Source of the DNA: Sebaldella termitidis ATCC 33386
GTDB lineage: Bacteria > Fusobacteriota > Fusobacteriia > Fusobacteriales > Leptotrichiaceae
Direction: 5' to 3'
Length of the DNA: 64,000 nt
Assembly (NCBI RefSeq): GCF_000024405.1
Contig: NC_013517.1
Span: 186,001-250,000 of the forward strand
In this document: positions 1 through 64,000 of the stretch, in pieces
Layout: each line of letters opens with the position of its first letter
How positions within the stretch are numbered: the first letter of the stretch is position 1
The notes under the pieces: model-generated
What the model was told of the DNA's origin: nothing
Database searches by the model: none
What the model saw: only the letters and a program-made list of their open reading frames with translations
Translations under genes and position numbers: made by a program

Positions 1-546
1 ATAGGAAACAAAAGAATACTTCTTCGTGTAACCGAGAAGCATGAAGATAGTTACTCGCTCAGGGTAGAACTGGATATAGCTCTGGGAATTTTGAAAAATG
101 ATAAAATGAATATGGCTCTTCAAAAGCTCACAGAAATAGGAATAAATAAGATAATTCCTTTGAAGACTGACAGAGTCGTAGTAAAGCTTTCGGATTCCAA
201 GGAAAAATGGAATACAGTAACAGAAGAAGCATTAAAACAATGCCGTGGTGTGAAAATACCCGAAATAGAAAGGATTTTGACACTGAAGGATATAGAGTTT
301 TCTGCCTATGACAAGGTTTTGTTTGCATATGAGAACAGTTCCGAAAATAAACCGGTTTTTACAATTCTTTCTGGTGAAGAAAAAAGAATACTTTATCTGA
401 TAGGTCCGGAAGGCGGTTTTACAGAAGAGGAAACTAAGTATATCAGGGAACAGGGAGCTTTGGAAATAAGTCTCGGAAAAAGAATATACAGGGCGGAAAC
501 AGCGGCTATAGTCATGGGAGGTATATTAGCAGATGTCTATAAGTAA
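1..546 (+). CDS. rsmE: 16S rRNA (uracil1498-N3)-methyltransferase RsmE, 5' end cut off
   Basis: C-terminal 181 residues of a SPOUT-class methyltransferase that uses S-adenosylmethionine to methylate U1498 of 16S rRNA. The frame is open from base 1, so the N-terminal PUA-like part lies outside the window. The family signatures are present: a MALQKLTEIGI segment, the SAM-knot motif LIGPEGGF at about residues 132-139, and the C-terminal LGKRIYRAETA segment. It overlaps mtaB by 14 nt, so the two are translationally close, and it heads (within this window) a long co-directional housekeeping run. The internal ATG at base 91 is not the true start because conserved sequence continues upstream. Confidence 0.93.
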   Translation: MGNKRILLRVTEKHEDSYSLRVELDIALGILKNDKMNMALQKLTEIGINKIIPLKTDRVVVKLSDSKEKWNTVTEEALKQCRGVKIPEIERILTLKDIEFSAYDKVLFAYENSSENKPVFTILSGEEKRILYLIGPEGGFTEEETKYIREQGALEISLGKRIYRAETAAIVMGGILADVYK

Positions 547-1825
547 AAAAGTCGCATTTTATACATTAGGCTGTAAAGTAAACCAGTATGAAACAGAAAT
601 CATAAAGAAAGATTTTCTGGAAAATGGTTATAATGAAGTAGAATTCGAGGACAGGGCGGATGTTTATGTTATAAATACCTGTACAGTTACCAGTATAGCG
701 GATAAAAAAAATAAGAAGATGCTCAGAAGAGCAAAAAAAATAAATCCTGACTCGGTGGTAATTGCAACAGGCTGCTATGCACAGACAAACGTAGAAGATT
801 TGAAGGAAATAAAAGAAGTCGACTATATAATCGGAAATGTAAAAAAGGAAGAAGTGTACAAGATCTTCAGCAAAAAGTTATCTAATTATCAGGTAGATAA
901 TATTTTTGATCAGAAAGAGTACTCTTCCCAAAAATATGCTGTTTCAAGAGATAAAGCACGGGCATTTGTAAAGATACAGGACGGATGTACCAAGTTCTGT
1001 TCTTACTGTAAAATTCCTTATGCAAGGGGAATGAGCAGATCAAGACAGCCGGAAAGTGTCCTTGAAGAGATAAAATTTCTCGGGGAAGCAGGGTATAAGG
1101 AAATAGTGGTAACAGGTATAAATCTGAGCGAATATGGTTCAGATTTTGGTGAAAATATTAATTTTGACTATATTCTGGAAAAAATTCTGAAAATAGAAGA
1201 AATAGACAGAGTAAGAGTAAGCTCGGTGTATCCTGATACATTAAGCGAAAAATTTATTTCACTTTTAAAGGAAAATAAAAAATTAATGCCTCATCTGCAT
1301 GTCTCTATACAGAGTCTGGATGATAAAATATTAAAATTAATGAAACGAAATTACAGGGCGGAATTCGTAGTGGAGCTTCTGAAAAAAGTACAGGAAGAAG
1401 TACCGGATTCTGCAATAACTGCAGATATAATCACGGGTTTTCCCCAGGAAGAAGAAGAGAATTTTTGGAATACATTTGAAAATATGAAAAAAATAAACTT
1501 TTCCGACTTCCATATTTTTCCGTATTCAGACAGGGAAAAAACAGCGGCAGCAGCATTTACGGGAAAAATAGAACCAGAAGTAAAAAAAGAACGGGTAAAA
1601 ATTCTGGAAAAATTAAAAAAGAGCAAAATAAAAGAATTCAGGGAAAAATTTTTGGATACAGTCCAGAAAGTTTATATCGAAGAAATAAAAGCGGGAAAAG
1701 CTTACGGTTATACAGAAAATTATTTAAGAGTAGAGGTAAATTCAGTAAGTCATAAAGTTGCTGATATTGTAGAAGTGAAAATAATGTCATCAGCTGGTGA
1801 TTTATTAAAAGGAGAAGTTATATGA
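533..1825 (+). CDS. mtaB: tRNA ms2t6A37 methylthiotransferase MtaB
   Basis: Radical-SAM enzyme that adds a methylthio group to C2 of N6-threonylcarbamoyladenosine at tRNA position 37. The N-terminal MTTase domain begins with TLGCKVNQYETE, which distinguishes MtaB from MiaB and RimO, and its three cluster cysteines lie in GCK, NTCTV and GCYAQ. The radical-SAM motif CTKFCSYC (Cys152, Cys156, Cys159) follows, and a TRAM-like RNA-binding region closes the 430-residue protein, a normal length. An ATG at 533 with GGAGGT just upstream, inside the end of rsmE, sets the start. The stop overlaps the next ATG by 4 nt (ATGA). Confidence 0.95.
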   Translation: MSISKKVAFYTLGCKVNQYETEIIKKDFLENGYNEVEFEDRADVYVINTCTVTSIADKKNKKMLRRAKKINPDSVVIATGCYAQTNVEDLKEIKEVDYIIGNVKKEEVYKIFSKKLSNYQVDNIFDQKEYSSQKYAVSRDKARAFVKIQDGCTKFCSYCKIPYARGMSRSRQPESVLEEIKFLGEAGYKEIVVTGINLSEYGSDFGENINFDYILEKILKIEEIDRVRVSSVYPDTLSEKFISLLKENKKLMPHLHVSIQSLDDKILKLMKRNYRAEFVVELLKKVQEEVPDSAITADIITGFPQEEEENFWNTFENMKKINFSDFHIFPYSDREKTAAAAFTGKIEPEVKKERVKILEKLKKSKIKEFREKFLDTVQKVYIEEIKAGKAYGYTENYLRVEVNSVSHKVADIVEVKIMSSAGDLLKGEVI

Positions 1826-2787
1826 AAAAGATAATATTAATTTTAGTAAGTTTATTTATGATTTTTGGATGTATAGAGTATGAAAGCAAGGATGTAGCGG
1901 ATAAAAACAGAATTTTTAAGAGTGATAATAATTTTTACGTTTATTATAACGGGAAGTTTATAGAAATTCCAAAGGGTACATATATAGCAAATGATAAAAA
2001 AATAGAAAACTATTACATAAAAAAAATAGTTAATAAATCAGAATTACTAAATGATCTGAATAAGTATTTTCCTGACAAAATAGAATACGTAACAAAAGGG
2101 GAAAAGCCGAAGGAATCAATAAAGCTTCCGGTAATTACTTCAGACGGGAAAACCTATATTGACAGTGTAAAGCTGGAAAAGCTTCTTGTAGAGCTTCCTA
2201 CACGTGTAGCACAGAATGATAAGGAAAATATTGTTGCCGAAGAGAAGCCTGTTTCACTTGAAGGGAAAAAAATAGAAATACTTAATGCAAACGGAATCGA
2301 CGGCTTTGCCTCAAGTCTCGGAGATGCATTAATGGCGAAATTCAAGATAGTGTATAATGCAGAGAATTATACTCAGGAAGAAAATTATTCATATATTATA
2401 AATAATAAACTTGATGATAATGCTGCAAATGAACTTTTAAGCTCTTTGAGCATAAAGTACATAAAAAAAATGAAACCGGGACAGATAAAGCCTGATGCTG
2501 ATCTGGTAATAATAACCGGGAAAGATACAGAAACAGGATTTAAGACAGAAATAATGTCAGCAGCGGAAAATTCGGCAATTACAGAAAAATTAAAGGCATA
2601 TACGCCTGTTTTTACCAAAGCAGACAAGTATAAAGATATAGATCTGAAAAAATTAACAGGAATACAGATAAATTATAATCCTGAAGATTATTATACGGCG
2701 TATAAGCTGGGAAAACTGCTGAACACTACCAATCTGGTAGAAGATGCTTCACTGAAAGACAGTATTATAATTTTAACAAAAGACTAG
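1822..2787 (+). CDS. Lipoprotein with LytR C-terminal-like domain
   Basis: Predicted lipoprotein: a lysine-led hydrophobic signal ends in the lipobox-like MIFGC, giving lipidation at Cys17. Residues about 149-235 (start KIEILNANGIDGFA) resemble the LytR_C domain found at the end of LCP-family proteins and as a free-standing domain; the rest is not recognised. It lies between mtaB and rsfS with an ATGA overlap upstream and 9 nt to rsfS. A LytR-type gene next to rsfS is also seen in Firmicutes, which supports the domain call. A role in envelope biogenesis is inference. No LCP catalytic domain is present here, but a separate LCP protein is encoded at 36447-37235. Confidence 0.7.
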   Translation: MKKIILILVSLFMIFGCIEYESKDVADKNRIFKSDNNFYVYYNGKFIEIPKGTYIANDKKIENYYIKKIVNKSELLNDLNKYFPDKIEYVTKGEKPKESIKLPVITSDGKTYIDSVKLEKLLVELPTRVAQNDKENIVAEEKPVSLEGKKIEILNANGIDGFASSLGDALMAKFKIVYNAENYTQEENYSYIINNKLDDNAANELLSSLSIKYIKKMKPGQIKPDADLVIITGKDTETGFKTEIMSAAENSAITEKLKAYTPVFTKADKYKDIDLKKLTGIQINYNPEDYYTAYKLGKLLNTTNLVEDASLKDSIIILTKD

Positions 2788-2796
2788 GAGAATAGA

Positions 2797-3102
2797 ATGG
2801 AAAATTCAGTAAAAAAAGCTATTGAAATAATAGAGAGCAAAAAGGGAGATAACATAAAAGTGTACGATGTACAGGGAAAAAGTCCCTTTATGGATTATGT
2901 AGTAGTATGTGACGGAAGTTCAAGCGTAAAAATGGAAGCTATAGCAACTGAACTAAAAAAAGAAATATCTACATATAAATCTATGGAAGGAGCCGGTGAG
3001 AGTCAGTGGATATTAATTGACTTCGGGGATTTCATAGTAAATATTTTTAACGGGGAAAAAAGAGAGTATTATAATATTGACGAACTTTATCAAAGTAGTT
3101 AA
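2797..3102 (+). CDS. rsfS: Ribosomal silencing factor RsfS
   Basis: 101-residue protein of the RsfS/Iojap (DUF143) family, which binds ribosomal protein L14 on the 50S subunit and blocks subunit joining when nutrients are scarce. Family hallmarks are visible: MDYVVVCDGSSS near residue 26, EGAGESQWILIDFGDFIVN in the middle and the C-terminal YNIDELY. The length is typical. AGGAGAAT lies directly before the ATG. It is embedded in a run with mtaB upstream and cell-shape genes downstream, so it is probably co-transcribed with them. Confidence 0.93.
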   Translation: MENSVKKAIEIIESKKGDNIKVYDVQGKSPFMDYVVVCDGSSSVKMEAIATELKKEISTYKSMEGAGESQWILIDFGDFIVNIFNGEKREYYNIDELYQSS

Positions 3103-3111
3103 GAGGGAATT

Positions 3112-3594
3112 ATGAGAAAGATTTTTTATGCGATTGTATATTTTTTGATTTTTATTGAACCGTTAACTGGCGGGCATATAAAGACATTTATTTCACTGCC
3201 TTTTGCAATGGCATTTTTGGTGTTTTTGGAGCAGACAAAAAAGGAAGAACAAGGTATTCATTATGTACTTATAGTTTTGATTCTGACTCTGGGAGGCGGA
3301 ATGTTTTTCTGGAAGTCGGCAATATTTTTGATATTATATTATCTGATTGATATTTTGGGAAGAAAGCTGCCTTTGGAATATTTACTGAAAGATTTTGTTA
3401 TGGTGTTCATAGTTAATCTTGTATTTTTGATATTAATTAATCTTAAAAATGTGGCATTCATGGATTTTATATCATTAAGTTGTATTGCCGTAATTGGTAT
3501 TCAAACAGTATATTCTTTAATTTACTTATTAATTTTAAAAAAATCGGAAGGATTAATGATAGATAAATATGAGAAGACAAATGGATATAGATGA
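3112..3594 (+). CDS. MreD-like rod-shape membrane protein (putative)
   Basis: 160-residue protein made almost wholly of hydrophobic segments, about five predicted membrane helices. Sequence alone does not identify it. Its size, topology and position immediately before mrdA, with a 26-nt overlap, match MreD, the membrane partner of the MreB elongation machinery, but no MreC or MreB is present here. It would sit in the inner membrane. The alternative is an unrelated small membrane protein of the same operon. Confidence 0.55.
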   Translation: MRKIFYAIVYFLIFIEPLTGGHIKTFISLPFAMAFLVFLEQTKKEEQGIHYVLIVLILTLGGGMFFWKSAIFLILYYLIDILGRKLPLEYLLKDFVMVFIVNLVFLILINLKNVAFMDFISLSCIAVIGIQTVYSLIYLLILKKSEGLMIDKYEKTNGYR

Positions 3595-5347
3595 CGAAGG
3601 GAGAAGTATAGCTTTTCTTGTGATAGTCGGATTTATTTCGATGGTTTTGATAGGTCGTCTGGTATATTTACAGATAATACAAAACGATCTTTTTAAACAA
3701 AAAGCACAAAGAAATAGTCTGAAATCCAAGGTAATGAAAGCAAGCCGGGGATTAATACTGGACAGAGACGGTAAGGTACTTACAAGAAATAATGTAGGTT
3801 ATCAGGTTGTATACATACTGGGGAAAAAGCGGGAAGCAAATCCTGATGATGTTCTTCTGATTTCGGAACTGACTGGGATGAGTGTTACCGACCTTAAGAA
3901 ACGTATAAAAAATCAACCCAGAGCAGGGTATGAAAATGAAGTAATAGCAGTGGAAGATCTGGATAAAGATATTGCCCTTAGAATGGCCGAAAAGATAACG
4001 GACAGCGAAAGAATAGAGGTAAGGGAATATAATAAAAGATTTTATCCGGAAGATATGCTTGCTTCACATATAATAGGTTATATGAAGCCTATTGATGATA
4101 AAGAGTGGGAAGTCCTGAAAAGTGACGAATCATACAACAGAAATGATTATATAGGAAAAAGAGGTGTGGAGAAACAATACGATAAAGTATTAAAAGGAAT
4201 AGACGGGGAAGAAATAGTAGAGGTAGATGCCCACAGAAACGTAAAATCAATACGTGACAGAAATGACAGTGTGGCAGGAAAAAATATCTATCTTTCGATA
4301 GATTTAGATTTACAAAGATATATGACAGAACAGTTTAAAAATGACAAGGGTGCCTTTATTGCCATGGAAGCTAAAACAGGAAAAATAATAGTGGCAGTAA
4401 GCAATCCGGAATATAGTCTGAACTTTATGTCATCAAGATTTTCATCAGAAGAGTGGGATAAATTAATTAATGATCCTAATAAGCCTCTGAATAATAAATT
4501 TTCAGGTTCTGCGTATCCGCCGGGATCTACTTTTAAAGTGGTCACAGGGATGGCAATACTTGAAGCAGGAATAAGTCCGCAGCAGACAATGTATTCGACA
4601 GGTTCCTTTCAGATAGGAAGAACGATTTTCAGAGATTCACACAGAGGCGGACATGGAACAACAAATTTTTATAAAGCAATAAGAGAGTCAGTAAATACAT
4701 ATTTTTACACATTTTCGAGAGAAGTGGGAATAGAAAAGGTTGCAAAAACAGCAACGGACTTCGGTTTGGGCGAAAGAGCCGGGATAGATATTCCCGGTGA
4801 AGAAAAAGGAGTAGTCCCTACACCGGAATGGAAAATGAAAAGATTTAACCAAAAATGGCTTCCGGGTGATCTGGTGAATATGTCCATAGGTCAGGGATAT
4901 GTTCTAACCACGCCGCTGCAGGTACTGATGGTATATCAGGGAATAGCCAATAAAGGAGTAATGTATAAACCAACTGTTGTAGATAAATTTGTATCTTTTG
5001 ATGGAAAAGTAGAAAACAAGGAACCTGAGGTGCTTAGAAAGCTTCCTTTTAAGCCTGAGAATATTGAAATTATGAGAGAAGCTCTGAAAGAACCTGTGAA
5101 TAAACCAGGCGGAACTGCAAGAATACTTTATTTTCCAAATATTCCTGTTTCAGCTAAAACAGGAACGGCACAAAATACCGGATTTAAAGATCACCATTCA
5201 TGGCTGGCGGGATATTTCCCTTCAGATAATCCTGAAATCGTATTTATATCACTTGTAGAAGGTGGAGGATACGGAGGAGTGGCATCCGGAGATTTGGTCA
5301 GAAAATTTATAATAAAGTATAATGAAAAATACAATATAGCACAATAA
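3569..5347 (+). CDS. mrdA: Penicillin-binding protein 2 (peptidoglycan transpeptidase)
   Basis: Class B PBP that cross-links peptidoglycan during cell elongation. One N-terminal transmembrane helix (about residues 12-34) is followed by the dimerisation domain with SRGLILDRDG and then the transpeptidase domain. All three active-site motifs are present: STFK with nucleophile Ser320, SVN at 374-376, and KTG starting at Lys530. The length of 592 is normal for PBP2. It overlaps the MreD-like gene, as expected for an elongasome gene pair. The ATG at 3569 lacks a strong ribosome site and may depend on coupling to the upstream gene. Confidence 0.93.
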   Translation: MRRQMDIDDEGRSIAFLVIVGFISMVLIGRLVYLQIIQNDLFKQKAQRNSLKSKVMKASRGLILDRDGKVLTRNNVGYQVVYILGKKREANPDDVLLISELTGMSVTDLKKRIKNQPRAGYENEVIAVEDLDKDIALRMAEKITDSERIEVREYNKRFYPEDMLASHIIGYMKPIDDKEWEVLKSDESYNRNDYIGKRGVEKQYDKVLKGIDGEEIVEVDAHRNVKSIRDRNDSVAGKNIYLSIDLDLQRYMTEQFKNDKGAFIAMEAKTGKIIVAVSNPEYSLNFMSSRFSSEEWDKLINDPNKPLNNKFSGSAYPPGSTFKVVTGMAILEAGISPQQTMYSTGSFQIGRTIFRDSHRGGHGTTNFYKAIRESVNTYFYTFSREVGIEKVAKTATDFGLGERAGIDIPGEEKGVVPTPEWKMKRFNQKWLPGDLVNMSIGQGYVLTTPLQVLMVYQGIANKGVMYKPTVVDKFVSFDGKVENKEPEVLRKLPFKPENIEIMREALKEPVNKPGGTARILYFPNIPVSAKTGTAQNTGFKDHHSWLAGYFPSDNPEIVFISLVEGGGYGGVASGDLVRKFIIKYNEKYNIAQ

Positions 5348-5368
5348 AAGTAAAGAGTTGGAGGAAAC

Positions 5369-7144
5369 ATGAAATTTAATTACGTGGAAGGTAAGAAAGG
5401 CGATAAAGCCGAAAAAGAAGAAAAAACAGAAAAAATAGAGAAAAATACTAAAAAAGGTGCTGCTTCAGAAAAGCAGGCCAAAGAAGAAAAAGTGTATATA
5501 ATACCTCTGGGAGGAATGGAGGAAGTAGGAAAGAACATGACTGCATTTCAGTATAAAGATGAAATAGTAATAGTGGATGCAGGGCTGACATTCCCAGAAG
5601 ACGAACATTTGGGAATAGATGTAATTATTCCGGATTTCACATATCTGGAAAATAACAAAGACAAGATAAAATCATTATTGTTAACACACGGGCATGAGGA
5701 TCATATAGGAGCCATACCATACCTGTTTCAGAAACTGGGAAGTACAGACATAACTATTTACGGCGGAAAGCTTACTTTGGAACTGGCTAAGGCCAAGTTT
5801 GAAAAAAAGGATGCAGTAATACCGAAAATGAAAGTAGTAAAAGGAAGAACAAAATTAAAGCTTTCAAAGTATTTTTCCGTGGAATTCATAAGTGTTACGC
5901 ACAGTATAGCGGACTGCTACGCAATCTGCATAAAGACACCGGCAGGAATAATAGTACACTCGGGAGATTTTAAGGTAGATTTGACACCGGTAGACGGGGA
6001 AGGATTTGATTTTGCACGTTTAGCACAGTTAGGTGAAGAAGGTGTGGATCTTTTACTTTCAGATAGTACCAATGCAGCTATTCCAGGGTTTACACCATCT
6101 GAAAAAAGTGTTGGTGAAAGTCTGAGGGAAGAATTCGGAAAAGCTAAGGGAAGAATTATAATAGCAGCTTTTGCATCACATATACACAGATTGCAGCAGA
6201 TAGTGGATATAGCTCAGATATATAACAGAAAAATAGCAATTGACGGAAGAAGTATGGTAAAAGTATTTGATATCGCATCAAGACTTGGTTATCTGAAATT
6301 TCCTAAAAATATGATAGTAGACCTTCATAAGTCAGATAAGCTGCCGCCTGAAAAGGCTATTATACTGTGTACGGGAACACAGGGAGAACCTTTAGCGGCA
6401 CTGTCAAGAATCGCTAATGGGACACATAAATATATTTCCCTGAGAGAAGGGGATACTGTAATAATATCAGCTACACCTATACCAGGAAATGAAAAGGCTG
6501 TTTATAAAAATATAAACCATCTGCTGAAAAAGAATGCAAATGTTGTATTTGAAAAAGTAGTAGGAATACACGTTTCGGGACATGGATGTCAGGAAGAGCA
6601 GAAGATAATGCTGAGTCTGGTAAAGCCTAAGTTTTTTATGCCCGTTCACGGTGAGTATATGATGCTGAAAAAACATAAAGAACTTGCTGTAGCAACAGGA
6701 GTAGAGTCTGATAATGTTATATTAGCGGAAAACGGAAATAAAATAGAGCTTACAAAATCACACTGCAGGGTAGCAGGAAAAGTACAAAGCGGAATGACAC
6801 TGATAGACGGTTTCGGAATCGGAGATGTAGGAAATATAGTCTTAAAAGACAGACAGAATCTAGCGGATGACGGAATAGTAATAATAACAGTTTCACAATA
6901 TAAAAACGGAAAATTCAATAAACAGATAGAGCTGGTAACAAGAGGGTTCATATATAACAGAGAATCAGAAAATCTTATTCTTGAAACCAAGGAACTTATA
7001 AAGCTGGAATTGGAAAGCATAGAGACAAAAGAGATAAAAGAAATAAGTAAAGTTAAGCAATTGCTGAAAAGCAAAGTGGGAGAATTTTTATATAAAAAGA
7101 CAAACAGAGAACCGATAATTCTGCCGATAATAATGGAGGTTTAG
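5369..7144 (+). CDS. rnj: Ribonuclease J
   Basis: Metallo-beta-lactamase/beta-CASP ribonuclease with 5'-3' exonuclease and endonuclease activity, used in mRNA decay and RNA maturation. The zinc motif is H107-G-H109-E-D111-H112, followed by VHSGDFKVD, the LLSDSTNA segment and the C-terminal beta-CASP histidines in HVSGHG and MPVHGEY. The family core begins near residue 47 (VYIIPLGGMEEVG). The first 45 residues are an additional Lys/Glu-rich, probably disordered extension. GGAGGAAAC precedes the ATG. The next gene, yhbY, starts on the base after the stop. Confidence 0.95.
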   Translation: MKFNYVEGKKGDKAEKEEKTEKIEKNTKKGAASEKQAKEEKVYIIPLGGMEEVGKNMTAFQYKDEIVIVDAGLTFPEDEHLGIDVIIPDFTYLENNKDKIKSLLLTHGHEDHIGAIPYLFQKLGSTDITIYGGKLTLELAKAKFEKKDAVIPKMKVVKGRTKLKLSKYFSVEFISVTHSIADCYAICIKTPAGIIVHSGDFKVDLTPVDGEGFDFARLAQLGEEGVDLLLSDSTNAAIPGFTPSEKSVGESLREEFGKAKGRIIIAAFASHIHRLQQIVDIAQIYNRKIAIDGRSMVKVFDIASRLGYLKFPKNMIVDLHKSDKLPPEKAIILCTGTQGEPLAALSRIANGTHKYISLREGDTVIISATPIPGNEKAVYKNINHLLKKNANVVFEKVVGIHVSGHGCQEEQKIMLSLVKPKFFMPVHGEYMMLKKHKELAVATGVESDNVILAENGNKIELTKSHCRVAGKVQSGMTLIDGFGIGDVGNIVLKDRQNLADDGIVIITVSQYKNGKFNKQIELVTRGFIYNRESENLILETKELIKLELESIETKEIKEISKVKQLLKSKVGEFLYKKTNREPIILPIIMEV

Positions 7145-7465
7145 ATGAAATTAAGCAGTAAACAGAGAGCGCTTTTAAAGAAGATGGCACATGATCTGGA
7201 GCCAGTGGTAAGAATCGGTAAAGGTGAGGTAGACGGTGATCTTTTGGAGAGTATCAGCAATGTAATAAATAAGAGAGAACTAATAAAGGTAAAAGTACTT
7301 CAAAATTCTGAATTAGATAATATGAAGGATTTAGGATTTGAGCTGGCTGAAAAAACTTCCAGTGTATTTGTGGATAAAATCGGAAAAGTAATAATATTAT
7401 TTAAACCTAAAAAGGAAAACGGAGTGATAACACAGGAAATTTTGAAAAAAAGGAAGGGTAAATAA
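7145..7465 (+). CDS. yhbY: CRM-domain ribosome assembly RNA-binding protein YhbY
   Basis: 106-residue single CRM-domain protein associated with large ribosomal subunit assembly. The opening LSSKQRALLKKMAHDLEPVVRIGKG carries the basic helix and the GK-G-type loop of this fold, and LIKVKV followed by KIGKVIILF matches the second half. The length is typical. There is no gap to either neighbour (the stop of rnj and the start of the DUF212 gene abut it), so it is part of the same transcript. The ribosome site GGAGGT lies inside the last codons of rnj. Confidence 0.9.
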   Translation: MKLSSKQRALLKKMAHDLEPVVRIGKGEVDGDLLESISNVINKRELIKVKVLQNSELDNMKDLGFELAEKTSSVFVDKIGKVIILFKPKKENGVITQEILKKRKGK

Positions 7466-7927
7466 ATGTCTACGGGGATTATTTTTGGAAATAGAATATT
7501 GGATGTAGCAGTAATAGCCTGTTTTGCAGCACAGTTTTACAAGGTATTCTCCCCCCTTTTTAAGGGAAGAGGCGCAAGCTGGGTCAGACTTTTTCAGACA
7601 GGGGGGATGCCCAGTTCACATGCGTCAACTGTGGTTGCGCTGGCTACTTCCCTGGCTCTTCTAAAAGGGATGAGATCAGTGGAATTTGCTATATCAATGG
7701 TTTTTTCCAGCATAGTACTTTATGATGCAACAGGGATAAGGAGAGCAGCGGGAGAACATGCAAAGGCTCTGAACAGACTGGTAAAGAGTATAGAGCATAA
7801 AGATGATTTCGAGAAAATAGAAGCTAATTTTAAAGAGTTTTTGGGACATACACCTCTGGAGGTATTCTGGGGCTGTGTCTTGGGACTTATTATCGGAATT
7901 GCATTTAGAGGATATCTTTTAGGATAA
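7466..7927 (+). CDS. Divergent PAP2-family membrane protein (DUF212/YuiD-like)
   Basis: 153-residue membrane protein of the divergent PAP2 (acid phosphatase/vanadium haloperoxidase-related) family. The characteristic motifs are GGMPSSHAS near residue 47 and YDATGIRRAAGEHA near residue 88, with about four hydrophobic segments. Members are thought to act on lipid phosphates, but the substrate is not established. The position before dxs, which feeds isoprenoid carrier lipid synthesis, makes a lipid-phosphate role plausible; that is inference. Confidence 0.8.
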   Translation: MSTGIIFGNRILDVAVIACFAAQFYKVFSPLFKGRGASWVRLFQTGGMPSSHASTVVALATSLALLKGMRSVEFAISMVFSSIVLYDATGIRRAAGEHAKALNRLVKSIEHKDDFEKIEANFKEFLGHTPLEVFWGCVLGLIIGIAFRGYLLG

Positions 7928-7941
7928 AGGATGAACAACAT

Positions 7942-9747
7942 ATGGAAGATTTGAAAAAAATGAGCTTAAAAGAGCTGGAAGATTTATGCGGGGACATAAG
8001 AAGCGAGATTATAGAGGTTGTATGTAAAAACGGGGGACATCTGGGTCCTAATCTCGGAGTGGTGGAATTAAGTACAGCACTTCATTATGTATATAATTCA
8101 CCTGTGGACAAGATAGTCTGGGATGTGGGTCATCAGTCATATGTACATAAGATGCTTACAGGCAGAAGGGACAGATTTCATACAATAAGAAAAAGAGGCG
8201 GGCTGGGTCCGTTTACTGATCCGAATGAAAGTATACATGATCAGTTTATAAGCGGTCATGCAGGAAGCGCTTTATCTGTATCGGCTGGGCTGGCAGCTGC
8301 CAATCCTGATAAAAACGTAGCAGTCGTTATAGGAGATGCTTCTTTTGCGAACGGGACTACTCTTGAGGCCTTGAATGACATAAATGGTAAATTAAAAAAT
8401 CTGACAATCATAATAAACGATAATGAGATGTCAATAGGAGAAAATGTAGGAGCTATATCCGGAATACTGAATAAGGTAATAAACAGCAGTTTTTATCTGA
8501 AATTACGTAAGGATCTGCGATATGTACTAAGCAGATATAATTTAACCAAACCTATTGTAAAACCGACTGAAAGAGTGGAACAGTCATTAAGATCAATTGT
8601 TACTCCAGGCGGATTTTTTAATATACTGGGTTATGACTATATAGGACCTATAGACGGGCATAATCTGGAAAAGCTGATAAAAATTTTAGAAGAAAATTCT
8701 AAAGAAAGAACAAGAGTTATACACATAAAAACAAAAAAAGGAATGGGATATGATCCGGCAGAAGCAGATCCCGAAAGCTTTCACGGAATAGGACCTTTTG
8801 ATAAAAATACCGGGGAAACAATAGGGAAATCACAGATATATTCTGATGTATTCGGAGCAAAAATGGAAGAAATTTTTGCTGCTGATGAAAAGACAGTTGC
8901 TTTAAGCTCTGGAATGATAAAAGGCACAGGCTTGAAAAATGTATGGAAAAAATATCCTGAAAGAGTTCATGATACAGGTATGACAGAGGGGCATACAGTG
9001 ACTTTTGCCGCGGCACTTGCCAAAGAAGGATTAAAGCCTTATGTAGCAATATATTCTACATTTCTGCAGAGAGCATATTCACATCTTATACATGATGTGG
9101 CGATATTAAAGCTGCCTGTAAGATTTATTCTTGACAGGGCGGGAGTAGTTGCCGATGACGGAAAGACACATCAGGGGATATTTGATATAGCGTATCTGCT
9201 TACAATACCTGATATTGATATAGCAGCACCTACATCAAAGGAAGAGTTTAGCAAAATACTTGATATGTCTCTGGATATAAAAAAACCTCTTGCGGTACGT
9301 ATACCGAAGGATACTCCTTTAGACTATGAATTTCCTGCTTATGAATATGGCAAGTGGAATAAAGTCAGTGACGGAAGCCGGTATATGATAATAGCATGCG
9401 GTGCTATGTTTGCTGAGATAATGAAAATAAAGGATAAGCTTGATGAGAAAATAGATGCTGCAATAGTCAGTGCAGCCTGGATAAGACCATTTGACAAGGA
9501 GTTCATAAATAGAGAATTTCCTAAATATGAAAAAGTACTGATTTTGGAAGATGGTATTGAAAAAAGCGGTTTTGGTACGGAAATACTGGAATATGTCAAT
9601 GATTCGGATATTGATACCAAGATTATAAGAAAAGGAATAAGACAGATGTTTCTGCCACACGGAAAGAGATCTGAATTATTGAATGACGAAAATCTTACAG
9701 GAGAATCGCTGCTTGAAGATATATTAACAAAGGTGTTGGGAAAATGA
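7942..9747 (+). CDS. dxs: 1-deoxy-D-xylulose-5-phosphate synthase
   Basis: Thiamine-diphosphate enzyme that condenses pyruvate with glyceraldehyde 3-phosphate, the first step of the MEP isoprenoid pathway. It shows DVGHQSYVHKMLTGR near residue 61, the cofactor region GDASFANG followed by a typical NDNEMSI, the transketolase pyrimidine domain with RFILDRAG, and a C-terminal transketolase domain. At 601 residues it is slightly short for DXS (about 620). The usual GDG of the cofactor motif reads GDA, and the segment after GGL differs from the usual SGF, so it belongs to a divergent DXS branch. It overlaps tlyA by ATGA. Confidence 0.88.
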   Translation: MEDLKKMSLKELEDLCGDIRSEIIEVVCKNGGHLGPNLGVVELSTALHYVYNSPVDKIVWDVGHQSYVHKMLTGRRDRFHTIRKRGGLGPFTDPNESIHDQFISGHAGSALSVSAGLAAANPDKNVAVVIGDASFANGTTLEALNDINGKLKNLTIIINDNEMSIGENVGAISGILNKVINSSFYLKLRKDLRYVLSRYNLTKPIVKPTERVEQSLRSIVTPGGFFNILGYDYIGPIDGHNLEKLIKILEENSKERTRVIHIKTKKGMGYDPAEADPESFHGIGPFDKNTGETIGKSQIYSDVFGAKMEEIFAADEKTVALSSGMIKGTGLKNVWKKYPERVHDTGMTEGHTVTFAAALAKEGLKPYVAIYSTFLQRAYSHLIHDVAILKLPVRFILDRAGVVADDGKTHQGIFDIAYLLTIPDIDIAAPTSKEEFSKILDMSLDIKKPLAVRIPKDTPLDYEFPAYEYGKWNKVSDGSRYMIIACGAMFAEIMKIKDKLDEKIDAAIVSAAWIRPFDKEFINREFPKYEKVLILEDGIEKSGFGTEILEYVNDSDIDTKIIRKGIRQMFLPHGKRSELLNDENLTGESLLEDILTKVLGK

Positions 9748-10490
9748 AAAGAAGATTAGATGTGTTTCTCGTGGAGGAAGGCTATTTTGACAGCAGGGAA
9801 AAGGCAAAAAGGGAAATAATGCTCGGAAATGTAATTATAAACGAGCAGGCCGTCACTAAAGCGGGGACAATGATTAAAGATAATCAGGAGCTGAATATAA
9901 GAATCAAGGAAAAGCTGAAATATGTAAGCAGAGGCGGTTTGAAGCTGGAAAGAGCACTGGAATACTGGAATCTTGATTTTAATAATAAAAAAATTCTGGA
10001 TATAGGAGCTTCGACAGGCGGTTTTACAGACTGTGCCCTGCAAAACGGTGCAGATTTTGTATTTGGAGTGGATGTCGGGAAAAATCAGCTTGACTGGAAG
10101 CTGCGAAATGATAAAAGAGTAAAGTCTCTTGAGGAAATGCATATAAAAAATCTTTCTCCTGATGATATTAATAATGAAAAAACAGATTATATCGTGATAG
10201 ATGTTTCATTTATATCACTTACATCTGTTTTTAGATATTTTAAACAATTCCTGAAAGAGGATGGAAAAGTCATAGCATTGATAAAGCCTCAGTTTGAAGT
10301 GGGAAAAGATAAAATAGGGAAAAACGGGATAGTTAAAGAAGAAGAATACCGCAGTGAAGCAATAAAAAGTGTGGTAAAGGAAGCTTCGGAATGCGGATTT
10401 AAAATAATAGAGGTAATAGAGTCTCCGATTACCGGAACAAAAGGAAATATAGAATATCTGTCTTTATTTGAGATGATAGCTTCATCATGA
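9744..10490 (+). CDS. tlyA: TlyA-family rRNA 2'-O-methyltransferase
   Basis: 248-residue protein with an N-terminal S4 RNA-binding domain (RLDVFLVEEGYFDSREKA) and a FtsJ-like Rossmann methyltransferase domain whose SAM motif is DIGASTGGFTDC near residue 92. TlyA proteins 2'-O-methylate cytidines of rRNA and were once annotated as hemolysins; RNA methylation is the better supported role. The start overlaps the dxs stop (ATGA). It is the last gene of the run that began at base 1. A short CTTCA/TGAAG hairpin with T5 overlaps its stop and could be a weak terminator. Confidence 0.88.
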   Translation: MKRRLDVFLVEEGYFDSREKAKREIMLGNVIINEQAVTKAGTMIKDNQELNIRIKEKLKYVSRGGLKLERALEYWNLDFNNKKILDIGASTGGFTDCALQNGADFVFGVDVGKNQLDWKLRNDKRVKSLEEMHIKNLSPDDINNEKTDYIVIDVSFISLTSVFRYFKQFLKEDGKVIALIKPQFEVGKDKIGKNGIVKEEEYRSEAIKSVVKEASECGFKIIEVIESPITGTKGNIEYLSLFEMIASS

Positions 10491-10920
10491 AGATTTTTCC
10501 GGACAGATACTAGTGATGCTGCCTGTATTGAAGAACCTCGGTATCTGCGGTAAAAATTAATCAAAAAGCAAATGAATATCATCGTTTTGTTTCGTTTATA
10601 CTTTGACAGCGGGACAGATTAATAAGGTACAGGTATTTTTAATATATTGTTTATCGGTAATTTCAAATCATAAACAAAGACAAAATACTGGTAATTAAGT
10701 CAAAAAAATGCTATAGTTTTATAATCAGGAGTTTTTTATATTAATTTATATCTGAAAACATCTTAACAGAAAATAAGCCATATAAAAAATAATTTTGATG
10801 GATAATTTCCGCACTTAATTATAAAAGAGTTTATGATTAAATTGCTTAAATGAGGACAGGTACCTTGAAAAATAACTGACAGGGGACTGGGATTATATTA
10901 CAAATAAAGGAGAAAATCAT
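10491..10920. other. Non-coding stretch before the ctpA-like gene
   Basis: 430 bases with no convincing gene. At its left end CAGATAC (10504-10510) and GTATCTG (10541-10547) form an inverted repeat that can be extended by CCG/CGG. An extended -10-like TGCTATAGT at 10709-10717 and a TATAAT at 10720-10725 are possible promoters for the downstream protease, but neither has a good -35. AAAGGAG at about 10907-10913 is the ribosome site for the gene at 10921. Confidence 0.5.
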
Positions 10921-12249
10921 ATGAAAAATAAAAAATATGTGTTATTGACTGCGATAATGGCTATATTATTGAGTCTTCCAATTTTGTGCAGTACAACAGC
11001 AGCTAAAAAAACTGACACCAAAACTGATAATACGACTCAACAGCAGACAGCAGTTTCAGAACCTGCAGGTTATTTTAAGGATTCGGGAAACCTGAACAAA
11101 CTCACTAATATGATAAATATTATACAGCAAAAATTCGTAGGGAAGAAAAATCCGACAAAACAGGAGCTTTATGAATATGCGATGACCGGGTTGGTAAACG
11201 GACTGGATGATCCGTATTCTGAATATCTTACAAAAAAAGATCTGGAAAGTTTTACTGAGGATCTTGACGGTGAATACGTAGGAGTAGGAATGTCGATTGA
11301 TAAGAAAAAAGATGCACCGCTTGTAGTGGTATCACCATTTGTAGGAAGTCCGGCAGCCAAGGCAGGGATGAAAATCGGAGATAAGGTAACAAAAGTAGAT
11401 AAAACAGATATTATACCGTTAAATGCCACAGAAACAGTAAACCTTTTAAAAGGTAAGCAGGGAACAAAGGTAGATGTGGAAGTAGTAAGAGAAGGAGTAA
11501 AAAATCCTTTTACGGTTACAATAATAAGAGATACAATAAAGCTTGAGATGGTTGAGAGCAAAATGCTTCCGGATCAGATAGGATATGTAAGTCTTCTGAA
11601 ATTCGGAAACCATACAGGTGCCGAATTGAAAAAGCACATAGAACAGCTTCAGGCACAGGGAATGAAAGGTCTTATACTTGATTTGAGATCAAATCCGGGA
11701 GGATCTTTGAAAGAAGCACAGGATATAAGTTCATTATTTTTAACACAGGATCTTGTGGTATATTTAAAATATAAAAACGGACAGGAAACAAGATATAACA
11801 GAACAATGCCTAGTTTAGGGAATTTCCCTTTGATAATCCTTGTAAACGGAGGAAGTGCGTCAGCTTCTGAAATAGTTACGGGAGCAATAAAAGATTATAA
11901 AAGAGGTACTATTATAGGGCAGAAAACTTTTGGTAAGGGAATAGTGCAGGAGGTAATACCTTTAGAAGGCGGAGATGCGATAAAGCTGACAGTAGCACAA
12001 TATTTTACGCCAAACGGAAACTATATACATGAAAAAGGAATAGAGCCTGATATAAAAGTAGATATGGAAGAAGTACTTTCGATAAAAGGCTATGCTAATG
12101 ACAGTGAAGAAGCAAGAGAGAACAGAATGAAAGAAATAAGAACATATCTTGAAAAGGAAAAAGGAAAAGAAGAAACTGACAAGATAATATCAGCGGGAGA
12201 TGTACAGTTAAAAAGAGCAACAGAAGAGATGGAGAAAAAAATAAAATAG
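10921..12249 (+). CDS. ctpA: S41-family C-terminal processing protease (CtpA/Prc type)
   Basis: Exported serine protease that trims C termini of envelope proteins. An N-terminal hydrophobic segment (about residues 5-24) serves as signal or anchor. A PDZ domain follows (about 105-185, beginning around GEYVGVGMSI) and then the S41 catalytic domain with LILDLRSNPGG. The catalytic Ser-Lys dyad should be Ser314 (in GSASASE) and Lys339 (in KTFGKG), by the 25-residue spacing known in the family. The length of 442 is typical. It is followed after 8 nt by rsmI, so the two are probably co-transcribed. Confidence 0.92.
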   Translation: MKNKKYVLLTAIMAILLSLPILCSTTAAKKTDTKTDNTTQQQTAVSEPAGYFKDSGNLNKLTNMINIIQQKFVGKKNPTKQELYEYAMTGLVNGLDDPYSEYLTKKDLESFTEDLDGEYVGVGMSIDKKKDAPLVVVSPFVGSPAAKAGMKIGDKVTKVDKTDIIPLNATETVNLLKGKQGTKVDVEVVREGVKNPFTVTIIRDTIKLEMVESKMLPDQIGYVSLLKFGNHTGAELKKHIEQLQAQGMKGLILDLRSNPGGSLKEAQDISSLFLTQDLVVYLKYKNGQETRYNRTMPSLGNFPLIILVNGGSASASEIVTGAIKDYKRGTIIGQKTFGKGIVQEVIPLEGGDAIKLTVAQYFTPNGNYIHEKGIEPDIKVDMEEVLSIKGYANDSEEARENRMKEIRTYLEKEKGKEETDKIISAGDVQLKRATEEMEKKIK

Positions 12250-12257
12250 GAGAAAAA

Positions 12258-12932
12258 ATGCTGTATATAGTGGGGACACCTATTGGGAATATGGAAGATA
12301 TCACATACAGGGCGGTAAAAACCCTTAAAAGCGCGGATTATATCTTCTCGGAGGATACGAGGGTAAGCAGAAAGCTGCTGGCTCATTATGAAATAGAAAA
12401 TACCCTTTATCAGTATCATGAGCATAATAAGAGTCATCAGATAGAAAATATAATAAATCTTCTGAAAGACGGAAAGAATATTGCGCTGATAACAGATGCC
12501 GGAACACCTTGTATTTCAGATCCGGGTTATGAACTGGTAGATATTGCGCATCAGAATGATATAAAAGTAGTTACAATACCAGGTGCTTCATCTGTGATCG
12601 CCGGTGCGAGCATTTCGGGACTGAATCTCAGAAGAATGGCTTATGAAGGCTTCCTTCCGAAGAAAAAAGGAAGACAGACTTTGTTTAATAAGCTGAAGGA
12701 AGAAGAAAGAACCATTATAATACTGGAATCTCCTAACAGAATATTAAGAACACTGAAAGATATAAATGAGTACCTTGGCAACAGATATGTAGTCATAACC
12801 AGAGAGCTCACAAAAATATATGAAGAGGTTATCAGAGGCAATGTAACGGATTTAATAGAGAAAATAGAAAAAAAGCCTTTGAAAGGGGAAATAGTTTTAC
12901 TTATAAAATCAAAGAAAGAGGAAGAGGAATGA
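12258..12932 (+). CDS. rsmI: 16S rRNA (cytidine1402-2'-O)-methyltransferase RsmI, short form
   Basis: Tetrapyrrole-methylase-fold enzyme that 2'-O-methylates C1402 of 16S rRNA. The family motifs YIVGTPIGN, SEDTR, ITDAGTPCISDPG and IPGASSVIAG are all present in order, followed by YEGFLP. At 224 residues it is about 60 shorter than the E. coli enzyme and stops right after the methylase core, so the C-terminal extension is absent. There is no sign of a frameshift, since the next gene overlaps its stop by ATGA. AGGAGAAAAA precedes the ATG. Confidence 0.92.
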   Translation: MLYIVGTPIGNMEDITYRAVKTLKSADYIFSEDTRVSRKLLAHYEIENTLYQYHEHNKSHQIENIINLLKDGKNIALITDAGTPCISDPGYELVDIAHQNDIKVVTIPGASSVIAGASISGLNLRRMAYEGFLPKKKGRQTLFNKLKEEERTIIILESPNRILRTLKDINEYLGNRYVVITRELTKIYEEVIRGNVTDLIEKIEKKPLKGEIVLLIKSKKEEEE

Positions 12933-13786
12933 GTATAAATTGGTACCCCGGTCATATGAAAAAAACAAAGGAGACTATTGCAGAGAATCTGAAAATAGTA
13001 GATCTGGTAATAGAGGTACTGGATGCAAGAATACCGCTTTCAAGTAAGAATCCTGACATTTCCAAACTTGCTAAGAATAAGAAGAGACTTACAGTATTGA
13101 ATAAAGTGGATCTGGCAGATGAAAGAGAAGTGGAAAACTGGAAAGAATATTTTATAAGAAATGATATTTCGGACTATGTTTTGGCAATTAGTGCTGAAAA
13201 GGGAACTAATTTAAACGAGCTGAAAAGAATAGTAGATGAAATATATATCGAAAAGCTGGAAAAGGCCAAAAAAAAAGGGCTTAGAAAAACAGAAGTAAGA
13301 GCACTTATAGCAGGAATTCCCAATGTGGGTAAGTCAAAGCTGATAAATAAGTTCGCAGGAAAGACTAAGGCAAGAGTGGGAGATAAGCCCGGCTTTACCA
13401 GAGGAAAGCAATGGGTGAAGGCAAGTGAAAAGCTGGAGCTTCTGGATACTCCCGGAGTTTTATGGCCGAAGTTTGATGATCCAGAGGTAGGATACAGTCT
13501 GGCAATTACAGGCTCTATTAAGGATGATATACTTCCAATAGAAGAAGTAGTGTCAGTATTTATAGACAGAATGAGAAAAACAGGGAAGCTGGACCAGCTG
13601 GTGAAGGCATATAATCTGGAAACGGATATTGAAAATAAAGAAAATCATGAAATACTTGATATTCTTGAGGAAAGACTTGGAATAATAAAAAAGGAAGAAA
13701 CAAATTATAATAAAGTTTCCCGGTTTCTGCTGAGAGATTACAGAAGCGGAAAGTTAGGAAAATTTTCTTTGGAAACAACACAGTAA
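12929..13786 (+). CDS. rbgA: Ribosome biogenesis GTPase RbgA (YlqF)
   Basis: Circularly permuted GTPase required for late 50S subunit assembly. It opens with the diagnostic NWYPGHM segment. The G motifs come in permuted order: NKVD (G4) near residue 46, SAEKG (G5), then the P-loop GIPNVGKS near residue 129 and DTPG (G3) near residue 175. The C-terminal ANTAR-like RNA-binding tail is present and the length of 285 is normal. It overlaps rsmI by 4 nt and is followed by a clear terminator. Confidence 0.94.
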   Translation: MSINWYPGHMKKTKETIAENLKIVDLVIEVLDARIPLSSKNPDISKLAKNKKRLTVLNKVDLADEREVENWKEYFIRNDISDYVLAISAEKGTNLNELKRIVDEIYIEKLEKAKKKGLRKTEVRALIAGIPNVGKSKLINKFAGKTKARVGDKPGFTRGKQWVKASEKLELLDTPGVLWPKFDDPEVGYSLAITGSIKDDILPIEEVVSVFIDRMRKTGKLDQLVKAYNLETDIENKENHEILDILEERLGIIKKEETNYNKVSRFLLRDYRSGKLGKFSLETTQ

Positions 13787-13793
13787 ATAATAT

Positions 13794-13823
13794 AACTGTC
13801 GTAGAGATATGACAGTTTTTTTT
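13794..13823 (+). terminator. Rho-independent terminator of the ctpA-rsmI-rbgA unit
   Basis: AACTGTC (13794-13800) and GACAGTT (13811-13817) form a 7-bp stem followed directly by a T-run. It starts 8 bases after the rbgA stop. Confidence 0.85.
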
Positions 13824-13863
13824 ATTTTCTTAAATTTACGGCTGTTTTATGAAAAAATAATAT

Positions 13864-13879
13864 CGTTTCACGTGAAAAA
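13864..13879. promoter_or_regulatory. parS-like ParB-binding palindrome
   Basis: The 16-mer CGTTTCACGTGAAAAA matches the bacterial parS consensus TGTTTCACGTGAAACA at 14 of 16 positions, including a perfect 12-bp palindromic core TTTCACGTGAAA (13866-13877). It sits in a non-coding gap between two converging terminators. parS sites load ParB for chromosome partitioning and usually lie in the origin-proximal part of the chromosome. Assignment rests on sequence match only; no parA or parB gene is in the window. Confidence 0.5.
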
Positions 13880-13953
13880 ACTTTTGTATTTTTAAGATGT
13901 GATATATTGAACTCTTCATATTAATGATGAATTGTATAATTAGCTGCACCTCT

Positions 13954-13986
13954 AAAAAATAAAAAAACAGCTTCAAAATAAAGCTG
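13954..13986 (-). terminator. Terminator of the DUF368 gene
   Basis: On the minus strand CAGCTT and AAGCTG (plus-strand 13968-13973 and 13981-13986) form a stem followed by a long T-rich tract (plus-strand A-run 13954-13967). It lies 8 bases beyond the DUF368 stop codon. Confidence 0.75.
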
Positions 13987-13994
13987 CTGTAAAA

Positions 13995-14864
13995 TTATCC
14001 GGCGTACTTGGCATTGAATTTCAGCGACACGGCAAGTCCGGCTAAAAATAAAATAATTCCTGTAATGTAAACAGATAAACTACCTGAATAACCCGGAATT
14101 AATTCCGGAACAGAACCCAGCATAAAACCTAAAACTGCATAATAAGTGAGGCTGTATGATTTTTTGAACAGAAAATCCATTAGTTTTGAGAAAAAAAATA
14201 CTCCTGCCCCAAGTCCGGCACAGAGCGGGATCAAAATCAAAATATTGTTAACAATTTCGCTGTGCATGGATTTTGACACAAAAGGAAATAAGAAAATATA
14301 CTTTATATCCGCAACTATATTCAGGAAAAATCCATACGCCCCTATAAGCATCAGAAGAACTGTTCCGCTTATTCCGGGAATTACCAAAGAACCTGCCATG
14401 ATAAAGCCTATAATGAATATGTACATAAAGCTTTTAAAATTCAGATAAAAATTCACGGACTCGATTTCTATACTGCTGCTTCCTGATAAGGAAAAGAATA
14501 CAGAGATCATAAATGCAATCAAAAAAGGCACAAGACAGAGAGCTGAAAAGCCGTTTTTATTAGCATGTCTGAATAGCCCGGGAATAGTCCCGAGAAAAAG
14601 TCCGCATAATGAGAGCATTGTAGGTATTTCATAATATGTAAAAAGAAATTTTTGAATATTACTGAATAAAACTATTCCTATACAGGCACCAAAGCCTATA
14701 ACAGCGAGAAAAACAAGGTTTTTCTTGGGATCTTTAAAAAAGCTGCTTACAGAATGTATGAGTTTTTCATAAACACCGAATATAACAGCCAGAGAACCGC
14801 CGCTTATCCCCGGAAGTATAGCACCTATACCGATGATTATCCCCTTTGCGAAATTAGAAAACAT
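13995..14864 (-). CDS. DUF368/PopT-type polyprenyl-phosphate transporter
   Basis: 289-residue polytopic membrane protein of the DUF368 family. Two copies of the family motif are visible, LPGISGG at residues 17-23 and IPGISGT near residue 160, consistent with an inverted-repeat transporter of about eight helices. Recent work on other bacteria assigns DUF368 proteins (PopT) to recycling of undecaprenyl phosphate across the cytoplasmic membrane for cell-wall synthesis; that role is transferred here by family. CGGAGGTT precedes the start. It lies behind the terminator of the upstream ATPase gene, so it probably has its own promoter. Confidence 0.82.
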   Translation of the reverse strand: MFSNFAKGIIIGIGAILPGISGGSLAVIFGVYEKLIHSVSSFFKDPKKNLVFLAVIGFGACIGIVLFSNIQKFLFTYYEIPTMLSLCGLFLGTIPGLFRHANKNGFSALCLVPFLIAFMISVFFSLSGSSSIEIESVNFYLNFKSFMYIFIIGFIMAGSLVIPGISGTVLLMLIGAYGFFLNIVADIKYIFLFPFVSKSMHSEIVNNILILIPLCAGLGAGVFFFSKLMDFLFKKSYSLTYYAVLGFMLGSVPELIPGYSGSLSVYITGIILFLAGLAVSLKFNAKYAG

Positions 14865-14907
14865 TTTGATGAACCTCCGTTAAACTTATATTTTTATAGT
14901 AAAATTT

Positions 14908-14934
14908 TAAAAAAAGAAGGGGACAAAGTCCCCC
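14908..14934 (-). terminator. Terminator of the Ca2+-ATPase gene
   Basis: GGGGAC (14919-14924), a 3-base loop, and GTCCCC (14928-14933). On the minus strand the stem is followed by TTCTTTTTTT. It begins 5 bases past the ATPase stop and separates that gene from the DUF368 gene. Confidence 0.85.
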
Positions 14935-14938
14935 TGTT

Positions 14939-17635
14939 TTAATTTTCATCTTTAAATGAATTTATTTTGAAGAGCTTTAATATTTCTACAATCAATACAG
15001 GCATGATTGACAGAACTACAACTATCATAATGTCTCTTCCCGATAGAGTGACAACATTGAATATATCCTGTAAAAAAGGAATGAATAATACTGCAATCAT
15101 AAGTATAAATGAACATAATACCGCATAAACAAGATACATATTATTAAATATTCCTGATTTAAATATAGAATTTGTTTTTGATCTTATATTAAATACATGT
15201 ACAAGCTGAGAAAGACTCAGAACTGCAAATGCCATAGTCTGACCAAGGATGGTATTAGAAGGATCCTCATGTATTCCTATTCTGTAGGCTATAAGTGTAA
15301 GAATACCGATCATGGCACCCTGATAGCCTATTCTGTATATCATACCTTTGGTAAAGATACCAGTATTAGCAGGGACAGGAGATCTTTTCATAATATTTTC
15401 CTCAGCAGGATCAAAGCTCAGTGCAAGTGCTGGGAGACTGTCCGTGATAAGATTAACCCATAAAATATGAATAGGAATTAACGGCTCTACCCAGTTTACC
15501 AAAGTAGCAAAGAATAATACAATAATTTCCCCTATATTGCTGGAAATAAGGAATTGGATAGCTTTTAGAATATTATCATAGATTCTTCTTCCTTCTTCTA
15601 CAGCAGAAATAATAGTAGCAAAGTTATCGTCTGTAAGAATAATGTCAGCGGCTTCTTTAGATACATCAGTCCCGACTATTCCCATGGCAGCACCTATATC
15701 AGCAGTTTTAAGTGCAGGAGCATCATTAACACCATCTCCTGTCATTGCAACTATGTCGCCGTGTTTTTGCCAGGCTTTGACTATTCTTACTTTGTGTTCA
15801 GGGGAAACTCTGGCATATACGGAAATATGCTTTACTCTGTTTTCGAGTTCCTGATCTGTCATTTTTTCCACATCAGCACCTGTAATTGCTTCATCGTCAT
15901 TTTCCAAAATACCGAGAGCAGTAGCAATGGCAGAAGCAGTTATTTTATGGTCGCCTGTTATCATAACGGTTTTTATGCCGGCAGTTTTACATTTTTCAAT
16001 TGCTGATTTTACTTCCGGTCTTGGAGGATCTATCATTCCTACCATACCGACGTATATAAGTTCAGTTTCGGCATTATCTGCAGATTCGCTGTTTGTATCT
16101 TTATATGCTGTTCCCAGTACTCGGAGAGCATTTTCAGCCATACTGGTATTGGCTTTCAGGATTTCGGCAGTATCCTTTTCTGTCAATTCTCTGACTTCGT
16201 TATTTATAAGGATTCTGTTACATCTTTTCAGAAGCTCGTCAACGGCACCTTTGGTATAAACTTTTATTGTATTGGTTTTTGAATCTTTATTAACTGTAGA
16301 CATAAGTTTTCTTTCAGAATCAAAAGGAATTTCATCAACTCTTATTTCAGTACTTTCAAGCTCGTCTTTATCAAGCTCAAATTTTAATCCCAGATCTACC
16401 AGTGCAGTTTCTGTGGGGTCACCGGTAATTTTTGTTTTTTCTTCCTCAATAATAATCTTGGAGTCATTGCATAGGACGATCGAAGTAATAAGGAGTTTCA
16501 GCTCATTAGTAAGTGAACTGATATTTTCTACATCAACAGTATTATTATTAAAATATATTTTTTCAACAGTCATTTTATTTTGTGTAAGAGTACCTGTTTT
16601 ATCAGAACACACTACAGTAGTACTTCCAAGTGTCTCCACACAAGGGAGTCTCTTTACGATGGCATGTTTGGTAACCATTCTCTGAACACCGATAGCCAGA
16701 ACTATAGTGGCTATAGCCGGAAGTCCTTCAGGGATTGCAGCAACAGCGAGACTCACTGCAGAAAGAAACAGGTGCATAGGTTCTTTTCCATAACTGCTTC
16801 CTATTATAAACATGAGAACACAAATTACTATAGCAGCAATTCCAAGCATTTTCCCCAGCTTATCGAGTCTTTTCTGCAGGGGAGTCTGCGTAACTTCTGT
16901 AGAATCCAGTATTGCTGCAATTTTTCCTACTTCTGTATTCATTCCTGTTTCTGCTACTATGCCTTTTCCGCGTCCGTAAGAAACAAGACTGGCCGAAAAA
17001 GCCAGATTGTCTCTGTCACCAAGGGGAATATCAGTTTCCTCTATGACAGAGGTTATTTTTTCTACAGGAACTGATTCACCTGTTAATGAAGCTTCTTCTA
17101 TTTTCAAATTGGCAGCTTCAAAAAGTCTCAGATCGGCAGGAATATAATCACCGGTATCCAGTATTACTATATCTCCGGGAACAAGCTCTTTACCGGGAAG
17201 CATGAGAATCTGTCCGTCCCTGAGTACTTTGGAAACAGGGGAGCTTAGTTTTTTTAACGCTTCCAGAGATTTTTCGGCTTTATTTTCCTGAAGGACGCCA
17301 ATAACGGCGTTAACTATAACTATTAATAATATAATGAAGGAATCACTTATTTTTTCCAGAAAATCCAAAACAGATATCACAGGTTCCTTGCTTTCAAGAA
17401 TTCCTACAACTCCTGATATAACTGCGGCAAGTATCAGAATAATAATCATCGTATCTTTAAACTGAGCCAGAAATTTTTGAAGAAAAGTTTTTTTCTTCCC
17501 CTGCTTCAGCTCATTATATCCGTATGTTTCTACTCTTTCGGCAGCCTGGGCTTCTGTAAGCCCGTCTGTAAGATTTGTATCAAGAAGATTTACCGTATCT
17601 TCCACAGAAAGATTGTACCAGTTCTTTTTTTCCAT
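14939..17635 (-). CDS. Calcium-transporting P-type ATPase (type IIA, SERCA-like)
   Basis: 898-residue cation pump of the inner membrane. Domains in order are the N-terminal cation-ATPase domain, the A domain with SLTGES near residue 183, the phosphorylation motif DKTGTLT with Asp345, and the hinge MTGDGVNDAP. Calcium-site residues of SERCA are conserved: PEGLP in M4 (Glu303), ISSNIGE in M5 and NLITDSLPA in M6, which favours Ca2+ over Na+/K+ or Mg2+. It lies 20 nt behind the AI-2E-family gene on the same strand, so the two are probably one transcript ending at the hairpin at 14908-14934. Confidence 0.92.
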   Translation of the reverse strand: MEKKNWYNLSVEDTVNLLDTNLTDGLTEAQAAERVETYGYNELKQGKKKTFLQKFLAQFKDTMIIILILAAVISGVVGILESKEPVISVLDFLEKISDSFIILLIVIVNAVIGVLQENKAEKSLEALKKLSSPVSKVLRDGQILMLPGKELVPGDIVILDTGDYIPADLRLFEAANLKIEEASLTGESVPVEKITSVIEETDIPLGDRDNLAFSASLVSYGRGKGIVAETGMNTEVGKIAAILDSTEVTQTPLQKRLDKLGKMLGIAAIVICVLMFIIGSSYGKEPMHLFLSAVSLAVAAIPEGLPAIATIVLAIGVQRMVTKHAIVKRLPCVETLGSTTVVCSDKTGTLTQNKMTVEKIYFNNNTVDVENISSLTNELKLLITSIVLCNDSKIIIEEEKTKITGDPTETALVDLGLKFELDKDELESTEIRVDEIPFDSERKLMSTVNKDSKTNTIKVYTKGAVDELLKRCNRILINNEVRELTEKDTAEILKANTSMAENALRVLGTAYKDTNSESADNAETELIYVGMVGMIDPPRPEVKSAIEKCKTAGIKTVMITGDHKITASAIATALGILENDDEAITGADVEKMTDQELENRVKHISVYARVSPEHKVRIVKAWQKHGDIVAMTGDGVNDAPALKTADIGAAMGIVGTDVSKEAADIILTDDNFATIISAVEEGRRIYDNILKAIQFLISSNIGEIIVLFFATLVNWVEPLIPIHILWVNLITDSLPALALSFDPAEENIMKRSPVPANTGIFTKGMIYRIGYQGAMIGILTLIAYRIGIHEDPSNTILGQTMAFAVLSLSQLVHVFNIRSKTNSIFKSGIFNNMYLVYAVLCSFILMIAVLFIPFLQDIFNVVTLSGRDIMIVVVLSIMPVLIVEILKLFKINSFKDEN

Positions 17636-17655
17636 GTTTTATATTCCTTTCTATA

Positions 17656-18807
17656 TTATGTATTTGTATTATTATTTTCAGTTTCAGTATCAATTTTTTC
17701 TTTTTTACCAAACATACCTTTGAAAAAACCTCTTTCCAGTTCTTCATGAAACACGTTTTTCAATATAATAACAACAGCAGGTCCCATTATGATACCGATA
17801 AATCCTGCAAGTTTTAATCCTGTATACATCGATAACAGAGTTATCAGAGGATGAACTCCTATATTCTGGCTGTATAATTTCGGTTCCAGCAGCTGTCTTA
17901 CCGCAGTAACAATTACATATAAAATGAGTAAGGCAACAGCCATTTTAAAATCCTTTACAATCAGTGAAACTACTATCCACGGAATCATGAATGCTCCGGC
18001 ACCAAGAATAGGAAGTGCATCTATTGCACATATAATAATGGCAAATGTAAGGGGATATTGTACATTCAGACCCATGAAATGAAAAAGATTCAGTCCTATA
18101 AGCAATTCAAAAAAGCAAATAGTAATAAGCATAGCCTGAGCTTTCAGATAACCGCCTACCACAGACAGAAGATCATTTTTCAGGGTATATATTTTATTCA
18201 GCCATGAAGCAGGCAATTGTTTTTCCACAAACAGGATTATGTTCTGCTTATCAAGACTCATAAAAACAGTAGCTATAACAGTGACAAAAAAGTATATCAC
18301 TACATTAGGCAGTGAAGTAATAAATGACAGGATATTATTAAGAATAACACTTATTTTTGATGTTGCCATGGAAATAATATCGCTTACCGAGCCTTTTAGC
18401 TGGTTTAATATCTGTTCTGGTATTCTGTCCAGAATTATAGTTCCCCTGTTCATAAAATTCATGAAATTATCTATCCAAAGCCTTATTTCCTGAGCATAGG
18501 TACTAATATTAAATGAAAGGCTGTATATCTCCAGAATCAGTTTTGTAACAATCAGGGATATAAGACCGACTACAGTGGCAAATACAATCATGAGAGCGAT
18601 TGCCGTACTTATTTTTTTTGGTAGTTTTACTTTGGAATTTAAAAATTTTGCTATTTTGGTAACTATCATTGAAAATAAAACAGCAAGTACAAAGGGGGAC
18701 AGAAATACGGCAATTTTGAATGCTATAAATATCAGCAAAAAAACCAGCAGTATCCGTCCGAAAAATAATGCTTTTTTAAATAATGCACTTTTATAATAAT
18801 TATACAT
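17656..18807 (-). CDS. AI-2E-family (PerM/YtvI-like) membrane permease
   Basis: 383-residue protein with about eight membrane helices of the AI-2E transporter family (formerly UPF0118). The C-terminal half carries the recognisable pattern with PILGAGAFMIPW, the region around LLEPKLYSQNIGVHPL, and a Gly-rich last helix pair. Substrates vary in the family, and autoinducer-2 export is not implied by membership. GGAG lies 10 bases before the ATG. It is the first gene of a two-gene unit with the Ca2+-ATPase. Its leader holds a strong promoter and a terminator-like hairpin 34 bases upstream of the ATG, which suggests attenuation. Confidence 0.82.
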   Translation of the reverse strand: MYNYYKSALFKKALFFGRILLVFLLIFIAFKIAVFLSPFVLAVLFSMIVTKIAKFLNSKVKLPKKISTAIALMIVFATVVGLISLIVTKLILEIYSLSFNISTYAQEIRLWIDNFMNFMNRGTIILDRIPEQILNQLKGSVSDIISMATSKISVILNNILSFITSLPNVVIYFFVTVIATVFMSLDKQNIILFVEKQLPASWLNKIYTLKNDLLSVVGGYLKAQAMLITICFFELLIGLNLFHFMGLNVQYPLTFAIIICAIDALPILGAGAFMIPWIVVSLIVKDFKMAVALLILYVIVTAVRQLLEPKLYSQNIGVHPLITLLSMYTGLKLAGFIGIIMGPAVVIILKNVFHEELERGFFKGMFGKKEKIDTETENNNTNT

Positions 18808-18839
18808 ATATTTATTACTCCTTTTTGATGGAATTTTGT

Positions 18840-18873
18840 AAAAAAAATGTGTATAGTATCTGGCCTATACACA
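18840..18873 (-). terminator. Leader terminator hairpin upstream of the AI-2E-family gene (putative attenuator)
   Basis: On the minus strand TGTGTATAG and CTATACACA form a 9-bp stem with loop GCCAGATA, followed at once by eight T residues. No minus-strand gene lies upstream for it to terminate, and it sits inside the transcript started by the promoter at 18952-18980. The loop GCCAGA is complementary to TCTGGC further upstream in the leader (plus-strand 18894-18899), a possible competing structure. A reading frame starting at 18926 (minus, AAAAGGG 6 bases before its ATG) runs through the hairpin and out of frame into the permease gene; it may or may not be translated. Confidence 0.65.
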
Positions 18874-18951
18874 AAGCTATTAATTAAGGGCCTGCCAGAA
18901 AAGGCATATTGACACAAAAAGTGCATAGAATTCCCTTTTGTTTTATGACTG

Positions 18952-18980
18952 ATAATACCATTTATTTCGCATAAAGTCAA
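18952..18980 (-). promoter_or_regulatory. Sigma70 promoter for the AI-2E-family permease/Ca2+-ATPase unit
   Basis: Minus strand: TTGACT (18980-18975), a 17-bp spacer and TATTAT (18957-18952), preceded by TG one base before the -10. The start of transcription would be near 18945, giving a leader of about 138 nt that contains the hairpin at 18840-18873. Confidence 0.75.
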
Positions 18981-19181
18981 CTGAATAACAGCTTTAGGGT
19001 CATGGAATATTCTGTTTAAATTTTACAGGGAATAAATTTTTTTGAAAGCAGAAATACAGGAATTTTTTTATTTTACAGTTTTTACAACGGATAAAAAATA
19101 ATTGCATTGTTTTTCTGTATAAAAATTTATGTTTATGTTAAAATAGAACAAAGGTTTAAGAATATAAAAGAGAGGGGAAAA

Positions 19182-19622
19182 ATGGATTACAAAAAACTTT
19201 CCCGTGAAGAAAGGGACAGACTTCTTAAAAGTGAACTGACTTCGGAGAAAATAAAATTTATGGAGAAGTATAAGCTTTTCAGTACAGGGGATTTGAGATG
19301 GTATACTGATAAAAATAATACACCTGAAAGAATATATTTCAGTCATAAATTTTTGAAAAATAACGGGATAATGGAAATTTTATTCAGGAAGTATCAGTTT
19401 TGCTTTGCAAAGTTAAAATATTTCAGGGAAAATATAGAAAAATATGAAGCTTTTAAATATGACCCTAAAGAGGGCTTTGTAAAAACAGAGATGTGGGATG
19501 CAGAATTTTTTAAGCATAAAAAAAGCGGGAGATTTATTGATCTGAGATATCTTCAGCAGATTACAGAACTGAATATTTTTCTGTCATTTGTGAGCTGGCT
19601 GGAGGATGAAAGCAACGGATAA
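19182..19622 (+). CDS. Hypothetical protein, 146 residues
   Basis: Not recognised. A soluble, basic, Lys/Phe/Tyr-rich protein with no signal peptide or membrane segment. The ATG at 19182 follows GAGAGGGGAA at a good distance and starts MDYKKLSREERDR; the frame is also open further upstream, but no ribosome site supports an earlier start. It is a lone gene, divergent from the AI-2E-family unit, with roughly 100 bases and a separate promoter between it and glmM. No motif suggests a function. Confidence 0.6.
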   Translation: MDYKKLSREERDRLLKSELTSEKIKFMEKYKLFSTGDLRWYTDKNNTPERIYFSHKFLKNNGIMEILFRKYQFCFAKLKYFRENIEKYEAFKYDPKEGFVKTEMWDAEFFKHKKSGRFIDLRYLQQITELNIFLSFVSWLEDESNG

Positions 19623-19713
19623 AAAAGATTTACCGGAGAAACATTGAAATTACAGGAAGCAGGTTATACAGAAGCCTGTATTTCAAAATATAAAATAATA
19701 CTAATTTTACGCT

Positions 19714-19742
19714 TGAAAATATGCTTTAATGGTGTTATTATA
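19714..19742 (+). promoter_or_regulatory. Promoter of glmM
   Basis: TTGAAA (19714-19719), 17-bp spacer, TATTAT (19737-19742), with TG one base before the -10. Predicted start near 19749, 28 bases before the glmM ATG. Its sequence is strikingly like the promoter at 22165-22193: 25 of 32 aligned positions are identical, including parts of the spacer. Confidence 0.7.
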
Positions 19743-19776
19743 ACCTGTAGAGATATATTATGAATTTGGAGGGAAT

Positions 19777-21138
19777 ATGGCTAGAAAATACTTTGGAACA
19801 GATGGAATGAGAGGAGAAGCGAATAAGGATCTTACTATAGATCTGGTTACGAATCTTGGATTAGCTTTAGGGTATTATTTGAAGAAAAATAATAATAAGA
19901 CAACAAAACCAAAAATTATATTAGGAACAGATACAAGAATATCAGGATATATGATCAGGTCTGCCCTGGCTTCGGGATTGACATCAATGGGGATTCATAT
20001 TGATTTTGTGGGAGTACTGCCTACACCGGGTGTTTCATACCTTACAAGACATCTTGGAGCAGATGCGGGAATAATGATTTCAGCTTCACATAATCCGGTA
20101 AAAGATAACGGGATAAAGATTTTCAGTAAAAACGGCTATAAACTTCCTGACGAGGTAGAAGAAGAGATAGAAGGATATATGGAAAACAGGGAAGAAATGT
20201 TAAAGCATCAGGTTTCCGGCGATGATCTGGGAAGATTCAAATATGTGGAAGATGATATGAGAGAATATCTTAATTTCCTTACATCAACGCTAAAAACAGA
20301 TTTTAGGGGAATGAAAATAGTAGTAGATACTGCAAACGGAGCTGCATACAGAGTTGCACCGAAAATTTTTCACAGATTAAAAGCTGATGTTACTGTTATA
20401 AACAATATACCTAACGGAAAAAATATAAATGTAAACTGCGGGTCTACACATCCGGAATTGCTTCAGGAAGTGGTAAAGGTATATAATGCCGATCTTGGAC
20501 TTGCTTATGACGGGGATGCGGACAGATTAATCGCTGTGGATGACAAAGGAAATATAGTTGACGGAGACTTAATAATATCTGTTATTGCGAAAAACTTTCA
20601 GAACAAAGGTATACTAAACTCTAATAAAATAGTAACAACGGTGCAGAGCAATATGGGATTCGAGAAGAACCTTGATAAAAACGGTATCGGACTTATAAGA
20701 GCCAATGTAGGAGACAGATATGTCCTTGAAAAAATGAAGGAACACGGTCTGAATCTGGGCGGTGAGCAGTCAGGGCATATAATTATGCTTGATTATAATA
20801 CTACAGGTGACGGAGTTCTTTCTTCAATACAGCTCGTAGCTGCAATAAAAGAAAGCGGGAAGAAACTCAGCGAGCTTGTGGAGGATATTAAGTTATGGCC
20901 TCAAAAGCTTGTAAATACTGTAGTTTCTAAAGAAAAAAAACAGACATGGACTGAAAATAAAGAGCTTATAGATTTTATAAAGCAAAAAGAAAAAGAGATC
21001 GAAGGAAAAGGAAGAATACTTGTGAGAGCTTCCGGAACAGAGCCTTTAATAAGGGTAATGGTAGAAGGAGAAACACAGGAAACTGTGGATACTTATATTG
21101 AAGCACTTGTAGGTAAAGTAAAAGAACTGTTATTATAA
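19777..21138 (+). CDS. glmM: Phosphoglucosamine mutase
   Basis: Interconverts glucosamine 6-phosphate and glucosamine 1-phosphate, feeding UDP-GlcNAc for peptidoglycan and lipopolysaccharide. It opens with FGTDGMRGEAN. The phosphoserine loop is ISASHNP with Ser104 as the phosphorylated residue (Ser102 in E. coli), the Mg2+ loop is DGDADR, and the sugar-binding GGEQSGH and phosphate-binding RASGTEP segments follow. The length of 453 is normal. GGAGGGAAT precedes the ATG. A downstream membrane-protein gene follows after 33 nt. Confidence 0.96.
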   Translation: MARKYFGTDGMRGEANKDLTIDLVTNLGLALGYYLKKNNNKTTKPKIILGTDTRISGYMIRSALASGLTSMGIHIDFVGVLPTPGVSYLTRHLGADAGIMISASHNPVKDNGIKIFSKNGYKLPDEVEEEIEGYMENREEMLKHQVSGDDLGRFKYVEDDMREYLNFLTSTLKTDFRGMKIVVDTANGAAYRVAPKIFHRLKADVTVINNIPNGKNINVNCGSTHPELLQEVVKVYNADLGLAYDGDADRLIAVDDKGNIVDGDLIISVIAKNFQNKGILNSNKIVTTVQSNMGFEKNLDKNGIGLIRANVGDRYVLEKMKEHGLNLGGEQSGHIIMLDYNTTGDGVLSSIQLVAAIKESGKKLSELVEDIKLWPQKLVNTVVSKEKKQTWTENKELIDFIKQKEKEIEGKGRILVRASGTEPLIRVMVEGETQETVDTYIEALVGKVKELLL

Positions 21139-21171
21139 AAAAATAAAAGATTTTTGATTTAGGGAGGAAAT

Positions 21172-22029
21172 ATGAGTAGTAGGCTAAGAGGATTACAATC
21201 AGGGGTTTTAAGAATAATTCTTTTGTTTTTATGGCTTGCAGTGGTTTTATTTATCATAGGTTTATTGGGGAATGTATTTAATCTGACTGTTATGAATAAC
21301 GAGCTTTGGACAATTTTTGGCATAATTCTGGGAATATTGGTAGTATTAGGTTTTCTGCATGTAGTGATAAGCTTAAATATAATTTCCAATGCTATAGCTG
21401 CGTATTCGGGATACGGCGAACCGGAATACAGAAGAGTGGACTACAAAAAAATATTTATGGCTTCGGGGATACTTATTGTATTAGTTCTCGGAGTACAGTC
21501 CATAGTAAAGATTCAGGTAGAAAAGAAAAATCTTGAAGTACTCAAGCAGCAGGCTACAGATATAGGCAGTTCTGCGATAACAGCAAAAATTGTAACACAG
21601 ATAGATGAGGATGCCCAGATGAGAGATCTTTATTTTTCAAGAGACCTGCTGCTGCTGACTATGAAAGAAAATTCACTGACTCTGCTTATACCTAAAATCA
21701 GAGACGGGAATAAAGTATTTTATCAGGTTACACCTTGGGATTATGACTCAAGAGATGAAAGAAAAATTTCAGAAGCACTGGAAAGACCTTATATACCTGA
21801 TAAAAGTGTAAAAGAAAAATTTGATAAAATGTTAAAGGACAGAAAAAGCTTTGAAGTAAAATCCGGCGGAAACATGACAATATTTTATCCTGTGGAAAAG
21901 AACGGAGAATTAAAGTCGATTTTGATTATTAATTCCAAGAGTGACATTAATTATGAATTTCTGAAAGAAAGAAGTGCTTCGGCTTCTGAACCTGCGGTAA
22001 ATACACCGGAGAAAAAGACGGAGAAATAA
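21172..22029 (+). CDS. Membrane protein of unknown function with periplasmic or cytoplasmic C-terminal domain
   Basis: 285 residues. Three hydrophobic segments (about 13-37, 43-67 and 89-107) are followed by a soluble domain of about 170 residues beginning with a short coiled-coil-like stretch (KIQVEKKNLEVLKQQATDI). The domain is reminiscent in size and position of sensor domains placed after a membrane helix, but no signalling output domain follows and I do not recognise a family. It follows glmM by 33 nt with AGGGAGGAAAT before the ATG and ends at a terminator, so it is probably co-transcribed with glmM. Confidence 0.7.
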   Translation: MSSRLRGLQSGVLRIILLFLWLAVVLFIIGLLGNVFNLTVMNNELWTIFGIILGILVVLGFLHVVISLNIISNAIAAYSGYGEPEYRRVDYKKIFMASGILIVLVLGVQSIVKIQVEKKNLEVLKQQATDIGSSAITAKIVTQIDEDAQMRDLYFSRDLLLLTMKENSLTLLIPKIRDGNKVFYQVTPWDYDSRDERKISEALERPYIPDKSVKEKFDKMLKDRKSFEVKSGGNMTIFYPVEKNGELKSILIINSKSDINYEFLKERSASASEPAVNTPEKKTEK

Positions 22030-22044
22030 AAATTATCATATAAT

Positions 22045-22093
22045 AAAAAAGGAGTTTTATAAATACTTTACTTTATGAATAACTCCTTTTTTT
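22045..22093 (+). terminator. Terminator after the glmM-membrane protein unit
   Basis: AAAAAAGGAGTT (22045-22056) pairs with AACTCCTTTTTT (22081-22092), a 12-bp stem with a 24-base loop and a T-run. The A-run on the 5' side also makes it usable from the other strand. Confidence 0.8.
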
Positions 22094-22164
22094 GTTATTA
22101 AATATACAGTGTACAGATAAGGAAAATTTCACAAAACAAACACCTGAAATAATTTAATTTTATC

Positions 22165-22193
22165 TTGAAAATATAGACTATTGGTGCTATCAT
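22165..22193 (+). promoter_or_regulatory. Promoter of the small DUF4926-like gene
   Basis: TTGAAA (22165-22170), 17-bp spacer, TATCAT (22188-22193) with TG one base before the -10. It closely resembles the glmM promoter over 32 bases. A small GTTAC/GTAAC hairpin (near 22216-22230) lies in the leader. Confidence 0.65.
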
Positions 22194-22278
22194 AACTGTA
22201 TGGCGGCATTATCCCGTTACCTTTGTAACCTGAAACAAACATGCTGCATATTCAAAAAAATAATACAGGAGTAAAAAT

Positions 22279-22464
22279 ATGGAGACTGGAAACAAGGTAA
22301 GGTATACCGGTGAGGACAATGAAGTAACAATGCTGAAAAAGAATGACACAGGAACAATACTTTTATCACACGGTGACGGATATTTTGAGGTGGAATTCCT
22401 TGATGAAGAAGGAATAGTGAAAGTATTGGAAACATTAAGCGAAGAAGTTTTGGAAAAAATTTAG
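22279..22464 (+). CDS. Small DUF4926-like protein, 61 residues
   Basis: The pattern of a DTGTIL turn, YFEVEF and a closing Leu/Glu-rich strand resembles the small SH3-like DUF4926 family, whose role is unknown. Only the overall pattern supports this. CAGGAG lies 8 bases before the ATG and a good promoter lies upstream, so it is very likely a real gene. The methyltransferase gene follows after 32 bases. Confidence 0.6.
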   Translation: METGNKVRYTGEDNEVTMLKKNDTGTILLSHGDGYFEVEFLDEEGIVKVLETLSEEVLEKI

Positions 22465-22496
22465 AATTAAAGCAATAATTATTTGAGAGGTGTAAA

Positions 22497-23198
22497 TTGC
22501 ATAGAGAATTTGCAAATATTTATGACGTTTTTATGGAGAGCGTTGATTATGAAAACTGGTATATGTATCTCAGAAAATATATAAAAAATCCGGGAACAGT
22601 TCTTGATCTGGGCTGCGGGACTGGTGAGTTTCTGGTGAAATTTTTGAAAGACGGCTTTACCTGCATCGGAGTGGATATCTCTGAGGTCATGCTGGAAATT
22701 GCCAGAGACAAAACAAAAGAATCGTCTGATATTGAATTATATCAGGGGGACATCAGAAAATTCAGGACTGAAAAACCGGCAGAGTATATTGTCTGTAATT
22801 TTGATACAGTGAACTATTTTGATAAATTCAGCGATCTTGAGGATTTTCTGGACTGCTCATATGAAAATCTGACAGAAGACGGAATTTTGATATTCGATGT
22901 AGTAACGGAAGAAATATTTGATGAAATGTTTGAAAACGGGGTATTTCTGGATGAAAAAGAAAATTACCTTACCATATGGCGTTATGATAAAGAAGGAGAA
23001 AACTATATTATAAACATAAAACTATTTATCAGGGAAAAAGAGAACCTGTTCAGAAATTATGAAGAAGTACATGTAAAAACTATATTTGATCTTGAGGAAA
23101 TTGCAAATAAAGCTCTTGAAACCGGATTTGACATAGTGGATATAAGAAATGACGAGGAATTCGGAGAAAACAGATTTTTCTTTATATTAAAAAAATAA
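22497..23198 (+). CDS. Class I SAM-dependent methyltransferase
   Basis: 233-residue methyltransferase of the Methyltransf_11/25 type. The SAM motif LDLGCGTGEF lies near residue 37, followed by GVDISEVMLEIA (motif II) and VCNFDTVNYF (motif IV). The substrate cannot be read from sequence; small-molecule or protein targets are both possible. The start is a TTG at 22497, chosen because GAGAGGTG lies at the right distance and the family usually begins with a YDVFM-type segment a few residues later. AtpZ follows after 21 bases. Confidence 0.85.
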   Translation: MHREFANIYDVFMESVDYENWYMYLRKYIKNPGTVLDLGCGTGEFLVKFLKDGFTCIGVDISEVMLEIARDKTKESSDIELYQGDIRKFRTEKPAEYIVCNFDTVNYFDKFSDLEDFLDCSYENLTEDGILIFDVVTEEIFDEMFENGVFLDEKENYLTIWRYDKEGENYIINIKLFIREKENLFRNYEEVHVKTIFDLEEIANKALETGFDIVDIRNDEEFGENRFFFILKK

Positions 23199-23219
23199 TT
23201 TGATTACGGGGAATTTAAA

Positions 23220-23462
23220 ATGAAAGATAATGAAAAAGCAAAAAAACATAAAGAAAGACAGAGAACATTGAAATATATGTCTGTGGGAATGAATATGATT
23301 TATACACTGTGTACCCCCATGGTATTAATGGGCTGTCTGTACTATTTTGTAATAGAAAAAAAATTCGGACGACAGCCGGTGGTATTTATAATTATGATAG
23401 GTCTTGGATTAATATCAGGGTACTATAGTTTTTATAAACTTGTTAAAGAAATTGGAAAATAA
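23220..23462 (+). CDS. atpZ: AtpZ-like ATP synthase accessory membrane protein
   Basis: 80-residue protein with a charged N-terminal tail and two membrane helices (about 25-45 and 55-75), as in AtpZ (ATPase_gene1 family), usually encoded just before atpI. AtpZ and AtpI together have been linked to Mg2+/Ca2+ handling or to F-ATPase assembly. The location one gene upstream of atpI fits. The main atp promoter lies after its stop codon, so it can be transcribed separately from the operon. Confidence 0.7.
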   Translation: MKDNEKAKKHKERQRTLKYMSVGMNMIYTLCTPMVLMGCLYYFVIEKKFGRQPVVFIIMIGLGLISGYYSFYKLVKEIGK

Positions 23463-23466
23463 ACCC

Positions 23467-23495
23467 TTGACTTGTTGGTCAATAGGGTATATACT
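23467..23495 (+). promoter_or_regulatory. Promoter of the atp operon
   Basis: TTGACT (23467-23472), 17-bp spacer, TATACT (23490-23495). The -35 is embedded in the inverted repeat TTGAC-N6-GTCAA (23467-23482), which could be an operator. Predicted start near 23502, giving a leader of about 126 nt. Confidence 0.8.
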
Positions 23496-23521
23496 AATGT
23501 ACATCGACAGCAAAATAAATA

Positions 23522-23607
23522 GTTTTTATTTTCCAAAGCTCAAAACAAAAGTAGAAGCACAGGCCTGTAGAACTCAAATTTTATAAGCATCCGGCGGAAA
23601 ATAAAAC
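23522..23607 (+). promoter_or_regulatory. Structured 5' leader of the atp operon
   Basis: GTTTTTATTTTCC (23522-23534) can pair with GGAAAATAAAAC (23596-23607) in a 12-bp stem with one bulged base, enclosing about 60 bases with a central palindrome ACAGGCCTGT. Just downstream AATTG (23612-23616) and CAATT (23622-23626) would place the ribosome site of atpI in a hairpin loop. It matches no riboswitch class I know. Confidence 0.45.
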
Positions 23608-23627
23608 CTTGAATTGGGAGTCAATTA

Positions 23628-24035
23628 ATGTTAGAATATTTTAGTAAAGATATAATAAAAATGCTGAAAATAGCAATAGTTATTACAGTAATAGTTTTAC
23701 TTGCAGGAGTAATCCTGCAGATAAAGGCACTGTATTTCGCCTGTTTTTTAGGCTGTCTGGTGTCAGTTTTCAACATAATATCTTTATACAGAGACTGTCA
23801 GAGAATAATGTATTTCCCTGACAAAATTAAAACAAAAGTATACTCCCAGTTTTTTCGAAGGTTTGTTATTTATGGGATAGTGTTATTCATAGTAGGTTAT
23901 ATAACACAGAAGTATAAATTCGGGAAACTGGAGCTGAATATGCTGTTTTGCGGTCTAGGACTGCTGAACTTTAAAATATCACTGTATCTTAGTGTGATGT
24001 TTAAAAGTAAGAAAATAGGAGACGATACGGTATGA
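23628..24035 (+). CDS. atpI: ATP synthase protein I (AtpI)
   Basis: 135-residue protein with four membrane helices, the arrangement of AtpI (ATP_synt_I family), which helps assemble the c-ring and is typical of Na+-type F-ATPase operons. Sequence conservation in the family is low, so position carries much of the call: it is the first gene after the atp promoter and overlaps atpB by ATGA. GGGAG precedes the ATG by 8 bases. Confidence 0.8.
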   Translation: MLEYFSKDIIKMLKIAIVITVIVLLAGVILQIKALYFACFLGCLVSVFNIISLYRDCQRIMYFPDKIKTKVYSQFFRRFVIYGIVLFIVGYITQKYKFGKLELNMLFCGLGLLNFKISLYLSVMFKSKKIGDDTV

Positions 24036-24937
24036 AAAAAATGATGAGAGTAGTAGGAATTTTATTAGCAGCTATGCTGGTGATAAACCTTATACTATGG
24101 GGTTTACAGTATATACTGCCGATAAGGTATGTAACACCTCCGCTTATAGAGGGACCTAAAGTATTCTGGTCACTGACAATCGGCGGACTGGTATTCAACA
24201 TAAACCAGACGATAGTAACAACATGGATTGTAATGGCGATTCTGATTACTGTACTGGCAATAGGAACAAGGAATTTAAGCGTGGAAAATCCTGGCAGGTT
24301 TCAGGTAGTTTTGGAAATGCTGTATTCATTTATTGAAAATATGTTTCTTGCTAACTTCGGTAAATATAAGAAGACATTTGTGTCCTTTATCACAGCATTG
24401 TTTTCATTTATATTTTTATGTAATCTGATTTCGTTTTTTCTTCCGTTTATACCGCTTGTTGAAAAGCTTCCTGGCGGAGGATACAGTATATCGCCGTTTT
24501 TGAGAAGCCCGACTGCTGATATGAATACAACAGTGGGACTGGCGTTACTGGTAGTAGTGATATTCCTGTCCTGTGCAATAAAAACAGAGGGAGTAACAGG
24601 ATATCTGAAAGGTCTTGCATCACCGACACCGGTGCTTCTGGTAATTAATATTATCGGAGAGATTGCAAAACCGATTAATACGTCTATGCGGCTTTTTGGT
24701 AACATGTTTGCTGGAATAATAATAATGGGACTGCTTTACGGATTAACAATAAACGTGGCCGGTCACTTGTTTGCATTTGCCCCCGGCTGGGTGGCGTTTT
24801 TACATCTTTACTTTGATCTTTTCACGGGAACAATACAGAGTTTTGTATTCGTGGTACTGTCTTCGGTTTATATATCCGAAACACTGAGTGATAAGGATGA
24901 CGAAGAGGAAGTTCCGCTTGTGGCGGCAGCACATTAA
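24032..24937 (+). CDS. atpB: F-type ATP synthase subunit a
   Basis: Stator channel subunit that passes ions to and from the c-ring. 301 residues with about six membrane helices. The essential arginine is Arg220 in SMRLFGNMFAG, and the LHLYFDLFTGTIQSFVFVVL segment forms the last helix. An N-terminal extension with YITPPL-like YVTPPL precedes the first conserved helix. It overlaps atpI by 4 nt. 154 bases separate it from atpE; nothing convincing is visible there except the ribosome site for atpE. Confidence 0.94.
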   Translation: MKKMMRVVGILLAAMLVINLILWGLQYILPIRYVTPPLIEGPKVFWSLTIGGLVFNINQTIVTTWIVMAILITVLAIGTRNLSVENPGRFQVVLEMLYSFIENMFLANFGKYKKTFVSFITALFSFIFLCNLISFFLPFIPLVEKLPGGGYSISPFLRSPTADMNTTVGLALLVVVIFLSCAIKTEGVTGYLKGLASPTPVLLVINIIGEIAKPINTSMRLFGNMFAGIIIMGLLYGLTINVAGHLFAFAPGWVAFLHLYFDLFTGTIQSFVFVVLSSVYISETLSDKDDEEEVPLVAAAH

Positions 24938-25049
24938 TTTTAAACAGATACAGATTTTAAGTTACAGGACATTTACAGGGGTTGTTTGGAATTATAAAAT
25001 CTTTTTTACAGAAAAAATTCTGGTTTATAGTTATTCAAAATAAATATAA

Positions 25050-25328
<279 letters not shown>

Positions 25329-25358
25329 AAAAATTCAGAAAGTTCGAGGTGACTCTAT

Positions 25359-25853
25359 ATGGAAAACGGATCAAATTTAATCACATTAGATCTTTCGATG
25401 CTTCTTCAAATTATAAACTTTCTGATCTTAGTTTATGTATTCTGGAGGTTATTTGGAAAAAAAATAGGACCGATTTTGGATGAGAGAAAGAAAATAGTTA
25501 CCAGTAAATTGTTAGAAGCAGAGGAAGAAAGAACCAATGCCAGAAAAGCAACTGCTGAAGCTAGTGAATTAAAAAGAGAAGCAAAAAAAAGAGCTAATGA
25601 AATACTTATCAGAGCTGAAATATCAGCAGATGAGCGAAAAGAAAGAATAATAAAAGAAGCTAATCAGAGCAGAGAAAAAATGCTTACAACAGCTGAAATA
25701 GATATAGAAAAAATGAAACAGAATGCATCTAAGGAACTGCAGAAAGAGGTTTCCAGTCTGGCAGTTACGCTGGCTGAAAAGATACTTAAAGAAAACATAG
25801 ATAAAGACGGAGATAAGATAATAAATAATTTTATTGAAGAAGTAGGAGAGTAA
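25359..25853 (+). CDS. atpF: F-type ATP synthase subunit b
   Basis: Peripheral stalk subunit: one N-terminal membrane helix (about residues 12-30) followed by a long charged alpha-helical region rich in Glu, Lys, Arg and Ala that forms the dimeric stalk. 164 residues, the standard size. GAGGTGA precedes the ATG at 25359. Only one b-type gene is present, so the stalk should be a homodimer. Confidence 0.92.
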   Translation: MENGSNLITLDLSMLLQIINFLILVYVFWRLFGKKIGPILDERKKIVTSKLLEAEEERTNARKATAEASELKREAKKRANEILIRAEISADERKERIIKEANQSREKMLTTAEIDIEKMKQNASKELQKEVSSLAVTLAEKILKENIDKDGDKIINNFIEEVGE

Positions 25854-25858
25854 CTATT

Positions 25859-26386
25859 ATGTATGAGGCAGATATAGCAAAACGATATGCTGAAGCAGTA
25901 TATGGGGTTGCTAAAGAAAAAGATAAAGTAAAAGAAATATATGATATGCTGAATTCTCTTATGGAACTATATATAAACGATTCGGAATTTAGAAATTTCA
26001 TGTTGCATCCGCTGATAGAGAATAGTGAAAAGAAAGATTTTCTGGGTAAAATTTTTACAGACGCAGATGATATTACAATGAACATAATTGATTATCTTGT
26101 GGATAAAGACAGAATAGAGATAATAAGATATATTGTTTCCGAATATCTAAAGCTTTATTATCTGGAAAATAACGAAGTAGAGGTCACTGGTATTTTCAGC
26201 AAAGAATTAAGTGAAGAACAGTTTGACCTGCTTAAAAGTAAATTAGAAAAAAAAGTGGGAAAAAAAATAATTTTGAAAATAGAAGTAAACAAGGATATTA
26301 TTGGCGGTGGAATAGTGAAAATGGGAGATCAAATAATTGATGGCTCAATAAAACGTCAAATAGAAAATATAAAAAATACTTTCTAG
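25859..26386 (+). CDS. atpH: F-type ATP synthase subunit delta
   Basis: 175-residue OSCP/delta subunit joining the b stalk to F1. Typical features are the opening [15 protein letters not shown], and near the C terminus [20 protein letters not shown], the signature of the family. GGAGAG inside the end of atpF serves as its ribosome site, 5 bases after the atpF stop. Confidence 0.93.
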
Positions 26387-26402
26387 AATGGAGGTGCTTT
26401 CT

Positions 26403-27908
26403 TTGAAAATTAGGCCAGAAGAGGTTAGCAAGATCATAAAAACAGAAATAGAAAATTACAAAACATCATTAGATATAGCAAGTGTAGGAACAGTGGTAGA
26501 AGTAGGAGATGGTATAGCAAGAGTATATGGACTTCAGAATGCCATGCAGGGAGAACTCCTTGAATTCCCCAATAATGTAATGGGAATGGTTCTTAACTTA
26601 GAAGAAAACAACGTGGGAGCTGTTCTCCTTGGTGATTTTTCACTTATAAAAGAAGGAGATACAGTAAGATCAACCGGGAAAATTACTCAGGTTCCTGCAG
26701 GAGAAGCTATGCTCGGAAGAGTAGTAGATCCTTTAGGGAATCCTATCGACGGTAAAGGACCGATAGAAGCCTCGAGATTTATGGAACTTGAAAGAAAAGC
26801 TTATGGAATAATAGATAGACAGCCGGTTACAGAACCGCTGCAGACAGGAATAAAGGCAATAGATGGAATGATACCGATAGGTAAAGGACAGAGAGAATTA
26901 ATAATAGGTGACAGACAGACAGGTAAAACTGCAGTTGCTGTAGATGCCATTGTTAACCAAAAGGGAAATGACGTTTATTGTATATATGTAGCAATAGGAC
27001 AAAAAAGATCAACAGTAGCAGGATTACATCAAAAGCTTATAGACAGCGGTGCTATGGAATATACAACAATAGTTGCTGCAACAGCATCAGAATCAGCTTC
27101 GCTTCAGTACCTTGCACCTTATGCAGGAGTATCAATGGCGGAATACTTTATGGAGCAGGGAAAACACGTTCTGATAGTATATGATGATTTATCAAAGCAT
27201 GCCGTAGCATACAGAGAGATGTCGCTGTTATTAAAAAGACCGCCGGGAAGGGAAGCTTATCCCGGAGATATATTCTATCTTCACTCAAGACTTCTTGAGA
27301 GAGCGGCTAAACTGAGTGATGAACTGGGAGCGGGTTCGATTACGGCTCTTCCGATAGTAGAAACTCAGGCAGGAGACGTATCTGCATATATACCTACAAA
27401 TATTATATCAATAACAGACGGACAAATTTTCCTTGAATCAGACTTATTTAATGCTGGTTTCAGACCTGCGATAAATGCAGGGATATCAGTATCAAGGGTT
27501 GGAGGTTCCGCACAGATAAAAGCTATGAAACAGGTAGCGTCACAGGTAAAACTGGAGCTTGCACAATATACTGAATTACTGGCTTTTGCACAGTTCGGAT
27601 CTGATCTGGATAAAGCAACAAGAGACCAGCTAAACAGAGGGGCAAAAATCATGGAGGTTCTTAAGCAGCCTCAGTATGATCCATACCCTGTAGAAGAACA
27701 GGTAGTTTCATTCTTTGCGGTTACAGGAGGATACCTTGATGCAGTAGAAAAAGAGAATGTTACGACTTTTGAAAAAGAATTATTAAAGAGTATGAGAAAT
27801 AATACAGACATATTAGTAAGAATTAAAGAAAAGAAAGCTCTTGATGACGGGCTGAAAAAGGAACTGGCAGATTTCATCAAAAATTTTAAAGATAACTTTG
27901 AACAGTAA
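26403..27908 (+). CDS. atpA: F-type ATP synthase subunit alpha
   Basis: Non-catalytic nucleotide-binding subunit of F1. The start is placed at the TTG at 26403 ([10 protein letters not shown]) because GGAGGT at 26390-26395 is the ribosome site; the upstream in-frame ATG at 26388 would put that site inside the coding region. This gives 501 residues, the standard length, with Walker A GDRQTGKT exactly at 169-176 as in E. coli. The segment [10 protein letters not shown] is present near 366. Confidence 0.95.
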
Positions 27909-27921
27909 GTAGGTGTTTTTT

Positions 27922-28782
27922 ATGTCAGCAAATATGAAAGAAATAAAAGGTAGAATAGAGAGCATAAAGAGTACCAGCCAGATTACAAATGCAATGAATG
28001 TAGTATCTTCTACAAAGTTTAAGAAATTTCAGACTTTGACACTAAGCACAAGAAAATATTCAGAAGCAATAGAAGAAACTCTGGGAAATGTGGCTGGCAG
28101 CCTGAAGTCTGTACATCATGTCCTTTTTGACGGAAAAAGAGAAGTAAAAAGAATAGGTGTAATAATGATGACTTCAGACAGAGGACTCTGCGGAAGTTTT
28201 AACAGCAATACCTTTAAAGAACTGGAAAAGTTAGTGGCAAGCTACGGGGAAAAAGGGGTAAAAGTTTCCGTGATAGCTGTGGGGAGAAAGTCAAGAGACT
28301 ATTGTAAAAGAAGAGGAATAAATGTAGATGCAGAGTATATACAGCTGATTCCCGAGACTATGTTTGAAAAAGCAAAAGGAATAAGTGAAAATATAGCGGA
28401 ATTCTATTTGAGCGATATATATGACGAAGTACATATTATTTATTCCAAATTCATCTCTGCCATACAGTACGAATTAAAGGTGGAAAGACTGCTTCCTTTA
28501 GAAAGAAGAGAAGCAAAGACTAATAAGGAATACATATTTGAACCTTCAATAGAAGATGTTTTAAGAAGTTTACTTCCTAAAAGCTTAAATATAAAAATAT
28601 ACCAGTCATTACTGGAAAATACAGCAAGTGAACATTCAGCGAGAATGACGGCAATGCAGAGTGCAAGTGATAATGCCAAGGATATACTGGACGAATTGAC
28701 ATTAGATTATAACAGAGTGAGACAGTCGATTATTACACAGGAGCTTACTGAAATAATTGGCGGATCAAATGCCTTAAAATAG
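27922..28782 (+). CDS. atpG: F-type ATP synthase subunit gamma
   Basis: Central rotor shaft of F1, 286 residues. The start at ATG 27922 ([12 protein letters not shown]) is preferred over an in-frame GTG nine bases earlier, which overlaps the ribosome site AGGTG. Diagnostic segments are [20 protein letters not shown] at the N terminus, [10 protein letters not shown] in the middle and [19 protein letters not shown] at the C terminus. Confidence 0.95.
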
Positions 28783-28785
28783 TAG

Positions 28786-30198
<1,413 letters not shown>

Positions 30199-30200
30199 TT

Positions 30201-30605
30201 ATGGCAAAGTCTTTTAATATAGAAGCTATAACACCATCGGGAGTGACTTTTTCTACGACTGCCGAATTTTTAAAACTAAGAACTGTAAACGGAGATATAG
30301 GAATAATGGCTGATCATATGCCTTTGGTTACTGAACTGAGCTATGGTGAAATGATAGTAAAGCAGGAAAAAGGCGAGGAAGTTCGTTACTATATTGACGG
30401 CGGCTTTATGGAAGTCAATAAAGAGAGGGTTCTTATCCTTGGTGATGAAATAATAGAATCAAGTCAGATTGATATAGAAAGAGCACAAAGGGAAAAGGAA
30501 GTCGAAGAATCGAAATTATCTAAGCTGAAAGAGGAAGAAGATATAGCCAGAGCTAATAAGAAGATTCAGGAAAACCTTATGAAAATAAAAATAGGAAGCA
30601 GATAA
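30201..30605 (+). CDS. atpC: F-type ATP synthase subunit epsilon
   Basis: 134-residue regulatory subunit of F1: an N-terminal beta-sandwich with GDIGIMADHMPLVTEL and a C-terminal helical hairpin rich in Glu and Lys that can inhibit ATP hydrolysis. Last gene of the operon, followed 6 bases later by a strong terminator. Confidence 0.93.
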   Translation: MAKSFNIEAITPSGVTFSTTAEFLKLRTVNGDIGIMADHMPLVTELSYGEMIVKQEKGEEVRYYIDGGFMEVNKERVLILGDEIIESSQIDIERAQREKEVEESKLSKLKEEEDIARANKKIQENLMKIKIGSR

Positions 30606-30611
30606 ATAAAG

Positions 30612-30643
30612 TATCTATAAAATTTGATTTTATAGATATTTTT
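30612..30643 (+). terminator. Terminator of the atp operon
   Basis: A perfect 12-bp stem, TATCTATAAAAT (30612-30623) with ATTTTATAGATA (30627-30638), loop TTG, followed by a T-run. Confidence 0.88.
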
Positions 30644-30690
30644 GCTTTTTGGGGGAAGATCGTGGAATATATCAAGAGGAGGTTTTGCTT

Positions 30691-31719
30691 TTGGGACAGA
30701 GGGCGGTTTTAATAATAGCAGAGAATGAAAAGTATGAGATTTATTACGATCATTGGTGTGCAAACACTCTGGACTCTTATCTTTTTTGGGGACCGGAGGA
30801 AGCTGTTTCATTTATAAGAAAACATGATCCTGAAAAGGGATACTGGCTGAATGATGTATGGTGTGAAGGCGCCGTACTGGTGGATCTGGATAAGAAGAAA
30901 TTATTATTTTTCGGAGGAGAAGATATTATATATGAGATACCCTTAAGAAGGGTTTATCTGGAACTTTTAGCAGAAATGTGGAAAGGTTATGAAATAAAGT
31001 GGGCTTACCACGGAATTACTGATCTGGCCAGATATGCAGGATATGATTGGAAAAGTCTGATGGACAAATCGAAAAGAGAAGAGTGTGAGATAATAAATTC
31101 TTTTGACAGTGACAGCGGAGGCTTTTATATTACCGGGGTGTTTAGTATTACTGACAAAAATAATATCAGAAAAGTTTTTCCGCTTTACTCATATGATAAT
31201 CGCCTGATTTTCTGTGATAATGAGAAAATTATTGAATATGTGAATAAATTAGGAGACAGATCTAAAGTTTTTGAGGAAGAAAGACATAAAGACTATACTT
31301 TTCCAAGCTATGGAATGCATATTGATATGACAAGCAAAACATCATTTTTCTGGGAATCTGATACAACAAATGCTGATTATTATGATAATCTGGAAAATTT
31401 ATGGGATGGCTGGGAAATTCAATATTTTTATGATGATTATCAAAAACATGCTGTATTAATAGAAAATGAGCATATTTTTCCAGAGATTGATCACAGAAAA
31501 TGTGTTGACAGAATCAGAAATATTGTCTGCGGGGAAAATAATAATCCTGCAGATACAGTAAAGGATATTGTTGACGCCTTGAAAAATTTAGGGAAAGAAA
31601 AAATAGAGATAAATCCTGCTGTGTATGCCGCTGATTCTTTTGATATGCCGAAAGACAGCAGAGTGGATATTTTTGAAAAAATTTCAGCGGAGTATCTCAA
31701 AAAAATCAGGAAAAAATAA
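30691..31719 (+). CDS. Unrecognised protein with two Trp-Gly-Tyr/Trp repeat modules
   Basis: 342-residue soluble acidic protein, not assigned to a family. The start is taken as the TTG at 30691, 8 bases after AGGAGG. Two internal segments look related: one around residues 70-108 with LLFFGGED and WKGYEIKWAYHG (Trp97), and one around 218-250 with SFFWESD and WDGWEIQYFYDD (Trp238), so the protein seems to have arisen by duplication. No signal peptide or membrane segment. It stands alone between the atp terminator and a later hairpin. Similar W-x-G-W/Y-E-I patterns occur in uncharacterised bacterial proteins as far as I recall. Confidence 0.65.
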   Translation: MGQRAVLIIAENEKYEIYYDHWCANTLDSYLFWGPEEAVSFIRKHDPEKGYWLNDVWCEGAVLVDLDKKKLLFFGGEDIIYEIPLRRVYLELLAEMWKGYEIKWAYHGITDLARYAGYDWKSLMDKSKREECEIINSFDSDSGGFYITGVFSITDKNNIRKVFPLYSYDNRLIFCDNEKIIEYVNKLGDRSKVFEEERHKDYTFPSYGMHIDMTSKTSFFWESDTTNADYYDNLENLWDGWEIQYFYDDYQKHAVLIENEHIFPEIDHRKCVDRIRNIVCGENNNPADTVKDIVDALKNLGKEKIEINPAVYAADSFDMPKDSRVDIFEKISAEYLKKIRKK

Positions 31720-31929
31720 AAAGAAGCATGATATTGCTGAGATAAAACAGATTTCTCTATTATTATAAAAAGAGGAATATTAAATAAATATACTGAATTT
31801 AGTATACTCTTTCATATTTGTGCATTGTTACAAAGAAGAATAATTAAATTTATGTATACAGGAATTTATTTCAAGATGTACGAGGGATTTAAGAATCTAC
31901 ATAATCCTAAATTATCGAAATTAAAATAT

Positions 31930-31956
31930 ACAGGGATGAAAATTCCTGTTTTTTTA
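31930..31956 (+). terminator. Terminator-like hairpin downstream of the Trp-repeat gene
   Basis: ACAGGGA (31930-31936) pairs with TTCCTGT (31943-31949), with one G-T pair, followed by T7. It is 210 bases from the stop. A second nested inverted repeat (AAAGAG/CTCTTT around TATACT/AGTATA, 31769-31812) precedes it but has no T-run. Confidence 0.55.
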
Positions 31957-32013
31957 TTTATATTTAAAATATATTGGGAACTAAGCGGCTAAGTGATAGT
32001 ATTATCAATTTTA

Positions 32014-32553
32014 TTATTCAAAATATTTATAGCCCAATTTTTCCATAAAATCAACTAGCTGCCAGTCTTCATATCCAAATTCATCATTTTCATAAGCCGT
32101 ACCCTCATCCATTAGTTCATCTGTCCAAAAAATTAAATAATTTTCTATACTGTCTTTGTTTATATTGAAATATTGGGCAACAATATCACTGTTCCCTTTA
32201 TATGCTTCAATTTCACTTTCATCAATATCATCAAAATAATCAGGCAGCGGATTAAATTTATCAATCTCCTGACCGTTATCAAACAGATTGTATCCCCAAT
32301 AGTCACCGTCATATATGTATAATGACATTACTGCATCGTTTGTTTTGGAAGAGGCATACTTAAAGAATTGAGCATTCCCTTCAAAATTACTGTCTGCATT
32401 TAATAATATCACTGTATCCCCGTTTTGTTCATCCAGCTGACATTCATCAGGTGAAATATCACTTGTTCTGTCTTTTGCCCAAGCATCTAAAATTTTTTTT
32501 GCTTTAATTTTATCGCAGTTCTTAAGAATTCCTAAATCTAAAAAAAGTCCCAT
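32014..32553 (-). CDS. Hypothetical acidic protein, 179 residues
   Basis: Not recognised. A soluble, strongly acidic protein with many Asp, Glu and aromatic residues and no signal peptide. The C-terminal part, with DEFGYEDWQLVDFMEKLGY, is the most distinctive segment. Acidic single-gene proteins of this size are common among immunity proteins of polymorphic toxins, but no toxin gene adjoins it, so that is only a possibility. GGGAGG lies 8 bases before the ATG. An inverted repeat (32576-32599) precedes the ribosome site. Confidence 0.65.
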   Translation of the reverse strand: MGLFLDLGILKNCDKIKAKKILDAWAKDRTSDISPDECQLDEQNGDTVILLNADSNFEGNAQFFKYASSKTNDAVMSLYIYDGDYWGYNLFDNGQEIDKFNPLPDYFDDIDESEIEAYKGNSDIVAQYFNINKDSIENYLIFWTDELMDEGTAYENDEFGYEDWQLVDFMEKLGYKYFE

Positions 32554-32575
32554 TTTATATACCTCCCAAGTATAA

Positions 32576-32599
32576 TATACAGTTTTTGCAGCCTGTATA
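32576..32599 (-). promoter_or_regulatory. Inverted repeat upstream of the acidic hypothetical gene
   Basis: TATACAG (32576-32582) and CTGTATA (32593-32599), perfect 7-bp arms spaced by 10, located directly upstream of the ribosome site. It may be an operator or an mRNA hairpin; no clear promoter could be assigned around it. Confidence 0.35.
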
Positions 32600-32773
32600 C
32601 CAAGCGATTTTCATGTTATTAATATAGTAAGTTTAGCATATTCAACTGTTAAAAGTAAGCATATAAAGTAAAATAGGTTATTTTACCATAAAAAATATGG
32701 AAATATAAAGGAATTTCAAAGTAATGTTTGGTAGAATGGCTATACTAATTGATAGATAAGAGGAGATGTTAAA

Positions 32774-33235
32774 ATGAAAAAGTTTTTTTTGGCTGCAATT
32801 TCTGTTTTTTTTCTGTTCAGCTGCAGTAATACTACAACATTACAGAATAATGGCGCTACAGGAACAGGAACTACTGTTAAACAAAAAGACATAGCTGATA
32901 CATCATGGAAGCTTACAGCAATTTCGGGTGAAAAAATAACGCCAAAAATGATGAACGGACAAGAGGTAGGAGTAATAACTCTTGATATAACAGCTGATAA
33001 AATAAGCGGAAGTGCAGGAGTAAACAGATATTTCGGGACTTATACACTAAATGGCAAGAATATTACGTTAAGCGGAATGGGAAGTACAAGAATGATGGGG
33101 CCTCAGGATTTGATGGAAAAAGAATCTAAATATCTGTCAGCGCTTGGCAATGTAACAGGTTTCGAATTCAAGGATAATAATACTCTGGTATTAAAAGCAG
33201 GAGCAGATACACTGACTTTTACTAAAGTAAAATAA
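32774..33235 (+). CDS. META-domain lipoprotein (HslJ-like)
   Basis: 153-residue lipoprotein: signal ending in LFSC with lipidation at Cys17, a low-complexity Thr/Gly linker (about residues 18-36), then a META domain from about residue 40 (IADTSWKLTAISG) through GVNRYFGTYTL to the C terminus. HslJ-type META lipoproteins are surface or periplasmic proteins linked to heat shock and novobiocin tolerance in E. coli; the role here is not known. AAGAGGAGAT precedes the ATG. Monocistronic, ended by a terminator. Confidence 0.85.
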   Translation: MKKFFLAAISVFFLFSCSNTTTLQNNGATGTGTTVKQKDIADTSWKLTAISGEKITPKMMNGQEVGVITLDITADKISGSAGVNRYFGTYTLNGKNITLSGMGSTRMMGPQDLMEKESKYLSALGNVTGFEFKDNNTLVLKAGADTLTFTKVK

Positions 33236-33247
33236 AAAAATATATAT

Positions 33248-33280
33248 AAAAAATCAATCGTTTCGGCGGTTGATTTTTTT
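33248..33280 (+). terminator. Terminator of the META lipoprotein gene
   Basis: ATCAATCG (33253-33260) pairs with CGGTTGAT (33267-33274), including one G-T pair, extended by A-T pairs and followed by a T-run. Confidence 0.8.
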
Positions 33281-33284
33281 ATGC

Positions 33285-33311
33285 AAAAAGAACCTGAGCC
33301 TCAGGTTCTTT
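33285..33311 (-). terminator. Terminator of the MFS exporter gene
   Basis: AAAGAACCTGAG (33287-33298) and CTCAGGTTCTTT (33300-33311), perfect 12-base arms around a single C. On the minus strand the stem ends in TTTTTGC, facing the MFS gene. Confidence 0.75.
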
Positions 33312-33401
33312 AAATCTTTCACAGTTTTTTTCAAACTGCTTTATTTATATTTCAATATTTTTATTTTAATACAATTTCTGTATGATTAGCGATGAAAAAT
33401 A

Positions 33402-34703
33402 TCAGTTTTTTTCTAAGCTCCAAATATGTTTATCTGCACGAAAGGGCAGGCAAGATAGCATACCGAAAACACCAATTATAAAAAACAACATTGCAGCTCC
33501 GGAGCCTTTTTCTGCCCCGAATAAAGAAACCCAGAGATTTCCTTCTGCTTGTGCCGACATAAACGGCTCGAATACATAATCAACTAAAAATCCGCCGCAT
33601 AGATATCCAAGAGGAATTGTAAAAAATTGGAGTGTATTCCTTGCGGAGTAAACACGTCCCTGCATTTCAATCGGAATTTTCATACGAAAAAGGACATCCA
33701 TATTTGCACTCATAAAAGGGATAAATATCCAGCCGAGAAAGGCACCTATACTCCATATAAGCGTGCTGTTTCCAAAAGCAAGAATAAAATTTTCCGTACT
33801 CATTGAAAAAAGCAGGGAATTACATATTACCCGAACTCTGCTTTTCGGCGATGGTAAGACAGTAACTAAAATACTGCCGCTCATTGTTGCAATCCCGGTA
33901 CATGCGTTAACAATACCAAGCGCCATTTCCCCGCCATTGGCACGAGATAGTATCATAGCCGGTAATGCTGCATTAAAGATGGAGGCAGTAAAGTTTATTA
34001 CGGCTAAAAAAAGAATTAGATTAAGAATTCCGCGGTTATTTTTGAGATAATACAGACCGCTTTTGGCAGACTGCCATACAGTTTCTTTTTTTATAATACT
34101 GTGTTTCTTTACTTTAGGGATTTTTATAAAAAACAGCAATGATACGAATGCCAGTGAAAATGTAATTAAGTCTGCTAAAATTACAACCTTAATACTTGTA
34201 AAAGAAAGTAAAGCTGTAGCCGCTACAGGTGTTAATATAGTAACCAGCGAGTTAGAAAAGGATCTCATACCGCTGACCTTCTGATAATGTTTTTTTGGTG
34301 TTAATAAACTTACAGCTACATCTGATGCAGGTTGCTGGACTGTATTCATTAGTCCGTTCAATGTATTAATCAGGTAAAGATGCCAGATTTGCAGATTATC
34401 AGTCATTAACAGAATGAGCAGCAAAATACTGCAAAGTGCCGCAAAACTGTCACTGACCAGCATTGTTATTTTTTTGTTCCATCTGTCACTAAGAGCTCCG
34501 GCAAAAATGCTTAATAAAACATAAGGTGCATAAGAGCAGATTGCTAAAAGTGCAGTAGTCAATGCAGAGCCTTGCTGTTGATATGACCAGATTACCACTG
34601 CGAAATTGGTCATTGCACTGCCAAGTGAAGATAGTGCTTGTGTAATCCATAAAATAATGAATGAATGAAGTTCTAAAATAGTTGTCTTAATATTTTTTAT
34701 CAT
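33402..34703 (-). CDS. MFS exporter, macrolide-efflux-like
   Basis: 433-residue major facilitator with about twelve membrane helices. The pattern in the first half, with LSDRWNKK after helix 2 and a QQPASDVAVSLLTP segment, resembles the MFS_3/Mef-type drug exporters rather than sugar or metabolite permeases. The substrate cannot be read from the sequence. AAAGGAG lies 7 bases before the ATG. The gene has a well formed promoter (34900-34928) and a leader containing a 12-codon ORF with its own ribosome site and several competing inverted repeats, the arrangement seen for inducible antibiotic-resistance genes. Monocistronic. Confidence 0.83.
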   Translation of the reverse strand: MIKNIKTTILELHSFIILWITQALSSLGSAMTNFAVVIWSYQQQGSALTTALLAICSYAPYVLLSIFAGALSDRWNKKITMLVSDSFAALCSILLLILLMTDNLQIWHLYLINTLNGLMNTVQQPASDVAVSLLTPKKHYQKVSGMRSFSNSLVTILTPVAATALLSFTSIKVVILADLITFSLAFVSLLFFIKIPKVKKHSIIKKETVWQSAKSGLYYLKNNRGILNLILFLAVINFTASIFNAALPAMILSRANGGEMALGIVNACTGIATMSGSILVTVLPSPKSRVRVICNSLLFSMSTENFILAFGNSTLIWSIGAFLGWIFIPFMSANMDVLFRMKIPIEMQGRVYSARNTLQFFTIPLGYLCGGFLVDYVFEPFMSAQAEGNLWVSLFGAEKGSGAAMLFFIIGVFGMLSCLPFRADKHIWSLEKN

Positions 34704-34744
34704 GGTTTTGCTCCTTTAATAGAATTTGAAAAAATTATTTTAAA

Positions 34745-34808
34745 GTGCAAAATCCAAGGGACGAATAAATTTCACTCCATGCAGTTTCGTCCGGTTTAGA
34801 CCTTGCAC
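34745..34808 (-). promoter_or_regulatory. Leader stem-loops of the MFS exporter gene
   Basis: On the minus strand GGACGAA and TTCGTCC (plus-strand 34786-34792 and 34759-34765) form a 7-bp stem with a 20-base loop after the leader ORF. An outer pair, GTGCAA and TTGCAC (plus-strand 34803-34808 and 34745-34750), begins inside the leader ORF. A third option pairs GCTCC in leader codons 8-9 (34809-34813) with GGAGC at the ribosome site of the MFS gene (34710-34714). These are mutually competing pairings, as expected for translation attenuation. Confidence 0.5.
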
Positions 34809-34834
34809 GGAGCTTTATCAATACAGAGTTTCAT
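34796..34834 (-). CDS. Putative 12-residue leader peptide of the MFS exporter gene
   Basis: ATG at 34834 followed by eleven codons (MKLCIDKAPCKV) and TAA. Its ribosome site AAAGGAG lies 7 bases upstream, in the same decamer ATTAAAGGAG that precedes the MFS gene. It lies inside the transcript expected from the promoter at 34900-34928, about 90 bases before the MFS ATG. Short leader peptides of this kind stall ribosomes and expose the downstream ribosome site in mef, erm and cat genes. That function is inferred from the layout only. Confidence 0.55.
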   Translation of the reverse strand: MKLCIDKAPCKV

Positions 34835-34899
34835 TATTTATCTCCTTTAATATTTTTGTTAATCGCAGCATTTGCAACAAATAAAACGATTTACAACTA

Positions 34900-34928
34900 A
34901 TCTTACTATAGAATGAATATGAAATCAA
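34900..34928 (-). promoter_or_regulatory. Promoter of the MFS exporter gene
   Basis: Minus strand TTGATT (34928-34923), 17-bp spacer, TAAGAT (34905-34900). Predicted start near 34893, leaving a leader of about 190 nt. Confidence 0.7.
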
Positions 34929-34990
34929 CCTTTTACTAATTTATGAATCTTCAAATATGATATTGCTGATTTTATATGGAAATAGTCAGC

Positions 34991-35036
34991 AAAAGGCTGT
35001 ATTGCAGAAAAGTTTATTTTTCTCAAGCAGCCTTTT
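34991..35036 (-). terminator. Terminator of the secreted endonuclease-fold gene
   Basis: AAAAGGCTG (34991-34999) and CAGCCTTTT (35028-35036), a 9-bp stem with further internal pairing, T-rich on the minus-strand 3' side. It lies 15 bases past the stop of the gene at 35052. Confidence 0.75.
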
Positions 35037-35051
35037 ATAATATTTTTGATT

Positions 35052-35903
35052 TTACTGTTCCAGTAATTTTAAATCAACAATAACCGGTATATGGTCACTG
35101 ACCGTTTTCCAGTCTGTATCTTTTTCAGTTCCTGTATTAGGTACATATACTTTTTCTACTTTCCAGACCTGTGCATTATTTAGAAAGATCTGATCAATAG
35201 CTACTTCAGGATTAACAGCAGGCCATGTTCTGTGATCAGTTTTTCCATCAAATACTGTAGTCCAGTATCTTTCCATTTCTCTGCCGATTACTGAATTCAG
35301 CGTATCATTAAAATCACCGGCAAGTATCTTTATTCCTCTCATATCAAGAGTAACCTCATTAATAGTTCTTACCTGCTGTAATCTGATATTAGGGTCTTCA
35401 TGCCAGTCTAAGTGAGTATTTATAAAGGTTACAGGCACTTCAAATCCCGGTACATCTACTTTAGTTACCAAAGCAATTCTTGGTTCTTCTTCTTTCTTGG
35501 TATCAGTATTAGTATACGGAAGCTTGATAATTTCATTGCTTACAATGGGATGCTTTGATAATACGGCTATTCCGTATTCTCCGCCCTGAAAATCAATAGT
35601 TTTGCCATATACATAATTATACCCTGTTAATTCCGAAAGAACCTTGATTTGATCAGTTCTACCGCTTCTTTCAGTATTTCTGTCCACTTCCTGAATAGCA
35701 ATAATATCGGGATTGATTTTCTTGATGGTTTCGGCGGTCAGCTTTAAATCTACTTTAAAATTATTGGCTCCTGCAGCAATATTATATGTTGCGACTCTGA
35801 TTTTCGGATTGGAATTTGTTATAACTTTGTTGTATAATACTTTTTCTTCTCCATAAATAAAACATGATAAAATTAAAATTAATGAAATAAATAATTTTTT
35901 CAT
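35052..35903 (-). CDS. Exported endonuclease/exonuclease/phosphatase-fold protein
   Basis: 283 residues with a Sec signal peptide (about 1-18, ending near IYG). The EEP fold is clear from IQEVDRNTERSG (metal-binding Glu), the INTHLDWHEDP segment (catalytic His), LAGDFND (Asp and Asn) and the closing SDHIPV. Family members cleave DNA, RNA, sphingomyelin or phosphoinositides; the substrate is undetermined. Export points to a periplasmic or secreted phosphodiesterase, nuclease or sphingomyelinase-like enzyme. AGGAGG precedes the ATG. Monocistronic, terminator downstream. Confidence 0.87.
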   Translation of the reverse strand: MKKLFISLILILSCFIYGEEKVLYNKVITNSNPKIRVATYNIAAGANNFKVDLKLTAETIKKINPDIIAIQEVDRNTERSGRTDQIKVLSELTGYNYVYGKTIDFQGGEYGIAVLSKHPIVSNEIIKLPYTNTDTKKEEEPRIALVTKVDVPGFEVPVTFINTHLDWHEDPNIRLQQVRTINEVTLDMRGIKILAGDFNDTLNSVIGREMERYWTTVFDGKTDHRTWPAVNPEVAIDQIFLNNAQVWKVEKVYVPNTGTEKDTDWKTVSDHIPVIVDLKLLEQ

Positions 35904-36105
35904 ATAAATACCTCCTGATATTTTATTTTATATACTTAAAATTATAGTATCAAAAGTAATAAGAAAGCTAAAAATATTTATAATAGCAGATATGACAGTA
36001 TGTTCTTGAAAAGAAAGCTTAATTTATAAGTATTCTAGCACAGAGTGAAAGAATTGTACAGCATATGTCTTAGAATCTGATAATCTTCTGTTTGGATAGT
36101 GTAAT

Positions 36106-36132
36106 ATAAAAAGGCGGAGAAAATTCCGCCTT
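36106..36132 (-). terminator. Terminator of the coaE-LCP-GNAT unit
   Basis: AAGGCGGA (36111-36118) and TCCGCCTT (36125-36132), an 8-bp stem with a 6-base loop. On the minus strand it is followed by T5. It lies 8 bases after the GNAT stop. Confidence 0.85.
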
Positions 36133-36140
36133 CATTTATC

Positions 36141-36422
36141 TTACTTATCGATATTTACGTCATCAAATTCAGGGGACTCAAATTTTTTAACTACATATGA
36201 GCATACCGGCTTGATCTTAAATTTATTTTCTCTTGCATAAATAACTGCTGTATTTAGCAGCTTTCCGGCAATTCCCTGATTTCTGAGCTTGTCTGAAACA
36301 TAAGTGTGGTCAAAAATTAAAATATCTCCGTTTTTCTTATATGTCAATTCAGCCAGAGTCTCCTTTTCATCATCGTCAAATATGAAAAAGCCCTTATTTT
36401 CAAGATGTTTTATTCTAGTCAT
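36141..36422 (-). CDS. Short YjdJ-type GNAT acetyltransferase
   Basis: 93-residue minimal GNAT-fold protein of the YjdJ type. The acetyl-CoA loop is RNQGIAGKLL near residue 47, and the KPVCSYV segment near residue 71 is the subfamily hallmark. The acceptor is unknown. It is the last of three minus-strand genes (coaE, LCP, GNAT), 24 bases after the LCP gene. Confidence 0.85.
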   Translation of the reverse strand: MTRIKHLENKGFFIFDDDEKETLAELTYKKNGDILIFDHTYVSDKLRNQGIAGKLLNTAVIYARENKFKIKPVCSYVVKKFESPEFDDVNIDK

Positions 36423-36446
36423 ATAAACTCTCCGCCTTTCTGTTTT

Positions 36447-37235
36447 TTATATCCATACTTTAAATTCTTTTTTTATTTTTTTCAGGGAATTCTGATCAGG
36501 TATAAAATACCATACACCTTTCATCATTTTTCCGTCACCTTCCAGCTCGAATGTTTCATAATTGCTTCCGTGAATTGCTATGGCAGGAAGCATTGATATA
36601 AATCTGAGCGGGTTAAAGCGTATTTCCATGTGTTCTTTACAATAGGCCAAAATACTGGGTATTTTTGAGAAACCTGAAGGGGAAATTACTTTTGCCTGTA
36701 ATCCTGAGAAAATTTGTTTTTGTCTGTCGCCTCTTTTATAATCACTGTCTGTTTTTCTGTGTCTTGCATATGCTAAAGCACGCTCTCCTTCGATATTGTA
36801 TGCTTTTCCTTTTACAAAACTCTGTCCGTCCTGTGTAAAAGTATGGTTTGATATTATATCAACCCCGCCTACAAGAGTAGTTATATTAATAACATCCTCG
36901 AATCTAAGCAGTACATGATACTGAATCTTTGTGTTAAGCATGTTCTCAAGTGCTCTTACACTACATGCAGAACCTCCGAAAGCAAGTGCATGTGTAATTT
37001 TGTCTGTTTTTCCGTTTTTCTCACAGTCTATCGGTGTATATGAATCTCTCGGGATAGAAACTATTTTTATTTTAGCAAGAAGCGGATTAACGTTAATAAG
37101 CATAATAGAATCAGAACGCGATCCTTTCAGAGGCTGCCACGGACGTGCATCACTTCCGAGTATAACTATATTGAAAGGTTTTAGAAACCATAAAACTACT
37201 AAAGCTAAAATGATAGAAATTATAAATTTTTTCAT
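36447..37235 (-). CDS. LCP-family (LytR-CpsA-Psr) protein
   Basis: 262 residues: one N-terminal membrane helix (about 4-20), then an LCP domain with VILGSDAR near residue 28, SRSDSIMLINVNP, SIPRDSYTPI and YARHRKTDSDYKRGDRQKQ. The conserved Arg and Asp residues that bind the polyprenyl pyrophosphate are present. LCP enzymes transfer undecaprenyl-linked glycans to peptidoglycan in Gram-positives; the acceptor and glycan in a diderm fusobacterium are not established. It overlaps coaE by 4 nt. A lone LytR_C lipoprotein is encoded far away at 1822-2787. Confidence 0.87.
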   Translation of the reverse strand: MKKFIISIILALVVLWFLKPFNIVILGSDARPWQPLKGSRSDSIMLINVNPLLAKIKIVSIPRDSYTPIDCEKNGKTDKITHALAFGGSACSVRALENMLNTKIQYHVLLRFEDVINITTLVGGVDIISNHTFTQDGQSFVKGKAYNIEGERALAYARHRKTDSDYKRGDRQKQIFSGLQAKVISPSGFSKIPSILAYCKEHMEIRFNPLRFISMLPAIAIHGSNYETFELEGDGKMMKGVWYFIPDQNSLKKIKKEFKVWI

Positions 37236-37831
37236 ATGTTTTCTCCTGTATAATTTAGATTATTTAAAAATTCCAAAACTTTTCTTCTTAACTCCGATAA
37301 ATTTCCGTTATTTTCGATAATATAATCGCTTTTTTTTCTTTTCTCATCAAGGGACATCTGGGAGTTTATTATGTTTTCAGCATCAGTTCTGTTTGTGTTA
37401 TCCCGCTTTATAATACGTTCTGTCTGTTTTTCCCTGCTGGCAGCAACAAGCAGAATCTTATCCGCGAGATATTCCAGATTTACCTCAAATAACAGAGGAA
37501 TTACCACTACAATAAGCTTTTTCTTCATATCCTTCAATTCTTTGATTTTTTCCTTTGATATTTTGATTATGGCGGGGTGCATAATGCTGTCAAGCCTATC
37601 TACTTTTTCCCTGCTGTCAAATACCGCATTGCGTAATTTTTTTCTGTCTATACCGCCATTGTTCAGAATATCAGTACCAAATTCTTTGGTCAGCATTTCT
37701 ATGATTTCCGGGAGTTTTATCACTTCTCTGGAAATAATATCCATGTCTATAATATCAAAGCCCATTTCCTGGAGTATATTACTTACGGCTGTCTTACCTG
37801 TAGCAATACCTCCGGTTATTCCTAAGACCAT
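37232..37831 (-). CDS. coaE: Dephospho-CoA kinase
   Basis: Last enzyme of coenzyme A synthesis, phosphorylating the 3'-hydroxyl of dephospho-CoA. 199 residues, with the P-loop GGIATGKT at 6-13, DMDIISREV near 35 and the lid region with AASREKQTERIIKRD. First gene of a three-gene minus-strand unit. AAAGGAG precedes the ATG. Confidence 0.93.
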   Translation of the reverse strand: MVLGITGGIATGKTAVSNILQEMGFDIIDMDIISREVIKLPEIIEMLTKEFGTDILNNGGIDRKKLRNAVFDSREKVDRLDSIMHPAIIKISKEKIKELKDMKKKLIVVVIPLLFEVNLEYLADKILLVAASREKQTERIIKRDNTNRTDAENIINSQMSLDEKRKKSDYIIENNGNLSELRRKVLEFLNNLNYTGENI

Positions 37832-37858
37832 ATCGTGCTCCTTTCTCAGAGTACCTAC

Positions 37859-37887
37859 ATTTTATAATTTTTTCATGTTTAATGCAA
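37859..37887 (-). promoter_or_regulatory. Promoter of the coaE-LCP-GNAT unit
   Basis: Minus strand TTGCAT (37887-37882), 17-bp spacer, TAAAAT (37864-37859). Predicted start near 37852, about 20 bases before the coaE ATG. Confidence 0.6.
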
Positions 37888-38276
37888 TATAAAAAAGAGA
37901 AAGATTTGCTGACAATTTTATAAAAGATATATATACTGATGAAATTGTAAAATAATTGTTTTCATATGATATAATAAGTTAAATTAAGTATAATAAATTA
38001 TCATTTTTTGAAAATAAACTTATATGTGCTTATCATAAATATTAATGTTCAACATAATAATTAATATTTACCGCTGTCAAAACCAACCATATTTTCATTT
38101 TATAGATTGATCACAAAATTTTTTTCAGAAACAGCATTTATAAATATTTATACGTATTTATAAATTATCAGACAAATTTTACATTTCTTAAAGTGAAAGA
38201 ATTTTCAAAATTTTTTTTGAAAAGTTGAAAATTGATGACAGATACTTTTCAGGATATTATTTAGTAGGTGATATAG
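37888..38276 (+). promoter_or_regulatory. AT-rich control region of the PTS sugar-acid operon
   Basis: Nearly 400 non-coding bases. An extended -10 TGATATAAT (37967-37975) with a poor -35 (TTGTAA, 19-bp spacer) points towards the operon. ATTTATAAATA (38136-38146) and TATTTATAAAT (38155-38165) form a perfect 11-bp inverted repeat spaced by 8, a good operator candidate. TTTTCAAA (38202-38209) and TTTGAAAA (38216-38223) form a second inverted repeat around a T-run. TAGGTGAT is the likely ribosome site of the regulator. Confidence 0.5.
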
Positions 38277-40313
38277 ATGTATATTAATAATCGATTATTA
38301 GAAATTGTTGACTTTCTTAAAGAAAACAAAGATACCACCATAAGGGAAACAGCAGAACATCTGAACATTCTTGAACAGGCTGTGAGGTATGAAATAAATA
38401 AGCTGGACTTCATACTTGAGCTTAATAATATGCCGCTTCTCGTAAAAAATAAAAACGGAGGGCTGGGTATAGAAGATTCTCTTGATTTAGAAAGGCTCAG
38501 GGGGATTTTAGACGGGATGAATAAGGATTCAAAGGAGGAGAGACAGAGCTTTTTAAAAGCAAAATTATTTTTTGAGAAAAAGATAAATATAACAAAGTTA
38601 TCTAAAAGTCTGGGTGTAAGCAGAACAACCGTAAAAAGTGATATTCTGGAATTTGCCCGGGAAATGGAAAAATATGATTTACAGCTTGAAAATAATCAGC
38701 TGCACGGAGATGAAGGCAAGATAAGAAATCTGATTTTCAGGGAATTTTTCAGAGAGATAAGTGAGCTTTATTATCAGGATTTTTCAAATGATAAAAAAAT
38801 ACCTGCAGAAAATATTTTTTTTGAATATCTTACAGAAGCAGATATAAAGGCGGTAAAAAAATTCATAAGGGAAATATCAAGAGATCTGAAAAACAAAGAT
38901 AATAATTTTTATGAATACTTCTTTTCCTATATGGTGATTTCATATTTAAGAATAAAGCAGAAAAAAACAATTACAAATGTGGAAAATAAAAAATTTCTTC
39001 AAAGTATAGAAGAATATAAAATGATATCAAAGGATATCGGACCGCTGGAAGAAAGTCTCGGAGTAAAATACGGGAAAAATGAAAAGATGATTCTGGCAGA
39101 TTATATGCTGGGATTTCATTCATATGCATATAATACTCTTATCTTTGATAAATGGCTGGAAATAGAGCTTTTAGTAAAAGAGCTTATAAAAAATGTGAGC
39201 AGCCGGACAAATACGGATATTTTATCTGATGACGAGCTTCTGGAGGGACTGCTGAATCACATAAAACCAGCGATATACAGAATGAAAAACAGTATTTTTA
39301 CAGAGGAAGATATTTATTTTGATGAAGTGAAGGAATATAAGGAACTGCTGGAAATAGTGGGAGAATCGTTAAAACCATTGGCGGAGCTCATAGGAAGCGG
39401 TTTTTCAAATTCTGAAAAAGCATTATTTACTTTGCATTTTCTGGCTTCTATTGAAAGAAACACAAAGAAAACTGTTAAGAATATACTGTTAATATGCAGC
39501 GGGGGTTATGGAACATCAAGACTTGTTGCCGACAGAATGGAGAAGGAGTATGAAGTAAAAGTTATTGATGTAATATCATATTTTGAGCTTTTTGATACAA
39601 ATATCGAAAATGTAGATATTATTATAAGTACCATTAAAACGAAAGAAAGAGATTTTAACGGCATACCTGTTGTTACAGTTTCACCGTTTTTTACAATGAA
39701 TGACCAGAAGATACTCAGCAGTTATAATCTAGTAAAAAGACAGGTAAATGAAACAGAAATAATAGAGATACTTGATATCATAAATAAGAATATTGATAAT
39801 GAAATAAAACTGAAAAATGAATTATCAAAGGTGGTATTTCTGGATAAGAAAAAGAATGAAGACAGAGGACTTCAGGATTTTATTACAAAAGAGGAAGTTT
39901 CTATACTTGACAGCGTAAAGGATTGGCAGGAATCTATAAAAACAGCCGGAAATCTGCTTTTAAAAAATAAAAAAATTACAGAAAAATATATAGATGAAAT
40001 TATACATATAACAGAAACTTTCGGGGCACACTTTGTCTTTCAGAATGAGGTAGCAATACCGCATGGAGATGCCAGTAAAAATGTAAATATTTCATCAGTG
40101 AGTATACTGAAATTACGGAAGGCTGTGCTGTTTCCCGGTGAGAAAAAAGTGTCACTCATCTTCTTTATTTCAGCCAAGAGAAAGAAAGACCATGTAAAAA
40201 GTATTGAGGATATAATAAAATTAATGAAAAATACGGAATTTATAGAAAAAACAAATACCGTAAAAAATACGGAAGAGTTTCTTGAGCTTATAAAATTATA
40301 TTTGATGCCTTGA
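38277..40313 (+). CDS. PRD-domain transcriptional regulator with EIIB-like and EIIA domains (BglG/MtlR-like)
   Basis: 678-residue PTS-controlled activator. Two N-terminal winged-helix regions (about 5-50 and 95-140, the second with VSRTTVKSDI) bind DNA. PRD1 and PRD2 follow (about 175-395). An EIIB-like domain has Cys407 in LLICSGGYGTSR, and a C-terminal EIIA domain has His596 in AIPHGD. PRD2 keeps its two candidate phospho-histidines (LLNHIKPAIYR and LFTLHFLASIER). The corresponding positions of PRD1 appear to lack histidine. It should switch the adjoining PTS operon according to substrate and PTS phosphorylation state. Confidence 0.87.
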   Translation: MYINNRLLEIVDFLKENKDTTIRETAEHLNILEQAVRYEINKLDFILELNNMPLLVKNKNGGLGIEDSLDLERLRGILDGMNKDSKEERQSFLKAKLFFEKKINITKLSKSLGVSRTTVKSDILEFAREMEKYDLQLENNQLHGDEGKIRNLIFREFFREISELYYQDFSNDKKIPAENIFFEYLTEADIKAVKKFIREISRDLKNKDNNFYEYFFSYMVISYLRIKQKKTITNVENKKFLQSIEEYKMISKDIGPLEESLGVKYGKNEKMILADYMLGFHSYAYNTLIFDKWLEIELLVKELIKNVSSRTNTDILSDDELLEGLLNHIKPAIYRMKNSIFTEEDIYFDEVKEYKELLEIVGESLKPLAELIGSGFSNSEKALFTLHFLASIERNTKKTVKNILLICSGGYGTSRLVADRMEKEYEVKVIDVISYFELFDTNIENVDIIISTIKTKERDFNGIPVVTVSPFFTMNDQKILSSYNLVKRQVNETEIIEILDIINKNIDNEIKLKNELSKVVFLDKKKNEDRGLQDFITKEEVSILDSVKDWQESIKTAGNLLLKNKKITEKYIDEIIHITETFGAHFVFQNEVAIPHGDASKNVNISSVSILKLRKAVLFPGEKKVSLIFFISAKRKKDHVKSIEDIIKLMKNTEFIEKTNTVKNTEEFLELIKLYLMP

Positions 40314-40379
40314 ACTCATAGTATATCAGAATACGGTCAAAAAAGATTTTGAGAAATAAAACTAAAAAAGGAGTTGGAA

Positions 40380-40841
40380 ATGCTGAATAATTTTCTGGAT
40401 AACAGATGTATAGAGCTGAAGAGTAATTATGACAGCTATGAGGACTTAATAACCAATGTAAGCAGAGAACTGTTAAAATACGGTTATGTAAAGGAAAGCT
40501 TTCTTGAAAATATTCTAGGGAGGGAAAAACAGTATCCCACGGGGTTTGAGCTGGGAGGGAAATATAATATAGCAATCCCGCATACAGATATGGAAAATGT
40601 TTTGAAGCCTGTTATTTATATAGTCGTTTTGGATAGACCTGTAATGTTTAAAAGTGCTGAAGACGGCAAGTCAGATATCAGCGTGGATATTGTTTTCGTA
40701 ATATCGCTTAATGAAAAGGATAAACATATAGTAGTTCTGGAAGAATTGATGAAGATATTTTCAAAAAATGATCTGATAGAAAAAATAAAAAATTCTGAGG
40801 ATAAAGATGAATTAATACGTTTAATATATGAGGAGGAATAA
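40380..40841 (+). CDS. PTS EIIA component, galactitol/fructose type
   Basis: 153-residue cytoplasmic phosphocarrier. The phosphorylated residue is His68 in NIAIPHTD, preceded by PTGFELGG, the form seen in galactitol-type EIIA (GatA). The start is the ATG at 40380, 6 bases after AAAGGAG; a TTG six bases earlier falls too close to the ribosome site. It is followed by EIIB after 2 bases. It receives phosphate from HPr and passes it to EIIB. Confidence 0.88.
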   Translation: MLNNFLDNRCIELKSNYDSYEDLITNVSRELLKYGYVKESFLENILGREKQYPTGFELGGKYNIAIPHTDMENVLKPVIYIVVLDRPVMFKSAEDGKSDISVDIVFVISLNEKDKHIVVLEELMKIFSKNDLIEKIKNSEDKDELIRLIYEEE

Positions 40842-40843
40842 AA

Positions 40844-41134
40844 ATGAAAAAGATTTTGGTTTGCTGCGGTTCATCAATGGTGACAAGTACTGTTGCACTG
40901 AATAATATTAAAGAGGCCTGTCAGAAAGCAGGAATAGATGCTTCATTCGGGCAGTGCAAATTTGCTGAGGTACCGTTTCAGATAAAAACGTTTAATCCTG
41001 ATGTAATAGTGCCTACAGGTCCGCTGGATGAAAGCTCTGCCGGAGGAATACCCGTGGTAAAGGGAATATCGTTTGTAACTGGTGTGGGAATAGATAAAAC
41101 AATAGCGGAAATATTAGATATATTAAAGAGTTAG
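40844..41134 (+). CDS. PTS EIIB component, galactitol type
   Basis: 96-residue phosphocarrier. The N-terminal VCCGSSMVTST matches the phospho-cysteine loop of GatB-type proteins, with Cys8 as the likely phosphorylated residue. AGGAGG precedes the ATG. It is sandwiched between EIIA and EIIC and is therefore the dedicated partner of this permease. Confidence 0.88.
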   Translation: MKKILVCCGSSMVTSTVALNNIKEACQKAGIDASFGQCKFAEVPFQIKTFNPDVIVPTGPLDESSAGGIPVVKGISFVTGVGIDKTIAEILDILKS

Positions 41135-41146
41135 GGAGTGTTGTGT

Positions 41147-42412
41147 ATGGAAATGGTAATAAAGGGGCTGCAGTTCATAGCATCACTGGGGCCGATGGTA
41201 ATGATGCCGATAATTATATTTGTAATAGGATTAATATTCAGATTAAAAATAAGTACGTTATTTAGATCTTCAATACTTGTGGGAGTGGGTTTTGCCGGGG
41301 TAAATATGGCGGTAGGATTTTTTATATCAGGTGTATCGGAGCCTATACAGAAAATGGTAGGTTTTTGGGGATTAAGAACAGATATAATGGATGTAGGATG
41401 GCCGGCGAGAGCTGCGGCTACATGGTCTTTTCCCATGGCTGCAGTAGTAATTCTTGCAGTTTTGGGAGTAAATGTATTAATGCTTGTAATTAAGAAAACA
41501 AGATGTGTAATGGTGGATTTCTGGAGTTATAACCACTTTATATTTACGGCAGCTCTTGTATGGTACAGTACTCATAACGCAATTCTTGCAATAACAGGTG
41601 CGGTTTTAACTGCTGTTATTACATTTAAGCTTGCAGACTGGACAGCACCGCTTGCAGAAAGCTATTTCGGACTTCCGGGTGTATCTTTCCCTACGTCGAA
41701 TTCTGTTAACTTCGCACCTATAGCATGGTTAATGGAGAAAATTTATAACAAAATACCGGGATTCAGAGATCTGAACGCTAATCCCGAACACATACAGAAA
41801 AGATTCGGAGTATTTGGGGAACCGCTTTTTATGGGGATTGTTCTTGGTTCTTTGATAGGTATTCTTGCAAAAGAGAGTGTCGGAAATATCATGATAATAG
41901 CAATGACAACTGCTTCTGCAATGATACTTGTTCCTAAAATGATGCAGGTAATAATGGAAGGACTTATGCCTTTTGCAAACGGGATAAGGGAGATACTGAA
42001 CAATAAGTTTCAGGGAAATAATTTTACAATTGGTATAGATGCAGCACTTACAATAGCTAATCCTTCTGTAATAGCAGTGGGGATATTAATGGTTCCCACA
42101 ACGTTGATAATGGCGACTGTACTTCCCGGAAACAGACTTCTTCCGCTTCCGGATATAGCTTATATGTCAATGTGGGTAGCAGCATGGCCCGTAGCATTTC
42201 ATAAAGGAAACATAATAAGAGGATACATAACAACGGTTATTTGTACTGCTTTAATGCTGCTTGTAGCTACGAATATGGCATATATTCATACACAGCTTGC
42301 AATTGCCGGAGGATTTGAAATTCCAGCCGGTACGCTTATTTCTACAGAGGATGCGGGAACACACCTTCTGAGCTGGGTATTATGGAAGCTGTCGTTATTG
42401 TTCAAATTCTAA
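41147..42412 (+). CDS. PTS EIIC component, galactitol family
   Basis: 421-residue permease with about ten membrane segments, similar in design to GatC/SgcC-type EIIC proteins. Recognisable features are LGPMVMMPIIIF in the first helix and repeated Gly/Pro-rich loops such as PGNRLLPLPDIAYM. The start is the ATG at 41147, 8 bases after GGGAG; an in-frame GTG at 41138 overlaps the ribosome site. The sugar cannot be read from the sequence; the downstream enzymes suggest a hexonic acid or its lactone. Confidence 0.87.
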   Translation: MEMVIKGLQFIASLGPMVMMPIIIFVIGLIFRLKISTLFRSSILVGVGFAGVNMAVGFFISGVSEPIQKMVGFWGLRTDIMDVGWPARAAATWSFPMAAVVILAVLGVNVLMLVIKKTRCVMVDFWSYNHFIFTAALVWYSTHNAILAITGAVLTAVITFKLADWTAPLAESYFGLPGVSFPTSNSVNFAPIAWLMEKIYNKIPGFRDLNANPEHIQKRFGVFGEPLFMGIVLGSLIGILAKESVGNIMIIAMTTASAMILVPKMMQVIMEGLMPFANGIREILNNKFQGNNFTIGIDAALTIANPSVIAVGILMVPTTLIMATVLPGNRLLPLPDIAYMSMWVAAWPVAFHKGNIIRGYITTVICTALMLLVATNMAYIHTQLAIAGGFEIPAGTLISTEDAGTHLLSWVLWKLSLLFKF

Positions 42413-42441
42413 TGCAGAAAAATACATAGAAAGGTGATTTT

Positions 42442-43353
42442 ATGAAAAGTGTAAGAACAGTCTGCGGAAAAATTTCCGGTGATAGTATGGGATACACATT
42501 AGCACACGAACACTTGATAGTTTCACCGGAGCTTTCTGATAAAAAATATGATGACTACAGACTTCTGGATATAAATTTAATGTGTATGGAAGTGGAAAAA
42601 TTCAAACAAAAATCAGGGAAAACCATAGTGGAGATGACCCCGTTGAATTACGGGAGAGATCCATTGAAATACAGAGAAATAGCCATACGGGAAAATATAA
42701 ATATAATCTGCTGTACAGGCTTTCATAAAGAGGAATTTTTACCGGAGCTGGCTTTTAAGCTGACTGAAACTGACCTTATAAATATGCTTTTGGAGGAAAT
42801 AAACAATGGGATGGACGGTACTGATATCTGTCCCGGAGTTATAAAATGCGGAACCAGTTATAATAATATTACAGAAACAGAAGTAAAGATAATAAAAGCA
42901 GCGGCTAAGGTACATATACTAACGGGAATTCCGGTAAGTACACATTGTGATAAAGGAACAATGATGCTGGAACAGGGAGAACTTTTAGTAAAAAACGGAG
43001 TAAAGCCTGAAAATATACTGCTGGGACATACAGATGTCCAGAAAGATTTAAATATACAGCTGGAAGCTTTGAAAAGAGGATTTAATATTTTAACAGATCA
43101 TGTAGGGCGTGAACTTGATAATATTGATGAAGACAGGATAAGAAAAATAGAAATAATGATCAGGGAAGGGTTTGGAGGTCAGTTATTTCTTTCAGGTGAT
43201 ATGGGTAAAAAAGACTATGTCACAGCCTATGGAGGCAGGCCGGGACTTGATTATATATTGGGAGTATTTAAGGATAAGTTTGTCAGGGAAATAGGCAGGG
43301 AATATTTTGATAAGATCACGATAGACAATCCAAAAAGATTTTTCAGCTTTTGA
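42442..43353 (+). CDS. Phosphotriesterase-like hydrolase (putative phospho-sugar lactonase)
   Basis: 303-residue amidohydrolase-superfamily protein of the phosphotriesterase-homology group. All binuclear-metal ligands are visible: His22 and His24 (AHEHL), Lys135 (the lysine to be carboxylated, VIKCG), His168 (STHCD), His196 (LGHTD) and Asp253 (LSGDMG). Characterised relatives in sugar PTS operons hydrolyse phosphorylated aldonolactones, so a lactonase acting on a phospho-aldonolactone is the best guess. A true organophosphate esterase role is unlikely given the context. AAAGGTGA precedes the ATG. Confidence 0.82.
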   Translation: MKSVRTVCGKISGDSMGYTLAHEHLIVSPELSDKKYDDYRLLDINLMCMEVEKFKQKSGKTIVEMTPLNYGRDPLKYREIAIRENINIICCTGFHKEEFLPELAFKLTETDLINMLLEEINNGMDGTDICPGVIKCGTSYNNITETEVKIIKAAAKVHILTGIPVSTHCDKGTMMLEQGELLVKNGVKPENILLGHTDVQKDLNIQLEALKRGFNILTDHVGRELDNIDEDRIRKIEIMIREGFGGQLFLSGDMGKKDYVTAYGGRPGLDYILGVFKDKFVREIGREYFDKITIDNPKRFFSF

Positions 43354-43400
43354 ACTAAATATAAAATTTTATAAACTGCAAGAAATGAGAGGAGCCGAAG

Positions 43401-44546
43401 ATGAAAATATCATCATTTAAGATATATGAAGTGAAGCCCAGATGGATTTTTATAAAAATAATAACTGATGAAGGAATAGAAGGCTGGGGTGAAATGATTT
43501 CGGGAACTAAAACCGAAACTGTTACAGCATGTGCCAATGAGATGTGTAAAAAATTATTAGGACGTGATCCTTTTGATATAGAAGCATTATGGCAGGAATT
43601 ATACAGATCGTTTTTCAGAGGCGGGCCTGTGAATATGACCGTAATTTCAGGAATAGAAACAGCATTATGGGATATAAAAGGAAAGTATTATAATATGCCT
43701 GTTTATGAGTTTTTGGGCGGAAAAGTCAGGGATAAACTGAAAGTATACTCATGGATCGGAGGGGACAGACCAAATAATGTAGCCGAGGAGGCGAAGCAGC
43801 GTTTTGATCAGGGATTTACAGCAGTGAAAATGAATGCTACAGAGGAGCTTCACTATATAGATTCATATGAAAAAGTAGATCAGGTACTGGAAAGAATGAA
43901 TTCAATAAAGGAACTGCTTGGTAATAAAATACAGGTAGGTATTGATTTTCACGGAAGAGTTCATAAACCTATGGCAAAAATACTTATCAAGGAGCTGGAG
44001 CCTTTCAGACCGATGTTTATAGAAGAGCCGGTGCTTCCCGAGAACTGGGATGCAATAATTGATACAGCTAAAAATTCTCCCATACCAATAGCTACAGGAG
44101 AAAGATTAAGTACAAGATGGGAATTCAAAAGATTGTTTAACAACAATTCCGTGGATATAATCCAGCCGGATGTAGCTCTTGCCGGAGGAATACTGGAAAC
44201 AAGAAAAATAGCTGCAGCAGCGGAAATGTATGATATAGCAGTAGCACCTCATGCACCTTACGGTCCTGTAGCTCTTGCAGCTACATTACAGCTTGATATG
44301 TGTACGCCTAACGTTTTTATACAGGAGCAGAGTCTTGGGATTCACTATAATAAAGGGTTTGATCTGATAGATTTTGTAAAGAACAAAGAGATATTCATGT
44401 TTAAGGATGGTTATCTGGATGTACCCGAAAAACCGGGGCTGGGAATAGAAATTGATGAAGAGCTTGTAAAGAAAGTGTCAGCAGAAGGACTCGTCTGGAC
44501 TAATCCAAAATGGAAAAACTATGACGGAACTATAGCTGAATGGTAG
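43401..44546 (+). CDS. dgoD: D-galactonate dehydratase-like enolase-superfamily enzyme
   Basis: 381-residue member of the mandelate-racemase/muconate-lactonising subgroup, close to E. coli DgoD by eye (WGGE-type opening, ALWDIKGK, YSWIGGDRP, EQSLGIHYNKG and the AEW ending are shared). Metal ligands are Asp182, Glu208 and Glu234, and the acid-base residues His184 and His284, each one position below the E. coli numbering. It should dehydrate a galactonate-type acid to a 2-keto-3-deoxy acid. Whether it accepts the 6-phosphate form, as the operon implies, is unknown. GAGAGGAGC precedes the ATG. Confidence 0.87.
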   Translation: MKISSFKIYEVKPRWIFIKIITDEGIEGWGEMISGTKTETVTACANEMCKKLLGRDPFDIEALWQELYRSFFRGGPVNMTVISGIETALWDIKGKYYNMPVYEFLGGKVRDKLKVYSWIGGDRPNNVAEEAKQRFDQGFTAVKMNATEELHYIDSYEKVDQVLERMNSIKELLGNKIQVGIDFHGRVHKPMAKILIKELEPFRPMFIEEPVLPENWDAIIDTAKNSPIPIATGERLSTRWEFKRLFNNNSVDIIQPDVALAGGILETRKIAAAAEMYDIAVAPHAPYGPVALAATLQLDMCTPNVFIQEQSLGIHYNKGFDLIDFVKNKEIFMFKDGYLDVPEKPGLGIEIDEELVKKVSAEGLVWTNPKWKNYDGTIAEW

Positions 44547-44567
44547 TAGTTAAAGGCAGGAGGAAAA

Positions 44568-45176
44568 ATGAATAAGTCAAAAATAACCGGGATTTTGAGA
44601 AATGTAAAAAAAGAGGATGTCCTAAAAGTAGGGGAAATACTGATAAAACACAATATCAAGGATTTTGAGGTAACATATAATACAAAGGATTCATTGGAAA
44701 TAGTAAAAATGCTGAAAAAAGAGTTTCCAGAAGCCAGAATAGGAATGGGCACCATATTAAATGTGGAAGAATTAAAAAAAGCCGAAGAATCCGGGGCAGA
44801 ATTTATTCTTACACCATCAGTGAATGAAGAGGTACTGAGATATTCCGGAAAAAATAATATTGATCTGATAACGGGAGTTTTTTCACCGAGTGAAGTCGCA
44901 CTTGCTTTGAGATACGGCTTTAATTATCTGAAATTATTTCCTGCCATTGACCTTCCCGATTCATATATAAATAATCTCATGGGACCGTTTGATAAAGTGG
45001 AATTTATGGCTGTGGGCGGTGTAGAGAAAGATAATATAACAGATTTTTTCAAAGCAGGGTTCAAATCTGTGGGAATGGGATCAAGTCTTATAAAAAAATC
45101 GTATCTGGAAAGTAAGGATTGGGAAAAGTTGGAAAAGCATGTTAAGGAAATAGCAGAAATAATAGAAACTGTGTGA
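44568..45176 (+). CDS. 2-dehydro-3-deoxy-6-phospho-gluconate/galactonate aldolase
   Basis: 202-residue class I aldolase of the KDPG family that cleaves 2-keto-3-deoxy-6-phosphohexonate to pyruvate and glyceraldehyde 3-phosphate. The Schiff-base lysine is Lys122 in YLKLFPA. Other signatures are FEVTYNT (catalytic Glu region), IGMGTIL, ILTPSVN and AVGGV. DgoA is the closest functional analogue given the adjoining dgoD. It lies 21 bases after dgoD with AGGAGG before the ATG and is the last gene of the operon. Confidence 0.9.
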   Translation: MNKSKITGILRNVKKEDVLKVGEILIKHNIKDFEVTYNTKDSLEIVKMLKKEFPEARIGMGTILNVEELKKAEESGAEFILTPSVNEEVLRYSGKNNIDLITGVFSPSEVALALRYGFNYLKLFPAIDLPDSYINNLMGPFDKVEFMAVGGVEKDNITDFFKAGFKSVGMGSSLIKKSYLESKDWEKLEKHVKEIAEIIETV

Positions 45177-45192
45177 ATTTCTCAGATAAATA

Positions 45193-45243
45193 AAAAAGGA
45201 CTGTGCTGAAATAACAGCTGCATAGTCCTTTTTAATATTAAAT
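45193..45243. terminator. Terminator between the sugar-acid operon and the NAD(P)-binding gene
   Basis: AAAAAGGACT (45193-45202) pairs with AGTCCTTTTT (45234-45243), with an inner GCTG/CAGC stem. T-runs on both strands let it serve both converging units. Confidence 0.85.
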
Positions 45244-45258
45244 TTTTATTTCCCGGTG

Positions 45259-45894
45259 TTATTCGGATACAACTGTAAAACGCTCCTGTAAATGCTTTGG
45301 GAGCTCGGCTTCATCAAGCATCGCTATTGCGTAATCTGCATAACTGATAGTGCTTAAACCTTTACTGTTAGTCATAAGTTCCTCGCCGCCTGCTTTATAT
45401 TTCCCTGTACGTACGCCTTCAGCTGAAAAGTCTGCCGAAGGACTAAGATATGTCCAGTTAACATCTTTTCTTGTTCTAAGAGCATCAAAAGCCTCACCCA
45501 TATTTGATGCCAGAGGCTTGAACATGTCCGGAAAATCAGGAGTATCCATTAAACGTAATTTATGTTCAGGATCAACGTACAGACTTCCAGCACCTCCTAC
45601 CACAAGTAAACGAACTGGCTTTTCGGCCAGAATATCCGAAAGATGTGCAAGGGAAGTTTTATGCTGATACAGCTGATCTTCTGCCCAGACAGCAAATGCA
45701 TCTATAACAGCATCATTTTCTTTTAGATCATCATAAGTAAGATCAAATAAGTCTTTTTCCAAAATTTTTACCTGTGTGTTATTTACTTTGCTGCTGTCAC
45801 GTACCACTGCTGTTACCTCATGACCTCTCTCTAAAGCCTCCTTTACTATCAGACTTCCTGCTTTTCCATTCGCACCGATTACTGCTATTTTCAT
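45259..45894 (-). CDS. NAD(P)-binding oxidoreductase (NmrA/SDR-like)
   Basis: 211-residue atypical short-chain-dehydrogenase-like protein. The dinucleotide motif is GANGKAGS at residues 8-15, and VVGGAGSLYVDP near residue 100 is characteristic of the YwnB/NmrA-like group. Its substrate is unknown; members act as quinone- or flavin-linked reductases or redox sensors. It is divergent from an HxlR regulator, a pairing commonly tied to response to quinones or electrophiles. GGAGGG precedes the ATG. Confidence 0.83.
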   Translation of the reverse strand: MKIAVIGANGKAGSLIVKEALERGHEVTAVVRDSSKVNNTQVKILEKDLFDLTYDDLKENDAVIDAFAVWAEDQLYQHKTSLAHLSDILAEKPVRLLVVGGAGSLYVDPEHKLRLMDTPDFPDMFKPLASNMGEAFDALRTRKDVNWTYLSPSADFSAEGVRTGKYKAGGEELMTNSKGLSTISYADYAIAMLDEAELPKHLQERFTVVSE

Positions 45895-45930
45895 AATTTA
45901 CCCTCCTGAATATTTATTTGATTTTTTATT

Positions 45931-45992
45931 TATAATAATATATTATAATAGTATGGATGAATTGTAAAGTAAGCACTTTTTTGTGCTATAGT
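45931..45992. promoter_or_regulatory. Divergent promoter-operator region of hxlR and the NAD(P)-binding gene
   Basis: AGCAC (45972-45976) and GTGCT (45983-45987) form an inverted repeat spaced by 6, overlapping the plus-strand extended -10 TGCTATAGT (45984-45992) for hxlR. On the minus strand TTTACA (45969-45964) with TAATAT or TATAAT further down is the likely promoter of the oxidoreductase gene. A regulator bound at the repeat could control both. Confidence 0.45.
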
Positions 45993-46041
45993 ATCTTTTG
46001 GGAAACTATTGTGATAAATAAAGACTTTTGGAGGAATGAAA

Positions 46042-46362
46042 ATGAAAAAAGAATTACCTGCCTGCCCTGTTGAAGTAACACTTCAGTTAATAGGGGATAA
46101 ATGGAAAGTACTGATTTTACGTGATTTAATGGATGGTACAAAGCGTTTTGGAGTATTGAAAAAAGGAATTAACGGTGTATCACAGAAAGTACTTACCGCG
46201 AATCTGCGTATGATGGAAACGAGTGGACTGGTTTCAAGGAAGGTATATGCAGAGGTACCGCCAAGGGTAGAGTATACTCTGACGAAGACAGGCTATAGTC
46301 TGAAGCCTGTTCTTGATGTGATGACTGTCTGGGGGGAAGAGTATAAAGAGAAAATGGAATAG
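46042..46362 (+). CDS. HxlR-family transcriptional regulator
   Basis: 106-residue winged-helix protein. The start is the ATG at 46042, 7 bases after GGAGG; an ATG six bases earlier is too close. The N-terminal CPVEVTLQLIGDKW carries Cys8 at the position that senses diamide, quinones or aldehydes in YodB/HypR-type members. FGVLKKGINGVSQKVLTANLRMME (shortened: ISQK-type VSQKVLTANL) is the recognition region. It should control the divergent oxidoreductase gene and perhaps itself. Confidence 0.9.
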   Translation: MKKELPACPVEVTLQLIGDKWKVLILRDLMDGTKRFGVLKKGINGVSQKVLTANLRMMETSGLVSRKVYAEVPPRVEYTLTKTGYSLKPVLDVMTVWGEEYKEKME

Positions 46363-46370
46363 ATTTTTTA

Positions 46371-46417
46371 AAATAAAATGATCCTGTATAAACTAATTAC
46401 ACAGGATCATTTTATTT
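46371..46417. terminator. Bidirectional terminator between hxlR and the DUF4189 gene
   Basis: A perfect 17-bp stem, AAATAAAATGATCCTGT (46371-46387) with its complement at 46401-46417, and a 13-base loop. It reaches the stop codon of the minus-strand gene. The strongest hairpin terminator in the window. Confidence 0.85.
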
Positions 46418-46904
46418 ATAATTTACCTATATCGCACACACTTATCTGAACGACACATTTTTTACCGCCGTTTTTTTCACACTTTTTTATAGATTTTTCT
46501 TCTGCACGTTCTTTCTTTGTGGAATCTCCTTTAGTCCAGTAAATAATGGTATCATAGCCATAGATATTATCAGCTTTTGAATATGCAAGAGACCCGCATT
46601 GCTTGTAGCGTATTGTTCCTAAAAATTTACAGTTAGGACTTCCGCAGTTAGATAAAACATCAGTTTTAAGACTGTTTTTTGATCGGTAGGATGCTCCCCA
46701 GGCATATTCACCCGTGGAAGGATCAACAGCAATTGCTGCATAGTATTTGTCATCCGCAGTTTCGGTATATCCCCCGCCTGATGCAGGATAACACTGATTG
46801 TCACCGGGATTAAAGACTCCGTTGGGACCGCACATACTATCTGCTAAACTCATAACTCCGTTTAATAAAAATAAAGTTACAATAAAAAATAATATTTTTT
46901 TCAT
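46416..46904 (-). CDS. Secreted Cys-rich DUF4189 protein
   Basis: 162 residues with a Sec signal peptide (about 1-20, ending near SLA). The mature part contains a DUF4189-like domain: YYAAIAVDPSTGEYAWG, an NSLKTDVLSNCG helix and a CGSLAY strand. About eight cysteines in the mature chain suggest disulfide bonding outside the cytoplasm. No function is established for the domain. It is driven by a perfect-consensus promoter, so high expression is likely. Monocistronic. Confidence 0.8.
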   Translation of the reverse strand: MKKILFFIVTLFLLNGVMSLADSMCGPNGVFNPGDNQCYPASGGGYTETADDKYYAAIAVDPSTGEYAWGASYRSKNSLKTDVLSNCGSPNCKFLGTIRYKQCGSLAYSKADNIYGYDTIIYWTKGDSTKKERAEEKSIKKCEKNGGKKCVVQISVCDIGKL

Positions 46905-46941
46905 AGTAATCTCCTTTTAAAATCATTTTTTAAATAAGTTA

Positions 46942-46970
46942 ATTATATAAATTATTTTTTTATTTGTCAA
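46942..46970 (-). promoter_or_regulatory. Perfect-consensus sigma70 promoter of the DUF4189 gene
   Basis: Minus strand TTGACA (46970-46965), 17-bp spacer, TATAAT (46947-46942), about 38 bases upstream of the ATG. The only exact consensus promoter I found in the window. Confidence 0.85.
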
Positions 46971-47116
46971 TTGATTGTTAAATAAAGAATAATCTGGAAT
47001 AATTTATAATTACAGAAGGTTCCATATAGTTTTAGAAGTGTATTTTTACAGTTGTTTTTCAGGAATAAAGAATTAAAAACGAAAGCATAAAAAACTAACC
47101 CAGAAACACAAATATA

Positions 47117-47125
47117 TGATATAAT
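47117..47125 (+). promoter_or_regulatory. Extended -10 promoter of der
   Basis: TGATATAAT 30 bases before the der ATG. No matching -35 is visible, as is usual for extended -10 promoters. AAAGGAG at about 47141 is the ribosome site. Confidence 0.55.
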
Positions 47126-47154
47126 TACATAACAGGAAAAAAAAGGAGAATATT

Positions 47155-48477
47155 ATGAAACCAATAGTTGCAATAGTCGGGAGACCTAATGTAGGAAAGT
47201 CAACACTTTTTAACAAGCTGATAGGAGAAAGATTATCGATAGTAAAGGATGTGCCCGGAGTTACAAGGGACAGATTATATAGAGACGTTGAATGGTCAGG
47301 AAAAGAATTTACTCTGGTGGATACCGGAGGTCTGGAGCCTAAAACACAGGATTTTATTATGAGTAAGATAAAAGATCAGGCTCAGGTAGCTATAGATGAG
47401 GCAGATGTAGTTGTATTTCTTGTAGACGGGAAATATGGAATAACAGGTCTAGATGAGGAAGTAGCCGCTGTTCTGAGAAAGAAAGACAAGAAAGTAATAG
47501 TTGCAGTAAATAAAATAGACAATTATATAAAAAATCAGGATAGAATATATGAGTTTTTTGGTCTTGGATTCGAGGAAGTAATCGGGATTTCCGGAGAGCA
47601 TAAGGTTAATCTAGGGGATCTTCTGGATGCAATAATAGGCAAGTTTGAGAAAATGAATACTGTTCAGGAAGAGGAAGTACTGAGTATAGCTGTTCTCGGG
47701 AGACCAAATGCCGGAAAATCATCACTTGTAAATAAGATACTGAATAAGGAAAGAAGTATAGTCAGTGATATAGCAGGAACAACAAGAGATTCCATTGACT
47801 CTGATTTCAGATATAAAAACAGAAAATACAGAATAATAGATACTGCCGGAATCAGAAGAAAATCAAAAATAGATGATTCTATAGAATATTACAGCGTATT
47901 GAGAGCGATAAAAGCTATTAACAGAGCTGATGTATGTGTACTTATGCTGGACTCTACAGAGCTTGTAACAGAGCAGGACAAAAGAGTGGCCGGCTTAATA
48001 CATGATGAAAAAAAACCGCTGATAATAGCCATAAATAAATGGGATCTTATAGAGAAAGATAATTCTACTGTAAAGCAGTTTACAGAGCTGGTAAAAACAG
48101 AGCTTCCGTTTTTGAGCTATGCTCCGGTAATAACAATGTCTGCTTTGACAGGTCAGAGGGTTATGCCTATTCTGGATCAGATTAATGACGTATTTGAGGA
48201 ATATAACAAAAAAATATCAACAGGTGTTCTTAATCAGGTACTTGGTGAGATGATTGCGGTTAATCCCGTACCTACCAGAAAGGGAAGAGCAGTAAAAATA
48301 AATTATGTAACACAGATCGGAGTGGCACCGCCAAGGTTTGTATTTTTTGCAAATGATCCCGAGCTTGTACATTTTTCATATAAAAGATATCTGGAAAATA
48401 AATTCAGAGAATATTTTGGCTTTGAGGGGTCACCTATCGAATTTATCTTTAATAAGAAGAGTGAAAGGAATTTTTAA
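47155..48477 (+). CDS. der: Ribosome biogenesis GTPase Der (EngA)
   Basis: 440-residue GTPase with two G domains in tandem, needed for 50S subunit maturation. G1 motifs are GRPNVGKS at 8-15 and GRPNAGKS near 182, G3 motifs DTGG and DTAG, and G4 motifs NKID and NKWD. A KH-like domain closes the protein. The stop shares one base with the ATG of the next gene (TAATG), so der is coupled to two AI-2E-family permease genes. Confidence 0.96.
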   Translation: MKPIVAIVGRPNVGKSTLFNKLIGERLSIVKDVPGVTRDRLYRDVEWSGKEFTLVDTGGLEPKTQDFIMSKIKDQAQVAIDEADVVVFLVDGKYGITGLDEEVAAVLRKKDKKVIVAVNKIDNYIKNQDRIYEFFGLGFEEVIGISGEHKVNLGDLLDAIIGKFEKMNTVQEEEVLSIAVLGRPNAGKSSLVNKILNKERSIVSDIAGTTRDSIDSDFRYKNRKYRIIDTAGIRRKSKIDDSIEYYSVLRAIKAINRADVCVLMLDSTELVTEQDKRVAGLIHDEKKPLIIAINKWDLIEKDNSTVKQFTELVKTELPFLSYAPVITMSALTGQRVMPILDQINDVFEEYNKKISTGVLNQVLGEMIAVNPVPTRKGRAVKINYVTQIGVAPPRFVFFANDPELVHFSYKRYLENKFREYFGFEGSPIEFIFNKKSERNF

Positions 48478-49514
48478 TGAATATTGAAAAGACAAAAGAT
48501 AAGCTGGTTACACTTGTCTTGTGTTTGGTATGTTTATTTCTTATAACAAAGGTTCTGCCGTATTTTGTACCGTTTTTAAATGTAATACTCAGTGCTTTGA
48601 TACCGTTTATTCTTGCTTTTGTTATTACTTATGTTCTTGAGCCGGCAGTGGAGTTTTTGGAGAAAAAACTGAATTTTAAGAGAATGAGTGCTTTTATGAT
48701 AGTTTATTTTGTAGTGATGTTTGTTTTTATTGCTATGGTTCTGGCTCTTATACCGGAAGTGGTGAATCAGTTTAACAGCATGATAAGCTTTATAATAAAC
48801 CATCAGGGAGAAATACAGCTGAAGGTCTCAAAATATATAGAGCACTCTCATATAAACATATCAGAGATAGTGTATAAGCTGAAGGAATGGTTTTTCAGAT
48901 ATATATTTAGTCTTCTGAATTCTGGAATTTCGCTTATAAAAGCATTTTTCAGTATAGTTTTTATGACTCCGATCTTTTTATTTTTACTTATGAAGGATTA
49001 CCGAAGTCTGAAAATGAAGCTGAAGCTTCGGATACTGGAAGCTGACAGAAGAGATATAATAATAATAATGCGTAATATAGACGTGGTTCTGGGAAAATAT
49101 GTCAAAGGCAAGCTGATAGACTGTTTTTTGGTTGGGACATTAGTGTATATTATTTTTTCAATATTAGGACTAAAGTTTGCCCTTTTATTTTCATTTATAA
49201 TCGGGGTAACTAATCTGATTCCTTATGTAGGACCTGTGATTGGCGCAATTCCTGCCTGTTTGTTTGCTCTGCTTCAGTCATTTAATATATTTATAGGTGT
49301 TCTGATAGCAATAGTATTTATACAGACACTGGAATCAGTATTTCTTGTACCGTATATAACGAGTAAAACCGTGGAAATACATGAGATTACGACCCTTCTT
49401 GTTTTGCTTATAGGGGGAAGTCTTTTCGGGATAATCGGTGCCTTGCTGGCAATTCCGGTTTATCTTGTAATAAAAGTAATATATGAATATTATAAAAATA
49501 ATAAAGGGGTATAA
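48477..49514 (+). CDS. AI-2E-family membrane permease, first of a tandem pair
   Basis: 345-residue protein with about eight membrane helices. Family signatures are in the C-terminal half: GVTNLIPYVGPVIGAIPA, a TLESVFLVPYITSKTVEIHE stretch and GGSLFGIIGALLAIPVY. The substrate is unknown. It is coupled to der by TAATG and followed after one base by a paralogue of exactly the same length, so the pair arose by tandem duplication. Confidence 0.83.
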   Translation: MNIEKTKDKLVTLVLCLVCLFLITKVLPYFVPFLNVILSALIPFILAFVITYVLEPAVEFLEKKLNFKRMSAFMIVYFVVMFVFIAMVLALIPEVVNQFNSMISFIINHQGEIQLKVSKYIEHSHINISEIVYKLKEWFFRYIFSLLNSGISLIKAFFSIVFMTPIFLFLLMKDYRSLKMKLKLRILEADRRDIIIIMRNIDVVLGKYVKGKLIDCFLVGTLVYIIFSILGLKFALLFSFIIGVTNLIPYVGPVIGAIPACLFALLQSFNIFIGVLIAIVFIQTLESVFLVPYITSKTVEIHEITTLLVLLIGGSLFGIIGALLAIPVYLVIKVIYEYYKNNKGV

Positions 49515-49515
49515 A

Positions 49516-50553
49516 ATGAGAAAATACAGAGAAGTCAGAGAGATATTGATAATTCTGGTATTAGTCCTGCTGGCATTATATTTGTTTTTTCAAAATTACA
49601 AATATGTACAGAAACCGGTAAATATAGTAATAGGTGCATTGGTACCTTTTATTTCATCATTTATAATAGTTTATTGTCTTATGCCTTTTATAGACGTACT
49701 TTCAAAAAAATTAAGAATTAATAAAAAAATATCTATTGTTATAGTTTTCAGTATTTTTATTTTATTTCTTTTATATATAGTAATTTCGATACTTCCGTTA
49801 GTGATAAAGCAGTTTAACGGTCTGATCAGATATTTTGTCAATAATCAGGGACAGATTCAGAAAGAGATAAATGAATTTCTTGACGGAACAAATATTGACC
49901 TAAAATCAGTGGTGGGTAAAGTAAGGGAATATTTATTTTCCAATTCTATGAATCTCATAAATTCCAGTATAGCTTTATTTTCGGGATTATTTAGTTTTAT
50001 GTTTATGACTCCCATTTTTACAGTTATGCTTCTGTTCAGTTATGACAGCATAAAAACAGGGCTTAGAAAAAGTCTTATCAGAAATAAAAAAAGAAATATA
50101 CTTCCGCTTCTTAAAGATATTGATGACGCTGTAGGAAAATATATTAAGGTAACACTGCTTGACTGTTTTATAATAGGTACTCTTTCAAGCATTGTATTTT
50201 ATTTTTTAAAGGTTGATTATATGCAGTTATTTTCAATAATAATAGGGGTAGGAAATCTGATACCGTTTATAGGGCCTTTTATAAGCATAGTTCCGGTTTT
50301 GATATATGCTGCAACTAAATCTCTGAATTTATTTATAAGTATTCTGGTGATTATTACAGTACTTCAGGGGATCGAAGCAAATATAGTAAAACCATGGCTG
50401 ACAAGTAAATCTGTGAATATTCATCCTATAACAACTCTTCTTGTTATTTTGATAGGCGGTTCGCTGTTTGGAATAATAGGTGCTTTTATTGCTATACCGG
50501 TATATATCATAATAAAATTGATATTTCAGTTTTATAGAAAAAAAATTAAATAA
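49516..50553 (+). CDS. AI-2E-family membrane permease, second of a tandem pair
   Basis: 345 residues, the same length and topology as its upstream neighbour, with the same landmark segments (GVGNLIPFIGPFISIVPV, SKSVNIHPITTLLV and GGSLFGIIGAFIAIPVY). The start is the ATG at 49516 with AAAGGGG before it; an in-frame ATG 33 bases earlier lies inside the upstream gene and lacks a ribosome site. Separate functions or a hetero-oligomer are both possible. Confidence 0.83.
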   Translation: MRKYREVREILIILVLVLLALYLFFQNYKYVQKPVNIVIGALVPFISSFIIVYCLMPFIDVLSKKLRINKKISIVIVFSIFILFLLYIVISILPLVIKQFNGLIRYFVNNQGQIQKEINEFLDGTNIDLKSVVGKVREYLFSNSMNLINSSIALFSGLFSFMFMTPIFTVMLLFSYDSIKTGLRKSLIRNKKRNILPLLKDIDDAVGKYIKVTLLDCFIIGTLSSIVFYFLKVDYMQLFSIIIGVGNLIPFIGPFISIVPVLIYAATKSLNLFISILVIITVLQGIEANIVKPWLTSKSVNIHPITTLLVILIGGSLFGIIGAFIAIPVYIIIKLIFQFYRKKIK

Positions 50554-50628
50554 GTAATAAAATAAAATATGAAGTGACGGCTGGAGTCCTTTATAAAAAG
50601 GGGAAAATAAAGAAAATAAATTAAAATC

Positions 50629-50657
50629 TTGACAAATGAGCTAAAAAGATATATAGT
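50629..50657 (+). promoter_or_regulatory. Promoter of the MarR-type regulator gene
   Basis: TTGACA (50629-50634), 17-bp spacer, TATAGT (50652-50657). Just past it, TGTA-GA-TACA spans the predicted start and could be an autoregulatory site. Confidence 0.75.
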
Positions 50658-50690
50658 TGTAGATACAGGTAAGTGAAGGAAGTGAGAAAT

Positions 50691-51161
50691 ATGAGTAAAT
50701 GTAGAAAAGAATCAAAATTTGATGACTGTCTATATTTCACTATTTCTAGATTATTCAGAATAGCGAATAAGTATGCAGAGGATGCATTCTCAGATCTAGA
50801 GATTTGCCCGACACACGGGTACCTGATGATACTTTTAGATGAACAGAGAGAAGGATTATCAGTTAGTGAAATAGCAGATAAGTTAGCAATTGCTCCATCC
50901 ACAGTAACCAGATTTGTAGATAAACTTACAGAAAAGGGATTAGTGGAAAGAGAAAAAGAAGGAAAAAAGTCGTATACCAAAATTACAAAAAAAGGAATAG
51001 CAGAAATGGATTCAGTTTTTCAGGCATGGCAGAGAATTAATGACAAGTTCATAAGAAAAATTAGTAATCTTCCATATTTAAAAGGAATTTCAAAAGATAT
51101 GGGACAGCTTGCTGACTATTTAGAGGAAGGCGAAAAATTTGAGATAGACTTTACAATTTAA
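50691..51161 (+). CDS. MarR-family transcriptional regulator
   Basis: 156-residue winged-helix regulator. The recognition helix lies in LSVSEIADKLAIAPSTVTRF near residue 60, followed by the LTEKGLVEREKEGKKSY wing. The start is the ATG at 50691 after AAGGAAGTGAG; an in-frame GTG 18 bases earlier is part of the ribosome-site region. It has its own promoter and terminator, so its target is not obvious from position. Confidence 0.88.
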   Translation: MSKCRKESKFDDCLYFTISRLFRIANKYAEDAFSDLEICPTHGYLMILLDEQREGLSVSEIADKLAIAPSTVTRFVDKLTEKGLVEREKEGKKSYTKITKKGIAEMDSVFQAWQRINDKFIRKISNLPYLKGISKDMGQLADYLEEGEKFEIDFTI

Positions 51162-51174
51162 CTATGATTCATGT

Positions 51175-51212
51175 AAAATATTCCAGCTGTTACAGTTTGG
51201 GATATTTTTTTA
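51175..51212 (+). terminator. Terminator of the MarR-type regulator gene
   Basis: AAATATTCC (51176-51184) pairs with GGGATATTT (51199-51207), one G-T pair, followed by a T-run. Confidence 0.7.
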
Positions 51213-51216
51213 TTGA

Positions 51217-51246
51217 TTGATTTTTGACTAGTTGTGTTATTATAAA
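51217..51246 (+). promoter_or_regulatory. Promoter of the Gfo/Idh/MocA gene
   Basis: TTGATT (51217-51222), 18-bp spacer, TATAAA (51241-51246), about 50 bases before the ATG. A weaker TTGACT lies inside the spacer. Confidence 0.45.
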
Positions 51247-51299
51247 AAATAATGTAATATATGAATACGGCAATATAAAATCAATCGGGAGGCGGACTT

Positions 51300-52340
51300 A
51301 TGAAACTAAAAACGGCATTTATAGGATTTGGAAAAAGTACGACGAGATATCATCTTCCTTATGTTTTGAGACGGGATAATATTGAAGTAACAGCAATATA
51401 CAGCAGAAAAAGAAAACCTGAACTTGAGGAAAATTATAAGGAATACAATATAGAATTTACTGATAATCTTCAGGATATTTTGAATAATAAGGAAATATTA
51501 CTGGTTTCTGTGTGTTCTCCGCTTCAGACACATTATGAATTTGCTAAAAGATGTCTTGAAGCAGGAAAAAATGTGCTTGTAGAGAAGCCTTTTACAGAAA
51601 CAACAGAAGAAGCAAAAGAGCTTTTCGATCTTGCAAAGGAAAAGGGACTGGTTATAATGCCTTATCAGAACAGGAGATTTGATTCTGATTTTTTGCTTTT
51701 TAAAGAAGCTCTGAAAAATAAAAATCTGGGAGAAATAGTGGAGATAGAGTCGCATTTTGACAGATTCAGACCTGAGGAAGCAGTAAAGCCCGGGACACCT
51801 GTAGATGGAGTATTCTGGGGACTTGGTTCACATGCATTAGATCAGATGATATCAATATTCGGAAAGCCGAAAAAAATATATTATGACATAAGAAGTCTGA
51901 GAGATAAAACAAAGCCCGATGATTATTACCATGTAGAGTTATTTTATGACAATATTAAGGTCATAGTAAAATCAAGCCATTTAGTACTGCTGGAATATCC
52001 CAAATTTATTATACAGGGAAAAAACGGAAGTTTTATCAAATATGGAATTGATAAACAGGAAGAATATCTGAAAGCCGGGACTATGCCATGGGAAAAAGGA
52101 TTCGGGGAAGAGCCGGAAGAAAATTACGGACAGTTTGCATATATTGATAATGGAGGAAGAATGAGGAAAGATATTATGCACACTATTTCGGGTGATTATG
52201 GAAGAATATATGATAATCTTTATGAGGCTATCATAAATAAGAAAAAAAAGCTCATATCCGACGAGGAAGCACTTATGCTCTTGGAAATATTAACAATAGG
52301 AATAAAATGTCCTAATCCGAAAATTATAGACTTTAAATAG
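51300..52340 (+). CDS. Gfo/Idh/MocA-family oxidoreductase
   Basis: 346-residue NAD(P)-dependent dehydrogenase. The Rossmann motif is IGFGKST near residue 8, the conserved EKPF near residue 97 contains the catalytic Lys region, and a C-terminal alpha/beta domain follows with WGLGSHALDQ near 177. Overall it resembles the YhhX/YdgJ branch. The sugar or cyclitol substrate is unknown. GGGAGG precedes the ATG. Single gene, facing the giant autotransporter. Confidence 0.87.
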   Translation: MKLKTAFIGFGKSTTRYHLPYVLRRDNIEVTAIYSRKRKPELEENYKEYNIEFTDNLQDILNNKEILLVSVCSPLQTHYEFAKRCLEAGKNVLVEKPFTETTEEAKELFDLAKEKGLVIMPYQNRRFDSDFLLFKEALKNKNLGEIVEIESHFDRFRPEEAVKPGTPVDGVFWGLGSHALDQMISIFGKPKKIYYDIRSLRDKTKPDDYYHVELFYDNIKVIVKSSHLVLLEYPKFIIQGKNGSFIKYGIDKQEEYLKAGTMPWEKGFGEEPEENYGQFAYIDNGGRMRKDIMHTISGDYGRIYDNLYEAIINKKKKLISDEEALMLLEILTIGIKCPNPKIIDFK

Positions 52341-52395
52341 GGTAATTTTGTACAGGAGAGATGTTTTATAATTATGGATATTTAAATAATACTAT

Positions 52396-52508
52396 AAAAG
52401 GGACTGTATCAAAATAGAATTTTTATAATTTAAATATGAAATAGTGTGATTTACACTATATTTATAAATAAATTCTGAATTAATTTCTACTTTGATACAG
52501 TCCCTTTT
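52396..52508. repeat. 113-nt long inverted repeat (MITE-like element or bidirectional terminator)
   Basis: Perfect 18-base arms, AAAAGGGACTGTATCAAA (52396-52413) and its complement (52491-52508). A central hairpin ATAGTGT/ACACTAT lies at 52441-52459, and the sequence between is imperfectly complementary, so the whole element can fold into one long hairpin. Termini of the GGGACTGTATCAAA kind look like insertion-sequence ends. No target-site duplication is visible. It lies between two converging genes and could end transcription in both directions. Confidence 0.65.
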
Positions 52509-52529
52509 GGATGTTAGTAAATTTATTAA

Positions 52530-55500
52530 TTAAAATACCGCTTTTAAGGATAATCCGATTCTAAAATCTTCCTGATCATGTTCTCCGGCTGAATATTCAC
52601 CTGTTAAGAAAATTCCGTATCTTTCTTCTGCTTCAGTTCCTATTTCAGCTCTTGTTTTAAATGTACCGTATTCATCCTGCGGTTTTGCAAGATCGTGATA
52701 TCCGTCTTCTATAGCTATTAATCTTGCTTTTTCTCTTTTATTTAAGTCAGCCAGCTCATATTCATATGCAATATCCAATACTCCTTTTAATTTCCATGCT
52801 GTTTTTGTTCCCAGCGGAATGGAGCTGTCTAATTTTATCCCTGCTTTTGGTTTTACACTCCAAGCATCATTTTTATCTATTTTTAGTCTCTCCAGTCCCT
52901 CTTCTTCGAATGTCGGTCTTATTACATACATAATTTCTAATCCGGCATACGGCATAATGTTACTATTTTTATTTATACCAAATTCACGCCCCAGAATATT
53001 ATTCGATGTTAAGCTGTAAGTCTGGAAGCTTCCGTTAAGCTCCGATCTTTCTGAGGAATCCCAGTCTATATTTCTGTCTATATTATGATTGCTCAACCGT
53101 CCTGTAAAGTCATTTTTTACAATCCAGTCACCCGATTTGTATTTGCTGTGTATACCTAACTGGATAGTGTCTACCCATTCCTCACTGTCATTTCCGTCCT
53201 GGAATTCAAAGCCGGTATGAACATAGCCAAGTGAATATCCAAAGGTGTGTCTGTATGTTCTTTCGACTTCTCTGAGTGCCAGAGCACCTGCTGTTTCATA
53301 ATCATAGTCTGTAACACCGCTTGTATTTTCCTTTACAGTTCCTTTTCCTGTGATTACATTTATTTTTACATTTTCTTTTGTGTTATTTTTGGAATTCTGC
53401 AATAAATCCAGCGAGCTTGTTAATATATCAGCTATTGTTTTTTCTCTTTGGTTTATGTTGGCGTAAATTTCTCCTGACAGGGCGGAAATATTATTTCTAA
53501 AGGCATTCTCATTGGTTATTTGATCAATTTTATCATAGATTTCACCTTTTTCATCCGTACCGCTTGAAGTCAGATAATTTTCCTCCAGTGTTCTGCCAAA
53601 TTCTTCAAACCACAGCCCCTTTGTAAATAAATTATAATCTTTTCTTTCTGCATAAATATCGTAGCCGCCTTTTGAATTTTTTACCGTAGTTATATCCCAT
53701 GTCAGCGATCCACTTTTCATAATTACTGCTCCTGTGGGTGTAGCTATTGTCCCGTCTTTTGTTAATATAACATTCTCTATTTTATATGTATTTGCTGTTG
53801 TTCCTTTTGTATAAGTGGGCGCTACTGTTATTGAGTCAGTTATGGTAAGAGAATTAGCCTGTAAATAGGGGTCTTTTGAAGTATAAATAATAAAATCATG
53901 CGGAACTGTAGTGTCACCCAGCTGTAATGTGGATGGATCAGGAGTTATAATAAGATTTAGACCTTCTAATTTGAAATTATCATTTACAACAACTAATCCG
54001 GATGTTTTCAATATAGGGTTTATATATATTGCGGCATCTTCATCTGCTTTGATTTCCTCTGATGTTCCTGTTACTAACGAATCTATGTAAATACTGCCGC
54101 TGTTTAAGACAATTGTTCCCGAGGCAGTTAATATTCCTGTACTGTTGGCTCCATATATCTGTATGCTTCCTTTATTATCTACCACAGAGCCGCTTAATGC
54201 ATGGATTCCTACAGAATTATCACCTCTCATGATAATAGTTCCGTTATTTGTGATTGTAGAGTTTTGTAATGCTATCCCCGTAGAGTCATTTCCGGTTAAT
54301 TCGATTAATCCGTTATTTATTGCATTTGAATTAATGGTATAAATTCCGAATGCGCCGTTTGAAGCTGATTTTATATTTCCGTTGTTTATTATCACAGGCT
54401 GATTGTCAATGTTTGCTTCAGAGCTGTCCGAGTATATTCCAACTCCGTTTTTACCTACATTTATATCAATACCTGCTCCGTTGGTAATTTTTGAATTGAT
54501 TCCGTATATTCCTATGGAATAGTTGCTTGCTGTTGTATTAACTGAATTATCAGCATTAAGGACTACAAGTGAATCCCCTAAAGTTATGCTCCCTTTATTT
54601 GAAACAGTTCCGTTTTCCGAATATATTCCTGTGTTTCCTGTTCCGGAAATTCCTGTTATTGCTCCGTTATTTGTCAGGTCTCCGTTTAGTATGACAAAGC
54701 CGTTGCTGGCATTGCTTTTCATAAGGATATCCAGATTGTTTGTTATTCTGCTTGGACCTTCGGCATGAATATATGTGGAGCTGTCACCCAGTTCTACCTT
54801 TGCAGCTGTTGAAGCAGTATTAAGGATTCCGCCATTTTTAAAAACGAATCCAAATGAATTATCACCTATTTTTATATCATTAGTAGTGTTGATATCTATT
54901 GTTCCGGCTTGTCTGGAATAAACTCCTACTGACTGATTTCCTGTCTCCAGTGTGCTTCCGGCATTGAAAACAGCGGTACCGCCGCCGAAATATATACCGA
55001 TTGATTCATTTCCTATTTTCAAAATACCGTTTTGATTTACTGTACTTTCCAAGTTATAAATACCTACAGATTTATTTCCTGCAATTATATTATTTGAATT
55101 AATGATTCCCGGATTTGAGCTGCTGTAATAAATTCCTGTACTGGAATTTAATATATCTGTAGAATCACCTACTGTAATAGTTCCATAATGATTAATAACT
55201 AAAGGATTATCACCTTTTGTATAAATACCTACTGACTGATCTCCTAAAAGCTTTATATTTCCGTAATTATCTACATTTCCGCTTATATTGTCAATATGTA
55301 TTCCTATGATATCAGATTTTATTCCGTTTAAATCTCCATAATTGATTACAGTATTCCCGTTTTTCAGATATAGTGCATCTGAACCTTTTCCCACAGTTAT
55401 ATTTCCGGTATTTTCTATTTTAGAGCCTGCATCTTTTCCGCTGATTCCGGCAGAATTGTCTCCTACATTCAAGGTTCCGGAATTGTAAACACTTGCACCA

Positions 55501-58500
55501 TTTTTAGCATATATACCTGTAGAATTATTTTGCAGATTGATATTACTTTCATTCACGGCTTCATATCCTGTATAACCTGCTATGAACGAAGCCAGAGACT
55601 GTCCGTTCACAGCTATTGCAGTTTGTCCGTCACCGCTTCCGTTAACTGTTACATTTGTTCCGAATCTTATTGTTGAATTTTGTCCTGTAATTCCAGTCAC
55701 ACTGCTGTTTCCCAGCTCTACTGTATTGTGATATGAATTGATAAAGTTAAATTGTGCTGTTTGCAGTACCCCTAAAATGAAAGAGGCTCCCGGGGCAGTA
55801 TTTACTATACGCAGTTTTTCCCCTAGACTATTTATAGAACCGGCAGAATTAAAATAAAATACTGTATTGTCTGTTCCTGTTATATCTATGTCTATATTGC
55901 CGTTTGCTGTCAGATCTTTATCTCCTGTTATGTATAATCCCACTCCTTTGTTCCCGCTGAGATTCAGATTTAGTGAATTTATTTCGGTTTCAGTATTTTC
56001 AGTATATATTCCTATTCCTCCGTCGCCGGTATTTATTATCCCGTTTACTGTCAATACAGATCTTTGGGCAAATACTCCCACTCCGTTAATACTGTTTGAC
56101 ATATCAATTATTGAATTGCCGCCGAGAATAATTGCAGAATCTGTTATTGGTATTGCTGTATCTAAATTTCCTGCATATATTCCATAAGCCCTTTCATTTG
56201 TAGAATTTAATGTTATTAAGCCGTCATTTTCTATTTCTATTTTTTTATTACCATAAGACGGCGCAGATGTGCTTAATAAATTTGTCCCGTATATACCCAC
56301 ACCGGAAGAGCTTATATCTATAATACCGGTATTTTTTATTTTGGTACCGTTGGCACCTAAAAGTGCAATTGAATCAGAACCTGATATTTCTATTGTTCCG
56401 GAATTTATAATTTCTCCAAAATCGGCAGTTATTCCCACTGACTGATTTCCGGACAATATTACTGTGCCGCCGTTATTATTCAGGAGAATATCTGAACGAA
56501 GACCGCCGGGAGAATTCTTCTGTACTATTGCATATTGATTATCATCAGTTCCTGTTATTGTTATTCCAGAAGCTAAAGTTATCTTTGAGGAAATAAATTC
56601 AGACTTATTGTATGCATCGTATACATTATCCAGATTTACATTTTGGTCTATATTTAATTCTCCTTTATTTATAAGAAAAATATTATATCCCGGTGCTGAA
56701 GCAGAATCTACGCTTACCCTTGTTCCGGACAGCATACCAAGTGTTCCCGGAACCAGACTGCTTAAATTGCTTACTCCCCCTGTTGATTCTATTACAAATA
56801 ATTTTGAGCTTTGATCTGTGAGCTTTATATTCAAAGCTCCGCTTCCTGTAAATATTGTATTCAAAAAAGTCTGAAGCCCCAGATCAGAGCTGTCTCCTTT
56901 TTGATAAAAACCTATTCCTCCGGCACCTATTTCTGCCTGTATAATTCCGGAAAGCAGATCAAAGGATCCCGTAGGAGTTGCTCCGGAAAAGGATGTATAA
57001 AATAAAATTCCATTGTTACCAGCTTTTAATAATGTGCCGTTGTCTAATTTTATTTTTGAATTTTCAGCATATAAAGCCACTGCTGACCCGGCAGTTCCTC
57101 CGGAAGCTTCTATAATTCCGCCGCTTACATTTGTTCCGGAAGGGGAATTTTTACTGTAAATTCCCACATTGTGATTTCCGCTTACAATTATACTTCCTGA
57201 TGTCATATTGACATTTCCGCTGTTATTATATATTCCTACAGAATTATTCCCGTTTAGTGTTATTTCTCCGCTGTTTTCTGCACTGGCACCGGTCGTTACC
57301 ACCATTCCCTGAACATTTTCGTAGTAGTTTCCGGAGCTGTCCTGCAAGGATTTGATGGTTCCGCTATTTACGGAAAGGGATGTTCCGTCAGCTCTTAAAC
57401 CGGATGATTCTGAACCGTTCAGCAGTATTTTTCCTCTGTTTAATGCTTTACTTGATACTGTCTGATTAACAGCGTACATTCCTACAGAGGCTTCCCCTAT
57501 TTTTATTTCTCCGAGAGTATCGTTTAATATTCTCGAACCCTCAGAAGCATAAAGGCCTACAGACTCGTTTTTCAAATTTATTTTTCCTTTAAATACCAGT
57601 TCATAATTCGGGTTCAGGGTGTCACTCCAGCTTCCGCCTGTATACAGTTCTTTTGAAGCAGCGCCTATTATTTTATTTTCTTCAGATGTTATCCGGAAAC
57701 TGGTATCAAGTAACAAAGAAGCTCTGTCTCCGCTTATTACAGTACCGTTCAAACTATTATTCAAAGATTTTCTTATGATAATTTCATTATTCATAGCGAG
57801 GCTTCTGTTTTTTCCGATCATTCCTACAATAAAAGTCCCGCCGTCTGTACTTGTCAGCTCTATATTTCCTGTATTAAATGTATTAATACCGGCAGAGGTG
57901 TAGTCTTCGATGTTGTATACTGCCAGATCATTTCCGTTAAGCTCTATGCTTCCCATCTGCAGGAGTGAATTAACAATGCCTTCAAAGTAATATCCCACTG
58001 AATCCTGCCCCAGAGATTTTACACCGCCCGATCCTTCTAAAATACTGTCTTTAGCATATATTCCTATACCATGAATCCCTATTGTTATATTTCCTCCGTT
58101 ATCTAGAAGGGCAGAATTAATTAATGAGATTCCTATATTTTTATTTACAGAAGCCGGGTTACTGTTCCCAACTATAATTTTTGAGTTTGTCCCTAAAGTC
58201 AAAAGAGACTTATTCGCAGGAACCGCACCTGAATTATCGAGATAAATACCGTATACCTCGGAATTCAAAGCTGATGAAGCAAGTATTTCCAATTTTCCGT
58301 TGTTGTTTATATTTATGGAGTTATCACCATAGCCAAGAACTGCTGCACTTGTAGCTGCTGTTCCGTCAAAGTAATTTCTGGCGTATATGCCTGCGGATTC
58401 CTTTCCGGATATATTTATAATACCGTTGTTTGTTACTATTGATCCGTTGGCAGCCAGTATTCCTGCCGAATCATCACCTGTGATGCTTATTATCCCTGTG

Positions 58501-61500
58501 GAGCTGTTATTTATCAAGCCGTAATCAACAGCTATTCCTGTTGCAGTTTTTTTTGTCAGGCTGATAGTACCGTTATTTGTTATTATTATATCATTTATGT
58601 CACCGGCTGACGGGACTGCTTTTTTATAGTTAGTCTGAGCAATGGCTGCCTGTCCGTCCTGCGAATCAGTTATTGTGTAGCCTGCTGCCAGAGTTACTTT
58701 TGATCTTGACATCTCTACACCGTCATAAGCATTTCCCAGAAATTTTAATGTGATATTCTTGTCTATTATCAAATCACCAAGATTTACAGAATATTCTTTA
58801 TAGTCTGTTCCTGGGGCAGTGAGAGTAGTGTGATCTATCCCGTTCACGGTTCCTACAGAAGGGATTCCGGATAAAATAAGAGTATTCACCGGTTTATTCC
58901 ATCTCAGCAGACTGGAACCATTCTTCATATTTAAAAACATAGTACCTGTACTTGCAGTACTTACCAGATTATTTAATATTCCTGATATTCCTGATAAAGA
59001 TTCGCCTTCCACATAAAATGCCATTCCTCCGTTATCTATAACGGCAATAGGAGTATTGCTTATATTTAACTGACCAAGGGCTGCTGATCCGCCGGACAGG
59101 TAATTATACATAAGCAGACCCTCAGCACCTATGTAAAATGTACCGCCGGATACTTTTATAGTAGAATTATCTGCATACAGTGCCACAGAGCCGTCTTGGA
59201 CTTCGATTGCCCCGCCGGAGATTTCTGTAACTGCCCTCTGTCCTTTTGAGTATACAGCCACTCCGCCGAGAGATTGTAATGAAACTGTTCCGCCGGACAT
59301 ATTAAAGTTTCCTTCATTAAATATTCCTGTTGATCCTTCGCCCTTGAAATTAATAATTCCGTTTTTTTGATATCCTTCATTCCCGGCTGTTATATATATT
59401 CCGGTTACACTATTTGAAAATATCCCCGGTGTTATTTCCTGAGCTGTGATATTTCCGTTGTTTACTGTTCCTGCTTCTGTCAGTGCACTTTTAGAGGCAG
59501 AGGAGTATAGACCGGCAGAACCCTCTCCTATTATTATATTTCCGTCATTTTGGGCTAATGAATCAATTCCTTCTGTATACATTCCTGCTGAATTTTTCCC
59601 TATACTGATTAGATTTCCAGCTGTTCCGCTGTTCAGAGCCTTGGCACCAGCTTTTGTGTATATTGCCGTCGAGTGTTTTCCTGTCAGTGTAATTATTCCG
59701 TTATTTATGATTTCGTATGCCCCGCCGGGATATGAAATCAGTGAATCCTTAGCTTCACCAGCTCCCGCTCCTATTGTATTAACACCATTTGATACCAGAC
59801 TTGAGAGAGTATCCAGCAGGATAGTTCCGCCGCTGGTTCCAAAAATAGTAGCATTTTCAACATTTCCTATATTTAGAGAAGAATCATAGGTATAATTTAT
59901 ATCTCCGATGCTTCCTACGATAAATTTGTAAGGAGTAGTGAGCATATTTGTGGTGTTGTCAATATTTGCCGGACTAATATTAAATATTGAACCTGTTTCC
60001 GGACTGAATAAAGAAGCATTATCACCTGTTATGACAAATTGGGCTGTTTGAGAGCTGGTTTCATTATATTGGCTGTCCCCGGACAGGTATACTCCGACAC
60101 CGCCGCCGTCGACTCTGATACTCCCTCCGGAAGCATTAATACGGCTCCCGTTTATTGCATAGATTCCTGTAGTATTCCCGGCTTCAATAACTCCTCCGTT
60201 TATGTTTATGATGGAATTACTGGTAAAAATGCCTACGCCTGTAGATGAAGAAGACATATTAATATTTGATCCTGTATTTAATGTTACTGTGGAATCTGTT
60301 AACAGGTTATCATTATGAACATATATTCCGGCTCCGGAAGAAGAGTTTTCACCGTTATATTTTATAATGCCGTTATTTGTTATATTTATCCGGCCGGTTC
60401 CATATGATACCGGAGTGCTGTCAAATTGATTTGTACCGTATATTCCTACTCCTGAACTATTGGCTCCGGCTGTATTCACATTTATAGTTCCGTTATTAGC
60501 AGTAATAGAACCGTTTGCTGTAAATATTCCGGTCGACTTGTTTCCTGATATTGTAATTATGCCGTTATTATTTATGGAAGTATAGTCTCCTGCTATTCCT
60601 GTAGAGTCATTCCCGCTTAAATATATAGTTCCGTCATTGGTTAATACTACTGCTCCGGTTCCTGAACTTCCTGTGTAGTTTCGCTGGGCTATTCCCAGCT
60701 GGCTGTTTTCTGTTCCGGTTATGGTATATCCGTTTGCAATACGAATAGAAGAAGATACGAGACTTATTCTCGGGAAATAATGATTTCCGGCTCCTGACAG
60801 AGAAATATTTTTGTCCACTATAATATCAGCTTTATTTATTACGAAATATTTATAAGTAGAGCTGCTTAAGTCATTTATGACAGCATTAGCAATTGAGGGT
60901 GTTCCAAGAGTGCCGGTAAGAGAATTCAGACTTAATACTCCTACAGGCTGATCCCATCCCACAAGGGTAGATCCGGACGACATATTTAAAGTTAAATTTC
61001 CGGAAGTTATTAATGTCGATATATCTGGTACATTACCTCCTGTTATGTAGAAAGCAGTTCCGCCGTTATTTATATTAACTGTTCCGGTTCCTGAAACGGC
61101 TCCTGTTCCGTTTTTATAAAAGAATAATCCTCCGCTGTTTACAGTGACCACAGGTCCCGCCATGCTGATAGTGCTGTTTTCAGCACTTAATGCCGCTGCA
61201 CCATTGTTCACATTTATAGTGCCTCCTGTTATACTTGTGGTAGAAAGCGGTTTGGAATATATAGCAACACTCCGTGGTGAACTGGCTGTTATGCTTCCGC
61301 CGTCCATATTAAATGTACCTACATTATAAACACCGGCTGAGCTGTTTCCGCTGATATTTATTATTCCGGAATTTGTTCCTGCTGAAGTACTGTCAGCTAC
61401 GACGATTCCCAGAGAAGAAGTACCTGATACTGATATTGTTCCTAATGCTGTATTTATTGTTTTTCCGCCGTTGGTAGAAAATAATCCCACGGAATTATTT

Positions 61501-63647
61501 CCTGATACATTTACGATTCCGGTACTTCCGTTATTTCCGACAGCTGTGTTGGCAGTACTTCCTCTGCCGTTTGCTATGATTCCTAAATTTCTGTTATCTT
61601 TTACATTTATTATATTATTATTTTGAGCTGTGGGGCTTCCGGCATTTCCGGTATTTACCGAGCCGTAATCCACCCTCATTCCTATATTGGATGTTCCGTT
61701 TATATTTATAATTCCTGAATTAATAATATTATCCGGTGCGGCGACCTTGAGAATCATCCCTGAATTTCCGTATCCGCCTGAAACATTTATGGTTCCGGAA
61801 TTTTTAACTGCATTTGTATATGCTCTTATAGATTTAGTTCCGGTAAGATTAATATCTTCTATCACTGCCATTCCGGAAGAACGGGAGCTTTCGGTTCCAT
61901 TATTACCGGATACATTTATAATTCCTGTATTGCTGAATACCATGTTTGTAGAATTTGCTCTTGAAGATAATTTTAATCCGTAACTTTCTATTCCGCCTAT
62001 GTTTATTACACCCTGATTTGTTACTTTGATAGGCACATTTTCTGAACCCGGAGCATATATTTGCATTCCTATTGATTTTTCACCTCTAAAATCTATAAGC
62101 CCTGTAGGTTCATTTGTAAAAACATAGCTGTTTGATGAATTACTGTCAGCATCTTCATATGTGAGCATAAGTCCTATTTTATATCCGGTAAAGCCGGAAG
62201 AATCTCTGGCTACGGTTATTGTCCCGCCGCCGGCAAAGGGCGGGAGATTAAGATTAAGGTTTGAACCGACAGGAAGAATAGTATTCAATGCTGCTGAACC
62301 AGCTTCCTCCGCATCTGTTATCGTTTTTCTGTTTATTACCTCTCTTTTTCCCTGATTTTTACTGTAAGCAGCATCAGTCTGCACTTCAAAACCGATTACA
62401 AGCGGTCCTACTAAATTCATAGTTCCGTTATTTATAAGACTTGCATTATATACATTATCAAGAGTAGCGATTCTTGAGCCACCTACTAAAAAGCTCTGGG
62501 CATTCCATGATCTGCCGTTGTTTATTTCAGTAGTTTTTTGTGCAGCTGTAAGATTATTGACAGAATCAATGGTTAAGTTCGCAGTTAAAGTAGCTGAGCC
62601 TCCGGGGTTGCTTGTGACACTTCCATAATCAAAATATACTTTCAGTAAAGTAGAGTTATATGATGCTGTGCTTCCCCATGAGTAACGAATAGCCGGATTT
62701 CCGTTTGTTAACGCACCGCCGCCGAGATTTCCGATACTGCCTGCAGATATATTATAGTTGGTTCCGTTGCTTCCGAAAGAAATAGGATTGCCTCCAAAAG
62801 GACCGCCGTCAATTCCTTTGCTGTTACAATTTGTTATCATAAAATTGCAAAAGGAACCCAGTTTTATATTAAAAACCGGAGGACTTGCTAAAACCGGAGG
62901 GGTAATATTAAATGTAACCGGATTAAATTCATTCGCTGATACAGTTGGTACCTGGGGTGTTGATGGTTTCTTAACTTCCGGAATATCACTGACTTCAGGC
63001 GTCTGTATTTGAATTGTATTCGGCATTAATACAACAAATTTATTTAACTGCGGTGTGCCCACAGATATAACTGACGGAGAAGCCAGAACTTCTACATTAA
63101 CAGTTTCCGGCATTTTCGGAGTGAATAAATTGATAATTACAGGTTCAAAATTTCCAATGTTTATTTCTGGGAAGGCGATGCTTTGTAAAGGGCTAAGATT
63201 AATCGAAGCTGGTGTATTTTCATTGACAATTATTGAAGATTTGTAGACTACAGAAGCGTTTTTTAAAGATTTTTGTATACTAGAAATAATTTCCCGTTTT
63301 GCTTCGGGAATTTCTAGGGAGTACTCACTCAAATAGCTGACATGGAAATCTTTTTGAGTGGAATTTCCGCCTCTGTGAGTATTTTCATAAAAACCGGTAA
63401 AAAATACCTGCCATTCCAAATATTCGGGCTTTACAATATAGTCTGACTGTTTGTACAGATCTTTTAATTCTTTGTTTTTAGCTGTTAAAATTTTTTCAAT
63501 GATTTCATAATTTTTTTGATAAGTTAAATCTTCTGTCATAACATTATATAGTTTGTTATGATCAGAGATGGAATTTATGGTGCTCTGAGCTGATAATAAG
63601 GAACTGACAGCTATTAAAAATAAAAGCTTTTTCTTATTTTTCCACAT
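52530..63647 (-). CDS. Giant type Va autotransporter adhesin, 3705 residues
   Basis: Surface protein secreted by the autotransporter route. The start at ATG 63647 (MWKNKKKLL) has GGAGAG 6 bases upstream and fits the promoter; an ATG 21 bases earlier would precede the predicted transcript start. Signal peptide about 1-20. Residues about 20-130 are helical with WQVFFTGFYEN, a segment typical of fusobacterial autotransporters. About 130-265 are Pro/Val-rich. The passenger to about 3380 is a beta-helix of short NNGxIxxxGxxSxGIY-type repeats. A linker helix and a beta-barrel (about 3430-3705) ending in Phe follow. The only cysteines I found are Cys267 and Cys274. Adhesion is inferred from the architecture. 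Confidence 0.9.
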   Translation of the reverse strand: MWKNKKKLLFLIAVSSLLSAQSTINSISDHNKLYNVMTEDLTYQKNYEIIEKILTAKNKELKDLYKQSDYIVKPEYLEWQVFFTGFYENTHRGGNSTQKDFHVSYLSEYSLEIPEAKREIISSIQKSLKNASVVYKSSIIVNENTPASINLSPLQSIAFPEINIGNFEPVIINLFTPKMPETVNVEVLASPSVISVGTPQLNKFVVLMPNTIQIQTPEVSDIPEVKKPSTPQVPTVSANEFNPVTFNITPPVLASPPVFNIKLGSFCNFMITNCNSKGIDGGPFGGNPISFGSNGTNYNISAGSIGNLGGGALTNGNPAIRYSWGSTASYNSTLLKVYFDYGSVTSNPGGSATLTANLTIDSVNNLTAAQKTTEINNGRSWNAQSFLVGGSRIATLDNVYNASLINNGTMNLVGPLVIGFEVQTDAAYSKNQGKREVINRKTITDAEEAGSAALNTILPVGSNLNLNLPPFAGGGTITVARDSSGFTGYKIGLMLTYEDADSNSSNSYVFTNEPTGLIDFRGEKSIGMQIYAPGSENVPIKVTNQGVINIGGIESYGLKLSSRANSTNMVFSNTGIINVSGNNGTESSRSSGMAVIEDINLTGTKSIRAYTNAVKNSGTINVSGGYGNSGMILKVAAPDNIINSGIININGTSNIGMRVDYGSVNTGNAGSPTAQNNNIINVKDNRNLGIIANGRGSTANTAVGNNGSTGIVNVSGNNSVGLFSTNGGKTINTALGTISVSGTSSLGIVVADSTSAGTNSGIINISGNSSAGVYNVGTFNMDGGSITASSPRSVAIYSKPLSTTSITGGTINVNNGAAALSAENSTISMAGPVVTVNSGGLFFYKNGTGAVSGTGTVNINNGGTAFYITGGNVPDISTLITSGNLTLNMSSGSTLVGWDQPVGVLSLNSLTGTLGTPSIANAVINDLSSSTYKYFVINKADIIVDKNISLSGAGNHYFPRISLVSSSIRIANGYTITGTENSQLGIAQRNYTGSSGTGAVVLTNDGTIYLSGNDSTGIAGDYTSINNNGIITISGNKSTGIFTANGSITANNGTINVNTAGANSSGVGIYGTNQFDSTPVSYGTGRINITNNGIIKYNGENSSSGAGIYVHNDNLLTDSTVTLNTGSNINMSSSSTGVGIFTSNSIININGGVIEAGNTTGIYAINGSRINASGGSIRVDGGGVGVYLSGDSQYNETSSQTAQFVITGDNASLFSPETGSIFNISPANIDNTTNMLTTPYKFIVGSIGDINYTYDSSLNIGNVENATIFGTSGGTILLDTLSSLVSNGVNTIGAGAGEAKDSLISYPGGAYEIINNGIITLTGKHSTAIYTKAGAKALNSGTAGNLISIGKNSAGMYTEGIDSLAQNDGNIIIGEGSAGLYSSASKSALTEAGTVNNGNITAQEITPGIFSNSVTGIYITAGNEGYQKNGIINFKGEGSTGIFNEGNFNMSGGTVSLQSLGGVAVYSKGQRAVTEISGGAIEVQDGSVALYADNSTIKVSGGTFYIGAEGLLMYNYLSGGSAALGQLNISNTPIAVIDNGGMAFYVEGESLSGISGILNNLVSTASTGTMFLNMKNGSSLLRWNKPVNTLILSGIPSVGTVNGIDHTTLTAPGTDYKEYSVNLGDLIIDKNITLKFLGNAYDGVEMSRSKVTLAAGYTITDSQDGQAAIAQTNYKKAVPSAGDINDIIITNNGTISLTKKTATGIAVDYGLINNSSTGIISITGDDSAGILAANGSIVTNNGIINISGKESAGIYARNYFDGTAATSAAVLGYGDNSININNNGKLEILASSALNSEVYGIYLDNSGAVPANKSLLTLGTNSKIIVGNSNPASVNKNIGISLINSALLDNGGNITIGIHGIGIYAKDSILEGSGGVKSLGQDSVGYYFEGIVNSLLQMGSIELNGNDLAVYNIEDYTSAGINTFNTGNIELTSTDGGTFIVGMIGKNRSLAMNNEIIIRKSLNNSLNGTVISGDRASLLLDTSFRITSEENKIIGAASKELYTGGSWSDTLNPNYELVFKGKINLKNESVGLYASEGSRILNDTLGEIKIGEASVGMYAVNQTVSSKALNRGKILLNGSESSGLRADGTSLSVNSGTIKSLQDSSGNYYENVQGMVVTTGASAENSGEITLNGNNSVGIYNNSGNVNMTSGSIIVSGNHNVGIYSKNSPSGTNVSGGIIEASGGTAGSAVALYAENSKIKLDNGTLLKAGNNGILFYTSFSGATPTGSFDLLSGIIQAEIGAGGIGFYQKGDSSDLGLQTFLNTIFTGSGALNIKLTDQSSKLFVIESTGGVSNLSSLVPGTLGMLSGTRVSVDSASAPGYNIFLINKGELNIDQNVNLDNVYDAYNKSEFISSKITLASGITITGTDDNQYAIVQKNSPGGLRSDILLNNNGGTVILSGNQSVGITADFGEIINSGTIEISGSDSIALLGANGTKIKNTGIIDISSSGVGIYGTNLLSTSAPSYGNKKIEIENDGLITLNSTNERAYGIYAGNLDTAIPITDSAIILGGNSIIDMSNSINGVGVFAQRSVLTVNGIINTGDGGIGIYTENTETEINSLNLNLSGNKGVGLYITGDKDLTANGNIDIDITGTDNTVFYFNSAGSINSLGEKLRIVNTAPGASFILGVLQTAQFNFINSYHNTVELGNSSVTGITGQNSTIRFGTNVTVNGSGDGQTAIAVNGQSLASFIAGYTGYEAVNESNINLQNNSTGIYAKNGASVYNSGTLNVGDNSAGISGKDAGSKIENTGNITVGKGSDALYLKNGNTVINYGDLNGIKSDIIGIHIDNISGNVDNYGNIKLLGDQSVGIYTKGDNPLVINHYGTITVGDSTDILNSSTGIYYSSSNPGIINSNNIIAGNKSVGIYNLESTVNQNGILKIGNESIGIYFGGGTAVFNAGSTLETGNQSVGVYSRQAGTIDINTTNDIKIGDNSFGFVFKNGGILNTASTAAKVELGDSSTYIHAEGPSRITNNLDILMKSNASNGFVILNGDLTNNGAITGISGTGNTGIYSENGTVSNKGSITLGDSLVVLNADNSVNTTASNYSIGIYGINSKITNGAGIDINVGKNGVGIYSDSSEANIDNQPVIINNGNIKSASNGAFGIYTINSNAINNGLIELTGNDSTGIALQNSTITNNGTIIMRGDNSVGIHALSGSVVDNKGSIQIYGANSTGILTASGTIVLNSGSIYIDSLVTGTSEEIKADEDAAIYINPILKTSGLVVVNDNFKLEGLNLIITPDPSTLQLGDTTVPHDFIIYTSKDPYLQANSLTITDSITVAPTYTKGTTANTYKIENVILTKDGTIATPTGAVIMKSGSLTWDITTVKNSKGGYDIYAERKDYNLFTKGLWFEEFGRTLEENYLTSSGTDEKGEIYDKIDQITNENAFRNNISALSGEIYANINQREKTIADILTSSLDLLQNSKNNTKENVKINVITGKGTVKENTSGVTDYDYETAGALALREVERTYRHTFGYSLGYVHTGFEFQDGNDSEEWVDTIQLGIHSKYKSGDWIVKNDFTGRLSNHNIDRNIDWDSSERSELNGSFQTYSLTSNNILGREFGINKNSNIMPYAGLEIMYVIRPTFEEEGLERLKIDKNDAWSVKPKAGIKLDSSIPLGTKTAWKLKGVLDIAYEYELADLNKREKARLIAIEDGYHDLAKPQDEYGTFKTRAEIGTEAEERYGIFLTGEYSAGEHDQEDFRIGLSLKAVF
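55150..61320 (-). repeat. Three protein-level super-repeats of about 2.0-2.1 kb in the passenger
   Basis: Landmark segments recur in the same order three times. The IYSK/VYSK segment lies near 61257, 59255 and 57160. The INKADIIVDKN, VNLGDLIIDKN and INKGELNIDQN versions lie near 60815, 58763 and 56645. The IVG-type or ILG-type segment lies near 59920, 57830 and 55785. The spacing is 2.0-2.1 kb, about 670-700 residues. The copies are clearly diverged. Boundaries are approximate, and the end of the third unit is the least certain. Confidence 0.7.
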
Positions 63648-63671
63648 AATAATCTCTCCAATCAACATAAA

Positions 63672-63700
63672 ATTTTACGTAATTAAATATTTTTTGTAAA
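63672..63700 (-). promoter_or_regulatory. Promoter of the giant autotransporter
   Basis: Minus strand TTTACA (63700-63695), 17-bp spacer, TAAAAT (63677-63672). Predicted start near 63665, giving an 18-nt leader to the ATG at 63647. AATGT-AAA-ACATT (63711-63723) is a small palindrome just upstream of the -35. Confidence 0.65.
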
Positions 63701-64000
63701 AACTAAAAACAATGTAAAACATTTTTATTCTTTACTATAAATAAAAAATAAAAATGTGTTCGTTTAATTAAATGGTAAAAATTTAGAAAAAAAATAAAAT
63801 GTTGACTTGAAATAAAAAATATTTTTATTTAGTATATTTTTTATAAGTAATAATAGATTAAATAATATATGTGAAGATAAGTTATATTTTCTGATTAAAA
63901 TAAAACTCGGTTAAATTTTATCATATAAATAAAACAAAATCAACTGATTATATATTTAATTAAATATTGCTGTAAATTATAAAATTATATATAATGCAGA
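63701..64000. other. Very AT-rich non-coding end of the window
   Basis: About 300 bases with no gene. A plus-strand promoter-like pair, TTGACT (63802-63807) with TATTTA (63826-63831, 18-bp spacer), points out of the window, and a near-palindrome of AAATAAAAA and TTTTTATTT lies between its two elements. It may serve a gene beyond base 64000. Confidence 0.4.

Follow-up and report, generated by a model that had tools for sequence, protein, structure and literature searches.

Background

In the L-ascorbate (Ula) system, the phospho-lactonase UlaG opens the phospho-lactone that forms when the PTS UlaABC imports a lactone. PTE-family hydrolases are also encoded together with a complete PTS in operons of the Mycoplasma MS53_0025 type and the Listeria 3pnz type. 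In Salmonella, DgaABCDEF (Miller et al. 2013; described in PMC9529869) includes a PTS that imports D-glucosaminate and phosphorylates it, after which the phospho-acid is converted to a keto-deoxy-phospho-acid and cleaved by an aldolase, with no kinase. The E. coli dgoRKADT system for D-galactonate comprises DgoT, the dehydratase DgoD, the kinase DgoK and the aldolase DgoA.

We analysed a 64,000-nucleotide stretch of the Sebaldella termitidis ATCC 33386 genome (NC_013517.1, positions 186,001 to 250,000; hereafter the window), in which positions 38277-45176 hold seven tightly spaced genes in the same orientation (Table 1). A preliminary description had assigned to them a PRD regulator, EIIA, EIIB, EIIC, a PTE-like hydrolase, a DgoD-like dehydratase and a KDPG/KDPGal-type aldolase, and the domain content confirms all seven. 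We consider it quite probable that the operon serves the PTS-fed, kinase-free catabolism of D-galactonate, its 1,4-lactone or both, or else of a close stereoisomer, through a phospho-acid dehydratase. Judged from sequence, the phospho-acid core of this pathway is well supported; we infer the identity of the substrate, its phosphorylation at C6 and the lactonase step.

Gene content of the operon

Table 1. Features of the Sebaldella termitidis operon (positions in the window)
Feature	Position	Strand	Evidence
PTS-controlled regulator of transcription, PRD/Mga type, carrying EIIB-like and EIIA-like domains	38277..40313	+	PF00874, PF05043, PF02302, PF00359
PTS EIIA, galactitol/fructose type	40380..40841	+	PF00359 (PTS_EIIA_2), 119.9 bits; phosphorylatable His in AIPHTDM
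PTS EIIB, galactitol type	40844..41134	+	PF02302 (PTS_IIB); phosphorylatable Cys in VCCGSSM
PTS EIIC (EIIC-GAT), Gat family, distinct group	41147..42412	+	PF03611, 231.6 bits
PTE-like amidohydrolase, proposed 6-phospho-aldonolactone hydrolase	42442..43353	+	PF02126, 167.2 bits; metal ligands invariant
DgoD-like dehydratase, PTS-linked clade, proposed 6-phospho-galactonate dehydratase	43401..44546	+	PRK14017; MR_MLE_N 74.6 bits, MR_MLE_C 223.3 bits
Dehydratase codons 34-38 (S-G-T-K-T), proposed phosphate-binding loop	43500..43514	+	Fixed in PTS-linked clade; structure model
Class I 2-keto-3-deoxy-6-phospho-aldonate aldolase, KDPGal-like stereo-position (AVGGV)	44568..45176	+	PF01081 (KDPG/KHG aldolase), 148.0 bits

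Two start codons most likely need a small correction: ATG 40380 instead of TTG 40374 for EIIA, and ATG 41147 instead of GTG 41138 for EIIC. Scans for sigma-70 promoters and terminators gave scores no better than those of shuffled sequence. An orthologue of the regulator, 89% identical, occupies the same position in genome G089.

The PTS is a member of the Gat family, with the EIIC-GAT fold, separate EIIA and EIIB proteins, and intact active His and Cys residues. The galactitol-specific EIIC model TIGR00827 matched at 397.8 bits, under its cut-off of 542.2, and the best NCBIfam match of EIIB was to galactitol IIB, again under the cut-off of that model. The EIIC orthologues are 57-71% identical in 31 named loci, compared with about 40% for other Gat EIICs. 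Among the sampled loci, the AIPHTDM motif was retained wherever an EIIA was present, as was the active Cys in every EIIB found.

Conservation of the gene set

A search of genomes for the same gene set, called for in the preliminary description, recovered it at 31 loci with an EIIC orthologue, which belong to Bacilli, Clostridia, Erysipelotrichia and Coriobacteriia. In all of these loci except one that runs off a contig edge, DgoD adjoins EIIC. That about 30 loci in several phyla keep the set, despite varying regulators and gene order, rules out a chance gene cluster. Most of the PTS-linked loci were located through EIIC, so that their PTS linkage follows from the way in which they were selected. 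The PTS-linked DgoD clade is associated with at least three different EIICs, and some loci carry general PTS components of their own beside DgoD: L050 has both EI (PF02896) and HPr, L051 has an EI and L058 an HPr.

A distinct clade of DgoD-like dehydratases

The dehydratase is 50% identical to E. coli DgoD and scores 612 bits against the NCBIfam galactonate dehydratase equivalog PRK14017 (cut-off 311). Its catalytic and metal-binding residues (D182, H184, E208, E234, D257, H284 and E309 in DgoD) are invariant in 25 operon copies, in agreement with the earlier reading of a complete active site. In a tree of 60 DgoD sequences, the 37 PTS-linked enzymes formed a single clade (support 100/100), separate from the kinase-linked enzymes.

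The two groups differ in a loop of the capping domain, and it is this domain that determines specificity within the superfamily (PMC9795676). The loop is acidic and reads V/I-E-G-R-A invariantly in kinase-linked DgoD, and S-G-T-K-T in the PTS-linked clade, including the window dehydratase. Seven of the 19 clade-specific sites fall within a single run of 12 residues, a clustering matched by none of 20000 random draws. When DgoD was searched for without regard to PTS linkage, the copies with S-G-T-[KR]-T (G370, G237, G361 and G814) were all PTS-linked, whereas none of 25 E-G-type copies was PTS-linked and many were kinase-linked. In the structure model, S-G-T-K-T lies between a strand (27-33) and a helix (38-50), at the helix N-terminus, and this predicted placement resembles that of anion-binding loops; we infer a phosphate-binding role. 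The strongly supported clade and its fixed loop change thus favour, at the level of sequence, the earlier proposal that the enzyme accepts a 6-phospho-aldonate. We think it fairly likely that the whole clade, annotated as D-galactonate dehydratase, acts as a dehydratase of 6-phospho-galactonate whose capping loop has evolved to bind phosphate, and that it defines a widespread kinase-free, PTS-fed route for galactonate or galactonolactone.

Phosphorylation at uptake or by a kinase

The operon contains no kinase gene. A profile search for DgoK (PF05035) found none in the Sebaldella termitidis genome. DgoK was likewise absent from 20 of 20 other carrier genomes searched (21 of 21 with its own), in a search for which E. 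coli and Caulobacter served as positive controls and which the preliminary description had called for. This genome-wide search in the carriers rules out a local artefact as the cause of the missing DgoK. The KDGal kinase (DgoK) of the De Ley-Doudoroff (DgoTDKA) pathway is thus lacking from both operon and genome. The original claim of a pathway without a kinase thus stands for the operon, and for DgoK genome-wide, but needs qualifying for the genome as a whole, where two KdgK-like PfkB genes lie outside the operon in other clusters, one of them adjoining its own aldolase. Since 13 of 25 carriers lack a KdgK-like PfkB (E<=1e-20), a PfkB KDG kinase does not generally stand in for DgoK, although in Sebaldella itself it conceivably could.

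These two genes, together with the high equivalog score of the dehydratase for unphosphorylated galactonate, count against phosphorylation at uptake and would fit a route in which free galactonate enters through another permease and is the substrate of DgoD, KDGal is phosphorylated by a KdgK-type PfkB encoded outside the operon, and the PTS handles some other sugar under the shared regulator. We regard such a route as very unlikely: roughly half of the carriers would be left with neither kinase, and the KdgK genes of Sebaldella itself belong to other clusters. Moreover, DgoD keeps its association with a PTS in different phyla and with three EIIC types, no other sugar enzyme is common to the operons, and the PTS-linked dehydratase has a fixed capping loop of its own. 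The conserved kinase-free set of PTS, DgoD and aldolase, the absence of DgoK, and the dedicated EI and HPr genes instead lend sequence-based support to phosphorylation at uptake, as first proposed. Phosphorylation at this step, combined with a dehydratase expecting a phosphorylated substrate, would make a separate kinase unnecessary.

Aldolase and substrate identity

The aldolase exceeds the cut-off of the Eda model TIGR01182 (174.7 bits; cut-off 156) and falls below that of the DgoA subfamily PRK09140 (126 bits; cut-off 207), with 26% identity to E. coli DgoA. At the position that distinguishes KDPG from KDPGal (T161/V154; PMC4915726), the alignment places Val or Ile in every PTS-linked aldolase, like E. 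coli DgoA. The window aldolase reads AVGGV, with no Pro in strand 1, the residue pattern of a KDPGal aldolase.

Dehydration erases the stereochemistry at C2 and C3, so that several acids yield the same keto-acid. The same phosphorylated route could therefore begin from another substrate leading to KDPGal or KDPG, such as the 6-phospho forms of D-talonate, D-gulonate, D-idonate or D-gluconate, or from a pentonate, and conversion of D-idonate to KDGal has been reported (PMC12632266). Some operons carry an additional dehydratase of the Edd/IlvD type or the altronate/galactarate type, indicating that the substrate range varies among species. We nevertheless consider a different substrate unlikely, given that the closest characterised dehydratase is a D-galactonate dehydratase whose catalytic residues are all kept, and that the aldolase carries the KDPGal-type residue.

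The PTE-like hydrolase

All 25 operon copies of the hydrolase keep its metal ligands (H22, H24, K135, H168, H196 and D253) unchanged, consistent with a binuclear site and with the full ligand set noted initially. Its nearest solved structure is 3pnz, from a Listeria PTS operon, and characterised Mycoplasma relatives, the phospho-furanose lactonases, are also located in PTS operons. In the work of Korczynska and colleagues in 2014, these relatives are said to act on pentono-lactone phosphates, an activity that would also fit a pentonate as the substrate. Membership in the curated phospho-furanose lactonase family NF045706 is ruled out by the score of 140.8 bits against a cut-off of 630. Of the five phosphate ligands of MS53_0025, which we take to be K217, K244, Y245, R275 and Y278, the window protein keeps two, R275 (as K/R) and Y278, and not K217, K244 and Y245, by numbering transferred through relatives.

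The earlier suggestion that this enzyme opens a phospho-lactone therefore remains plausible in light of the Mycoplasma relatives, and is weakened by the partial conservation of the phosphate ligands and by an Enterococcus branch lacking the gene. In four Enterococcus-type loci, the PTS, dehydratase and aldolase occur without a PTE, and in L071 its reading frame is interrupted. These features would suit a repair or side enzyme, reopening a spontaneously formed phospho-lactone or acting on an unrelated ester, instead of a main-path lactonase. Such a role is conceivable but doubtful, as the gene is present at varying positions in 28 of the 31 EIIC-orthologue loci, its metal ligands are invariant, and the coupling of this family to a PTS is recurrent.

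Proposed pathway

In the pathway that we propose, EIIABC would import galactonate and/or its lactone and phosphorylate C6 with PEP-derived phosphate. Where the lactone enters, the PTE-like binuclear metal hydrolase would open the phospho-lactone. The DgoD-like enzyme would then convert 6-phospho-galactonate to 2-keto-3-deoxy-6-phospho-galactonate, with the S-G-T-K-T loop holding the phosphate, and the aldolase would release pyruvate and glyceraldehyde-3-phosphate. The PRD regulator may sense the PTS phosphorylation state and/or substrate flux.

Operons with nearly the same gene complement recur in many bacteria of the gut and in many fermentative ones. If the proposal is correct, many proteins of gut bacteria (Enterococcus, Lactobacillaceae, Clostridia, Olsenella and Sebaldella) are misannotated as D-galactonate dehydratase, their real substrate being phosphorylated, and galactonate use by anaerobic Gram-positives lacking DgoK would be accounted for. 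It would also bring an enolase-superfamily member into the PTS-fed sugar-acid routes, and the S-G-T-K-T and E-G-R-A loops would offer a clean natural pair for studying the gain of phosphorylated-substrate use.

Comparison with known systems

Genes labelled 'galactitol PTS' and 'galactonate' have been listed for Enterococcus faecalis (gat EIIABC, dgoD and eda; PMC6042284) and E. cecorum (gat EIIABC and dgoD; PMC10117131), where they are reported to be accessory and enriched among isolates from blood or from clinical cases. The accessible passages list the PTS apart from the galactonate enzymes, without a joint phosphorylated pathway. These gene sets very likely belong to the same operon family, and our proposal would suggest a function for them. 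No description of a PTS-fed galactonate route or of a 6-phosphogalactonate dehydratase was found in the accessible, largely open literature, part of which was judged from titles and abstracts; within that literature, the variant pathway appears undescribed, as the preliminary description had supposed.

Compared with dgoRKADT, the Sebaldella operon shares a homologous dehydratase, a class I KDPGal/KDPG aldolase, and an overall carbon scheme with pyruvate and glyceraldehyde-3-phosphate as its end products. It differs in having a PTS in place of a proton symporter, a PRD regulator in place of DgoR, an added PTE-like hydrolase and no DgoK, as well as a dehydratase from a separate clade with an altered loop and an aldolase distant from DgoA. 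The Mycoplasma and Listeria PTE operons have UlaA-type EIICs and no DgoD; the former includes UlaD and epimerases, whereas the latter contains creatininase-like and isomerase genes. In the Listeria operon, as here, a KDGP aldolase also follows. With Ula, the pathway would share PTS uptake of a lactone and its opening by a phospho-lactonase, but UlaG belongs to another hydrolase family, and Ula continues by decarboxylation and epimerases, not by dehydration and aldol cleavage. Dga relies on a mannose-family PTS and a PLP ammonia-lyase (PMC9529869), whereas the present operon encodes a Gat-family PTS, an enolase-superfamily dehydratase and a PTE-like hydrolase. The proposed pathway would be comparable in kind to Ula and Dga, as a PTS-fed variant with a DgoD-like phospho-acid dehydratase.

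Gene content and conservation of the operon

All seven genes named in the preliminary description were found, almost contiguous and apart in strand from both neighbouring genes, so that the set stands alone (see table). Pfam and NCBIfam assigned them to a PRD/Mga regulator containing EIIB-like and EIIA-like domains, EIIA, EIIB, EIIC-GAT, a PTE-family hydrolase, an enolase-superfamily dehydratase (above the cut-off of the curated NCBIfam galactonate dehydratase model) and a KDPG/KHG aldolase.

An EIIC-alignment scan of named genomes yielded 31 orthologous loci (57-71% identity) in Bacilli, Clostridia, Erysipelotrichia and Coriobacteriia. DgoD adjoins EIIC in 30, the remaining locus (L056) stopping at a contig edge; the PTE-like gene is intact in 28, with L056 and L073 truncated and the frame interrupted in L071; and the aldolase occurs wherever the contig is of sufficient length. 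Gene order and regulator type (PRD, or sigma-54/LevR in L047 and L051) differ among loci, while the functional set is constant. The set is also present on the E. faecium plasmid pHVH-V1836-3 (L039); the pathway is mobile in Enterococcus, being plasmid-borne with IS elements nearby (L039, L081, L082).

Location and setting of the operon, kinase genes and related loci
Feature	Location	Setting
Seven-gene operon	window 38277-45176	single strand
coaE-like gene	5' neighbour	opposite strand to operon
NAD(P)-binding protein gene	3' neighbour	opposite strand to operon
KdgK-like PfkB gene 1	near 4.319 Mb, same genome	adjoins an aldolase gene of its own
KdgK-like PfkB gene 2	near 0.726 Mb, same genome	cluster without homologue of operon genes
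Second operon, same genome	G000:C1:3340433-3346844 (L041:2433-8844); see also L042	related PRD regulator (42%), EIIA, ascorbate-type EIIB and EIIC, PTE-like hydrolase (36%), creatininase-family protein, aldolase (58% identity to window aldolase)
PTE-family gene, same genome	L044 (G000:C1:2660000-2675000)	
PTE-family gene, same genome	L043 (G000:C1:408000-423000)	
Broken PTE-like frame	L071:11888-12680	PTS, dehydratase and aldolase intact
EI and HPr genes	L050:12437-14536	adjoin dehydratase; single-sugar PTS operon
EI gene	L051:12527-14242	adjoins dehydratase; single-sugar PTS operon
HPr gene	L058:12539-14553	adjoins dehydratase; single-sugar PTS operon
Added Edd/IlvD-type dehydratase and D-2-hydroxyacid dehydrogenase	L060:13473-15113; relatives L061, L062, L068, L070	Olsenella-type operons
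PTS-linked DgoD operons	L120:3447-5896; L121:3386-5839	2-hydroxyacid dehydrogenase, SAF-domain protein, altronate/galactarate-type dehydratase

Kinases

The proposed lack of a kinase stood for DgoK (PF05035), absent from the operon and unmatched in the whole genome (4.49 Mb, three contigs), but had to be narrowed for two KdgK-like PfkB genes elsewhere, neither of them near the operon. DgoK was found in none of the EIIC-orthologue loci and nowhere in 20 carrier genomes; 13 of 25 carriers had no KdgK-like PfkB gene. Several carriers are drafts, so a missing kinase in one genome weighs less than the overall pattern.

A distinct dehydratase clade

In an alignment of 60 DgoD sequences, the 37 PTS-linked copies form one side of a branch with 100/100 support, the other 23 being linked to kinases or other genes. 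Seven of the 19 columns separating them fall within residues 34-45, a clustering reached by 0 of 20000 random placements. Residues 34-38 read S-G-T-K-T in PTS-linked and V/I-E-G-R-A in kinase-linked copies (Glu in 21/21 rows covering the position), an exchange that loses an acidic residue and gains a Ser/Gly/Thr/Lys/Thr run. Structure prediction (mean pLDDT 84) places this loop where a strand passes into the first turn of a helix; the best fold match of the model is 3rra (Ralstonia, PRK14017). Substrate specificity in the enolase superfamily is set by the N-terminal capping domain (PMC9795676). We infer that the loop is probably the C6-phosphate site; the clade has probably changed substrate.

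These linkage data come mostly from loci located via their EIIC. As a less biased test, about 400 genomes of Bacillota and 396 of Actinomycetota were searched with DgoD as sole query. PTS linkage held for every S-G-T-[KR]-T copy in the four genomes new to the analysis (G370, G237, G361, G814) and for 0 of 25 E-G-type copies, many of which adjoin DgoK or PfkB kinases (flanks in Actinomycetota were read over only 1.5 kb). For Bacillota the Fisher test gave 5/5 versus 0/14 (p = 8.6e-5), one counted genome being known beforehand.

On other Enterococcus plasmids and genomes the same dehydratase occurs with a second EIIC group and no PTE. A third Gat-type EIIC occurs with a clade dehydratase in two more genomes, alongside an altronate/galactarate-type dehydratase and a 2-hydroxyacid dehydrogenase; neither operon encodes a kinase. 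The extra genes of L120 and L121 are possibly a second phospho-acid branch.

Likely substrate and role of the hydrolase

The window aldolase scores as Eda-type. At the T161/V154 site, which tells KDPG from KDPGal aldolases (PMC4915726), all PTS-linked aldolases carry Val or Ile, E. coli DgoA has Val and several PfkB-linked aldolases have Thr; the strand 1 Pro typical of KDPG aldolase is absent. These residues favour a galacto-configured keto-acid, which would make 6-phospho-galactonate the likeliest dehydratase substrate. Talonate, gulonate or idonate would also fit, their product being identical to that from galactonate.

Our best guess is that the PTE-like hydrolase would open 6-phospho-galactonolactone to 6-phospho-galactonate. 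Its metal ligands do not vary among 25 copies; only two of the five phosphate ligands reported for the Mycoplasma phospho-furanose lactonase appear to be kept. The Mycoplasma lactonases, characterised relatives, are encoded alongside a complete PTS, and in Listeria the 3pnz homologue shares a PTS operon with a KDGP aldolase, so members of this family are repeatedly coupled to uptake by a PTS. The second operon of the same genome (L041) resembles that Listeria operon (L079). One of the genes in L044 and L043 adjoins UlaA-type EIIC and EIIB without an aldolase; the other is in an unrelated cluster.

Comparison with known systems

The preliminary description knew of no such pathway, and a literature search for 6-phosphogalactonate routes likewise found no description. 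The L-ascorbate (Ula) system combines PTS uptake of a lactone with a phospho-lactonase. A PTS-fed sugar acid without a kinase is already known from the Salmonella D-glucosaminate (Dga) pathway (PMC9529869). The relevant passages of two Enterococcus papers give what are very likely the same genes as a galactitol PTS plus galactonate enzymes, and those passages propose no joint phosphorylated pathway (PMC6042284, PMC10117131). In its proposed mode of working the operon is like Dga and Ula; its parts are Gat, PTE, DgoD and Eda, with a dehydratase clade whose substrate has probably altered.
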